Assembly: GCA_000611775.1 (NCBI GenBank)
Contig: KK106982.1
Coordinates: forward strand, 620,001-684,000
Length of the DNA: 64,000 nt
Reading direction: 5' to 3'
Source of the DNA: Umbilicaria muhlenbergii
Taxonomy: Eukaryota > Ascomycota > Lecanoromycetes > Umbilicariales > Umbilicariaceae
Shown here: positions 1-64,000 of the stretch, in pieces
How positions within the stretch are numbered: the first letter of the stretch is position 1
How the letters are laid out: each line of letters begins with the position of its first letter
Translations under genes and position numbers: made by a program
Notes under the pieces: generated by a model
The model's input: only the letters and a program-made list of their open reading frames with translations
Told to the model about the DNA's origin: nothing
Databases searched by the model: none

Positions 1-2
1 AA

Positions 3-509
3 CCCGGCGAATCAGTCGCCAGCGTCGTGGGCCGAGTCACAGATCGGCTGCACGAGCTGGGGAGACGGTATCGCGAGAAGTGGCTGCTTCGTCAGAGTAT
101 TGAGGAGAGCGAGGCGGAGAGTTTGCGCTCGCCTCATTATGGGGAAGTCACTATGCCGGAAGAGGAGCTGGAGGCGGATCTCCCTTCCAACGAAGGCATC
201 CTCATCGAAGATGAAGTCGGCGAAGAATACTCCCACGACTTACCCACTTTGTACGGCATCGTCATCAAACACACCGTCGTCGCAATCGTCACCTATGACG
301 TCTGCGTGCCCGGGCAAGAGGTCAGGAGTATTGCCATCTTCGACTTCGGCAAGCCAGATCAGGACGTGTGGAATGGTCTTGCCGTGGCGATCTTGGTGAT
401 TATTTGCCGGAACTACTTGATGGATTTGGCGGCGGAGGAGGAGGCGGAGAGGCAGAGTGGAGGGACGACGACGGAAGAGGGGGAGGATGAGGAGGATGAG
501 GATGCTTGA
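3..509 (+). CDS. 3' end of an unknown protein gene, cut by the window edge
   Basis: The frame is open from the first bases and ends at a TGA at 507-509, so this is the C-terminal part of a longer protein; a start at GTG 27 is not credible in a fungus. About 168 residues are visible. There is a charged N-terminal stretch rich in Glu and Arg, then a hydrophobic beta-like core (GIVIKHTVVAIVTYDVCVPG near residues 75-95), then a short helix-like segment ending NYLMDL, then a very acidic tail of Glu, Asp and Thr. I recognise no named domain. Codon use and the conserved-looking core make it likely to be real. The acidic tail could be a disordered binding region, but that is inference. Confidence 0.6.
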   Translation, partial: PGESVASVVGRVTDRLHELGRRYREKWLLRQSIEESEAESLRSPHYGEVTMPEEELEADLPSNEGILIEDEVGEEYSHDLPTLYGIVIKHTVVAIVTYDVCVPGQEVRSIAIFDFGKPDQDVWNGLAVAILVIICRNYLMDLAAEEEAERQSGGTTTEEGEDEEDEDA

Positions 510-901
510 GGGGAGCTTGGGGGCGGATTGAGGGCTGTGGGAATGTTGGGGGATCTTCGAGGATTTAGCTGGGCTTGAGCAGGGTGGATGGTAGTGTTTT
601 CGGTGGTTTGAAGTATCTATGCTGTTTAAATACCCCCTTGAGCAAGGCCCAGGCAGGCAGGGATCTCACTGTTGAGATGCATGTGTTACGGTGTTCAATC
701 CAGCCAGCAATGCTAATAAAATTAAGTTAATATGTCAAACATGCAAAAGTCATCACTATAGCAAATTAAACTGACATGTCAAACATGCAAGAAGCTATTT
801 GATTCAAGAGCTTTGCCAAATTCAAGAGCTCCGCCCAAAAACTTTCCGCTATCTAGCGACCCACTAAAACAATCCGGTTCCCAACGTCAAAACAAAAAAC
901 C
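510..901. other. Intergenic spacer
   Basis: No gene seen. A 13-base motif, gtcaaacatgcaa, occurs twice about 45 bp apart (near 735 and 778), and a short motif attcaagagct also occurs twice near 802-830. It probably contains the 3' untranslated region of the gene ending at 509. Confidence 0.5.
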
Positions 902-908
902 AAAAAAA
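902..908 (-). terminator. RNA polymerase III terminator of tRNA-Gln
   Basis: A run of seven T on the minus strand begins 15 nt past the acceptor 3' end of the tRNA-Gln gene. A T-run like this ends Pol III transcripts. Its position beyond the whole interrupted gene suggests one transcript covers both exons of the T arm. Confidence 0.75.
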
Positions 909-923
909 TAATTCATGAATCGA

Positions 924-1066
924 GGTCTTGCCCGGGTTCGAACCGCTATTACACAGTCAGCATTTCCCGTCCGGATACGAGAGGGCTTGAGTTTGAGGAG
1001 TGCTAACGGGTCGCCGGAACATTTTGATTTCAAAATCCGGAGTGATAACCACTACACTACAAAACC
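924..1066 (-). tRNA. tRNA-Gln (anticodon TTG) with two introns
   Basis: Read on the minus strand, the gene starts GGTTTTG at 1066 and ends CAAGACC at 924, a 7 bp acceptor stem with one G-U pair. Next come TA, a D arm (GTGT/TCAC with the 13-22 mismatch also found in yeast tRNA-Gln), and an anticodon stem CCGGA/TCCGG with anticodon TTG. A 10 nt intron follows position 37; its CAAAA pairs with the anticodon loop TTTTG, as in ordinary fungal pre-tRNAs. The T arm is then interrupted by 62 bp (946-1007). Without that insert the variable loop is CGAC and the T arm is CCCGG-TTCGAAC-CCGGG, fully paired. U73, the acceptor sequence and the D loop match the known tRNA-Gln pattern. A pseudogene is possible, but every stem is intact and a TATA-like box and a terminator are present. 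Confidence 0.9.
946..1007 (-). other. GT-AG intron-like insert in the T stem of tRNA-Gln
   Basis: On the minus strand the insert begins GTTAGC and ends GTGTAATAG. A CTGAC branch-site-like motif lies 11 nt before the terminal AG. Length (62 nt), ends and branch distance match ordinary spliceosomal introns of filamentous fungi. It lies between the second and third bases of the 5' strand of the T stem, and taking out exactly GT..AG restores five paired bases and a normal four-base variable loop. Known nuclear tRNA introns sit after position 37, so this place is unusual. That it is removed by the spliceosome is inference. Confidence 0.75.
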
Positions 1067-1086
1067 GGTGTTGAGAGCAGTTTCGA

Positions 1087-1098
1087 CTTATTTAGATA
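1087..1098 (-). promoter_or_regulatory. TATA-like box upstream of tRNA-Gln
   Basis: TATCTAAATAAG on the minus strand ends about 20 nt before the tRNA 5' end. The tRNA-Cys gene in this window has a nearly identical box (TATTTAAATAAG) at a similar distance. Such boxes can help place TFIIIB. Confidence 0.5.
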
Positions 1099-1109
1099 AA
1101 TAAATGAAA

Positions 1110-1905
1110 TTAAGTTTAATTCACTTTTGATCGGAGATGGTCTTGGGGTTTAGGAGTTTGGGAGTTGGGTGTTGAATTTCGCCGATTCGCCGCTGATCAG
1201 ACGTCATTGGAGCAGGGATTCAGGGCAGGAGTTCTAGCGAGAAAGGCAGTCACGTCATGAGTGTACGTACGTTTAGGCTTAGCGAAAAGCTCCTAAACAT
1301 GTATATTAACAGCTCAGAAGCCTCAAGTTTCTGTTTTCTTCCTTATGTTCATTAGTCAATTTTGGATTGATATTTAGCTAGTGCAATAATACAGTTATTT
1401 GGCCTCTAAATAATCGTTCTATACAACATTGGGAAGACGGTGGAGACCCCCGGGGCGGGGGGGGGTTGCGAAAGAATGGCTGGACCGGTGTATAATACTC
1501 TGGTAACTGCAATTTGGGAACATGAACATTGGTTAGAGTATGCATGCGTCTTTGCGGGCTAGGCGGATTTAGAGGTCGAAATAAGTTGTGAGTTACTGAG
1601 GATGGTCCTGGGGGCCTTGGTGGTTCTTCAGCATGATAAGTAGTTGCGTTTATATTGGGCTATCAATCAAGTGGAAATGGCAGAAACCCCATTGTGAAGC
1701 ACACTTGCTTGGGTTGTTCGACTTCGGTGGGCACGCATTACTGGGTTGTGGAGTTATTTGATGCTATTCCAATCATACCGATGGTGACGACATCAACGTG
1801 TCCTTGCGTATGCATAATTGTCTCGCGCTAGGATGACTCCTTTCTGTAACACATATAATATCCGCATTCAAACCCTCCGAGTCCGCTACATCCATGCCAC
1901 AGCTC
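1110..1905. other. Intergenic spacer
   Basis: No gene seen. It holds a G-rich run (1451-1465) and probably the 3' untranslated region of the F-box gene that ends at 1906 on the minus strand. Confidence 0.5.
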
Positions 1906-3975
1906 TCACAACAACCTCCACCCATCCGGTTTAACCAGAGCATTCCACCTCGTCCACCAACAGCCCTGCCACTCCTGCGCAATCTCCTCATCCGTCATCG
2001 GCGTCCTCTTCATCTCCCTAATCCGCTCTCTCAGCACCTCTTCGTTCCTTTCCAACGCCTCCACCCTCGCCGGAGGATCATATAACTCGACTGACCCCGC
2101 TGACATATCCGGCGGCGGTGGCCCAGCTCCTCTGTGCAGCCATTGCATCAACGTCGGCAGTGCTTTATCTCTCGGCGCCTCCCTCCGCCACAGATCGGGC
2201 AGAACGACATGGTAACCCTGATCATGCAGACTGCATGCACACACTTGGTTGATGCTATCTTGCACTCCGTTTTGTCTTCCGTACGGGGCGAAGCGGTTGC
2301 ACCGATGCCTCATGAATTCCATCCTCTTCGGATCCGCGTAGCTAAGATCGAATATGGTGAGTGTGACCTGGCTTGTGTCGACCCTTTTCGAGGTTCCCCA
2401 AACAACGAGCTCCTGCTCGTCACAATTTCGAAACTCCCCGGGATGTTGGATCAGCTCCATGCCTCCAAGCGCGATTGGGGCGTCGTCAAAGTAGGAGGAT
2501 GCGGTATAGCGCATTTTCCTCACAGGACTGGATTCGCAAAGTCCGCCTATCCACCAGCCGAGCGAGGAGACGCGCTTGCCTTGTATGTAGCCAGATTTCA
2601 TATGTGACCAGCTTATACCGTCAGGTGTTTTGTACAAATCGTAATAGTACAATTCGGGCGGCGAATTGGTTATTCTTCCAGTCCATAGTTGCCAGACAAC
2701 AGCTACCCGGAGTAGAGACTCGTGTAGCAGAGACGGAGCCACAACCAAGTTCCTATAGAGACTGCCTAGGTGTGGTGGAGAGAGGATTGCGGAAAAGGCA
2801 ACAGGTTGTGTTCCATCGTACGTATTGAAGTCGGTTTCCAACCTGTTGACGAAACCAGAACCGGACTGAGAAACATCAAACTCAACAATCCAGAGCTCGT
2901 CGGTATCCGAGCGTGTTGCGATATAGTAAGGTCTCTGGGATTTACCGTAATTATCGTGTCCTGAGTTCAAGGCAGGTATGTGCTCCAAAAGACGCCATGG
3001 CTTCTTCGGATTTGGAGGTGCTTCTTGTGTAATGGGTTGGGAGCTTTTCTCTCCCTTCACCAATGACACAGATATTCTCTGGCCATCAGGGGTGTCCAAA
3101 GGGGTCAAAATGAACGGCGAAGATGTGTTCAACCAACCCTGCCGTAATTTGATAGAGAATGGCAGGGAGATTTCTCCAATTTGGACTGTTCCCATCCATG
3201 AACTTCCATGTTCGACTTCGCTCAAATGAACAGCACTCATAACCGCATGGCCGCGAGGACCGGGAATTGAATCAACATACACTGGCTTGCCTGACCGAGA
3301 GATGTGGTAAAATAGCACTGTGCTAGCCTGTGAGCCCGCTTGAGCTGAATCAGTCGAATCACTTACAGCAAATAAGATAAAGCGACTAGTGGAGGAAAAA
3401 CGTGCAGAAGAAAAAGTGTGCTTCAGATGGTCCCAAGAACAAACACCTTTCTCCACTAAAACAAAGTTGGGGAAAGAAAACTCCACATCACAACGTCGAT
3501 AACGTGACCGCCATGAGTCTTCTAGCCGGAGCGTGGTTAGGGCAGAGCATTCATGATCCAGACCTCGGGCCAGCTGCCTAGGATTATCTCGTATTTTGAT
3601 ATAGCTATCCAAGGAGCCAGCGGAACGAACCCTCGCAGATGGGATGCTTTTGGTATGAAGCATTTGAAACACAATATGGTTGCTGCCCATGATTCTGTCC
3701 CACCATCTGTGGCATACGTATCGAGCCGCATCTAAATCAGCCACAGACAAAGATGAAAAGATCATGTCGAAGACCTCCGTAGGCAACTGTATAACACGGT
3801 CTTCAGGTGTTTGTCTAGTAAAAGGATCACCCACGCCATGTCTGACACCCGATTGCCTAAGATACGCGTCTGCTGAAGCAGGATATGTAGTATGAAATCG
3901 ATCTGGAAGCACGAAGAACTCAAATCTGGGAGGTTGTCTCCCAACTGGTGGGTAGATGACACGAAACGAAGACAT
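1906..3975 (-). CDS. F-box protein
   Basis: One uninterrupted frame of 689 residues from the ATG at 3975 to TGA at 1906. The frame runs 29 codons further upstream but has no ATG there, so 3975 is the best start. Residues 61-96 form an F-box: it begins VIQLPTEVFDMIFSSL, continues through a DLDAARYVC segment and ends with the WW pair. F-box proteins bind Skp1 and recruit targets to SCF ubiquitin ligases. The long C-terminal part looks beta-rich with repeated WxxL/LVVxP-type strands and may form a propeller-like substrate domain, as in related fungal F-box proteins, but I see no clean WD40 or Kelch repeat. The C-terminus is charged and includes RIREMKRTPMTDEEIAQEW. The target is unknown. Confidence 0.85.
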   Translation of the reverse strand: MSSFRVIYPPVGRQPPRFEFFVLPDRFHTTYPASADAYLRQSGVRHGVGDPFTRQTPEDRVIQLPTEVFDMIFSSLSVADLDAARYVCHRWWDRIMGSNHIVFQMLHTKSIPSARVRSAGSLDSYIKIRDNPRQLARGLDHECSALTTLRLEDSWRSRYRRCDVEFSFPNFVLVEKGVCSWDHLKHTFSSARFSSTSRFILFAVSDSTDSAQAGSQASTVLFYHISRSGKPVYVDSIPGPRGHAVMSAVHLSEVEHGSSWMGTVQIGEISLPFSIKLRQGWLNTSSPFILTPLDTPDGQRISVSLVKGEKSSQPITQEAPPNPKKPWRLLEHIPALNSGHDNYGKSQRPYYIATRSDTDELWIVEFDVSQSGSGFVNRLETDFNTYDGTQPVAFSAILSPPHLGSLYRNLVVAPSLLHESLLRVAVVWQLWTGRITNSPPELYYYDLYKTPDGISWSHMKSGYIQGKRVSSLGWWIGGLCESSPVRKMRYTASSYFDDAPIALGGMELIQHPGEFRNCDEQELVVWGTSKRVDTSQVTLTIFDLSYADPKRMEFMRHRCNRFAPYGRQNGVQDSINQVCACSLHDQGYHVVLPDLWRREAPRDKALPTLMQWLHRGAGPPPPDMSAGSVELYDPPARVEALERNEEVLRERIREMKRTPMTDEEIAQEWQGCWWTRWNALVKPDGWRLL

Positions 3976-6900
3976 AGGGCGCGAAGGCAATGTAGCAATA
4001 TGGGAGAGGTAAACAGACACAACAACAGCTGCTGTTCTGGTGCGATCACATTGTAATGGCAAACAATCGATAACTGCAAGTTGGAAGGCTTTGAGAATTC
4101 AGGATCGCAGGTTGGTAATCAAAAGGCCAGATGGCTTTTGCAGTGAACGCGCCATTGGGATGAGGACCAAGGCAGCAGTCTTGCTGTACTCGTACCGCTC
4201 ACGTTTCATGCTAACATGCGCCCAAGCGATGTTCTTTCAGGCTTCGTTTTGACAAGCCTAGTTCAGGCTTCCACAACTCAACCTCAACCCATCCACGCCA
4301 GTGTTCAGGGAAAGGAAAGTCCCAAGGACCAAGTACTTCATATTGTTGCCGATCTTTGTTGAGGGTAAGTGGTGCGCTTATGGTTACCGAAAGCCCACAG
4401 ATCTACCTAGGTAGATAAAAGATTTCGCTAAAGAGTGTCAATTACGGACAATTGCTGGATAGCGCAGTGGCAAGATTCGCATCATCGCGTATACGGAGAC
4501 TAAGTACGGGAATAACAATCCCACGGCGCAGATTGCTCAACCAACATGTCCAGACTTGCTACTCTTCCTAGTGTGGCTGAGGTGGCGGGCGCAGGCTTGG
4601 GTTTCTCTGGTAGCGAACGTCAGAACCGCACGCCTTTGTTCCAATTTCCAACATATGACAAGCCTCATTCACAAAACTCGAATCGTATGAGCACTTCAAA
4701 AGCCGGAGCACACTTTCCATTCTTGAAGAGCCTCATCTGAGGAGTCCTGGAAGGGATGCAACAGCGATTCTTGCGCATGGAGAAACTGCAAATTCGACAA
4801 CTCACCTCATGCCACAAACATGCAGGAACTCTCCTACGAGAGCTTAGCCTTGAGGTCCCTGACTCAGTAGCTACTGCCAGTCCTCCAGAACCGGTCATTT
4901 CTGACTAGCCTGATCTTGTACTCGTACGGAGTAGCCCTCCTTTGGCCGGAAGTTTGGTACGATCGCGATCCAGGTTTGCACACCTCCAGGCCCCTAGCAA
5001 GGCCCTGAACGGTGTCATGGATGGAGCGCTACTACAAATGCATGTTAAAGGATGTGGTCCTGTTTAAATGACAGCCAGCGGCGTGTAAGCTACCTACTAG
5101 ACAGACTCATTTTATGAGACCTGAAGAGATCAGAACCCTGCTACGTTGCAGGTGCTCAAGAGCTGACAAGCCTTGTCAATTGACAGCTTATTCAAGCAAC
5201 GATGAGATACGACAGAGGGCCTCTACGTCGTTGTTTCGACACTCTCTGTGAAGCAATCGAACAAGTCATATGAACACTATGCAAAGGCGCGTTGAATCGA
5301 ACCGAGGCGCCCCACATTATGATGAGGTAAAACATAAACTGGAGGCCGCTAGCTACTAGTCTCTGGCTGCCTTATAGACGGGACCAAGGATGTTGATCCC
5401 GAGATGCTGGGTTCCCCCTCTGCTCCAGGAACCTGATACCAAGCTCACGGTAGGTTGGCGCTTCAAGGTTCGCACATCGCGGCATTATTGTCATCGAGTC
5501 ATATTTATCTTGAGAGGCACGGTCTTCAGAACGAAATTCACCGCTTATGGCTCATCTCGGAACTGACTTTGCCATGAAACAGTGCAAGCAACTAGCATCA
5601 GGTCAGCTGCAGATACTTGTCGGGGGAGAATTGGCAACAGCTTACGGGAGTCTAAATCATCAATGGAAGTGATGAAGTTGAATCAAGATAAAAGTGCTAG
5701 GCACCTAAGGTACACACCTAGTTATGGGGATAGTCGCTACTGCACGACTACCGGCGGAAAGGATTCGTGTTCCCAATTCTCAGTCCCCAGTAATCGTTAA
5801 GGGAGCCAAAACCATGGAGCCAGGTAAATTCAGTGGAGCCTGCAGGCTGCAGAATGCAGCATCCTACAAGGCTGCCCGCCCAAGCGATTGTTGAGAATAT
5901 CCCTATCAGGTATGACAAGTTACTCTTGCACATCTTCGAGGGAGTTGTACAGACGCCAAAGCGTCGGAAAGCGATCAACACCCCGCCTACCGATCAGCAG
6001 CCTAACGTCCTATTCTCTTGTTGTTACTTTAATTTTAGCCACGTCGAATAATCTGTCGCTAACAGCGATGGTTCGAGTTTGGAGACATACATACTCGTAA
6101 AAGAATCGGACGTAAGTCATGCATGGAGAGAGAACCCCCAGGCAAATCTCCTAGCGAGCTGTTGCGAAGTTCAGTATCGCTTACAAGTGGCAACCTCCAG
6201 CTGGTGCCCTTTCTGATATCACAACAGCGAAAGCGATATATCCAAGTCCTTGAAAGGGAAGTGGAACAGATCCGCCGCTTCTACTATCGCTGTGTTTACT
6301 GGTCCTAGATATCTGCCTTGATTCTTGAGTGGTTGAGGGGCCTCTCAGCTGAGGGCTGGCAGTCCTCTCTCTATGCATGACTTATATCCGATGCTCTTAC
6401 CAAAGGCACTCGCCGACTCGTACAGTCGTACACCGAGGGCACGTCCCCTGCACTTCAGCCAGCCGGGACTGTCAGACTGAGTTTTGGGGTTGGCGGTAGC
6501 TTTGTCATTGGCTGCAAACATTCCGAATGATGCAATCAGGAAGAAGGCTTAGCTGCCGTGTGCGCTGTCTGTCGCCTTCATTGACCATGGTCTTTCGTGA
6601 TTGCACATCATCGACAGAGATGCACGTTGGATCCTTGTGCACGAGGTATTATGGTATACGGATGTTGAGCATGCTGCAGCACCAGCCGAGGATGCGATGC
6701 GTTTGCAGGTGGTGCCGGACATGACACCGTAGATCTTTCATATCGCTTCATAAAGCCAGGCGCAGGTGAGATATATCCGGAAGCACGGGGACGCGAAAGG
6801 ACCGAGCTTGGTCCGAGACACATGATACCCCTGGCCTGCGTCTGACTGGAGTCGGGACCCTGGTACGATCGATATTGCCACTAGACAAAGCCAAAAGAAG

Positions 6901-7903
6901 CTACTGTCATGCCGCCAGTGCTAACGAGAATGCCAGCACTCATGATGATGCCAGGATCCTCCATTCAGCACTTCTCGCGTCGGTAAACGCGGAGAGGCCA
7001 CGGCCCCGGACCCAGCAGCAAGCAGTGGAGGGGGCCGGCGTGCCAGGCACTCAGAGTCTAGACTCGCCAGGGTGGTGAAACCCTTGTCCAAGGGTGCGAG
7101 GTCCATGAACCCCATACGCCTACCAACTCGTAGACCCAGCAGCGAAGATGAGGCCGGCTATTACAGCTCGAACACCACTCGAGGAAGTGAGGTTCATCAA
7201 TGAGGATGGGCCAATCCTCCGGATTACACTCCACATACCCCATGTTCCCATCCTGCCATATTCTTGTTCCCGTGCACGCCGTGTTCCCCATATCCCAAGC
7301 TCCTAAGTTGAAAATAGTCGAGAGCTAGTGGGACTGCTAGAGCAACTCTATCTTTTCAAGATTTCCACCAGTCTGGCCTACTGACCCGGCGGCTCGAAGC
7401 GAGCACAGATGCTGCATCCTCCAAAAACCTTCTCTACCCCCAATTGCCTTACCTTCTCCCGACTCCCCATCTCCGCCCCCGTATCACTTGTGAGGGAGGA
7501 TAGTATCAATTACCCACCGAAAGTACACCGTTGTTGGTCGGCTGGTCAGGGCTCGCGGGCTTGAGAGGTCGGACACAGCTGGCTGTCGTCGTTGTTATTT
7601 GATGTTGCAGCGCTTACGGTACTCTCGATCTTCTGAGAATCCTCTGTATTTCTACACCTGAGACCGCTCGTACCGGAACCAGGTTCTGGGAGGATCACCA
7701 CGTGGGTATGGCGTGCATTCTTCGGTAAATTCTACAGAAGCATGGAGAGTTCATACTAACCTGTGTGTAGGATCCGCCGGAGTCGTAATCACAATCCCAA
7801 ACGGCGTTGTAAATAGTATACTGGTTCTTAGGAGACATATTTATTCCCGTCATCGTCCCGGCGAGGCTCTTTTCGAGCTCTCTCTCAGTCGCCTATCGTC
7901 GTC
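3976..7903. other. Gene-poor stretch of 3.9 kb
   Basis: Both strands have only short frames (under about 80 residues) with no recognisable family. Composition is like the neighbouring genes, not AT-rich, so this is not part of the RIP block. I saw no tRNA, terminal repeat or transposase. It likely holds the untranslated regions and promoters of the flanking genes and possibly non-coding RNA. Confidence 0.5.
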
Positions 7904-9171
7904 ATGAGTCGATCAGCTCAAGGTGGATCCGGTCAACCCGAGGACAAGCCCCATGGCTTCTCAAGGTTCATGAGAAGAGCGAGCAAGGTACTGAGACGAG
8001 AGAGTACTAATAGGAGCTCGGTCTATGACACTACAAATGTGCAAGCGGGAGCCAGTGATACCTCTCCGACTGTGTTAGCAGCGCCACCCAGCAGGTACGC
8101 TTACCGAATCGCGTTTGAAATACCTAATTCTCCAACAAACGACTCACGGTTGTACATCAGTGCTCCTTTACCCAGTTTCGATCAGCCTGCCGTGGTCGGG
8201 ATTCGTCCATCTGTCCCAGCCGCCATCTCGCAGTCGATCAGGGATATCAACAAGTCCTACAACACCACAGCTTACCGGAATGCATCAAACACAGGAGTCA
8301 CCAGTGAGATGCAGCAGGAAAGAGCACGTGCACTCTTCGCCAAGTATGGCTTGACACTGGGACCTGGCGATTGGACTCCGCCCTCAAGAAGCAATGTCGA
8401 GAGGGTGGAGAAGCCGATCCGCATGCGCGTGCACCGTCATTGTCACCAATGTCAGACTACCTTTGGTCGTGACAAGGTCTGCTCCAATTGCCACCATATC
8501 CGTTGCACGAAATGTCCGAGATTCCCGACAAGGAAGAAGAGGAAGGCCCCGGAGGTGGAAAGCTCGGCTGCAGGCACAGGCCCGGGCGCCGGTCCAGGTT
8601 TAGGCGGCGGTCTTCTCGCTGTGGACATGAACAGTCAGAGCAAGACCAGTGGGGTGCCATTGACCATGCCCGGACGTAACCCTGGGAAGGAGCTTGTCCG
8701 ACGCGTGCCGCTGCAACGAGTCCGAAGAATATGCCACAGGTGTGAAAGCGTGTTCCAGGGCAAAGACCAAGCGTGCTTAAACTGCAGCCATGAGCGCTGT
8801 CCGAAATGCCCTCGCGATCCGTCAGTTGCCCATCAGTTCCTTCAAATACGAACGAAGCAAAGCTAACCACCAGCAGACCTAAACTCAACAAGTACCCCCG
8901 AGGCTATCCAGGCGACGTAGAAGAAACGTTTCCACTCGCCGAGCGGTATTTCAGACCCATCCGGACCCGGTTCAGATACCAATGCCATTCTTGCTCGACC
9001 GTGTTCAAAGAGCACGAGAATATATGTGGTTCTTGCGGACACGAGCGCTGTGCGGAATGTCTCCGTTATCCACCAAAAAAAACAAAAATGCAGCCGGTTG
9101 AGGCGTTGATGGATAGTGTTTCCCAGAAGCTGGCGGCCGTGGATATTACCTCCCAGGCTTTGGCCGTATGA
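7904..9171 (+). CDS. Protein with three six-cysteine zinc-knuckle-like repeats
   Basis: Two exons, 7904-8820 and 8877-9171, joined across a 56 bp intron (8821-8876; GTCAGT donor, GCTAAC branch site, CAG acceptor) give 403 residues. A second acceptor at 8873 would add one residue. The N-terminal 170 residues are basic then Ser/Pro-rich. Three repeats follow near residues 180-204, 277-302 and 342-367, each of the form C-x2-C-x9/10-C-x2-C-x4-C-x2-C with a conserved H and R before the fifth Cys (for example CSNCHHIRCTKC). Each is followed by PR-x-P or a similar proline motif. The third repeat is only in frame after the intron is removed, which supports the gene model. The cysteines suggest two linked zinc sites per repeat. 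Such repeats occur in uncharacterised fungal proteins; no function can be assigned. Confidence 0.82.
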
Positions 9172-9293
9172 CTAGAAGAGACTCGTCGAGTCAGATAAGG
9201 CGGCCTGGAATGGCTTCTCAGTCTTTTTATAGCGTATTATTGATTCCCCCATCAGTCTTTGAGCGATCTTCGCATTCTCTACTTCATCGAAAA

Positions 9294-9385
9294 GGGCTGG
9301 TCGTTGGAAAGTGTTTGTCATCGGAAAAGTTTGGTCATCGGGAAGGGTTGGTCATCAAAAAGGGCTGGTCATTAAAAAGGGCTGG
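9294..9385 (+). repeat. Degenerate tandem repeat, about 17 bp unit
   Basis: Roughly five units of the form gggctggtcattaaaaa, each drifting by a few bases, lie just downstream of the six-cysteine protein gene. They could be in its 3' untranslated region. No known function. Confidence 0.7.
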
Positions 9386-11087
9386 GAAAACCCCCATCTT
9401 TTCCTTTCGAGACTACAAATCAGGACAGACGATCTATAACGAATCTACTCCACCATTCCTTCAATCTCAATATTCCCCCAAGCCTCAGATGCGTCCTCGT
9501 TGATAGCTATGGCCCAAGACTGGACTGTGAGTATCTTGATTAGCTCAGGTGAGGCACCCAAGGACCGGCAGGCACCCGTCCCAAGTGCCGGACTTATGGG
9601 CCTGGCCAGACCTGGAGTAGGTATCGACGACCCCATCGAACCGCTCAGATCCACGTGCCCCCGTCACCCTCTTGGCACGTTCCCAGACGCCCGCTTCCCC
9701 CTCCACTTCCCCCTCCACTTCCATTGGGCATTGGTACGGTAAACATCACTGCATCTACATACCATTACCTCTACATCATGCGAGTCGGGTGATATACACG
9801 GAAAATGTCCCCAGATCTCGCCCCGCAAGCCTATTGGCCCCCTTCGGGTTAGCCCGGGGAATACTGCCGGTGTTTCTTCGACATTTCGTGCACAGCCCTT
9901 CCAGGCTTTCATTCCCAACTTCTCGATTCGTTAGTTTGGTGGTCTGTACTGTTGCACAAGGACTACCTTCATCATTCTCTGCGGGCCTGCTTTCGGCGTC
10001 TCTCGCTTGGCTGGGGCTGAGGCGAAGCCGGCTCGGTCCGCGCTGGACGACTGGGGTGCCTGCGAGCTGCATGTGCCGTGGGTCGCGAATCGCGAATCGC
10101 GAATCGCTGTGCGCCCAGGGCATGGCAGGGATGGCGTTTGGAGGGTGTGCGACTGCGACAAGCCGGGCGTGGACGGAATCGAACAGGGACGGTGGGACTG
10201 CAAAAGTATCGGTCCGCGTGGTGATTGGTTGGGACTCAGTCCACCTGCACTCCTGCGTTGGCGAATCATGGAGTCAAGCACGATACTGCGTGTCTCGGAT
10301 TGGTATACTTGGGGGTTGCGGTCAGGCAGGTCTGCATGCTGGTTGTGGGGCTCGGCGGGCGGGAAGGGGGGTGGTGCGTCCGAGACGAGAGGGCCTTGTT
10401 GATGGGGATTCAGTTGCCTTGTTTACGGACAGGCATTGAGGATGCCTGGTTGACAGAACGGGATCGAATTGCCTGGTTTAGAGAAGGAGAGAAATGCCTT
10501 GGGTTGGAGAGTTCATGCATCGTGCGACCGGTTGGGGAAAATATCCCGCTGAGATGGGGCGGATGGGGGGGAGTGCGAAAACGTTCGTCTTGGAAAGGGT
10601 GGCCGGTAATGCAACGGCTATCACAACCGCTGCGGTTCCCTTTCTTCCTGTTCGCCATGGGAATTGAGGGTGGGGAGGCGCCGAGCTCGGGCGCGATGGA
10701 CGAGTTTTCAGTGGTAGTTCTTCGCCGGCGGGCCTCCCGACGACGTCACGACCAAGATGGGATTCAGAGGAAATTTGGATTGTAGAGATGGTGGAAGCGG
10801 TGGATGTTTACCATATCTGCTTCTGGAATTGACTTGGGGTGTTCTTTGCTGCTGTAGTATTGAGAGGGTACCCAGCCTGAGACTGTGACTAGATTTGTGC
10901 ATACCTACGCCCGGATGATCAAATGATCTGGGAATGTGAGACTGAGCGCCGGTTGAGCTTGCGCTGTATGATAATTGTACGAGAGAAAGTTGAGTAAATC
11001 TTCACTTCCATTCGTGTTTCCTACACGATGCCTTTTCGGGACATCACCGAATTCCTCGTCGACTGCCATTTTGCGATTTTGAATATC
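9386..11087. other. Intergenic GC-rich stretch
   Basis: Long overlapping open frames occur on both strands here (up to 255 codons) but their translations are low-complexity and unlike any family. They are best explained by high GC and few stops. It holds CT-rich repeats (9698-9722) and three tandem copies of gcgaatc (about 10085-10107). I call no gene. Confidence 0.5.
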
Positions 11088-11099
11088 TATTTAAATAAG
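11088..11099 (+). promoter_or_regulatory. TATA-like box upstream of tRNA-Cys
   Basis: TATTTAAATAAG lies 15 nt before the tRNA 5' end and closely resembles the box upstream of the tRNA-Gln gene. It may position TFIIIB, which could matter because the internal B box of this tRNA gene is split by an intron. Confidence 0.5.
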
Positions 11100-11114
11100 G
11101 CCGAAGCCATCCAT

Positions 11115-11253
11115 GCCCGATTAGCTCAGCGGTTAGAGCGAGCGATTGCAGTCTTGTCAACTATCGCTAGGTCCATCGTTCGGTGAGCTTCACAAAAACC
11201 CTTATCAAAGCATTTCACATTAGCTAATATCGCCTAGAATCGGTGATCGGGCT
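11115..11253 (+). tRNA. tRNA-Cys (anticodon GCA) with two introns
   Basis: Acceptor GCCCGAT (11115-11121) pairs fully with ATCGGGC (11246-11252), and U73 follows, as expected for tRNA-Cys. The D arm is GCTC/GAGC with a perfect A box (TAGCTCAGCGG). The anticodon stem is AGCGA/TCGCT with loop TTGCAG..A and anticodon GCA. An 11 nt intron (11152-11162) follows position 37. The variable loop is AGGTC. The T arm is CATCG-TTCG ... AAT-CGGTG, five pairs with one G-U, split by a 55 bp insert at 11183-11237. Removing it gives the canonical loop TTCGAAT. All four stems are intact, so this looks functional if both introns are removed. Confidence 0.92.
11183..11237 (+). other. GT-AG intron-like insert in the T loop of tRNA-Cys
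   Basis: The insert begins GTGAGC and ends CGCCTAG, with a GCTAAT branch-site-like motif at 11223-11228, 10 nt before the end. At 55 nt it is a typical filamentous-fungal spliceosomal intron. It falls between TTCG and AAT of the T loop and so splits the B box (GTTCGAATC) needed by TFIIIC. A short hairpin GTGA-gct-TCAC sits at its 5' end. A tRNA-endonuclease intron in an odd place, as reported in some red algae, is the main alternative. Confidence 0.78.
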
Positions 11254-11272
11254 TACTCCTGATTCGAAGTAA

Positions 11273-11279
11273 TTTTTTT
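11273..11279 (+). terminator. RNA polymerase III terminator of tRNA-Cys
   Basis: Seven T begin 20 nt after the discriminator base. Between the tRNA and the T-run lies GATTCGAAGT (11261-11270), which resembles a B box and could act as an extragenic one. Confidence 0.7.
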
Positions 11280-12201
11280 AGGTTCGATTCGACTTTCTTT
11301 TGGTGCTTGTTCGAAGGGACGCTGCCCGTTTTTCGGGCCAAGGTTCTTGTCAAGCGTAAAATGTCACCCATATCTATTTTACACTGACACTCCCACTCCC
11401 CTACAATATAGGACTCTTGGTTAGAGGCTTACCGAAATCACTAAAGATAAAGTTCAAAACACAAGCGCTTCAGTCCTCGCTAGACCCACCCTCAACGCTG
11501 ACTTCTGCGGACAAACTTTGCAGCAACAGAATGGTGACTGAGGCCATTTGTCTAGGAGCTAGGCTTAAGGACGAGCGCAGGGAGCGGTTAGGTGGTTGGG
11601 GTTAGATATGGATATTTATGGAGTCTCAATGCAACAGTGAGGGGTATTGTTTCACAAGGACCCACTAGGCCTGCTCTATCTGGGATCCTCGTCCCTGATC
11701 TACCTGTCTCAAGCAGCATTCTGTTGTATAGTCCTCCATCTTTCCTCATCATTTTCCTACCACACCTTTGCGAGCTGGCTCGCCGTCGGAGCTTCCCCCG
11801 CGATATGCTGGCTTCGGTGAACTCGTCAGCGTTTCGCCAACGGTTTTGATGGCACTGGAGCTAAGGCGATTCAAGAGACGCTGGTTGCTGCATCAAATGG
11901 GATACGGAGCTGGTCCTATGTGCGTCCTACTATCTCCCTTATCATTCTGTCCGAGCCTCCATCGGTCAAGACTGTCGCTGCTCTCACAAGGTTTCTTTGA
12001 GTAGTGTAGTGTAACTGTGTAACTATATCCTAGTCCTATAAACATCCCATTGCTATCAATAAAACCATGCCAGTCTGTGTACTGTCTAGACCAATCAAAC
12101 TTTTTCTAAGACTTGAAAGTTAATAACAAACCACTCTATGCAGCTAACATCGAATTCTGTTAGATTCCTCGCATCACCAACGCCCTCGCAGACCAGTATC
12201 A
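11280..12201. other. Intergenic spacer
   Basis: No recognisable gene. It includes the 3' untranslated region of the zinc transporter gene, which ends at 12202 on the minus strand. Short frames on the plus strand (11592-12004) show no family features. Confidence 0.45.
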
Positions 12202-13757
12202 TCAACCACAACAGGTCAGCGGCCCGCAGACATCGCCACAGACAATCTGACATGTCGAATCCCTCTGAGGTCTGCGCCGCAATTCCTGGCCTTCGCTCAC
12301 GTGGTTGGCAGCGCCCGCCCCAGCATTCAGAGTTCCGAGCTCAGGTTGCAGAGTGACAGAGTGTATGCCGTAAGCGTGAAGGCATTCGCCAATACGTTGT
12401 GCCTGCGTCATGAAGTTCGCCAGCGACGAATCGGTCATGACGACGTGCGCAGAAGCTATGGCTTTGTTCTGGTTCAGGGACCACGCATGCAGCTCGTGAA
12501 CGGAAGCCACGCCGGGGATCTATAATGCGTCATTTAGCGGTCTATACTCGTGTGAAGCTAGGGTACCTCTCAGGCTGGTATACCATTTCCAGGTCATGCT
12601 GCACATCGTCAATGTTGACTCCCAATGGGACGCTCTCTAATAGGATTGAGCCGCTGTTTTTCACTGTGGTAGAACGTATGAGCCAGCCTTGGAGTGGAGA
12701 ATAGACTGGACTTCACATACCGAGGGGAATGGCAGATGCGAGTATCAGAAGGGCGATGCCTACGCTGGCCCCCGGGTCGGCGTAGAATCTACTGTCAGAT
12801 TTTGTCAACCAGATGACTAGTGCAGCGATAATAACGCCGACGTTGTTGATGGCATCACCGATAACATGGATCAAAACTCCTAGAATGCCCAAGTCAAGCC
12901 CCTTCCCGGTTTCGACTGAGGCAGTATTGTGACGATGGTTCCGGTGTGCATTTGAAGCCTAGGAAGTTAAGTTTGATAATCTCTGTGATGACTCCGGTCT
13001 GGAAAGAGCTTACTCTGTTGAAACTGTTCAGTTGGATGCCGTTGGCAGCGTGACCCTCATGTTCTGACGCTTGTTAGGATGTTGAGCTTAGGGAGGTGGC
13101 AGACGCACCGTGTAGAAAACATGCGCTGATGATGTTTAGGGTAAGGCCAACGCAACCAATAATAAGTACTAGTTTCGGGTTTTCCAGTCCTAAAAAGGGG
13201 AAAGTCAGACACGAAAGACGATGGTAAACAGTTGTATGCGTACGTTGGATCGTAATAAAGCGTTCGATGGCTTGCAACAAGATGCTGACGCCAAGGGCTA
13301 ACAGGAAGACGCCGTTGAAGAATGCACCCAAAAGCTGGGATCGTTGCCAACCGAAAGAAAGCTGGCTCGGGGACCCTGGCCGTTCCGACACCTGTGCATA
13401 AACCGGGTCAGGGGGACGATCCATAGGTTATGAGGAGCGAAGAATTAACCTTCAAGGCAACGAGTGCCACAATGAACCCGATTAGATCGCTCAACTGACG
13501 AAAGAAAGATCAGATTCCACCGGCAGCAGTTAGGGTGGCAAAGTAACATACATAGTGAAAGGCATCAGCTATCAGAGCCAGCGATCGTGTCGTGAAACCG
13601 ACTTGGTTGAAACACTGTCAGTCTGGTAGTGGTGACGTGATGTACCATGGACCCGCTTACCTCCAATTTCGGCAACAAAGAAGGAAAATGATATACCAAT
13701 GACAATCATCAGACGCTGCGAACGTGTGAACCGGGCGTGAAATATTGAGTGTTTCAT
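12202..13757 (-). CDS. Zinc transporter of the cation diffusion facilitator family (ZRC1/COT1-like)
   Basis: Nine exons on the minus strand: 13757-13661, 13601-13552, 13494-13450, 13391-13244, 13189-13109, 13063-13014, 12958-12721, 12663-12584 and 12519-12202. All junctions are GT-AG and the sum is 1107 nt, a 368-residue protein in frame. The family moves Zn2+ (and Co2+ or Cd2+) out of the cytosol in exchange for protons, usually into the vacuole. The paired zinc-site motifs are present: H48-x3-D52 (DAFHYLSD) in TM2 and H188-x3-D192 (HVIGD) in TM5. A short His-rich loop (HRNHRH) lies between TM4 and TM5. The cytosolic C-terminal domain has the family motif VHELHAWSLNQ. The tail is Cys-rich (VCGDVCGPLTCCG), as in many fungal members. 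Length is typical for a compact member. Three exons are only 45-50 nt. Confidence 0.93.
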
Positions 13758-13969
13758 CCTGTACGTGGTCCTCAGATGTGAAATGCGTACGGGAGGGTTT
13801 CGGACTCGAGAGGTGTATTGGAAGATTTGAAAGATGGAAGCTAGAACAAGAACCAGAATTCTAGTTATGCAGGTCCGAAATGGGTGGTGTGGGTGGGCAC
13901 TGCAGTTCGACTTTCCCCTCGTTGACCCTCTGAAATACCTGACTCAACGTCACTTCATCCCTATCGACG

Positions 13970-14248
13970 GTGTCATATGGCCCATTCACCATCCGGTTCG
14001 TCATCACGACCGGTCTTTTCAACAAGCTTACGGGCCAGATATCTGGACAAAAGTTGCCACAAGGCTCTCAGCAGTCATCATCGTCAGGACTCTTGCACAA
14101 GTTGAACGATGCAGTGAGCGGACAGAAGCAGCCCCGGGATCATCAGAACCAGCAGGGCGTCCAGAGGGGATCTGGGTATGTTGCAGGACCTGGCTATCCG
14201 CAAACCTGTATGTTACCACCACGCGCAGGGGCAGGAGGCTTAACATAA
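13970..14248 (+). CDS. Possible small Gly/Gln-rich protein, exon structure unclear
   Basis: The frame has two imperfect copies of a segment of the form GL(F/L)xKLxxxxSGQKxP, then a Gln/Gly-rich part ending GPGYPQ. Such repeats suggest real coding sequence. There is no ATG in this frame at the start; an ATG at 13977 in another frame opens with MAHSPSGSSSRP and would need an unseen intron or a one-base frameshift to join. A donor-like GTATGT follows at 14207. It could be a small gene with introns or a decayed one. Confidence 0.35.
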   Translation: MSYGPFTIRFVITTGLFNKLTGQISGQKLPQGSQQSSSSGLLHKLNDAVSGQKQPRDHQNQQGVQRGSGYVAGPGYPQTCMLPPRAGAGGLT

Positions 14249-15445
14249 GTGACAAATCTCGGCCAAGGATCCCCTCGATACATCAGACATGTATCAAAAT
14301 CTCTTCAAAGCGTAAATAGTATAGCCCAATGCTTCCTGGGCCCTTGCCCGTTTTGCCGCTCCTCAATATTGCTTTTTCAAGGGTGAAATATCAAGAAAAA
14401 CACTATAGCTCCCAGATGTCATCAAAATGTGATCTTGTCCCTGCTGCTATTTTTCGAATCCCGCACCTGGTGTAAGATCATTGAAAGTGTCGTCGCAAAT
14501 CACCTCAAGTCTCAGCGAGCTTAATACTCCTGGGCAATCCCGTCGAACGATCAGCTGCAAATCCACCCGGAGAAGCTGTCCTATGGGGTTGTGTACAATG
14601 ATAGTACTTTCCACACTCTCGTACCTACCGTCGATATGCCCTTCCCACTGGCACTGTTGCTTTAGCTTACCGTGCAATACAAGGCGCGGAAGATACCAAG
14701 AACAAAAACGTGTATGGTAGAGAGATTGGCATGTCTAATGTGGAAGATAGAGTACAAACGCTCAAGCTCGATGTTCCGATCCTGAAACCAAAGCCAAACA
14801 CCCGAGATAACCATCACCGAAACGTGCTTTAACCAGTAAGACAGCCGTATATGCAAAGTAAACGCTCCTCATGCACAGCCAACACCATCGTCAACACTGA
14901 TGTAGCCAGCATGCCGTCCACAGTTCATCCAAAGCATTCCGCCGTAGTATATGGTCCTGGTAGACTCCTGTGTCCGTTCGCATCGTCCGTCAACATAAAC
15001 TTGGTATCCCCGCAGAAGCAAAACCACCAGTACTGCAAAGCCACCGATCCGTCAAGCAGCCAACACGCAAGACCGCCGCAAATGCAACTAAAAAGCTTTA
15101 TCATTTATTTCTTCGCAATGGCCCCCGAACACATGATCGAAATTCCCAGAAAACGCTTCATGCAAGATCGCTGCACATCATATCTATGGCCGGGTCCAAC
15201 AGAACAACTTAGTTAGAACAGGGTATTTTTTTTCTCGAAAGGTTTGTATCGTAATGGCGCCATTGCTCAAGGGTTTTGGTAGTCGTTATACATACAGAAG
15301 ATGTTGCCGCAGAGGCCATGGCGATAAGGAGTGGAGAGATGTCGGGCGTCGGAAGATGGGAGTGTTGCGCCCGTCGTCAAAGGTATGATGATGCAGAAAC
15401 AATGCCGAAAACGCCTTTGGGAGTTCGTGAAAGGTGCGTGGGGTG
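14249..15445. other. Spacer with one doubtful coding stretch
   Basis: A minus-strand frame at about 14647-14447 has a protein-like translation (containing VESTIIVHNPIGQLLRVDLQ) and ends at a stop, and could be a last exon of an unknown gene. I could not find convincing partner exons. The rest likely includes the 3' untranslated region of the gene ending at 15446. Confidence 0.3.
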
Positions 15446-16164
15446 CTACCAACGGCGCGTGTATGTTTGCTGCTGCATCATAGCGGGCGAAATGGATAGA
15501 GGTGGACTCGCGACTCTCATACCAGTACTTGGGTTGACGATCGGGATTGCGTTACGGGTGCGCAATGCCGATGGTTGGTGGATTTTCATTTGCTGGTTGT
15601 TGTTTGACTGGAAGCCGGTGATCGGGTTGTAGGAGTTGTTTGAGGATGCAGACGCTAGAGAGAAGGTTGGTGTCACTTGTTGAGTGGGTTGGATTTGATG
15701 TTGAAGCGGTGATGATTCAGGCGAGCCGCTCGACAATGACGATCGATCGGACGACGAGGAGTGGATTGATTGCAGCTATAACATCAAGTGCCATCAGTAC
15801 TTGATCATGAGGCATCAAGCTTGGCCCTCACAGAGACATAGCCATTTGTTGTGTTCGGCAAGGAGAACACGTTGTGGATGCTTACATCGTCCTCAGTCAG
15901 CAAGCCCGGGCAGAACTCAAGATCATCGTCCAAATCAAAGGATCTTCCAGCCTCGAAGCGAGCACGAAAGGCAGATACCGGTGGACTCTCCGTAAGCTCC
16001 TTCATGCTTTTCACGCCTCTGAACTGGCGGTGTGAGTTTTGCGATGATGAAAGCCGAGGAGCTCGTCGCGACCGACCGCCATGATGATTGTGCGATGATG
16101 ACGATCCGTGCGACGATGCACCCGACGGTTGATGATGCTGAGCACCGTAGTAGTAGCCTGACAT
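15446..16164 (-). CDS. Ser/Gln-rich conserved fungal protein of unknown function
   Basis: Two exons, 16164-15832 and 15775-15446, flank a 56 bp intron (GTGAGG donor, CTGAT branch site, TATAG acceptor) and encode 220 residues. The start is the ATG at 16164 (MSGYYYGAQHH); the frame runs further up but has no ATG. Residues 1-30 are rich in His, Ser and Gly. A denser middle (about 35-95) contains RAPRLSSSQ, RQFRGVKSMKEL, FRARFEAGRSFDLDDDLEFC and PGLLTEDD and looks conserved. The C-terminal half is Ser, Gln and Asn-rich and probably disordered. No catalytic motif is seen. The arrangement fits a regulatory or scaffold protein, but this is a guess. Confidence 0.75.
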
Positions 16165-16868
16165 TATCGCAGTGGCTTGTGATGTTGACGGATTACTCGT
16201 GAGGTGACCAAAGCTGTGCGAGTTTGCAGGTTTGCGGCGTTGAGACTGCAGTCGGATGGCAGGAACAACAAAGACTTGGCCGCGGGAATGATGGCCGGAA
16301 GCGACCGAAGGATGACGGTTGAGGAATGCGGTTGTAAGTTGTGGATTGAAGACGGTCACACGGACGTGGGCGTAAGTGAAAGGTTCAACGGAGTTGCGAT
16401 GGAGTGAAGGTGAAGAGGGAAGGCTGAAGGTACAGGTATGTAAGGAATGCAGTGTCGGGAGTGAGAGAGAGACGGACGGAGAGATAGAGAGGCGGGGAGG
16501 ATTTGCTGGGTCGCAGGCAGGCACACGCCAGGCTAGCGTCCCAACTAGCAGCGATCGGCGCCGAGCAGCAATTGGAGCCGTGGTGGCAATCGGCAGCGGC
16601 GAGGCCAGTCGGGGGGCGCTGCCCCACTCCCGGTCCGATCATTCGTCAGCCGTGACCGGGATCTGCGCACGCGCCTTTCTTGATGCGGCCAAGCAATTGT
16701 CGTTGCTCTGTTTCGAATTGGCTCATGCGGAAGACTAAACGCCATCCACTTCAACTTGCCCTGCAAATGAGCTGTGAATCTGCAGTAGCAGCCTTGTCCG
16801 GCCCGCCGGTTGTCGCGCCATAGCCCGACTGCTCGACTATAATAACAACAGCTGCAGCGTTATGCCAA
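16165..16868. other. Upstream region of the Ser/Gln-rich gene
   Basis: No gene seen. A strongly purine-rich stretch on the plus strand (about 16390-16505), which reads pyrimidine-rich on the coding strand, lies 230-340 bp before the start codon, as is common in fungal promoters and 5' leaders. Confidence 0.45.
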
Positions 16869-16870
16869 TA

Positions 16871-16931
16871 ACGTATCCCACGGGGCAACGCCGCACTATA
16901 GGCAACGCCGCACCCCCCCCCCCCCCCCCCC
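16871..16931 (+). repeat. Left terminal inverted repeat with C run
   Basis: Inside the repeat the 13-mer GGCAACGCCGCAC occurs twice, separated by TATA, a likely double transposase binding site. A run of 19 C and then 6 G follows. It pairs with 19587-19642 in inverted orientation. Confidence 0.85.
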
Positions 16932-17036
16932 GGGGGGAAAAAATCAGAATTTCACCAATTGAGCTGTAAATTTCGATCTAAATAAGGAACTTTGAAGCTC
17001 TACATTGTAGCCTATAACAGAGCTGTAGGATTCTAT

Positions 17037-17215
17037 CTATTTCAGCACCTCCGAGGCTGCTTTTGCTGTGACAACTGCAGTCTTCGCAGTCTGCTTCTCC
17101 TCTTTATCCTGCAGCCGTTTTGACTTCCTAGCCTGTGTCTCTAGCTGCTTTCTGGATTTGTAAGAGCGTTATTATAGGCCTCAATGGCCTTTAGAATACG
17201 CACTTCTTTCTCCAT
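17037..17215 (-). pseudogene. Internally deleted Fot1/pogo-type transposase
   Basis: The ATG at 17215 opens with MEKEVRILKAIEAYNNAL, matching the helix-turn-helix start of the Fot1-like transposase at 25768. About 25 codons on, the sequence jumps to the basic C-terminal tail (RKQLETQARKSKRLQDKEEK and on to a TAG at 17037), in a different frame. The catalytic DDE domain is missing, so it makes no active enzyme. Confidence 0.75.
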
Positions 17216-17718
17216 TGAATGCATGCAATTATGGTGGAGAAACGGGTAATCTCAATAGTTGGGGGGGAGGGTTAATTCTCCACTTCGGCAGTGCCAGAAG
17301 CTGCCGTTGATCAACCTTTCGCCCTCTCTTTCTTTCGTTTCCTGATGCCAAGCAGGCAGCGTTCGCTTTCCTATTCTTGTACTGATCTGGTCAAAATACA
17401 AAATGCGTAGAGGACATCTATCTCGTCCTTAAGTCGCCTAGCGCTTATGATTTCCGCTCTGTTCCTCCTTGTCCGAGTGTTTAGCGTCCAGCTCTCAGCT
17501 TGGCTGACAGCTACCCTGGGACATATAAATCTTGCTATCTTCTCACCTGTCATGCGACTCTGGCAATAGCATCTTACAATTCATTTCACTACAATACATC
17601 GTATTTCATGCTTGACCGCTGAATACGATGAGTTATTAGACGGTGTCTAATAAGGTCGCCTCTCAATGCTGCCCTAAGATCTCGAACCCTACCTTACCGA
17701 GGCTATAGTTGCACCAAC
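17216..17718. other. Spacer inside the terminal-repeat element
   Basis: The first 90 bases resemble the 5' leader of the transposase, with a G-rich run on the plus strand. A short minus-strand frame (17371-17553) has no recognised domain. The end is the promoter of the membrane protein gene. Confidence 0.4.
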
Positions 17719-18602
17719 ATGCAGCCTATATACAGTCTCATGGGCGCGCCCGCTCTCTTCGACCCTACTCACCGCTTCACAACCTCCTGGCTCCTCCCGC
17801 CCACCGTCCTTGCTTGCCTCCGCCTTCTCCTCTCTATCTATGCCTTCACTACGATCTTCGTCATCTTTGGCTGGGACGGGACGCACCATACCCTCTACCT
17901 CGCCCGTCGGAGCTTTTCATACTTCACCAATCTTACCTATTGGGGCCTGGCCTTTTACTTCCTCTTCAGCAGCTTACATACCTTCTCCTATGCGAGCACC
18001 GGCCGAGCCTGGCTGCAAACTTGGCCGCGCTCGTTGCAAGCTTTACATGCGGTTCTCTATACCACTATAACAACCTTTCCATTCTTGGTTACTATTGTCT
18101 TCTGGGCCGTGTTGTACGCGGGAATTTGGTTCCCTGTGACGTTCAATGCTTGGTCAAATGTACGTATTCTCCGCCAATGAACCCTACGTGCCGCTAGTTG
18201 GCATGTTCTAAACGTCCACAGACATCCCAACACGCGCTCAACAGCGTCTTCGCCCTCCTCGAAGTCCTTCTGCCACCCACTTCGCCACCCCCTCCGCTGC
18301 ATATCTTAGCTCTCGTGGTGCTCCTAGCACTTTATCTGGCGCTCGCCTACCTAACGCACTACACCCAAGGTTTCTACCCGTACGGCTTTCTCGACCCGAG
18401 CAGAGGCAGCGGTCGACTCGCCGCTTACATAGTTGGAATCCTCGTTGCCGCTTGCGTCATTTTCGGGGTGGTGTGGGCACTCATCTGGCTGAGAAGGTAT
18501 CTTACAGAAAGAGTTGCCCATCTAGAAGGGAAATTCTTTGGAGGCCGAAAGGTGGCTTATGAGGAGCAAGATGTGGAGATGAATCTGGTTATGCCGAAAT
18601 AA
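17719..18602 (+). CDS. FAR-17a/AIG1-like integral membrane protein
   Basis: Exons 17719-18159 and 18222-18602 are joined across a 62 bp intron (GTACGT donor, TTCTAAAC branch region, CAG acceptor) and encode 273 residues. About six hydrophobic segments are visible. Family-like features are SWLLPP near residue 23, YFTNLTYWGLAFYF after the second segment, and WSNTSQHALNSVFALLE across the splice junction, where the family has its conserved His. Animal AIG1/ADTRP proteins are threonine hydrolases of fatty acid esters of hydroxy fatty acids. The fungal members are mostly unstudied, so the activity is inferred. The C-terminus is charged and cytosol-like. The gene sits inside a Fot1-type terminal repeat pair. 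Confidence 0.85.
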
Positions 18603-19586
18603 TGATGCACCTGGGATTTGGCGAAAAGGTTTGCTGCAGGCATTCCGATAATAAAAGTGGCAGTCCCCAGCTGAAGCTCGCCTCGACTACTCAACAACCA
18701 AGAACAATCTTGAAAAATTACTTAATGTGAACAGTCTATAATGCATCCGTCTCCAGCATATTCAGTTTAGGGATTTCCATGCAACCTCCTTGTTGTTGAG
18801 CCATCGAGACATTTCTCGTATTGAGATTGCCATATATTTCGTCCCTGCGCCTAGCTGCGAATTGTACCCTCACAGACTATATTACGCAGTTGCATCTAAT
18901 TGCATCTAAACATACAATTTCGGGGTGACTTCTCGAGGAGCCCCGCGCCTTTTCATCACTGAAGCATCTTCTAGAGTTTTCTGTTTTCCAAATTACCATC
19001 TTTGCTCCTGTGCTTCTTGAATGCCATCTCATGGTGCAAGAGACTTGAACGTTGACAGACAAATGCGGACGATATATCTACGCAGGCAGATGGCTGTGCA
19101 TGAAGACCCCCACTTCACGATTGCTATGGACAATTCTGCCTGCGCTTGGAGAAAACCTAGATTCTGCTTGTCGTATGTATGTTTCCTCTGATGCGACTGG
19201 CGACGATGCCGATACCTAATGATAGTCACGCGCTCCTCAACCACCCCCATGAAACGAGTCATCCTGTTGGCCACCGAGGCGTTTCCCGTCATCCTTCAGA
19301 AAAAGAATGCCTTGATCTATAATCACAGAGTGCAACATGCATGTCTTCAATTCTCCGCTTCCTTTCGTCTTAGCTACTCACTTTCTGGCCGTGTGTTTGG
19401 CAAACCCGGTCCCTGCACTCTTAACCTCTCGAAGCCAATACTGCACTAACGCCCCCCTCACCGTCGCTGGAAAGTGAGTCCAGCAAGAGCAGTCATTGTT
19501 GTCGCACTCCACTCCACTCCGCCGCATCACCACCCCACCCCACCCCACCCCAACAGCCACACACAATCCAGCTAACACCCCCCTCC
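18603..19586. other. Spacer between the membrane protein gene and the right terminal repeat
   Basis: No gene found. Near 19535-19555 there is a short CCCCA-type tandem repeat. Confidence 0.45.
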
Positions 19587-19642
19587 GGGGGGGGGGGGGG
19601 TGCGGCGTTGCCTATAGTGCGGCGTTGCCCCGTGGACTACGT
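19587..19642 (-). repeat. Right terminal inverted repeat with G run
   Basis: Reverse complement of the left repeat at 16871, with the same doubled 13-mer around TATA and only two differences near the tip (TC versus GT). TA follows directly. Confidence 0.85.
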
Positions 19643-19679
19643 TAATACCTTAGCGGCCCACTGTGGTAGGTGAATACGG

Positions 19680-19850
19680 TGTTTTTTTTTGTTTTTTATT
19701 TCTTCATTAAGTGTATGCAGTCTAAGACTATGACACTATGTTATACTACATATGTGAAGTATTTACTACCTCAAGTCAGCTTGTTTTGTCAATTTCTTTT
19801 GTGACTGCTATTGGTGTTAGAATTGCACATTTTAGATATTTCTTTCAATA
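19680..19850 (-). repeat. SINE-like repeat X, copy 1 (continues at 46227-46241)
   Basis: Matches the 176 bp repeat at 47112-47287. On the minus strand it ends in an A-rich tail (19680-19697). The Fot1-like element F1 is inserted in it after TTCAATA, and the short 5' part resumes at 46227. It keeps more C and G than the second copy, as it lies at the edge of the mutated block. Confidence 0.65.
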
Positions 19851-19861
19851 ACGTATTCTAC

Positions 19862-20091
19862 TGTCAGGTTTACGCCTGAACGTCGAACTGAACCGAACGA
19901 TCCGAACGATGTACCGAACCGAACGACTGAATGGGTTAGCGGCGATTAGACTAGCGAGCCTAGCGCGCACACAAAGGCTTTGATCTTGGTGCTCTTTCTT
20001 CCTTTTGCTCCCTAGACTAGAATTCTTCTCTGTAGCTAAATGCCAGCTGTCAAAACACATGCATTGATCCATAATCTGCATAGTCCTGACA
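19862..20091 (+). repeat. Left LTR of element A
   Basis: Carries CCGAACGA-type short repeats and still has many CpG pairs, unlike the right LTR. It marks the edge of the mutated block. Confidence 0.9.
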
Positions 20092-23000
20092 TTATTCTAG
20101 TCTCGCCCTTTATCTCCTGCCGTGAGGCATCCCGAACGAATTTTGAATCAGATTGAAATCAAACCAGAACCAGAACCAGAACCAGAAATCAATCATAATG
20201 GTCAGAGAAACCAGTAGCGCAGTCTACTCATGAATCAGAGAGTCTTTGTTGACTTCTGTGAATGATGAACAATTCACCTTAAATGAAAACCTGATCAATC
20301 AGATCCTGACAGCTTTGACTGCAGAGACTCTGATCAATCTTCTACAAGAACATCCCTTCAAAGCAATGACTGCTCTTCAACAATTGATCACTGATCATGA
20401 GCAGTCTTTGAATGAAATCAACACTGTTATAAAGGCTCATGAAGAGCTACAAGCAGACTATGAAAGAATGAAGGATAAGAACAAGGAATTGAAGAAAAAA
20501 GTTGCTGAACAAGCTGATGTGATAACATATCTTGAATGAAGAATCACAGTCACCTCTACAAGCACCCTCTGACCTGATTTCCCTCAATTCACAGTTGAAG
20601 GATTATCAAGATTATTAAAGCTTCTTAATCTGCTGATGTTCTCTGATGATCATTCAAAATATGATGAATGAGTAATGAAGATCAGAAACTACTTACTAAC
20701 AATGAATGAATAATACCTCATCAAACAGATGAAAATAACATACATGAAAACAAGAGTTAAGAATGACTCTGTCAAACACATAAGACCTTGAATGAATTCA
20801 GTATCTTGAACAGCTTATTTAAATATTACTGAATTATTAAAACATTTGACCTGAATCTACAGAGACTCAGATCAAAAATGTATCATCATTAATGAATTTC
20901 ACAAGCTTTATTAAGAATTCAAAGACTTCTCATCCTTCTGAGCTGATTTTCAGTGATATGTTATTGAACTGAATGAGTTTTTTGATTCATACTGAATAGG
21001 AGAACTTCTGAACAAGGTGAACAACATTATTTAACAATAATTAAACACTGATGATGACAGATCTGAAGACCTTTATGAACTCATTAAGCACTGTCAGTGA
21101 ATTAATCAGACTTTATGACTGCTTGATGTAAAGAAGATCATTAAATTGAATTAAATACTTCTCTTCACAAGTTAAACTCATACAAGGACTGAATGTTTTA
21201 TTAAAATCTTAAAATCAACTATCTGAATGATCACTGAGTCAGTTCCCTGAATACTGAACTGAACATCACACTCAGATGTCACCAAAGAACAACAGATAAA
21301 GAAAGAACATTATTTTAAATATAATAAATAAAGACACCTTGCTTTAAACTGTTTAAACAAGGACAAAAAGAAAGAGACTTCAACATCAAGATGTGTGCAA
21401 TGAATCATATTCAATTCTGATTTTAATTTTGAATTAAATTCAGGAAAAGGCGTTCTTTTATTAAAGTCATGATAAGAAATGATGATAATTCTCTTGTGAT
21501 ATTAATATTAATGATTAATGAAGATGTTCTGTTCACCTGAACATCATTCAAAGTGAATTGCAAGCTCACTCTGAATGAGGTCAAGTTATGAGTTAAGACT
21601 TTACTTGATACTGAGTCAATTGAATATGCATTCATTAATGTTAATCTGACAAAGACTCTGATTGAATGATCTGAAATTAAAGCAGTATCATTGTCAAAGC
21701 CCTGAACCTTACATGATTTTCAGAAGAAGACAGTGAGATGAGTTATATATATGATTTATTCAATTATGAAGATTTGCAGTCATTCTCAGTGACTCATCCT
21801 CATGATGATCATAGATATGAAAGATCTCAGCATTATATTAAGACTCTCTTAAATGAATCACACCTGAATTTTAATCAACCCTGCAAATCAGGTAGTGATT
21901 TTCTCACTGAATAAACAAATAAAACTGAATGAATGAATAAAACTGAACAACTGAACTAAATTGAACAATTGAACAGAACTGAACAAATGAACTGAACTGA
22001 AGAACTGAACACTGAATGAATGAACAAACTGAATGATTGAACTTAAATCACTGAAAACCTATCAGATCTTGAAGAAATTCATCACAAAAGTAAATCCTGA
22101 ATCAGCCTCTGCATTAAAAAATAATAACCCCTCACATGCAGTTAATATCAAGATGATTGACATGACACTGTTCACATTGAATATAAAGAAAGGCAATGAG
22201 ATCTTTGTTATCTTTATTCAACAGATTGAGGAAGCATTGAACTTTGAATTAAAGTCAAGTGAATTAAATATCAAGATGATTCTCTCTTCTGAATATCATG
22301 ACCTGATTGATGTCTTTTTTAAAAAAGCTGCAAATGAACTCCCTCTGCATCAACTTTATGATCACAAAATTATTTTAAAAAGTGAGCAAAAGCTTGAATA
22401 CACACCTCTTTACAATATGTCACATGAAGAACTAATAGTGGTGAAGAACTACATAAAAGACAACTTGCAAAAAGATTTCATTGAAGTTAATCAGTCATCA
22501 GTAGCTTCACTGATTCTGTTCATATAAAAGAAAGATGAGTTTTTATGATTGTGCATCAACTACTGAAAGTTGAATTCAATTATGAAGAAAGACTGATATT
22601 CATTACCTTTAATTGAGGAAATCCTGACTCAGATTTCAAAGACAAAATACTTCATCAAGATTAATATACAACATGCATTTCACTGCATATGAATGAATCT
22701 TGATTCTGAAGATCTGACAACCTTTCAAACAAGGCATGATTTTTACAAATATAAGGTTTTGCCTTTCAGACTCATTAACAGATCAGTCATCTTTCAGCAT
22801 TTTATTAATGATGTATTATTTAATTTATTAAACACCTGTTGTATAATATATTTAAATGATATCTTGATTTATTCAGAGTTCCTGTCTAAACACTGAACTC
22901 ATGTTTAAATCATTTTAGAATGACTGAGGAAAGCAAATTTACAAGCTGAAATCAAGAAGTGTGAATTTCACAAGACTGAAACTTAATATTTAAAACTGAT

Positions 23001-25402
23001 CATAGGACGTCATGACATCTGAGTGAATTTTAAAAAGATCACAATCATTAAGACTTAAAAGATACTGATCAACTCAAAACAACTGCAAGCATTCTTAGGT
23101 TTTTATAACTTTTACTGATGATTCATAGAGGAATATTCTAAAATCACAAAATCTTTAATCAGACTGACAGGCAAGAATATACTCTTTAATATGTAAATTA
23201 AACAGTGTCTTCAAGCGTTTAGTGAACTAAAAAACTGACTGATTAACATGTCAATATTATAACACTTCAACTGAATCTGAACATGTTATCTTAAATGTGA
23301 CTCATCTGATCTGATATCCGCAGGAGTACTATCTCAGAAAGATAATTAAAAATTAATGCATTCAGTAATATTTTTCTCTAAGAAACTCATATCAGTTGAA
23401 TATAATTATGAGATTTATGACAAAGAATTGTTGATCATTATTTAAAGTTTAGAGGAATGACATGCTGAATTAACAGAAACAGAGGATTCAATTTAAATCT
23501 TAACAGATTATAAAGCTCTGAAGTACTTTATGACAATCAAGAAACTGACTCACAGACAAGTCAGATGAGCTGAATTTTTCTTATAATTCAACTTTGTGAT
23601 CATCTACTGAACAGGCAAAGAAAATGAAAAGGTGAACACACTTATTAAACACTCAGATGATCAACTAAAGAAGAATGAGAATGATGAGTGATTACAATAT
23701 TAATCTTAAATCATGCTACTGAGTCACTGCTTAAAATCATGCATCATTGCTGAACAAAAGAAAAAAGCTCCTCATCATTTAAAATCAACCTCAGCTGAAC
23801 AGGCCTCAAATGAAACTTTAAATAAATTAATTACTCATTATGTGAAAGCAGATGATTTCTGTCAGGAAATTCTAAGCTTATTACAGATTAAAATAAGACA
23901 TTCAATAAAGATCTCTCTCAATGACTGCACTGCAGACAAAGGCTGACTGCTTTATCAAGAATATGTATGAGTCTCAGGCATTGATAATGATCTAAATCAG
24001 AACAAATTATGATGATGATTAATTCAAGAAGCTCATGAACAGCTGGCAGTAAAACATATTAAACATTAAAAGACTCTGAAACTGCTCACATACTCCTACT
24101 ATTGACCCTGAATAAATTAAACAATAAGTCAGTTTGTTCAAAATTGCCACATCTGCCGCTAAATGAAGAACATGAATAAGCAGTATTAAGGAGCTCTGAA
24201 ATCACTTTCAATTTCAAGTCATTCATGACAAGATATTTCACTTGACTTGATTATCAAATTATTTGAAAGTGAAGGATTCAACACAATCCTGATAATCATT
24301 TGCAGATTAATCAAGAAGAGACATTATATTCCTTATTCAACAGATAAAGATGAGAAAACATTAATAAAATACATCACAAAGTTATTGCTTCAAAATGTAT
24401 GAAGATTTCATGAGTTATCACAAACAATAACATCAGATCATGAGTCACAATTTATCACAATACTGTGAAAACACCTTTGTGAACAACTTTAAATCAGATT
24501 GAAACCTTCAACTGCTTTTCATTCAGAGACAGACAGGCAGTCTAAAAATGCAAATGCAAATGTTAAATGTTATCTTAAAGCATTCATGAACTATCAGCAA
24601 GATGACTGAACTAAATGATTATTAATGATTAAGTTCACAGTCAACAATGCAGATTCTGACTTCATTAAAGTTTCACTCTTCTTTGTGAATAAAGAATATC
24701 ACTTCTGAATGAGCTTCAACCTTGAATAATTGATCACTTCACTGCTGACAAGAGAATAAATTTTGAAGGAAAAAGCTGATTTCATAATGAATCATATGAA
24801 GGCTCTACATGTGATGTTACAAGACAACATGACAGCAGCACAACTTCAGCAAGAAGATTTCATGAACAGAATTTAAATATTAATCTCAGCATATAAAGTG
24901 AGAGACCTGATATGATTATCAACAAAAAACATTCAAATAACTCACTTGTTCAAAAAGCTGAATCACAAGAATGAAGGACCTTTTTGAATCAAGAAGAAAG
25001 TATCAACTTAAGCATATAAATTTAAATTACTTAAGTTAATGAAGATACACCCTGTTTTTCACATCTTTTTATTATAATTCACTGTGAATGATCCTTTGCC
25101 TGAATAAATTGAGCCATCACTGTCATCAGTAATAACTGAACAGGCTGAACTGAAATGAGAAGTTGAACAGATTAACAATAACTATTGATGAAAAAACAGA
25201 CTACAGTACAAAGTGACATAAAAAGAGTACTCATCTGACAAGACTTGATACAACACTGATGAATTCAAACACTCACTTGAACTGAAAGAGGCATTTCATG
25301 AGTGGTACTCAAATAAGCTGGCCGGGCCATCAAATACATCAATGACAAAGCAGAAAAGTAGATGATCAGCTCACAAAACTTGTTAAATAAAAAAGAAGGT
25401 AG

Positions 25403-25632
25403 TGTCAGGTTTACACTTAAACATCAAACTGAACTGAATGATCTGAATGATGTACTGAACTGAATGACTGAATGAGTTAGCAGTGATTAAATTAGTGAGT
25501 TTAATGTGCACATAAAGACTTTGATCTTGATGCTCTTTCTTTCTTTTGCTTCTTAGACTAGAATTCTTCTCTGTAGTTAAATGTCAGCTGTTAAAACACA
25601 TTTATTAATTCATAATCTGCATAGTCTTGACA
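25403..25632 (+). repeat. Right LTR of element A
   Basis: Same length as the left LTR and differing by many transitions; CpG pairs are gone. Confidence 0.9.
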
Positions 25633-25767
25633 TCTACTCAGCAACACTGCAGTATAAGTAATGCTGCACTTCTCCCCTCCCCCTCCCCCCCCCCTCAGAG
25701 TAGGAAAACATGAATACACATAAACATTAATAGAAAATTAAAATTTCATTATAACTGCATACATTTA

Positions 25768-26002
25768 ATGAAGAAAGAAGAGCGTCTTCTAAAAGTCATT
25801 AAGATTTATAATGAGGTACTTAAAGATTTAGCAAATTCATCTTTCTATCATTAAATTGTCACCCAATACAACATATCAGACTGTACATTAAGAGGGAGAA
25901 TTCAAGACACTCAACAGTCAAAACAAGTAATCAGTAGTATCATGCAGAGATTATTCACTATAAAAGAGGATTTTATACAAAGATTTATTATTTTAGCAGC
26001 AG
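25768..26002 (+). pseudogene. F1 transposase, N-terminal part
   Basis: Begins MKKEERLLKVIKIYNEVL and continues into a helix-turn-helix-like part with YNISDCTLRGRI, as in pogo/Fot1 transposases. It contains stops and is cut by the insertion of LTR element B1 at 26003-26007. Confidence 0.75.
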
Positions 26003-26007
26003 GCTGA

Positions 26008-26178
26008 TATTAGGAGCATGACAAGATTAAGTAACTTATATTAACTTTCAATTGAGTTTAGCATGTTCAGTTAATTCTGCAACACTCACATATCTAGTTT
26101 TGCTCATCATTTAATGACTCTTTAAAATTAATCTCTTAATCATCATATTTACATGATGAGCTCTGCATGATCTTGATA
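26008..26178 (+). repeat. Left LTR of B1
   Basis: Starts TATTAGGAGC (TG tip changed to TA) and ends TTGATA. Matches the LTRs at 44421 and 47517. Confidence 0.9.
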
Positions 26179-29100
26179 TTAGATTAATTCTTATTCTCTT
26201 AACATTCATGAAACAGTTGAACTGAAATAACCTGTTTAAAAAAGCATTGAGTTGTGTGTGTTGATGACTTTGAAAGACATCAGTAACATAATCCTCTGCA
26301 ACTACACCTCTTAAGTCATACAGATGTGTATCAGTCAACTTAAGTTATATAAAAACCTGAAAACTCATGAAGCAGTCAAGTTGAAAGAACCTGTTATGAT
26401 AAGTGTGCAGCTGCTGTCATTACTGAACACTCATGAAGCAGTTGAGTTGAATTTAAATAATCTGCATTCACCTTGCTCTTATGAAAGAGCTGAATCAAAA
26501 GAAATCATTGAACTGAACACTGAACAGAGGTCAAGAAAGGCATTAAATGCAGAACACTGTAAAACAGACATTTTCAACATTGAATCATCAGCACATCATT
26601 ATCAACATGACACATGAGAGCACAATTTCACTGAGTCAGGCTCAGAAAGAAAAGACTGCTGAGGCAAGCTCATCTCATCAACATGAGTAAAGAGGTGAAG
26701 CAGAAGAAGCTCTTCTCAGTGTGAAGATAATTTATCTTAAACTGAATGCAGCTCTCAGAGAACTCAAGAAGAGCAGAAAGACATGAAAGTACTTTATTTT
26801 AACTGCATGACATCATGAATGAACTGATGAAGATGACGCTGATACTCTTTATGACATTGTTAATGTTGAGCAGCTTTAGCATTAAGCAGAAGTTGAGTCA
26901 GAGCAGTTTTTAAAAACTTTTAACACTTTATGTGAACAGTGAGACTTAAGCATGAAAATCAGTGAACAAGTTAATAACCTCATGACTGAAAAAAACTCTC
27001 TTACAAACACTCTCATGAAAGAGCAACATCATGTAACCTCTCTCAGTATCAGCTTTATCATCTTAAATGTTAAATACCACCTTCAGAAGAAAAGGCAATG
27101 AATTGAATAAGAAAACACTTATTCTTTTAACATTTTAAACAGTTCAAACATTTCAAATAATGATAAATATTCACAGAAGCTTCTTGATCCTTCTTTTTTA
27201 AATGACAGTTTTGAGTTCACATGAGAGGATTGAGTAGACAAAATGAAGATTAAATTGAGCATTAATGAAGATCATTACCTGACTGAGATTACTCATATGA
27301 GGTACATGTTGTCTTGATTGAGAGGGAAAGCTGTTCAACACACTAAGTCTCATTCATCATATGAACTCTCAGTCACAGACTTTTATCATAACATAAATGA
27401 GATCTTGAAGAACTTAAGGAAGATTTATGAAGATTTAAATAAACAGAGAAATTACTGTCAGACTTATATTAAACTTATTTAAAGATTAAAGTGATTTTCA
27501 GACTTTTATGTTGAATTTCATCACCTTTTCACCTTCCTTGAGTATGATGAAGCTTAATGTATGAATGACCTCAGAGACAAGATTCCTCATCTTCAAGCAT
27601 CTCTGTCATCTCAAATGATTCAGCTTAATTCATTATTAATCATGAAGACTTACCTTATACGTCTGAACAATGAACAACAGGCTGCTTAAGCAGTCAAGAA
27701 CTGAAAAGACATCATAACTGTTTTTATCAAGAAGGTTAAAATCTTCAAATGAGTCACCTTTAAGATGCTTGTCACTCAGCTCATGATACATTTCATCACA
27801 CCTTTGAATAGTTCAAATGTTTAAAGAACCTCAATTGATTCACAACATTTAATTGATGAGAAGAATGAAAACTGTTATATCTGTCATCATCCTGAGCATC
27901 TTGTCAATGAATGCTTTCAGCATGTTTAACAATCATCTTCTTTCTTCTGACGTGACAGGTCTGTGAGTAAACTTCATGTGAACATTAATTAAAAGAATTT
28001 TGATTATGAGTTTAAAAGTGAATTAGTTTCTCTGTGCAGCATGAACCCTTTGCTGAACTTTAATAAATATTATTTGAACAGTTTAAATGTTCTGAATGAT
28101 TTAAACAGTCTGAATGATGATCTTGAGCTCTTCACATTATGACTGTTCATTACAGTCTGCTTTTTTTATTCTTAAGACTTTCTCATACTTTTTCACACCT
28201 TGATAAACATCAGCTGTACAGCATATGCTCTTATTCATACTCAACTAATTCTCATGATCTGCAACAAGCTTGAGCTGAAGTCAGTTTCATTGTTCAAACT
28301 GAAGAATGTACATGAGTTTGATAAAAACATCATCAGGAGGCAAATCACTCATGTTATTTATTTAAATCTGCTTATGAAAAAGAAGCATAAAGAGATTATC
28401 ATCTTTATGTTGATAATTGACTTGAGGCAGCATGACATCATTCTGAGAAAATCATGAATGAACTGAAATCAGCTCCTTCTGAATCTGAAGGATGACTTCA
28501 TTATCTTTAAAGAAGATTTCCCTTTCTTCTTTACAGAAAAGATAGAGATAAAAGGAGAATATTCATCTTCTGTGCTTTTATTTTTCATCTCATCTTCTTG
28601 AACAGTTTCTTGAACTGTTCAGACAATTTTTAAAATCCTGCCTCAATCTTCTCTGACTGCTGATGATGATGTGTTCTCTGTTCACAGTGTGAGAGCAGCT
28701 TTATATGCAGTGTTAACTCATTAAAAAGAGGTACACATATTCATTATGTTGATGAAAAACATTAACAGACAACTGATGTTAAATTGAGAATGTCATTTAA
28801 AGGAAATAAGTCTCAAGATGAACATGTTCAAACATCTTGAGAAGATACATCAAAAGTTGTCTTTTAAATATCATGAGTACCTTGATGTCTTTGATCACTT
28901 TAAGGTCAGCAAGCTCTCACCTCATCATCTTTATGATCACAAAATTGAGCTGATGAGCAACATCACTTCATCTTAAAGCTGAGCTTATCACATGTCACCC
29001 TACAAGCTTCAAAAGGTCAAGAAGTACCTTAATGAAAACCTCTTTAAAAACTTCATTACCTCAAGCAAGGTGACTTACACCTCACTAATGTTGTTCATTT

Positions 29101-30139
29101 TAAAGATGAATGATGACTTATGATTCTGTGTGAATTATCAAAAGTTTAATGCTTTTATTAAATGAAATCAATACCCTCTTCTGTTAATAGAAGAGGTCAT
29201 AAGAAAGATTCTCAGATGTAAACATTTAACTTGTTTAAACATAATCATCACCTTCAATAAGTTGTGTATGCATTCAGACAATAAGGATTTAATCATGTTC
29301 ATCATTATGTTAAACTTCTACAAATACTGAGTTCTACTGTTCAGATTAATCAACAGGTTGAGTATCTTTCAGCAGTATATTAATGACATTTTATGAGACT
29401 TTCTTAATGACTTCTGTTAAGTTTATTTAAATGACATCCTCATTTACAACAAGATCTGAAGGGAGTACTGTAAGAGCTTTTATAATAATTGCATAACTGT
29501 TATACAACAGTTACATTACAGTTATATAATTATTATACAGTTATGCAACAGCTGCATAACTGTTGCATATAAGTTATGCAATCATAAAAGTTTATGCAAT
29601 GGTTACATAACTGTCACAAATACATGCACATGAGGCATAACTGATTTCAGTGACAGAGCATACATGTACATTATGTTCAGTGACAAGGCATAACTGATTC
29701 ACAGTTGCAGATTTGAATGAGTGACTGATTCAAGCAGCTAAAGCAACTGTAATGTTGCAATAAAGACTGAAGGTATATAGCAGAGATGTGACAAGAATTA
29801 AGCAAATAACATCTCATTTCTCCTCATTTAATAGCTCAAGATCCTCAAGCTTGTCTGATGACTGACAGCTTGAGATAAAGAATGCAGTGATTTTTTTTAC
29901 TGAACTTCTTCCTCCTCCTTCATTCTCTTCTCTTGCTTCACTTCACTGCTCTGCTCTCTTCTCTGCTTCATCTCACAGCTTCATCCTCAGCTCTGCTCTC
30001 AACCTCACTCTCACCTCAGTGTCATCATCATCATTTAGTCTCAGCTGAACTTCTGTGAATTGCTGTCACTTTTGACTGAATTGTCACCTTTGATGTGAGG
30101 ATGATGATTGCTGATCATATCAGGCCTGATCATTGTTGA

Positions 30140-30240
30140 GGATGTTATTTATGTTAACAAAGCCTTCATCAGCATTCTTTATGTTAATGAAGCCTTCATT
30201 GATGTTCTTTATGTTAATGAAGCCTTCACTGATGTCCTCT
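30140..30240 (+). repeat. 30 bp tandem repeat in H
   Basis: Three tandem units of about 30 bp, each containing TTTATGTTAA and AGCCTTCA, translate as YVNEAF-x2-VL repeats. They include three copies of the dispersed GAAGCCTTC motif of element H. Confidence 0.75.
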
Positions 30241-31126
30241 TCTTCAAGATCATCCCTCATGTCTTCCTGCATATTCTCATGATCATGACCTTTCATGATC
30301 TTCTTCTGCTTCATCAGTCTATCATGTCTTGTGTTAAAAAATGCAGCATCAAGACTTGCATCTGAATCATTATTCAGATCAACAGAAATGTTCTTTCTTA
30401 AACTCTGTTTAAGCATCTTCTCTGAAAAGTCATCAATCATAATCAGGTCCTTGAACTCCCCCTTTTTTTAAAAGATGTCAAACATATTCAGCAGATGTTG
30501 TTGAGTGTATTTTAAGATGATCATGTCTCAAGGCTTCTGCTTGAGCAGTTGAGTCATCTGAGAGTGAATAATTAACTGTATAAATGCATAACATAAGAAG
30601 AGTAACCTGTTGAATGATGCATCCTTAAAGTTCATCACCTCATTGATGAACTTGAAGATGAAATCAAGTCAATGATTCTGATAATCAGCATTAACCTCAT
30701 CCTTGAGCTGTTTGAAAGCTTGAATGTCTTCAAGGTTGTTGACAATGATGTAGTGTTCAATTCACGCCAGAGATGCTTTGAGGATATGATTTTTTCAAGT
30801 CTTATATGTGCTTCACACCCTCTTTTCCCCTTCTTTGAACACAGGATGATTCTTTCACATATCAGGAAATATCATCATCACTGACTGCTTCACATTAAGA
30901 TTAGAAAGTGTGACACAGAATCATCATTAAACTGTGATGAAGAGTTCTTCATACATCTGAGAATATGACTTCAGTGCTTCTTTAACATCATTGATGCTCT
31001 GATCTGCAAATGTATCATTTATTATTGTTGAGTCACTTTGACTTCTGCTCAACGTGCTGTCTCTGTCTTCAGATCATGGCGTGAAATTGATGTTTAACAA
31101 TTTATTGAATAGAGCTTGTCAGAAGT

Positions 31127-31573
31127 TTGATGAGGTTGAGGAACAGAGCTGTTGACTTAATGAGAATTAAAGTTGTTGACTTGATGAGGGTCAGGGTTGT
31201 TGATTTGATGAGAGATGAGGTTGTTGACTTGATGAGGAACAGAGTTGCTGACTCACAGATCAAGTTTACTGACTTGTTAAGAGATAAAGTTGCTGACTTG
31301 AAGGCTGAGCTTACTGACTTGAAGGCTGAGCTTGCTGACTTGAAGGCTGAGCTTGCTGACTTGTTAAAGGATAAGGTTGCTGACTTGAAAACTGAGTTTA
31401 AGGTTGTGACCTGTGACTTAATGAAGCCTTCACTGATTTTTGAGCTTGTTGAATATTTAATGATGCTGAAGGCTGAGACCTGTCATTTAGTGAAGTCTTC
31501 ACTGAGGCACAGTTTGTTGATTTTCAGCTTGAAGGTTGCATACTCAGTTCTGATTGAGACAAAGTGTCATTAA
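31127..31573 (+). pseudogene. Coiled-coil protein with tandem repeats, in H
   Basis: A 148-codon open stretch with repeats VVDLMR-x2 (24 bp units) and then ADLKAEL (21 bp units), forming regular heptads. It may be a surviving part of a structural protein encoded by H. It has no start context I trust, and open length alone may reflect the repeats. Confidence 0.45.
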
Positions 31574-34559
31574 TATCATCTCATACTCTCTTCCTTGACT
31601 GAGCATCAGCAGTGACTCTTAAGCTGCAGAGTTGAGATGCTGATAAGTGTTGTGAACCCTGTGATGATGAGGTAGGTGCATTATGTTCAGTTACAATTAT
31701 AAATAATATAATGTTTGTCCTCTGAATGATGTTTGTCCTCTGAATGATGTTTGTCCTCTGAATGATGTTAAGCTCTTTCATTTATTAAAGATATAAATAA
31801 ACATATCTTCTTCAGAGGTGAACTGACTACTGTGTCCTCATCACTCTCATCATTTAAGGTATGATTGATATGATGTTGATGATCTTGCTCAGATTAAGAA
31901 TTTAACAACTCATCTCTTGATGTGTCTGCTGTTGAGGGTGTGACATTTTAATCAGAGGTTTGATGACATGACCCTCTTGACTGAGAGATTATATTAACCT
32001 ACAGTGCTGAGTATCTACATCATATTATGCAGGGAGGTTGATTAATGAGTGATTACTTCAGCTGTCAAGAGGCTTTATTTTAAAGCCTCATTATCAGCAC
32101 TTAATCAGATCTGAATTTGATGACATCATTAAACAAATTAATGTTCAAGGCCTCTATAAACTAAGAGGTCACACAACATCAGTCACTTTCAGATTAAATT
32201 TATCATCTTCACTGCTGTTTTTATTATTGTCTTTCATAATCTTCTCCTCAAGATTCTTTTCTGTGTTATTCTTGTTTTTATTATTCTGCTTCTGATCCTC
32301 CTTCTGATTCTTGATGTTGACACTTTTGTTAGTGCTGAGTATGCTGAGCTTCAAATCTATTGTCAACTGAGCCTCATTGATGAAAGTAATTGAGGCGGCT
32401 GACAGGGTGACTGACAGAGCATATGACAGCACAAAGGAGATAAACTGTGAAGAAGATGAGAAGGTTAATAATGCACACATGCTTAAGTTGATTAAGGTAC
32501 TTACACAAGCCTGAGACAATGATGTTTAATGCTCTGCAAGCATATATAACTGCTTTCTGCTTAATCTTCTTCTTCATCTTCTGTGCGCCTGATGTGATTA
32601 ACTGAACAATGTTTGCTTGCTGAGGCAATACTATTGTGCAAAAGAATGATGAATGAATGACATCACTGAAGTTGAACATCAGGGCCTGTTTGTAGCTAGT
32701 TAAGCAATGTTCATTGATGTGAACAATTCAGAGGTTATTGATCATTGCAGTTCAATCATAATTTGAGAGATTTGTTGTCATTAATATTTTAACATAAGTA
32801 AAGAGTTTACATTTGCCGTCTCAACTCACATTTACACATTAATGCTAATCATTTTATTTCTTTGTTCAGAAATCTGTCATCAGTTCTTGTTCTGACTTGA
32901 TGAAGTCTTCTCTGAAGCTCTTGATGCCTGCATTTAAATGTTGAGTCAAGTCATTCACTGCTCAACATTCACTGTGTAAGTTAATAATCAACGCCCTCAT
33001 CAACTCTTTCATTAATTAACTCATCAATATCTTCATTTTATTTCAATTCAACCACTTACCTTGTGCTGATTGTATCATCAACGTGTTGATTGCTACAGCT
33101 CATCAAGCGCATCTTAAATTCAACTTTAAATCATATCTTTGAGATCTGAAGTTGAATTGAAAGTTCAGTTTGACCTTGAAATCTGAACTGAAGGTGAATT
33201 CAATCTCAGGTATGAAGTTGAATTCATAAGCTTTCAACATCAAACCTCTGATTAAACCTCACTTCAGAGATTAAAGTCTTCACTCTCTTTCATGACAATC
33301 TTCTTCTTCATGATGTTGTCTCAGCCTCATCTGCCTTTTCCTCATTTATATTCACCCCCTTCACCTTGACCCTCTCTGTGATAGCTCAGTATAATCACAT
33401 GTTGAGATGCACCTCAATGAAGCCTTCACTAGAGCTTCATTAGTTAACTTATTTATAATCATCAGCATGACTCATAATACTCACAACATATGAATAAACT
33501 GAGGACGCCTAGTGAAGTTTCTTGATATAAGGTCAAAAGAAGAGCTACAAGTGTGAGCAGAGAGTAAATTGTTCAAGCTGACTTTCATGAAACTTGACAA
33601 AGAGGTCATCACAAAGGAGTGAGAAGAAGTTAAGAAAAAAGATGTCTTCTGACTTAAAATATTCTTCTTAAACACTGTTCAGAAGCAGCTGATTGCTGAT
33701 GAGAAGACTGAGCTTATCAAATACTCTGCAAGACATATTAATAAGTCAGATTAAATCATCATTAATCATTATGCATACTTCCTTTACTGTGTTAAACAAG
33801 ATAATATCACCTCTTGTGATGAGATATTCTATGAGTAATGTTTAATAGACTCTGAGCTTGATGATTAAGTTTAACTGTTATTAAAATGATTCTCCTATGA
33901 CCTGTCAGACTTCAAGAAGATGACATTCAGTGAGGCATGAGCCTTAAGTGAGATCCTGAGAAAGAAGAAAGCCTGAATAATTGCAGCAGTGACTGAGGAA
34001 GAATCTGATGTGAAGAAGCTTATTGATGATGAGAGAAGAGTCATATTTCAGAGTGAACTTTAAGTCAAGAGTCAATCAGTATGATCTCACTTCAAGACAG
34101 AAGATGATGAGTGAGGTAACTTTAAACTTGCTTAAATCACATGTTAATTTATCACAGAAGAAGCACTAGCTGCAGAAAAATAAATTGCTGATCAAGAGGT
34201 TGAGATGATTAATGAGACTGAGGTCATTATATCAAACGCAGGTACTGTCATTGATAACATTAAATATATGAAACTAAAACACATCAGTTCTACACTTAAG
34301 ATAACAGACTGCTGATGACAACACATGATGTTATATATTACAGTTGACATTGTCAGCACCTGACATGATCTTGTCACTGAACTTCAACACATATATGCAG
34401 ATGATCACCTCAATGATGCACAGTTCATCACCTGAGAGAATGAAGTACAAAAGATGATGAAAAAGAATAACATCTTATACAGTGACTTTGATGAGACAGC
34501 TGCTGTGAAGTTTGATGAGACAGCTGCTGTGAAGTTTGATGAACAGCAAAGTTGACTTA

Positions 34560-36700
34560 ACAATGAATGTTATTAATAAGAGGATGTTGCTGAGGCCTGT
34601 GTCAATCTTAACATTGTCAACCTCAGCTGATCACAACTAAAGGGTATGCCCTTTGCCTGCTGACTTCAAATATGACAAGTCATGATCATTCATGCAATCA
34701 TTATCTTTCAGCTCAGTTTACTTCATGAGTGTGTCATTGCTGATTATGTTGAACTTGGTAAAACATGAACTGTGATTGAGTATATCATGTCTGTAAATTA
34801 AGCTCTCACCCTCAACTGACCCCCTTGATGAAGGCTTCACTGAAGCGCTCAAGACTAACTATATTATAATGAGTTAATGCACAGTTCAAGGTTAGTCCTG
34901 ATGATCAGAAGGCCGTGAAGCCTACAATCATCATCATATCACTCAGCCTCATTGATCAGTGAATTGAAAAGATTGCCTGAGTCACCTCAAGTCTTAAGGT
35001 CTGAAAATATTAAGAGGATGTTAAATCACAGTTAAAAGGTTTACTCAACATCATCTCTTAAACACTGATCAAGAATCATCACCTGTTTAGTGACAATGAT
35101 GACAATGAGAAGAATGTAATCATCATGACATATCAGACCTGAGCAGCAAGACATGAGGTTCAAGGTCAGTGAAGTTGATGTCTTTGAAACAGTTACTTCA
35201 AGACTGCAATTGAGAGCAAAATGCAGGAATATGACCTGAACTGATCACATGATCTGCATGATCAATTCAACATCATCATTCTGAATGAAGCACATGTCAT
35301 TAAAAATGATAAAACTCAGCTCAATACTTCATTGTCCTGATTAAAGTCATTCTACATGGCATTAACTGCATCTATGACTATGACTGAAGCTCAAGATTTC
35401 AGTGATTATCATAAGTTACTGAAACTCATTAACGCTGAGTCTCTATGATCATCAGTTAAGTTTATTGAGTATGAACTTGACTCTGACATTAATCTTGACA
35501 CCTTTAACTCTTATGATCTGTTAACTGAACATGCTGCAACAGTTCTACAATTAATTATGCATGCAGCAAAGCAATGAATTTATTCACCTCATATATCAAT
35601 ATTAATCACTGAAGCTCATCTGCAAAAGTTGTGAACTGAGTGCATACTTTAATGCACTCATGCTTTTAAAATCCTGTTCAATAACTCAAAGATCATCAGA
35701 GAGAACCTTTCATGCATCAATGTTAAAATCATTAAAACTTGATACATCATTTCTGAACAAAAATTATATCAAGAACAAGCAGATTAACTTTATCACAAGC
35801 TGATCTACTCTGATTAAAAGACTCATCAATCAAAGTGAAGCTTCCTCACACTGCGCAAGATATTCTTATGTTGTATTTAAGTCTACTTCTTACACATTGA
35901 GCACATGATTAAAGCCTCAACAATGTGATGATGAGTGACTGACCTCATCTTTATTTGGTGGTGGCTGAAAGAAATTTTCAAGAAGGTATCAGACTTTGAG
36001 CTTTTTTCACAGAATGACTGACTTAAGCTTCTCATCATGTTGTGTCATGATTTTTTTAAACTTCAGATCACGTTGATTCTCCTGACTGACATTGTTGTTC
36101 ATGATCAACAGAAAGTAATTGTATGATGCATGTATCCTGTCACTCAATTGCTACTGTATGATGTGTTGCAGCTTGCTGAAGTTAGCTGTATCATCTTTTA
36201 CATCAGGATGTCATCAGATGAGTGATTCAAGATGATCTCAACCTTTAATGACAGTGACAAAATTGACATGATTTTTATTAAGTCTTACATGATCAGCTCC
36301 TGTGAGCTTAATTTACAAAAGTGATGTTGAAATGTTGTTAACTTCAACATTTCACTGAGTGATTCAATGATCATGCAAGCTGTCAGCTGTGCACGCTGAA
36401 TGAGGAACTCAAGCAAGGTCATCAACATTTTTGATATTCATAATAAGAATACATTCAATGATCATCTTGTTGAGAATAATATTCACAAGTCTCTCCTCAC
36501 TGTGATGACTGAACTGAACAAACAGTTGTTCAATGATCATGATGAAGAATGAGATATGAAGGCTTATGATGATGACCTTGACCTTGAAGACTTTCTCATA
36601 TACAATGAAAAGCTATATCAGGAGAATGCACCTGAGGTACAAGAAAAGCTGAATCTTAAGCATGTGAAAACTGAGGACATCTTTTGATGAATCATCAAGT
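34560..36700 (+). pseudogene. SNF2-family helicase of element H, decayed
   Basis: The Walker A region reads IADYVELGKT (about 34736-34765; family ADDVGLGKT). The DEAH box reads NEAH in ILNEAHVIKN (about 35278-35310), as expected from G-to-A change. Motif III reads MALTAS (about 35358). The C-terminal half has TFNDHLVENNIHKSLL (about 36445-36495), like the end of fungal SNF2 proteins. Many stops show it is inactive. Confidence 0.7.
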
Positions 36701-39129
36701 TCATCAAGAGTGAGCATGTTGTCATGAGTTCTGATTCTGAGTCTAAGGTGACAGGGGAGGAGACTGAGGATGACAGTGATTCTTCTGAAACTTAATGAAG
36801 ACTTCATCAGAGCAGCTCTCAATGATATGTAGGCTTCTTAATGTTATTGAGGCTTGATGCTAACTAGTCAGTGATTAAAGGCATTACATGCTCATCACAT
36901 GTACAGTAGTACTTGATTTCTCCTCAGTGATTTCATGTTCTCTTCAGCAGTTTCATATTCCTCTCTGTGATTTCCTCTTTATGAGTTTCATAACAGTTTT
37001 CATGATTTCTTCTGTGATTGGCAGTTGACAGTTGACGGTTGATGATTCTCAGCAGTTGTCATGATTAGTGATATATGTAATGTGTTGCTTATGAGTGATT
37101 AATATAGTCTTGATGAAGGGCTTGTTGATTAAAGAGCTGAAGGGGGGAAGGATCTGAAGAGTGTGTGAGGTTGATTGATCAAGAGGATCATCATGCATCA
37201 CTTAATGTTTAAGTCATAAGTCTTCTATGATGATGAATCAGCCTGTTACATGTAATCATTAAATATTCAGTTTTTACATGTACACACACTTTCTGATTTG
37301 AGCTTCTTGAGCACATTCATTTCAGGTTCAAAAACTCAAAGCTGCTCATTAAAAACTAAACAATATATTTTAAAAACTAGTTTAAAAAATTAAATAAATC
37401 AGTGTGGCTCATTGATAATGTGAAATGTAACAGTGCTGAGTTTGAGTCTCAGATGAGTTCTGCCTTCATATATGTATCTTTTGAACAAATGAAAGATGTA
37501 TGATGAGTGCTCAGCTTATCATGTTGAGCGCCTGCTACAATTGAAAATCATTAAAATTTTGCATACTTTTTTTGATGAGTCACTCACTTATCATTTTCTT
37601 GATTTTTATTTATTCTGCTGTCCTATAGCACCTACTCTGCTTCATCACACATCATGACTTCAAGAAATATTAATCATCTTGAGTGAGTGACCTGAACGCC
37701 GGCAGGAGCATATGATCATAAAGATTTACATGAACTCAACTCACATGAACTTGACTCACATGAACTCAACCCACATGAGCTTGATGACTCACATGAGCTC
37801 AACAATTCACATGAGCCTGATGATCATGAGCCTGATGACCATGAGCCTGAATGCATGAATGGTGGTATTAGTCAATTCAATAATGACAGTCAAGATGAGC
37901 AAGAAAGCAATGAAAGTAATGAGACCTGAAAAGACCTTTATGATATTATATGTTTCATCTTCAAAGCAACATCTACTGATGCATACAGGATGATCAGGAA
38001 TATTTATATTTTGAAGCAAAATCTGCATCTTTAATGAATTATGAGTTAAATCTCATTAATATTGAAAACTCTGATGATCTTGAAGGCTTCACTTTTAATG
38101 ACTCTGATGATCTTGATGACCTTGATAGATGATCAGCAGCCTCTGAAACTTCATCATTTAAGATCATTGAGATTGTTACCTTTAAATATACTCTGCCTTC
38201 AGAAGTTCTTGCCCTCAGTTTATGATGTGAGAAGTCTGAGATATTCAGAATAAATTATACATGTCTTTAAGAAGTCCTTCATATGTCACTTGACCTGATG
38301 AAGACTTCACTGAAGTGAGTTAATTCTGAGGAGCTTGATGTAAATTCTCTTATGCTGAACACTGACATCCTGCACCTCCCTGCCAAACTTGATATCATAA
38401 AACATCAGGTTCAATGACATCTATTAATGCTGCAGTTAATGTGAAAGTCACTGACAGTCCTCATTGAGAAGCAACCCTCTCTATCAGCTGAAGCAAAGGA
38501 CAAGAGAAGAGACATATTAAAATGAATAAGCTGATAATATTAATATGATCTGTTGAATCTGATTACCTGAATCCTCTCCGCATATCAGCTATGAGACAAG
38601 ATGCATTTTGACATGATTGAATATCAAGATGAGTCAACTGAGCTATGACACTTCAAGGTGTGAGGTTCATCAATTTAAGTTACTTCTGATGACAATGCAT
38701 ATAGTCAGGTCAGTGAGCTGTTGATTTCAGAGAACATTATACAATTTCAACTTATAAAAGGATATTTCAAAGGCTGAATCACCTTCATTGACTGAGATCA
38801 TAGATTCACAGTCAGACATGTGAATGAGATTGTTCTTACAATGCAGGTAATTTTAACAGACTTCATCTCTCTTCTCTCAGCAGTGTTATTAAATCATGAT
38901 GATCATGAGCTGTTTCTTATGAAGGATATATGTTTAGAACTCACATCAAATATGATTATTCATCACTTGAATGTGTTTCTTGACTGAGAATTTATGAATG
39001 AGGAAATTATGTATCCTGATGACTGCTTCTACATCAGACATGTTGTCAGCAACAATACAATGCAGGCTTAAAATCAGCTACATTCAACTCAAGTGAAGCT
39101 GAAAGTGAATCACTTTAAATGAAATCATG

Positions 39130-39760
39130 TCATCAACACCTTTTTCATGTCAGTATGCTCTCTATTATTTATTCTCTTTATCAATGACTTTGATGTACAT
39201 TGAAATAATTATCAAGCCCTCAAAGCCTTCTATCTGATTTCAATCAGTCTTTCATATGAAGAGAGATGAAAAGTGATTAATGTTTTTTCACTTATGCTAG
39301 GCTCACATGAGGCAGACATAAGTGACATTGTTGAGGCATTTATCACATCAATGCAGCAGCTTGACACGGGGTGTACTTTCAGTATACATGAAGAAGATAC
39401 ACTGATTTGTGCATTCATCATGATCATTATTGAAGACATGTCTTAACAGGCTGACAATGAAGGATTTCTTCATCATAATGCAAAGACAAGCTGTCAAAGC
39501 TGCTTCTATCTCAGTGATCAACAGGTTAATCTACAGTATGACATTATGAGTCATGATCAATATCATTGAGAGATTGTAAGTTTAAAGGATGAGGCTGCTG
39601 AGTTGACTGATGCAGAGAAGATAAAATTTCTGAAGAAATATGACCTGCAGGAGCAACAATCATCAATCATGATAATGTTGACATCAACACTTAACCTCAT
39701 CAGCTCATCAGGATATGACGCACCTCACTTTAAATAATGAGGTTTAAAATGAATACTACA
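39130..39760 (+). pseudogene. Tnp2/Plavaka-like transposase core of H, decayed
   Basis: Segments INDFDVH, LKAFYLISISLSYEER, LGSHEADISDIVEAF, CAFIMIIIEDMS, NEGFLHHNAKTSCQSCFY and LQYDIMSHDQYH follow one another as in fungal Tnp2-like transposases (pattern D-x-G-x-Y-RN, ER-x3-NV, LGPHG, GDMPQQ, C-x2-C, DYDI-x4-RYH). The recall of the family is from memory. Stops are frequent. Confidence 0.6.
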
Positions 39761-42700
39761 GAGTCTGTTGTTCTCTGTCATCTTCACAAAGAAGGGGGGC
39801 TCTTCTTATCTTAAAGTCTTTCAGACATTCAGGTATTTTTCATCATGACTCAAGATTTAAAGTTCAATATATTACATCTGATCATGATCACTTTTTGAGG
39901 CAGGTAGAATTATAATCCTGATGTCACTGATTCTACACAGTCATGTCAATATTAATTAATTTCATTTATCATTCCTTCATGCAGCAGACAAACACCTTGA
40001 CTGCATTAACATCACACAACTTCCCCTCATGCTGCTCATAATTCACGCTTTTTGAATCATTGCACAGTTTAATACCGCTGTTGAAAGTCAACAATATATA
40101 CATTCAGACACACTACACCGCCTGATCATCAAGGCTCAGAGGTGTTATCAACAACTGATGCATTGCATGATGAAGGCTGCTGATGAAGCCTTCACTGAGA
40201 CATCACCTGCAGACAGAGAAGTATTGAATGAGTTAAACACAATCATCAATCAGTCACTATTGAAAGTCAGGGAGTCATTAGATGCTGATGAGTCATTAAA
40301 CACTGATGAGCAACTAGATGTTGAGACCTCAAGCTGATGTAAAACAAAATTTAAGTTGAAGAAGTTATTAAGTCCTCTGACATTTATACTGATCTTTACA
40401 TAGCTGACTTCATGTATATAAATCTTCTCAACATACATGCTGACTTGCACCTAGCAGACACTGCAAGGGAGTACATCATAATCATGAATTATAACATCCT
40501 TGCTGAGGAGCTTAAACATAAGTACAAACTGTTTATCACCTGCTATGATACCTCACTGATGAGTTATAAGGGGACAAAGGCAATGACAGATGCAGCTGCA
40601 CCCTCAAACCTTATGAGTTATATCTTCATCAAGGATGTTGTTAAGCAGTCTTTATGACTTGAGCTTGCAGGTGCTTGAGATCACACACACTTAAAAATTA
40701 TGAAGTGTCTGACAGTCCTGAAGAAACATTGTCTCACTGTTCTTAATAACTTCCTTTCAGTGAGGGAGCATGAGCTTGATGAGGATGACAGTGAAGAGGA
40801 GGAGAGGATTCAGATTATAAAGAATGATAATCACTGAAGGGTCAGTTTGTCTGTCTTTAAGTTTAAGCTCTCACGTCACTTTTATAACATACATCAGATG
40901 ATCAAGTCAGTCAACCTGTCACTGCAACATATCTTTCAATGACACCTGGCTCAGGCCTTCAATTTGAACTACAGGTTATGTGAAGTGTGAGACATAAGAT
41001 CTTAATGACTCAAATGAGCATGTCAATTGACATACACTGATCAGTGAGCAGTTTATTAATTAATAATCATGAGGATCTAGACCCTGCTCTATTCAGTCAA
41101 TGTGTATGCTAATGAAGGCTTCACTAGGATGATGAATCAGCAGACAGTACACAACATGAGAAATTACATTCAAGTGAGATATGAAGTTGACGCTCATGCT
41201 CATGATCATGATCATGATTAATATCAATATCAATACTCAACCTGAACTCAAATCTGAACCTGAATTCAAATCAGAGCTGAAGCTGAAGCGGAGACAGAAG
41301 TGAAGGCAGAGGTGAAGACAAAGATGAAAGCTTAAATGATCAACATTCACCTGATGCAATGTTTTGCTTGCATATATCACAAGCGACAATACATGTTCAT
41401 GATTGTGAATGTCATATGTGCAGAGAGTGAGAAAAACCCTGTTCTGAATCTTCTGTTACACTGAGTAACATGAAGACAGAGCATATATGAACTGCCTGCT
41501 CTACAGAGGAGTGAAGGTCTATACTACATTAATGTGAATATGAATGAAACATGGTTGTCTCATGAGCTGAATGATGATGAGAGTTATGTATTAAAGTGTG
41601 ACTGAGGAGTACATTATCTATAATCAATAAAGCTGACTTACTCTACATTGCAATTATATCATAACCAGTATCACTGCTACAACCGTGACTTGAAATTTCA
41701 GTGGATAAATGCTCACATAACAGTTATGAGTTGTTGCAACTAATATGATGTTGACGTTGTAATTATAATGCAGCAGTTGCATGACAATTGCATAGAGTTG
41801 CATATAGTTGTGCAACCTTTACATGACAGATGTGCAGCAGTTGTGAAATTATTATGCAAAGGTTGCACAACTTTATGCAATCTTATACAACTGTTATACA
41901 ACTGTTATTCTTTTTACTGTACAGGCTGTACTGTATAATCATCATGTTAAGCAAGTTCTTCATCATCTCTATGAAGTTAATTTACAAGTTGACATTAAAA
42001 AGTGTGAATTTAATGTCTTTGAGATCATCTTTTTGAGGGTCATTGTCTCTGAAGAGGGCTTATGAATGAATTCTCAGAAGATGAAAGCAGTCACAGAGTG
42101 ACTTAAACTCATTAATTTAAAAGAAGTTCAAGGCTTTATAAGCTTCATTAACTTTTATCATCAATTTATATGAAACTTCTTCAAGATCATTAAATCTCTT
42201 GTTGCTTTTATTAGAAAAGAAGTCTTCTTTGCATGAACTGAAGACTGCTTCAAGGTGTTTCAAGACCTCAAACAGGTCATGACAGAGGCTTTAATATTAA
42301 AGCATTTTGACATTAACTGTCAGATCATACTAAAGACAGATGTTTTTAACCTTGTGATAAATGAAATCCTCTCTCAGTATGACAATGAGGAAGTTCTTCA
42401 CCTGATGACATTCTACAATAAGAGCATGATCTCAGCAGAGTGCAATTATCACATTTATGATAAGAAACTGCTGATCATTATTCACTGTTTTGAACACTGA
42501 TGTCCTGAACTTAAACACACTGACTTGCTCATACAAGTCTTCATTGATCATCAGGCCCTGAAGACCTTCATAAAGAATAAAAAACTGACACAACATCAAG
42601 TTAAATATTTAAATATCTTATTAAAGTTCAACTTTCAAGTCATCTTCTGAACAGGCAAGATTAATGACAAGACAGATGCATTAAATTAAACATTTAATAA

Positions 42701-44420
42701 TTTAAAAGACAAGAACTTGATTTATCAGATTATTCTTACTCTGAACTGTGTAAAAGTTTAAGTGAAAGAAGTGAAAAAAGGTCTTTTTAAGCAGGTTCAT
42801 ACAATTAATAAGATTAATGAATTATGCAATGAATATCAGGAAGTCATTGTCAGCAATGTAATTAAACTTCATGATAAATGTCTTCATGAATGCTGAGTCA
42901 TTAATGAAGCACTGTTCAAAAATAATCTGCTTTAAATTTTAAAATCTCTGCAGATTAAGCTGCTTTAAGAAATACATGATCAGTCATCTTCTGAACATTC
43001 AGGCATAAACTGAACAGTGAAACTTGTTCATCAGCACTACTACTGATCAGGACATGTGATCACTGTGAAGTAATACATTCAGAACTGCTGTCACTGTCAG
43101 TAAAGCAAGTCATCTTGTGATGTCATCAACAAACTCCTGATTTCACTTCTTATCTCACAACAACATTGACAGAACATTGTCATGAAGTTTATAATTAAAT
43201 TGTTAATATTAAAAGGTTATAACATCATCTGCATCCTCATTGATAAGTTATTTAAGGAAAGGCATTATGTTCTTTATCATTTAAGAGATAAAGAAACTTC
43301 AACTGAGAAGTTAATGTGATTTATATTATGAAACATCTATTACTTACATGATTTGCTCAGCTTTATTACTTCAGACTGAGGCCCTCAGTTTATCTTAAAC
43401 TTATGATGAAGCATGTGTAAACATCTGAAAATCAAGACTAACTTATCAATCACTTATCACTCAGAGACTGACAGTCAAACTGAACAAGTCAATCAAAACA
43501 TTAAACAGAGTTTATGAATGTACTGCAACTACATGCAAGATGACTGAGTGAAGTGACTGCTTATAATTAAGTTCAGTGATAATAACAACTGTTTCTCAGT
43601 GACCTCACTCTCATCTTTCTACCTTAACAAAGGCTTTCACTCATGCATGAGTTTCAGCCCTGACACTACTACTTATGAATTCACCCGTGAACGGATTCAG
43701 TCAGTGAAGGTGAAGGACATAACAACTTGCATATAAGAAATTCTTGATTTCAGTAAACAGCAGTTGAAGAAGAGCAGGGAATTTATGAAAATGCAAGTGA
43801 ATAAACATTAAAAAGATGTCAGCTATGAGGTGAGAGACATGATATAACTGTCAGGCTGTAATATTAAAATCACATAATTAAGCTGAGACCTGAAAGACAA
43901 GCAGCTGAGATCATTTCATGTTAAAGAACAAGTGAGAGTCATTTATCAATTAAAGTTACTCATTATCATATGAATTCATGACATCTTCAGCCTCAAGCTG
44001 CTCTGTTCAGCTATCAACAACTCACTGTCAAGTCAACAGACACCTTTATCAGCATTTATTATAATGAATGATGATGAGCACTGAGAGGTGAATGATATCC
44101 TCAACTCAAGACAATATCATGACAGGCTTCAATACAAGGTCAAATGACATGAAATTGACTGCAACAATGAGTGATATTATGCAAACAAAGGTGAATTTAA
44201 CAGCTCAACAGAAGTGCTGAAGAAATTTCATTACAAATACCTCAACAAATCATGTTAAATTTAAACTGTTCAGAAATTATTCAGAGTGACTGTTTAAACT
44301 GTTCAAGAATTGTTCAGGGTGATTGTTTAAATCATTTAAAGCAGCTGAGCAAGAATGTTACATTTTGATGTTGTTTTTACAGCAGCATCACAGATGATGC
44401 TTTTTCAGAGAAGAGAATAA

Positions 44421-44591
44421 TGTTAAGAGCATGATAAGATTAAACAACTTATATTAACTTCTGATTGAGCTTAGCGCGTTCAGTTAATTCTGCAACACTC
44501 ACATATGTAGTTTTGCTCATCACTTAATGACTCTTTAAAATTAATCTCTTAATTATTATATCTGCATGATGAGCTCTACATGATCTTGATA
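44421..44591 (+). repeat. Right LTR of B1
   Basis: Starts TGTTAAGAGC, ends TTGATA, followed by the GCTGA duplication. Same length as the left LTR. Confidence 0.9.
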
Positions 44592-44596
44592 GCTGA

Positions 44597-46040
44597 GAGT
44601 GATCACTGTAAATAAAAGATTTGCATTCTTTAGCTAAGAATCTTCTATTAACAAAAGAAGATATGACTGACTTAAGTGTTCATTAATATTTAAATTTTCT
44701 ACAGTGTTATTTTAACCTGAAAAGCACCTTCTCATAAAAGTTAAATCAGTCATGATATTTAGCAGGTTCTCTAAAAATCATTGAGCATTAATTTCAATTA
44801 TACAACATCACAATTGAGAAGAATGACATTACTACAGGAGATATCTACAATATGAATGAAAAAAGAATAATACATGAAGTTATAACATCTTCAAAGATCA
44901 TTATACCCTGTATAATGAAGATTGAAAATGTTCAACAGTCAGAGAATAAAGAATGAATATCTTTAATAAAGTGTATATTTACATGAAGTCAGCATCTTTC
45001 ATTAATGATTATTTTCAAGAGGAAAAGACTCTTGAAGGAGTGATTTAAAGAGGATATAATTAAAAACACTGTGATAACTTTTTCAGAGAAGGGTTGAACA
45101 GATAATGAGCTTGAATTGAAGTGATTAATAAAGATATTTAAGCTTTACACAGCTTTATAAGCAGTTAAAAAACAACTTATTCTTCTGAACAGTCATAAGT
45201 CTCATTGCACAAGTTAATTCATTAACTTTTGTTATGAGAAAGATATTATTCTGTTATGTTTACCTCCTCATTTCACATATCTGCTACAGTCTCTCAATAT
45301 ATCTCTTTTTGAACCACTGATGAAGACTTATAAAAAGTTAATTGAGAATAACAGTTGTTCTGAAAGCTGTTATTTCATTAATAAACAGAACTTCTTAAAG
45401 CACTACTTGTGAATTAATTCAGAGATTATTATATAAGATAATATAACTTCTTCTTAAGCTGCTGCAGAATTATATTCTTTTAATCTTGCAGTAGTTATAA
45501 TTAAGCTTTCTCTTCATTTTAAAACTCCTTCAGAACTGACAATTACAGATTTTACAGAATAATCAATCAGCCTCATTTTTACACTCATCAATTTCACTGA
45601 AATCAATCAGGTTGTGAATCAGATTTTGAATGAAACTTCACATGTCAAACAACATGTTATGCAGCTCAGTAAAGCTGCTATTAAAGTAATTGCAGATCAT
45701 ATTTTATTAAAACATCAAAACAAAGCCCTTGCAGAGGTCAATCAGCAGAAGGAGAAGCAACAGACTTAATTTAAAAAAATATATATAAAGTTAAAAAGAG
45801 TATTGATAAAGGAGGAGGCTGAGAAGTTATAAGAGATTAAAGAAAAGAAGAAGCAGAATCAATTAATTAATTAATAAATTAAAAAAAACTTAACACAGCA
45901 GAGAAAGATCTTGAAGAAGATAAAACAATTGAAGACATAAATTTAAAAGTTAAAACAGCTGCAGAATAAAAAGAAAATAATAATAATAAAAACTGTAATT
46001 GTCACAACAAAAGCAGTCTTAAAGTTTTTAAAATTTATAA
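44597..46040 (+). pseudogene. F1 transposase, catalytic and C-terminal parts
   Basis: Contains IYNMNEK (about 44846), near the first catalytic Asp, then LNSHKSHCTS, IILLCLPPHFTYLLQSLNIS and LFEPLMKTYKK (about 45190-45330), the standard end of the pogo DDE domain. A Lys/Gln/Glu-rich tail follows (45740-46020) that matches the tail at 17037-17175. Stops are frequent. Confidence 0.8.
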
Positions 46041-46241
46041 ATTCTACAGCTCTACAATAAACTACAATGTAGAACTTTAAAATGATTTACTTTAATCAAA
46101 ATCTACTGCTCAATTTGTGAAATTCTGATTTTCTATTCATGTTTATGTGTATTCATGTTTTCCTATCAGGGGGGGGGAAGAGAATGCAGTGTTATTTATA
46201 TTATGATGTTGCTGAGTAGAATATGTTATCTTCTCACTTTA

Positions 46242-47516
46242 CTTCTTAATTTTCATCCTCAACCCCCTTTAAAAGTCACTTTTATGTAGTTATTTTTGTG
46301 TGTTTTAAAAATACTAAAGTATTTTTAATTCCTTTCTTTGTACACAATAATGATTATAATATTAATTGTGTAAATTTTGTTTTTTGCATTTCCTGTTTCA
46401 GCTTCTGCTACTCTTGTTTATATTATCTGCAATTTAACAGTAAATGCTCTGATGACTGTTTTACCTTACACTGAAAATATTGATTGTTTTCATATGTAGA
46501 TAATCTGCAAAGATATGATTTAAAATAGTCATATTTTATATCAGAGCCACTATATATAGTATAACAGTATAACACTATAGTATGATATTATAATATGACA
46601 CTATAATATGACACTATAACTTAAATATGATAACTCAGCGCTTAGCACCTTGACATCAAGTGAAAACTCTTCACAAGGAGGTTCAGAAACCTGCTTTCTC
46701 AATGATTAATTTTATCACTGAATAAAAGACATATAATCATTGCATTGATTTTATCATAATTATATTGCCTATGACACCCTGTTCACACTAAATATGATGA
46801 TTCATTATAAATTAATCTTTTACATACTGATTGCTCAGTACCTTCAGGTGAACAGTTATGTCAAAAGTATAAAACATGATGACATTAACACTTTAATCTC
46901 ATCAGATCAGTGAAATAATCAATAATCATGTTGAGGTAAGTTTTTTAATTAACAGGTTTACATTATTAACTGTCAACATCTCTGCTTTTAACATCATCAA
47001 TGACAATGATGAACATATCAATACAGGTAATCTTAATGACATCATTAAAAATCTTAAGACAATCACTGCTCATAATCAAGAGATCATTGAGCCTCAGTGA
47101 TTATAATTATGATAAAGTGAGGAGATATTGAAAGAAATATTTAAAAATGTGTAATTCTGACACCAATAACAGTCACAAAAGAAATTGACAAAACAAGTTA
47201 ACTTGAGGTAATAAATACCTCACATATGTAGACTACACAGTGTCATAGTCTTAAACTGCATACACTTAATGAAGAAAAAATAATAAAGATTATAATTATG
47301 ATGCATAGAACAAAAAATTGAGTTTAAGAACAATAAAAGAAAGCTTTAAAAGTTTAATCAACATTTGTAAAAAAATTCTTTAATTATAATAAACTCAGAA
47401 AATGATGTAAGTTTCTCATATGAATTATGATGTTAAATTATGACAGATATTGCACCTCCCTCTTTTTAACATTTCATCAAGACATGAGAGCCTCATCTTT
47501 ACATAAGAGATGTCAA
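46242..47516 (-). repeat. Unclassified repeat Y1, inverted relative to Y2
   Basis: About 46550-47516 matches 60556-61330 in reverse complement, except for the 176 bp repeat X2 it carries. It includes a stretch of ATAGTGTCATATT-type short repeats (46555-46620). No coding region recognised; the part 46242-46550 has no match in the window. Element B2 is inserted at its right end. Confidence 0.6.
47112..47287 (+). repeat. SINE-like repeat X, copy 2
   Basis: 176 bp inserted in Y1, flanked by a 13 bp direct repeat GATTATAATTATG (47099-47111 and 47288-47300). It ends in an A-rich tail on the plus strand. The Y2 copy near 60780 lacks it and has one copy of the 13-mer region, so the insertion is clean. 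Confidence 0.75.
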
Positions 47517-48039
47517 TGTTAAAAGCATGATAAAATTAAGTAATTTACATTAACTTCTGATTGAGCCTAGCGCGTTCAGCTAATTCTGCAACACTCATAT
47601 ATGTAGTTTTGCTCATCACTTAATGACTTCTTAAATTAATCTCTTGATCATCATATTTGCATGATGAGCTCTGCATGATCCTGATATTAGATTAATTCTC
47701 ATTCTTTTAACATTCATGAAACAGTTGAACTGAAATAACCTGTTCAGAAAGACATTAAGTTGTGTGTGTTAATGACTCTGAAAAACACTGATAACATTAC
47801 TCTCTGTAACTACACCTTCTAAGTCATATGAAAGTGTATCAGTTTACTCAAGTCATACAGAACACTGAATTGCTCTTGTGAAAGAACTGAATTTAAAGAA
47901 ATCACTGAAACACCTCTTAAGTCATATGAACATGTATCAATCAACTTAAGTCATACAGAAATCTGAAAGCTCATGAAGCAGTTAAGTTAAAAGAACCTGT
48001 TATGATAAGTGAGCAAACACATCATCACTGAATACTCAT

Positions 48040-51000
48040 TGTTACAGACTACTTACTTTCTCAAATAAGTTTAGCCTTCTTGAGCATAAAAGCTAGACAT
48101 CTCACTAGAAAATGAAAGCAAGCTTTTACAACTCAATAAATGAAAGATGTAGTCTTAGCATTTGATAGCAACACCTGATTTTCAAGTCCTCTGTCTTTAG
48201 AGACAGAAATCAGTTTGCTTCAGTGAACAATCAGTTCTTCATCAGCTCAGGTGACATTATTGAACCTGTCAGCTTAACATCAGTCAACTTGCTTAATCAA
48301 TCACTACTTCCTTACTATCTTCTTGAGACAGATAAACTGAATTCAGAAGAATTACCTGAGCTTGATGATAACATTATAACTCTGAGGCATCAGTTCCATT
48401 GGTTTGTAGTCTTCAGAATTTCAAATGTGAGAATTTTAAGAGAGATCAATCATCTCTGCATGAAAATTGTCCACTGATACTACCCTTATGAGCCGTCCCC
48501 TGAACCAACAGGAAGGTCAAGATCAACTATTAAAAGTCTTTAAGAAGCATCAGTAATATTTATAAACTTTACTGAAAGTTCATTCAGTTAAGGAACTTCA
48601 GAGCTTAGATTTTCTTCAGAGTGATCAATTAATCATATTAAAGACAGTTCTCTTCACACTGCTCTTAGTAGATTCTGTATAAGAACTTCTACCCTCAGAG
48701 AGACTTCTTACTTCATTACACTCTCTCAAGCAGATGACTTACCTCCATTCAGTGTCTCATCAATAACAGAACCCTTCATCACATGAGCTTCAACAAAATC
48801 ACCCTCTACTCAAGATAAAGCCTCTACAAGCTTATCAGAAAGTTCTTCAGAGTCTGCAACAGCAATCACTGAAGCATCTTAATCCTCAACAGCCTTTTCA
48901 TCAGAAGAAGAAGCTCAGTTCATTACAAACTTCACATTAATTGAAACATATCAATCTATTGTCAACCTCCCCTCTGAAGAGTCCTCTGTGAAAGAAGAAA
49001 TAATTCAATTGACTAAAATTGAAGAGGAAGTGCTGAAAGAAAAAGGTAAAAAGTCAGAACTAACTTCAGCTCAGGCTGACAAACAAAGAGTGTTCAGTCA
49101 TGAAAGAATATCTGCAGAAAAAGGGTTAATCAATGTTCTTCTGAAGGAACAAGAATCATTGACATTAGAAAATATACTGACACAGGACTGAGCAGACGCT
49201 CAATAACAACTTATACACAAGATCAGAGACAAACATGATCAAAAGAAATTCACTCACAGAGGCAGCAAGAGACGTGCTCAACATTCTGAGGAATGAAACC
49301 TTGAGAAGGAGTGACGCCTGCTAGAAGAAGAACACTTAAAGCTGAAACATCTGAAACAAAAACATCTGAAACAAGAATGTTTACAACAAGAGTGTCTCAA
49401 ACAAGAACACCTAAAGTTGAAACAAGGTAAATGACAACATCTCAAAAGAGAACAATTCAAACAAGAACATCTAAAATGAGTACACTTAAAGCTAAAATGA
49501 GCAGAATGAGAACACATAGATCTCAAACATCAGCTTGAGCAAATTCAGACACAAATCAGAATGATTAATCAAGGTGAACTGTTGAATACAGGAGCTTCTG
49601 AGTTCAGTTCATCAACTCATAACTCACATGCATTCACAGCCTTTTCTTCAGAGCAAATTCAAGTTTTGTCTCAACTTTTCAATGAGAAGCTTCACTCAGT
49701 GCTTAGCCTGCAAGGTTCATCAGGTCCTTCAGATGTGCTGAGATCAACAGATTCAACTCTGCATGTAGCAGCTTCTGTTAACTTCTGAGCTTCAGACCTT
49801 GATTTCTTTCATTCTGATGTTTCAGAATCATATGAAACTGAAGATGTTATCTTCAACTTTAAAGAAATCATCTATCAAGAAGTCTACACTTTCATTAAAT
49901 GAGTTGAAGACTATGCCCTCCTCATAGGAGAAGAGAAGGTGACAGAGAATTTATTTACATGTCTCTGAGGCAACACCTTGAACTGATATTTACAGGAACT
50001 CAATGACTTCACTTGATGAGCTTTAAGAAACATGCCTCTTATGAAGTTCACTTCTAAACTAGCAAAATGCTTCAAGATGATGATGATGAAGGCCTTGAAA
50101 CAGCTTAACAAGGAACACTACTCTCTTTCAGATGCTCATAACAACAGGGAACCTCAAGGCTATTTGCAAAACATGATGAGGTACACTCAAGCAGCAGGCA
50201 TCACTGATCTCTTAGCTCAACTCACTTGAGCCTGACAAGGTCTAGACATCAAGCTTTAAACAGTCATGACAATGCTCAAGTCAGGAATCACGCTTCAGGA
50301 GTTCTCTGAAGAACTAAAGAGTTAAAGGGAGATGTGAAATGCAATGAAGAAGTGTAAATGAAATGTTATTAAATCAACAGAACATCAAGATCAAAACAAT
50401 AAACCTCAAGACAGGTCAAACAACTTCATGAATCAAGGTCAAGTCAATGATAGAGAACAAGAAAGATACAGGGAAAGGAATGACAGATCAATGAATCAAC
50501 CTTTTAATTAAAATAAGTTTAACTTTTATAATAAAGAAGGACAAGGATATCAAGGATATCAAAGAAATCAAGGCTTTTTTTATGACTCTTCTTACCCTCT
50601 TAAATCTTTTCAGAACAATCAACCTTTCTATCAGCATCTCAATCAGCTTCAGTACCCTAATCAAGCTTAATTTCCTATTCAAACACAGTTTTTTAATCAG
50701 TATCAGTTTCCGCCTAATCAGTCTCTTCTGTTCACAATGAACAACGCTTACAATCCTCAACAACAGAATCAAGGAACTTCATCTGAACCTCAGCTGTTGA
50801 CTCAGATTCAAGCAGAGTCATGTTTTAAACAACTTCAGATCACTGCAGATATGACTGAAGCAGCTCTGAATCAATCTTACAAAAGATCAAACACTCAAGG
50901 GTTTCAAGGAAACTGAAACAACTATCAGGGTTAATGAGGCTATGATAATTGAAACAACTACAGCTCTTCTCAAACAGCATATCACAGATATCCTGATGAG

Positions 51001-54000
51001 TCCTACCTTGAAGATGATTGAGAACTCAGCTATGATGTATCAGAAGCTTATGATTATCATGCATTTTAAATGAATCAGTTTGACAGTTCACTACAGCTCA
51101 GAGATAATGAGAATCAGGCCTCAGTGCTCAGTCAATCAAAGATGAAACACTTTGAAGGTCAGGAGAATAAAGTGTCAGGACCTCAAGTGAACATAAATTA
51201 CATTAAAATTTATTACATGAAAAGCCCTTCAAAGCCTACTACCTACACTTGTAGGAGATGTGCATTCACCTTTACCTCAAACAACAAGCTTCACCGCCAC
51301 GTGAGTAAATGTCAAATCAAAGGAAAGAGGCTTTCAAGTACAACTATTCAAATGAATGAAGTCATTTCAAAAGACTCAATAGGAGCTGATATTATGAGGT
51401 TTTCAAATTCATAAAGAAAAGATCAAAGGTGAAGTCACTCACTCAAGGAGCAAACCTTGTGATGAGTGAAGATACATCACTCAAGATTAATCTCTCAGTC
51501 ATTGAGTCAAACGCCTTAAAGCTCACTGAAAATGAGATGACCTTCAACAAGTGACATTATGTCACTGCATCAGCCTTCTTCTCAATGAAAGGTCTTGTCA
51601 TCCTGATTTGCATAAACTTCAGTTGCATAATGTTGTTGATAGACTGATCCTTCCTTAAAGAAACTCTCCCTGAGATGAAAGTGCTTCAAGTAAATAAGCT
51701 CATAAGCGTTCACGGCATCAGTTCAACTCATTACATCAGTGATGAGTACATCATTCTTGATGTGTTCCTTGACGGAATGATAAATGACAAGTCATTGAAG
51801 GCACACATGAGAAGGGAAGCTCATGTTGTAGATAACCTGAAGGTGAAGTTCTTGATGAGAATTAACATACTGACACCTGAAAGGATCTGTTTAGATTTAT
51901 CTGAAGAAAGAATGATAATCTGAAGCTGCTGAGATTTAATTGCATCAATTCAAGTAACAGTGAAAGACAACATCAGAGTGTGATGAGTTGTTAGAACAGT
52001 GAAAAGGTTAATCATATCTTCAAGATCAACATACAAGGTCTCAGTGAAAGTTCATGATCATGCTTCACTCTTGAATAAAGACTTCCTCTTTGAACCTGAT
52101 CTTGAGGGAGCATACGCTCACATAATGAACTTCAACATACCCTTTATATGCGTTCAAAACACTTCAAAGCAGGAGAGGATACTATCATGACACACTCACA
52201 TGAGAATCATTATTGAATATGAGGAAGAAGAGTGTTATCCTGTTGATGTGAAAGATCATTCCTTGACAGCAAAGTATACTCTGATCAAAGTAAATTTAAA
52301 TAAGCCAGAGACTAAACTTCTTAACAGAGTTACAGTTTATGAGGATGCTGAGGCAGTAGCTGTGCTGTCAGAAGTCATAAATGCTTTCTTTAGAATCTGA
52401 ACTGATATTGAAGATATTATTAACATTCTGTCAGAAGAGTACCTGTCAATACCTCTTACAATTAATTGAAATATGTTCACTGCTGTTAAACTTTCCCACC
52501 GTGTCTATTCAACAGGTTCAAATGAATGAGCGGTTATAGATGAGGAGTTTGATAAAATGCATGAGCAAGAAAAAATGTCCTGATTTAATGAACCTACTCC
52601 CTTTAGCTTCTCAGTCTTTGTGGTATGAAAGACAGTGTTTTCCGGTTCAGAGAAGAAGCCTACAAGGAAAGAAAGAATAATCATCAACATTCATGATCTG
52701 AATAAGATAATGACTACAGACGCCTACCCTATACTGTTACAAAGTGAAATCATATCAGCAGTACATGAGTTGAAGTTCATAAGCACTATGAACTGCATCA
52801 GCTTCTTTCATCAATGGTCAGTAAAAGAAGAAGACTGACATAAGCTAACAGTAATCTCTCATTGAGGCTCAGAGAGGTTTAACATGACAGTCATGAGGTT
52901 CAAGAATTCACCTCCCTATATACAGCATAAAATGAACAACTTATTATGCTCATTTAAATCCTTCTCTAAAGGCTACATAGATGATATCATGATTTACTCT
53001 CAAGAGCTAGAAGAACACGCAGCTCACCTCTGAATAATACTGAAGCTATTTCAGGACATGAGGATAAGTTTAAAAGAAATAAAGTCCTTCATAAGATACC
53101 TCAGTGTGACTTTGCTAAGACAAAGGGTTGATGAATTCAGTTATTCTATCATGAAGGAGAAGATAGCAGCTCTGAAAAACCTGAAGTTCCCTGAGACTCT
53201 CAATTCATTGAAAATTTACTTAGACTTGACTGAATGACTTCAGCAATACATAGTGTACTACACTCAGATAGTAGAACCTCTTCAACATCAGAAGACAAAA
53301 CTCCTCAAACACTGCTCAACTAAAAGTGATCATGACTGAAGGGCTTATACAAAGAAGATCACCCTCACTTCAACAGTCACAGAAAGGGAATCCTTTGAGC
53401 TTCTACAGAAGTGCTTTAAGAAGTCAACCTTTCTCACCTTTTTCAACCGGCTAAGGCAATTATACATCAACTTAGACAGCTCTAAGCAGTGAGGGTTTGA
53501 TATAATGATATATCATGTTAAGGGAGATCCTTTGGGAAATGACTTCTTTAGAAAGAACATTGAACCAGTGATGTTTTTATCTAAGTTATTGAATAACATG
53601 AAAAGGAGCTACTGACCTACAGAACTGAAAGTGACAGCTCTGATATGAACACTTTAAAAAATAAGGCACATAGTGAAGAGCTGCGTCAAACTCATCATAA
53701 TTTACACTGATCACTCAATGACTACCTTCATAGCAAAGCAAACAACCTTGTCCTCTTCATCTATGAACAAAGTCAACCTACACTTAATGAGAGCATCTCA
53801 ATACATGTTAACTTTCAACCTAGACATTAGGTTCTGATCAGGGAAGCAGCATATCATATCAGATGCATTATTCAGGCTCTTGAGCAAGACTGCTGATGAG
53901 CAGGTTGAAACATCATCAGATGAGGGCACCCTTGATGAAGTGTTCACCTTTCAAGTAAGCTTGATGAAACTGTCACAGAACTATCAGGCCAAGCTGAAGA

Positions 54001-55542
54001 AGATGTATGAAGAAGACAAGCAATGAAGCAAGATACTGAGTGCATTGAAGAAGCACACTGAGGATCAAAAAGAGGCAGCAGAGTCAGAGCCTTCAAAAAA
54101 CATTCAATTCTGTTGAATTGACGGGTTAATCTACTACCAGGAACTTGATGAGAGAAGATGACTGTGCATTTCAAAGACATTGAAGAAGAAGATCTTCAAG
54201 CTAGCACATGATGACAATCATCACTGCAGATTTCATCAAGCATATGATGCAGTGATGAGCAACCTTTACCTAAGAAAGCTATCTAGGCGGCTCAAGAGAT
54301 ACATTGATCATTGTTATCAGTGTCAGCTCAATCAAATCAAGAGGCACGCTGTATACAGATTGATGATGTCAATCATTACAAAGAACATCTCCTTCAGAAT
54401 TATCACAATAGACTTCATTCTAGCCTTGCTGACAACAGAAGAGGGGTTTGATGTTGCACTCTCAGTCACAGACAAGGTCTTCAAGAAGGTGACTCTACTT
54501 TCAGGGAAAAGTATGTACACAGTGAAAGATTAAGCAAGAGTCCTGCTAAAAGGCCTCACAAACTGAGAAGTTTCAGACATCATCATATCAGACTGAGACC
54601 CTAAGTTTATGTCAGATTTCTGAAAAGAATTAACAATAAGACTGAAGATAAAGATGTTGACCTTGACAGCATATCATCCTCAAACAGATGAACAATCAGA
54701 AAGAATCAATCAAACTGCAGAGATAGCACTTCAGTACTTTTTAACTGAAAATCCTGAGATGAATTGAGTGAAGTACCTTTCAAGACTAAGATCAGAGCTC
54801 AACAAGCAGAAGAACACATCAACTGAGTTATCATCAGATGAGGTGATATACAGATTCAGGCTGAGAGACACTCTCTTCATGCTAAGAGGAGAAAGTGAAA
54901 CAGCAGACTCTGATTTCATCAAAGACAGAGTGATCATATGAAAGGAAGCTGAAGAAGCAGTGAATTTTGTCAACTTTTAAGTGAAGATACAATATGACAA
55001 GCATCATCAATCATTGTTGATGAAGGTTGATGATGAGGTCTTCATAAAACTTTATAAGGGGTATACACTCTCATCTATAACAAACTGAAAGCTCTTCAAC
55101 CAAAGGGCTGATTCACTTAAAATAACTGAAAAAGTAAGCCTCCTCACCTATCATCTAAACATATCAATGAACTGAAAAATACACCTGATAATGTTCATAG
55201 CTCAGTTGAAGCCAGCACTTAAAGGGGAGGACCTTTATGAGCATACAGATCAGTCAAATGACTCATCATCAGTAGAGGAGTTCAACTCAGAATGACATGA
55301 CTATGAGGTAGAAAAGCTGATAAGTAGAAGGAATCAAAAGATTGAGAAAGGCAAAAGCATAACAGAATACTTAATCAGATGAAAGAGTTACTCATCTGTA
55401 CATGATCAATGATATGATGAGAACTTATTAAAGAATTCAAAGGATCTGCTAAAAGAGTATAAGAGAGAACATGAGCTGATTGAGAAGATTGCTGCTGATA
55501 AAACCAGGGGCAAACCTTCATGAAAGTAACTTACAGGTTACA
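48040..55542 (+). mobile_element. Element C, gypsy-like fossil without visible LTRs
   Basis: Inserted in the Gag region of B2. In order: a leader (48040-48220), Gag-like region with repeats and a Gln/Asn/Tyr-rich part (48223-50800), a C2H2 zinc finger (CRRCAFTFTSNNKLHRHVSKC, about 51247-51310), a protease-like region (51430-52400), reverse transcriptase (52630-53100), RNase H-like part (53390-53900), integrase (54180-54740) and a chromodomain (about 55290-55460). Long repeats at the ends were not found. Some reading frames stay open for 60-120 codons, so it looks less decayed than A and B, but it is clearly broken many times. Confidence 0.75.
49321..49530 (+). repeat. 15 bp tandem repeats in the Gag region of C
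   Basis: Degenerate 15 bp units translate as repeats of the type HLKQE/HLKLK, a charged coiled-coil-like stretch. Confidence 0.7.
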
Positions 55543-56191
55543 ATAACTTTGCTTGCATGTATTTAAATAACCTGCATCTGCCTTGCTCTTGTGAAAGAGC
55601 TGAATCAAAAGAAATCACTGAACTGAACACTGAACAGAGGTTAAGAAAGGCATCAAACACAGAACTTGAAGAGACAACACATCATCATTAATATGACACA
55701 TGAGAGCATGATTTCACTGAATCAAGCTCAGAAAGAAAAGACTGCTGAGGTAAGTTCATCTCATCAACAGAAGCAGAGAGATGAAGCAGAAGAAACTCTT
55801 CTTAATATGAAGATGATTTATCTCAAATTAAATGCAACTCTCAGAGAACTCAAGAAGAGCAGAAAGACATAAAAGTACTTTATTTTAACTGCTTAACATC
55901 ATGAATAAATCAGTGAAGATGATGCTCATATCTTTTATGACATTGTCAATGTTGAGCAGCTTCAGCGCTGAGCAGAGATTAAGTCAGAGCAGTTTTTAAA
56001 AATCTTTAACACATTATGTGAACAGCAAAACCTAGGCATGAAAATCAGTGAACAAGTCAATAACCTCATGATTGAGAAAAACTCTCTTACAAATGCTCTT
56101 GCAGAGGAACAACACTGTGTGATCTCTCTTAATGTCAACTTTGTCACTTTAAATGTTAAATATCACCTTCAGAAGAAAAGACAAGCATCTG

Positions 56192-57299
56192 CAATTTAAC
56201 AGCCTGCTCAAAAATAAGATTTTAGTTAATAGTACTTTATGCGCTCAGAGCACTCTCTGAGCAGTAAATGAGCTCATACAAATTTTACACTTTAAATAAC
56301 TATTATACCTTTATGAATAATAAGAAACTTTTTATTGAAAAGTTTTAAATCTCTTTATTCTGTACACTTTACAAACTAAAGATTTCTTCATAAGTTTTAA
56401 TTTGCAATAGTTATGAATTAAAAAACTTTTAACTAATTATAAATATATTAGCATATTGAATAACTATTGCGCTTTTATACTGATGATATAACTTTCAGTT
56501 TATAAGTTGTAGAGAATAAGCTGTTTAAGAGTTTTCTTATACAAAGTTTCTTTTTATGTGTTGTTGTTGTTGAGTTATTCAAAAAGTCATTAAAAGTCTA
56601 TTTATTAATATTGTGATTTTCATCACTGAAAGTTTAAAATCAATGTAACTTTTTAACAACAACAGTTATAAAAAAACTTTAAGTTATAAAACTGTTAAAT
56701 AGCTTCTTCTCTACAACTTATAAACTAAAAGTTATATCATAAGTATAAAAGCGCAATAGTTATTCAAAGTATGTGACTTTTTTTAAAAGATTTCTCGCTA
56801 TTGAAAACTTGAATTAAATATAACTTAACAACAACAGCAGTTATAAAGAAACTTTTAATTTAACATTAATAAAGAATACTATTTTTTATAATTTATGCAT
56901 TGAAAGTTTCATCATATCTGTTGAGGTGCAAAAGTTATTAAAGTGTGTAAATTTTTAAGTGATGAAAATCTTGAAGTTCTTAAAATATTCAGAACTCAAC
57001 ACTAATACAGTGCTTTCAGACTCAACAAATCATGATTTTTTATTGCAGAAAAGTGAATTTTAGCAAAAGTTTACTTATTATAAATTTTACTGTTATTATA
57101 ACACTGTGTGTGTACTTGTTTAAACAATTGTTTTAATAATTATTTTTTTATCACAAAATATTGATGTTCTGCTCAAGATTTAAGATTGAGCTCAAAGCGC
57201 TCAGAGGGTGCTAAGAGTGGCTGTTAGCTGAGACATGAGATCAGAAGCTCAGAGCGCTCAAAGTGTTAAAAATTAACTCAGAGTTAACTTGCTAAATTG
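56192..57299 (+). mobile_element. Foldback-like non-coding element M1
   Basis: 1108 bp with imperfect inverted tips (CAATTTAACAG and, inverted, CAATTTAGCAAG) and a 3 bp duplication CTG (56189-56191, 57300-57302), inserted in B2. It has no coding potential. Inside, a large inverted repeat (about 56455-56545 against 56690-56775, including ATTGCGCTTTTATA) folds around a GTTGTTGTTG/CAACAACAAC core. Confidence 0.7.
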
Positions 57300-58764
57300 C
57301 TGATGAACAAACTGAATAAAAAAGTGCTTATTCTTTAAATGTTTTGAACAGTTTAAATAATGATAAATATTCACAGAAGCTTTCTGATCTTTCTTTTTTA
57401 AATAATGATATCAAACTCACCTGAGATAACTGAATAAACAAGATTCATGTTAAATTATTAATCAATAATGATCACTTTCTGAAGGAGACTGACTGCATGA
57501 AATATGTGTTGTCTTGATTAAGTGAAAAGATTACTCAACACACTGAATCCTGTTCCTCATATGAGCCTTCAGCTGAATCATACTGAACAGTTAATGACAT
57601 TTTGAAAGACTTGAAAAATATCTATGAAGACTCAGACAAACTCAGAAACTTCTGCTGAGCATATATTAAACTTACTTAAAAAACAGCAAGATTCTCAGAC
57701 TTCTTTATTAAATTTCATCATCTTTTGACCTTCCTGAACTATGATGAGATTCAATGCATGAATGATTTTCATGACAAGATATTCACTCACCTTCAGTCTG
57801 CTTTCACTTCTTAAATGATTCAGTCAGCATCTTTATTTGTCATGAAGGATTATCTGATACACCTTGATAATAAACAGCATTCAGTCAGGGCAGTGAAGGA
57901 TTAAAAAGATGTCATAACAGACTGCTTAAAGATGTATAAATGAGTCACATTTGAGGTGCTTGCCTCTCAGCTCATGATGTATTTCATCACACCTCTGAAC
58001 AGTTTGAACAATTGAAGAACCTCAACTGATTCACAATGCTTAACTGATGAGAAGAATGAAAACTGTTATATCTGTTATCACTCTGAGCACCTCATTAATG
58101 AATGCTCTCAGCATGTTTAACAACTGTCTTCTTCCTTCTGACATGACAGGTCTGTGAGTGAACTTCATGTGAATATTAATCAGAAGAACTCTGATTCTGA
58201 GTCAGAAAATGAATGACTTTTATCAAAGTCATGATTAAGGGTGAATTAATTTCCCTGTGCAGTATGAACCTCTTGTTGAATCTTAATGAACATTATTCAA
58301 ACAATCTGAATATTTTAAATGATTTGAATAATCTGAATGTTTCAAATGATTTAAATAATTTAAATAATGACTCTGAGCTTTTCACATTATAATCATTCAT
58401 TACAATTTGCTCTTTTTACTTTTAAGGCTTTCTCATACTTTTTCACACCCTTGTAAACATCAACTGTACAGCATATGTGCTTATTCATATTTAACTGATT
58501 CTCATGATCTGTGACAGGCTCAGGCTGAAGTCAGTTTCATTATTTAAATCAAAGAATGTACATGAGTTTGATGAGAACATCATCAGGAGTCAAATCACTC
58601 ACATCATTTACTTAAATCTGTTTATGAAAAAGCATAAAGAGATTATCATCTTTATGTTGATAACTGACTTGAGACAGCATAACATCATCTTGAGAAAATC
58701 AGGAATGAACTGAAATCAACTCCTTTTAAACCTGAAGAATGACTTCATTGTCTTCAGACATCAG

Positions 58765-59663
58765 TAATTTAGCAAGTTAACTCTGAGTTAGTTTTTAACA
58801 CTTTGAGCGCTCTGAGCTTTTGATCTCATGTTTCAGTTAACAGCTGCTCTTAGCACCTTCTGAGCGCTTTGAGCTCAACCTTAAATCTTGAGCAGAACAT
58901 CAAAATTTTGTGATAAAAAAACAATTATTAAAACAATTGTTTAAACAAGTACACACACAGTGTTATAATAACAGTAAAACTTATAATAAGTAAACTTTTG
59001 CTAAAATTCACTTTTCTGCAATAAAAAATCATGATTTGTTGAGTCTGAAAGCACTGTATAAGTGTTGAGTTCTGAATATTTAAAGAACTTCAAGATTTTC
59101 ATCACTTAAAAATTTACACACTTTAATAACTTTTGCAACTCAACAGATATGAAGAAACTTTCAATGCATAAATTATAAAAAACAGTATTATCTATTAATG
59201 TTAAATTAAAAGTTTCTTCATAACTGCAGTTGTTGTTAAGTTATATTTAATTCAAGTTTTCAATAGCGAAAAATCTTTCAAAAAAAGTCACATACTTTGA
59301 ATAACTATTGCGCTTTTATACTTATAATATAACTTTCAGGTTATAAGTTGTAGAGAATAAGCTGTTTAAGAGTTTTCTTATACAAACTTTCTTTTTATGT
59401 GTTGTTGTTGTTGTTGAGTTATTCAAAAAGTCATTAAAAGTCGGTTTATTAATGTTGTGATTTTCATCACTGAAAGTTTAAAATCAATGTAACTTTTTAA
59501 CAACAACAGTTATAAAAAAAACTTTAAGTTATAATTATTCATGAAGGTATAATAGTTATTTAAAGTGTAACATTTGTATGAGCTCATTTACTGCTCAGAG
59601 AGTGCTCTGAGCGCATAAAGTACTATTAACTAAAAACTTATTTTTGAGAGAGCTGCCAAGTTG
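58765..59663 (-). mobile_element. Foldback-like non-coding element M2
   Basis: Reverse-complement copy of M1, 899 bp, lacking about 200 bp near one end. The outer tip CAACTTGGCAG (inverted at 59653-59663) seems less mutated than in M1. No direct duplication is seen; its right side joins unrelated sequence, so a rearrangement may have occurred here. Confidence 0.7.
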
Positions 59664-61363
59664 TGGATGCTTATGAATCATTTATTTAAATTAATTGTAA
59701 TAAAGATGATCATAAATCATTTTATCATATAATTATTTATTTAATGATTAATAATTTTATATTTAATGCAGAGATTTGTTGATTTGCATAAATTTACTTT
59801 ATTTCTTGAAATGAAGTCTTCTTATCAATATGAAGAAGTTGTGAATATTTATGTCATCATCATAATTGCTTCTTCAGTGATTAATAAGTGATTGAGATTT
59901 TAACTCTGATTGTGATCACTTTTATGATAAAAACCTCATGAGTTGTTTTCTTTTTCACAGCTGAATTGAGTGCAGATTATTTATTATTCAGTGAGAGATT
60001 CTTTTCTGTCATAATATGATATTCATGTTGTATTTTTATTTATATTATTAATCTTGTTCTGATGATCCTTTTTAGTGTCTGAGCGGCTTCAAAAGGGTTC
60101 ATGATCAATAATAATATTAAAATATGTTGAAATTTTTTACATTAATTGTCTTGCAACCTGCGTCAGATCTCAACATCATAGTTCAGTTAAAATGTGATGT
60201 GAAAGTCTTAATTATCAACAGTTTCAAATGAGCATCTCATTAATTTCTTTATGTGAAATTAAAAGAAAGCAGTAAAGTTTTAATAAGTTGTTATATCAAA
60301 AGATGATTATATTTTATTCATTTATATTTTTATCAGAGGATAAGTTCTTCTTTAAAATCTTTAAAAAGTTATTATAAATAATTTAAACATAATCATGCTG
60401 TTTCTTTTGCTTTTATCAATCACTTATGATTATCTTTTCTAAGTGAAAGGCTGCTCAGATGATGAAATTTCATTCAGTAAAAAATTACTTTAACATCAGC
60501 TCTCAGTTTTAATTAATTTTATTCAAGTATTCTTGAAGTTTTCATTTAATGACTTTAACACCTCTTGTGTAAAGATGAGGCTCTCATGTTTTAATAAAAT
60601 ATTAAAAAAGGGGAGGTGCAATATATGTCATAATTTAATATCATAATTTATGTGAGGAACCTGCATCATTTTTTAAATTTATTATAATTGAAGAACTTTC
60701 TTGCAAATATTAATTAAACTTTTAAAACTTTTTTCATTGTCTTTAAACTTAATTTCTTGTTATATACATCATAATTATAATCACTGATGTTTAATGATCT
60801 TTTAATTGTGAGCAGTGATTACTTCAAGATTTTTAAAAATATTATTAAGGTTGCCTGCAGTGATATGTTCATCATCATCATTAATGATGTCAAAAGTAAA
60901 GATATTAATGATTGATAATGTAAACCTGTTAATTGAAGAGTTTATTTTAATTTAATTATTAATTATTTCACTGACCTGATGAGATTAAAGTGTTGATGTC
61001 ATTATGTTTTATGCTTTTAACATGATCATTCATCTGAAGGTACTGAGTGATCAGTATATAAAAAAATTAATTTATGATGAATCATCATATTTAATATGAA
61101 CAGGGTGTTATAAGCAGTAAAGTTATGATAAAGCTCATGCAGTGATTATATGTCTTTTATTAAAGATCATCAAGAGATTAATCATTAAGAAAGAAGATCT
61201 TTTTCTTCATATGTAAAGTTTTCACTTAATACTCAAGCGCTACTCACAGAGTTATCATATAAGTGAATTATAATGACATATTGTCATACTGTTGTATTGT
61301 TATATTATCATATCATTATATAATGACCCTGACATTATACTAACTTTGCAATCATCAAAGTTG
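59664..61363 (+). repeat. AT-rich region with repeat Y2
   Basis: 59664-60555 has no recognisable gene or match. 60556 to about 61330 matches Y1 in inverted orientation and lacks repeat X. Very AT-rich and decayed. Confidence 0.55.
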
Positions 61364-61520
61364 ATTAATGATGAAGAGAAGTATAAGATTAAAGAAATCT
61401 TAAACAAGTGAAAATATTAAAAAGAGATTTAATATAAAGTAAAGTGAAAGAGATGATCAAAAGAGTATGATCATTAAATTTTAAAATAAAATATAAATAA
61501 AGTGCAAGAAATACACCTGA
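61364..61520 (+). pseudogene. Decayed chromodomain reading frame
   Basis: The plus-strand translation starts INDEEKYKIKEILN and continues with a KVK...YSKEYDH pattern, spaced as in a chromodomain (D-E-x2-Y-x-V-E-x-IL ... Y-x-V-K-W-x-G-Y ... WEP). Reverse transcriptase or integrase is not seen next to it, unlike the chromodomains of A, B1 and C. It may be part of another element or a lost host gene. Confidence 0.5.
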
Positions 61521-64000
61521 CATATAAAGCTTCTTTAAAGAAACAGCAGAGAAAATATTAATAAAAATTTAAAAAAAAGTTGCAGTAAAGACACTTTTTT
61601 CTGATTTTTCTCATGAGGTTTTACAGATTTTATTAAGGCTTAATTAACATTGCAACACACTTTATGAATGCAGAGAAAACATGATCATAATGATTAAAAG
61701 ATGTCAAAGAAGTAATTTCATTATAAATTATTTATCATAAATGATCTTAAGAACTTAAGAGTATTTATTTTATATATTAATTTAACATTTCACTTCACCT
61801 CATTAAAGCTTTATGTTCAACTTGCTGAGAATATTAACATGAAGTTGATGATGATCATCTTTATCATCATTTAAGAGGTTTATTAAATTAATTTATATTA
61901 CACTCTTGTTTAATGATTTAAAAAGAATGATCATCTTTTTTTTTCATCTTTTGCATGTCATATATACTTCATCTTCAAGGTGATAATCTTGAACTTAACT
62001 TGCATCAAGGCTTGACAGCATTGTTATAAAGTGAGATTTTAAAAAAGCTTTAATTGTGAATAATGTCTCTTTAAGTGCTTAAATCTGTGTAGTAATATTT
62101 AAATTTAATATCTTAATAATGTCTTCTGTACACTGAGATGAGTTTTTTTTAATAATTTAATCATGAAGATCTGCAGACCTGTTGATTTTATCATTAATAT
62201 TAATATTTTAAGTATTCAGAAGAACTTTATCATCATTTTTCTTAACATTATTAAATATCAGACTGTTGATGTTATTTTGTCATTTAATCATGAACTTTAT
62301 TGCAGAAGTCAAAATGTTTTAATTAAATATTAATTAATATTTTAAAAGAATATTGAAGAAGTGACAGTGTAAATATTTGATAATAAAGCACATCATAAAT
62401 ACTTTTTAACATCTTATTGATGTGATATCATTTTTTTAGCATAAGCTGAGAGATGTTCAACATTAATATTAACTTTTTGTATAAATTATGTCACTCAGCA
62501 GTCCTCAGATGAGCCTTTACATCTTTCATGTACACATGTTGATATTTCATCAGCTCATCAGCACTCACCTGATGAGTTTCATCATTAAACTCAGAGTCAT
62601 AAGTGCAGATTAACAGGCTATAAAGATTAATTACTTCAGAGAAAAACTTCACAAGCATTTAAATTCATCAGTGTTTACTTAACATCTTCAGGTGCACTAC
62701 TTATTAATTTATAATACTTTTATTTTTCTGAGCAGTACATACAATGTTGATTTTTTTAAACATCATACATCAAAGCTGATTCACTAAAAATTCACTTTAA
62801 ATAATAAAAACATCATGATTTCTTTTAATGAAGTGCTGAACCTGTGCTGCACTTGATAATCAGAGGTGAAGAAGCTTACAAATATATTAATAATATTAAA
62901 TAAACATCAGATGAAACTCATAAGTTGTGTCATCATTTGATAAATTAAATACTCTGAGATGATTTCAGATATTCAAGTTCATTGACAAAGGCTGATGAAG
63001 ATGATTCAACATATTATTAATGATAAAATATTATCATTGAAAGTCTGAGGAGATAGAAATGAAAGTTGTTGAAATTAAAAAACTTCATGTCAATAAATTC
63101 ATTTATCACTGACTTGAATTAGCGCTGAACATTGATAACACACATATCAGCAACTTTATTTATCATTAATAACACACAACCTGAATTAAGATCATAACAT
63201 TTATAAGAAAGTGACAACCTTATATTATTAAAATAACAACTATTCACTGTTACATCATATATTATAATATAAAGCAAATGGCGCTGAAGGGTCAGCACAT
63301 AAGGGGAGAGATAATTATCATGATATAATAACACATCTGAGTTAATACTTTTTAAGTAACTTGACAGTGCACATAATAAAACTCTGCACTGCTCTCTCTT
63401 TTACTTCTTAGTTATTAATTCTATATAGTTAAGATTATATACTTTATACATATTTATATCTCATACTATCATATACCTTGACTATACTTTCTTTTCTAGT
63501 AAGAGATGTTATAGTTTAACAGTTTAACACATATTAAGAAGTAACAAAGGTAGAAAGCAGTGAATAATAATGTGTTTTTAATATTTTATGATTTATAAAA
63601 GCAGTGTAAGATAGATTTAAATCTGATTCTTACATGACAAGTCAAAGAAAAAGGTGTTGTGATTATTATGTTGTTGTTTTTGTGATTTTTGAGCATTTTT
63701 GATGTGAAGATTACAACAACTTTATGATATTCTTGAATTCACTGTGCTTTCACAATCACTGCTGGCTTTGAGAATTAAAAAAAAGAGTTTAAGTCTCTGA
63801 ACTGAGTAGTTTATAAGGCTTATGATAATAATATATCATATGTGTGATTTAATTACTTTTTGGTCACTCTTGATCCTGAGTTCAGGTGAATTTCCACAAA
63901 AGATATAAAGTTGTACATTACAAGTAATGACTCACGCCTCTGTACTGCATGTGTGACTGTATGCATGTGTCACATGCATGAACTCAGCACCTTAAGGTAA
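61521..64000. other. AT-rich decayed DNA to the window end
   Basis: No gene, RNA gene or clear repeat recognised. Frames are short. Composition recovers slightly after about 63.4 kb, with a few CpG pairs, but I see no gene start. Confidence 0.45.

Follow-up and report, generated by a model that had tools for sequence, protein, structure and literature searches.

The cutting of introns is by textbook account divided between two machineries, with a protein endonuclease acting on tRNAs and the spliceosome acting on mRNAs. In 2000, Bhattacharya et al. reportedly described spliceosomal introns in the rDNA of ascomycetes, including many lichen fungi; we know of no tRNA genes described in that work. 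In Saccharomyces cerevisiae, the U6 gene SNR6 possesses an upstream TATA-like element and a B box which lies outside the transcript, beyond the terminator.

In the available excerpt of one source, the U6 snRNA gene of Schizosaccharomyces pombe carries an mRNA-type intron thought to stem from reverse splicing (PMC10484740). Excerpts of another report that 34 of 43 tRNA genes are disrupted in Cyanidioschyzon merolae, and that introns outside position 37/38, several per gene, occur both there and in the Guillardia theta nucleomorph. These introns are described as mediated by the bulge-helix-bulge (BHB) motif, and many of those in G. theta have no defined motif (PMC3978253). The tabulated genomes of lichen fungi contain 45–65 tRNAs according to the portions available (PMC11353741, PMC9146135).

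Here, we describe a tRNA-Cys gene of the lichen-forming fungus Umbilicaria muhlenbergii. Its T-loop insert is very probably an ordinary U2-type spliceosomal intron within a functional nuclear tRNA gene, and judging from sequence the same applies to most tRNA genes identified in this genome.

The tRNA-Cys gene and a second split gene in the window

The window, meaning the whole stretch of DNA analyzed, comprises 64,000 nt (C2:620001-684000) of a 34.8 Mb assembly in 7 contigs. In its unmodified form, ARAGORN finds neither of the two tRNA genes discussed here, and Rfam recognizes only the 5' part of tRNA-Cys (18.1 bits). After intron removal, the tRNA-Cys(GCA) gene (11115-11253, plus strand, as for all its features) reaches an ARAGORN score of 113.8. 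Exon 1 (11115..11182) supplies positions 1–57 and contains a canonical 11-nt intron at site 37/38 (11152..11162), placed by the ARAGORN structure with its register set by hand. The T loop is interrupted between positions 57 and 58 by a 55-nt GT-AG intron (11183..11237; GTGAGC...GCCTAG), in which a branch-site motif, GCTAAT (11223..11228), lies 10 nt before the intron end and places the branch A at 11227. Exon 2 (11238..11253) provides positions 58–73, including U73. The gene is preceded by a TATA-like element, TATTTAAATAAG (11088..11099), and followed by a T7 run (11273..11279), the presumed terminator of RNA polymerase III (Pol III), as well as a B-box-like motif, GGTTCGATTCG (11281..11291; 14.6 bits), a possible external substitute for the B box. 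The original prediction had given exactly these coordinates for the insert, its GTGAGC start and CCTAG end, and a CTAAT branch-site-like motif at this distance. It also named the anticodon GCA and U73 correctly; its "four perfect stems" were slightly generous, as the T stem of the spliced tRNA contains one G-U pair.

A tRNA-Gln(TTG) gene of the same kind lies on the minus strand (923..1066), with an Rfam score of 29.4 bits (cut-off, 29). It had been predicted to share the arrangement of tRNA-Cys. It does contain a GT-AG intron, of 62 nt (946..1007; GTTAGC...GCTGAC...AATAG), but this intron interrupts the T stem on its 5' side rather than the T loop. A canonical 10-nt intron at 37/38 (1020..1029), an upstream TATA-like element, TATCTAAATAAG (1087..1098), and a T7 run as presumed terminator (902..908) complete the minus-strand locus.

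Both genes emerged from an excision scan in which each GT..AG segment of 38–110 nt on either strand was removed before ARAGORN was run, an excision being counted as positive if the tRNA spanned the junction. Only two of 32,063 excisions restored a tRNA, those of Cys and Gln, versus none of 161,790 in five windows shuffled in two-base blocks. Five other dinucleotide pairs applied to the real window led again to the Cys and Gln loci only, with lower scores. At the Cys locus, 47 of approximately 6,500 arbitrary deletions produce some tRNA in ARAGORN, and the top score is common to two registers of one product, one register being GT..AG.

Three other observations concern the window. A DUF4452 gene shows 97–98% identity to an Umbilicaria vellea protein in two matched pieces, and another protein has Hypocenomyce scalaris as its closest named relative (65%), with five other relatives closer. 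An inverted repeat (41796-41882) matches mir-19 weakly on both strands, below the family cut-off.

Split tRNA genes across the genome

A genome search with Rfam RF00005 returned at least 29 places, at least 21 of them above the cut-off, scores having been computed for 63 of 1,258 candidates. Further loci were obtained from B-box, A-box and T-arm-plus-T-run patterns and from BLAST, and the excision scan was then applied to them, allowing as many as three introns per locus. The resulting curated catalogue contains 27 tRNA genes with 33 non-canonical introns and 18 genes without. It is a lower bound of at least 45 tRNA genes, the pattern listing being incomplete from within contig 5, and the split share of 27/45 describes the identified genes, a sample which is not unbiased. 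The expectation of a genome-wide feature is thus well supported.

The split genes cover twenty anticodons: Cys, Gln-TTG, Phe (two genes), Thr-TGT, Arg-ACG (two), Thr-AGT (two), Ala-AGC (two), Ser-AGA, Ser-GCT (two), Leu-CAG, Leu-AAG, Leu-CAA, Leu-TAA, Asp (two), Tyr, initiator Met, Gly-CCC, Ile-AAT (two), Lys-CTT and Thr-CGT. Six of them (Arg-ACG.2, Ser-GCT.1, Ser-GCT.2, Asp.2, Tyr and initiator Met) have two non-canonical introns each; counting the canonical one, the total rises to three in Tyr, Asp.2 and both Ser-GCT genes. Removal of one or two introns leaves intact or almost intact stems in all 27. Initiator tRNA-Met forms a complete cloverleaf once its two introns are removed (ARAGORN 117.9), and Arg-ACG.2 scores 118.2 after removal of both of its introns. 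The unsplit genes are Gly-TCC, His, Lys-TTT, Arg-TCG, Arg-TCT, Ala-TGC, Arg-CCG, Glu-CTC, Asn (two), Ser-TGA, Gly-GCC (three), Arg-CCT, Leu-TAG, Gln-CTG and Val-CAC. Gln-CTG (C2:518138-518262) has an unusually long canonical anticodon-loop intron of 52 nt and no GT-AG intron.

Several assignments were made by hand. For L020, L023, L024, L026 and L134, the isotype was set with the canonical intron put at 37/38; ARAGORN calls another isotype or none for these loci, mostly because it puts that intron at another site. Intron boundaries were set by hand for Ser-GCT.1, Ser-GCT.2, Asp.2 and Gly-CCC. For L020, uninterrupted readings as Gln-TTG or Ser-TGA (106.8) exist as well, and the excised reading as Thr-TGT (110.8) is preferred. 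The ARAGORN label Cys-GCA for L013 was rejected, its exons being 97–100% identical to Gly-GCC and its anticodon GCC.

The genome searches used did not find elongator Met, Trp, Pro, Val-AAC and other isoacceptors, and seven baker's yeast tRNA probes for missing isoacceptors had no match in the genome. The Rfam search overlooked two unsplit genes located later, Gln-CTG and Val-CAC. These two, together with eight split genes, account for 10 of the 20 loci in one set of B-box/A-box hits; the other 10, and 11 of the 12 loci in another set, contain no tRNA and are not counted.

A total of 221 T-box-like segments from loci without a resolved tRNA gene yielded no tRNA in 2,350 consensus excisions and combinations, hits being kept only on the T-box strand. 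Outside the window, an excision scan without the splice consensus gave ARAGORN hits at L067 and L112, which were dropped as spurious, neither recurring once the consensus was required. L067 (C2:6093040-6094240) has a T arm and matching acceptor strands, and its 23 excisions give contradictory anticodons and no splice consensus. These two hits, L019, L044 and L096 stand outside all counts. L044 (C1:5609892-5609929, minus strand) and L096 (C6:1638421, minus strand) are tRNA-like and agree in the acceptor and D arm as well as in the greater part of the T arm (GCCCGCTTAGTAC...GGTTCGATTCCTTCAGCGGGC); their inner parts are long, self-complementary and different from each other, and no anticodon can be resolved. 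Likewise, no tRNA could be resolved at L099, L101 and L105 (C1:6091395-6091677), where a serine/leucine A-box-like sequence, TGGCCGAGTGG, occurs in three copies within 280 bases.

Intron class, boundaries and intact copies

The 33 introns are 48–69 nt long (median 54). Their termini are GT-AG in 31 cases and GC-AG in two, the former not being an independent figure because the gene set was mostly found by demanding GT..AG. The signals inside these limits are those of spliceosomal introns: the 5' ends read GTAAGT (8), GTGAGT (7), GTAAGC (3) or variants, with G at +5 in 30 of 33, and the 3' ends are CAG (19), TAG (8) and AAG (6). CTRAY is located 9–13 nt before the end in 22 introns; 300 shuffles average 1.0 and never exceed 5. 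YTNAY is present in 30 (shuffle mean 4.9), and the looser YTNAH, at 10–13 nt before the end, in all introns except that of Leu-TAA (32/33). T runs inside the introns never exceed four, and the introns therefore contain no strong internal Pol III stop. The two GC-AG introns belong to the Ser-GCT pair (L026/L125), where they combine a strong GCAAGT donor and the same position in both genes with diverged intron bodies.

Three messenger introns, inspected by eye, carry signals resembling those of the tRNA introns, a thin comparison. The intron of an actin-type gene is 53 nt long (GTATGT...CTGAC...TAG, branch A 13 nt from the end), that of an actin-related gene 63 nt (GTACGT...CTAAC...CAG, branch A 16 nt from the end) and that of the DUF4452 gene approximately 100 nt. 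Both of these branch-point distances somewhat exceed those of the tRNA introns.

Ectopic tRNA introns can also be cut by the tRNA splicing endonuclease at BHB motifs, a situation known from archaea and Cyanidioschyzon and, in a loose sense, from the Guillardia nucleomorph. Multiple introns outside 37/38 within one tRNA set are described there in the excerpts of the source (PMC3978253), and the endonuclease is presumably active here given the many genes with a 37/38 intron. However, the 4-bp central helix reaches only 0–2 of 4 pairs in each of the 33 introns when the strict, ungapped Watson-Crick motif is applied, and BHB introns would have no reason to show GTRAGY, a branch motif at fixed distance and AG. 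None of the 33 introns occupies the canonical position 37/38, and many of the same genes have a separate intron at that site. Endonuclease cleavage of these introns was rejected on this strict central-helix test and is highly improbable. Group I and II introns were rejected as well, 48–69 nt being too short for a catalytic core; no match to either class was found in the window.

Independent evidence for the boundaries was sought in sister genes rather than in arbitrary deletions, a noisy scan in which the GT-AG product had the top or tied-top ARAGORN score in nine of 21 single-intron genes and other products scored higher in twelve. The Arg-ACG, Thr-AGT, Ala-AGC, Asp-GTC and Ile-AAT pairs contain 12 introns, all at private positions. 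In 12 of 12 cases, the two flanking exons adjoin each other in the sister gene precisely where the GT/AG junction lies, with 0–4 mismatches in 16, which represent substitutions or the sister's own nearby intron. At the level of sequence, the boundaries of these 12 introns are thereby proven without the GT-AG rule. In the Phe and Ser-GCT pairs, the intron positions are common to both copies.

The private positions imply either gain after duplication or differential loss. Recent gain would also be expected of MITE- or introner-like mobile elements which were inserted of late and are not spliced by the spliceosome. Yet similarity beyond 12 nt (E<=0.01) is confined to the Phe pair among the 33 introns, and there are no common ends beyond the splice signals. 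A common mobile intron family was accordingly rejected, no sequence being common to the 33 introns, and insertion of unspliced elements is the least probable of the alternatives considered.

The loci could, in principle, also be degenerate pseudogenes or fragments with insertions, their working copies residing elsewhere. Unseen copies are conceivable since several isoacceptors were not located and some genes were overlooked. In this context, BLAST was run with 11 spliced tRNAs (Cys, Gln-TTG, initiator Met, Phe, Arg-ACG, Ser-AGA, Tyr, Asp, Ala-AGC, Thr-AGT and Thr-TGT) as queries. Among its 22 matches there is no uninterrupted copy of any of them: all correspond to split loci, matched exon by exon, and the Cys and Gln queries, for which intact copies had been suggested as a check, find only their own split loci. 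The search revealed another Arg-ACG gene, also split, at two sites, and overlooked three known sisters (Thr-AGT.2, Asp-GTC.2 and Ala-AGC.1); it therefore excludes near-identical intact copies, and diverged ones could escape it. Further points against decay are the intact or nearly intact stems of the 27 spliced products, TATA-like elements and T runs as in unsplit genes, and the small number of contigs in the assembly. Taken together, pseudogenes are a very remote explanation, and a spliceosomal origin of the introns is by far preferred.

Promoters, proposed processing and known systems

The distribution of the introns along the tRNA is uneven. None of the 33 lies in the acceptor stem (P ~0.002 under random placement, with 30 independent sites), and 23 fall between positions 8 and 31, which places them in the D arm or on the 5' side of the anticodon stem. 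The spliceosomal-type introns of the original prediction are supported, but they are not confined to the T arm. Ten introns interrupt the A box (positions 8–19), and TRGYNNAR is kept in the genomic DNA for five of these, in three cases via the letters of GTAAGT or GCAAGT. One might guess from this that the 5' splice site is compatible with an A box.

A TATA-like element at -42..-19 is found in 16 of 27 split and 11 of 18 unsplit genes (27/45; background 12.7%), the pattern having been picked after viewing a few upstream regions and four genes having less than 42 nt of upstream sequence. T runs of at least five within 75 nt downstream are present in 25 of 27 split and 15 of 18 unsplit genes (40/45). 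Two genes have a broken B box: the best internal score is 2.0 in Cys and 0.4 in Thr-CGT, as opposed to at least 7.6 in the other 43. When the 75 nt downstream of each gene are compared for B-box-like motifs, these same two rank first (14.6 bits) and second (11.6 bits) of 45, a ranking in which six genes had only 23–69 nt of downstream sequence. Both motifs are located just beyond a T7 run (background P <=0.003 each). The Thr-CGT locus was fetched through its downstream motif, so that Cys alone is an unbiased case. By analogy with yeast U6, this suggests that an external B box may take over from the broken internal one in Cys.

A processing pathway can be proposed from these signals. The TATA-like element and the T run point to transcription of the tRNA precursor by Pol III; for Cys, whose internal B box is divided by the intron, the motif resembling a B box beyond the T run may serve TFIIIC. 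As the motifs indicate, the spliceosome would then cut out the GT-AG intron, with its 5' splice site and branch A used in the ordinary way, and the tRNA splicing endonuclease and ligase would subsequently remove the 37/38 intron once the tRNA folds. This order is likely because recognition of the tRNA body by the endonuclease requires a folded T loop and D arm. The reported poor splicing of Pol III transcripts in mammalian cells counts against such a pathway.

On a broader scale, it is probable that spliceosomal introns have invaded the tRNA genes of this lichen fungus. Translation would consequently need the spliceosome, and often the endonuclease after it, for the initiator and about twenty anticodon classes; the gains would have gone on after gene duplication, with external B boxes acquired where the promoter was destroyed. 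The sequences thus suggest that the messenger-RNA splicing machine helps make tRNAs. If true, 27 of the 45 identified tRNA genes, including the initiator, would break the division between endonuclease and spliceosome, and the tRNA supply would be tied to spliceosome activity. Standard tRNA finders may undercount such genomes. Moreover, position-resolved gain or loss of introns in RNAs without a coding frame would offer a direct test bed for intron origin, and the split promoters a way to test the survival of Pol III genes after loss of the internal B box.

Spliceosomal introns are already known from noncoding U6 and fungal rRNA. For nuclear tRNA genes, no earlier report was found among the matches listed in the open PubMed Central literature, a scope outside which most subscription papers and preprints fall. 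The introns reported from ascomycete rDNA reportedly share with those described here the spliceosomal type, a noncoding host gene and the fungal group, but they reside in rRNA transcribed by Pol I instead of tRNA genes. C. merolae and G. theta resemble U. muhlenbergii, in the excerpts available, in that most tRNA genes are disrupted and that ectopic introns occur, several per gene; their introns are described as BHB introns, in contrast to the GT-AG termini, branch site and missing BHB core found here. The downstream B box of SNR6 has a suggested counterpart only in the Cys and Thr-CGT genes, with their split internal B boxes. In the U. muhlenbergii genome, no intron was found in U6, the sole match above the cut-off being uninterrupted (47 of 2,774 candidates scored). 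In S. pombe, U6 is, as here, a Pol III transcript with a spliceosomal intron; as far as the excerpt goes, however, that case concerns a single snRNA gene, with its intron by the catalytic core of splicing, whereas the introns of this fungus occupy many positions in 27 tRNA genes.
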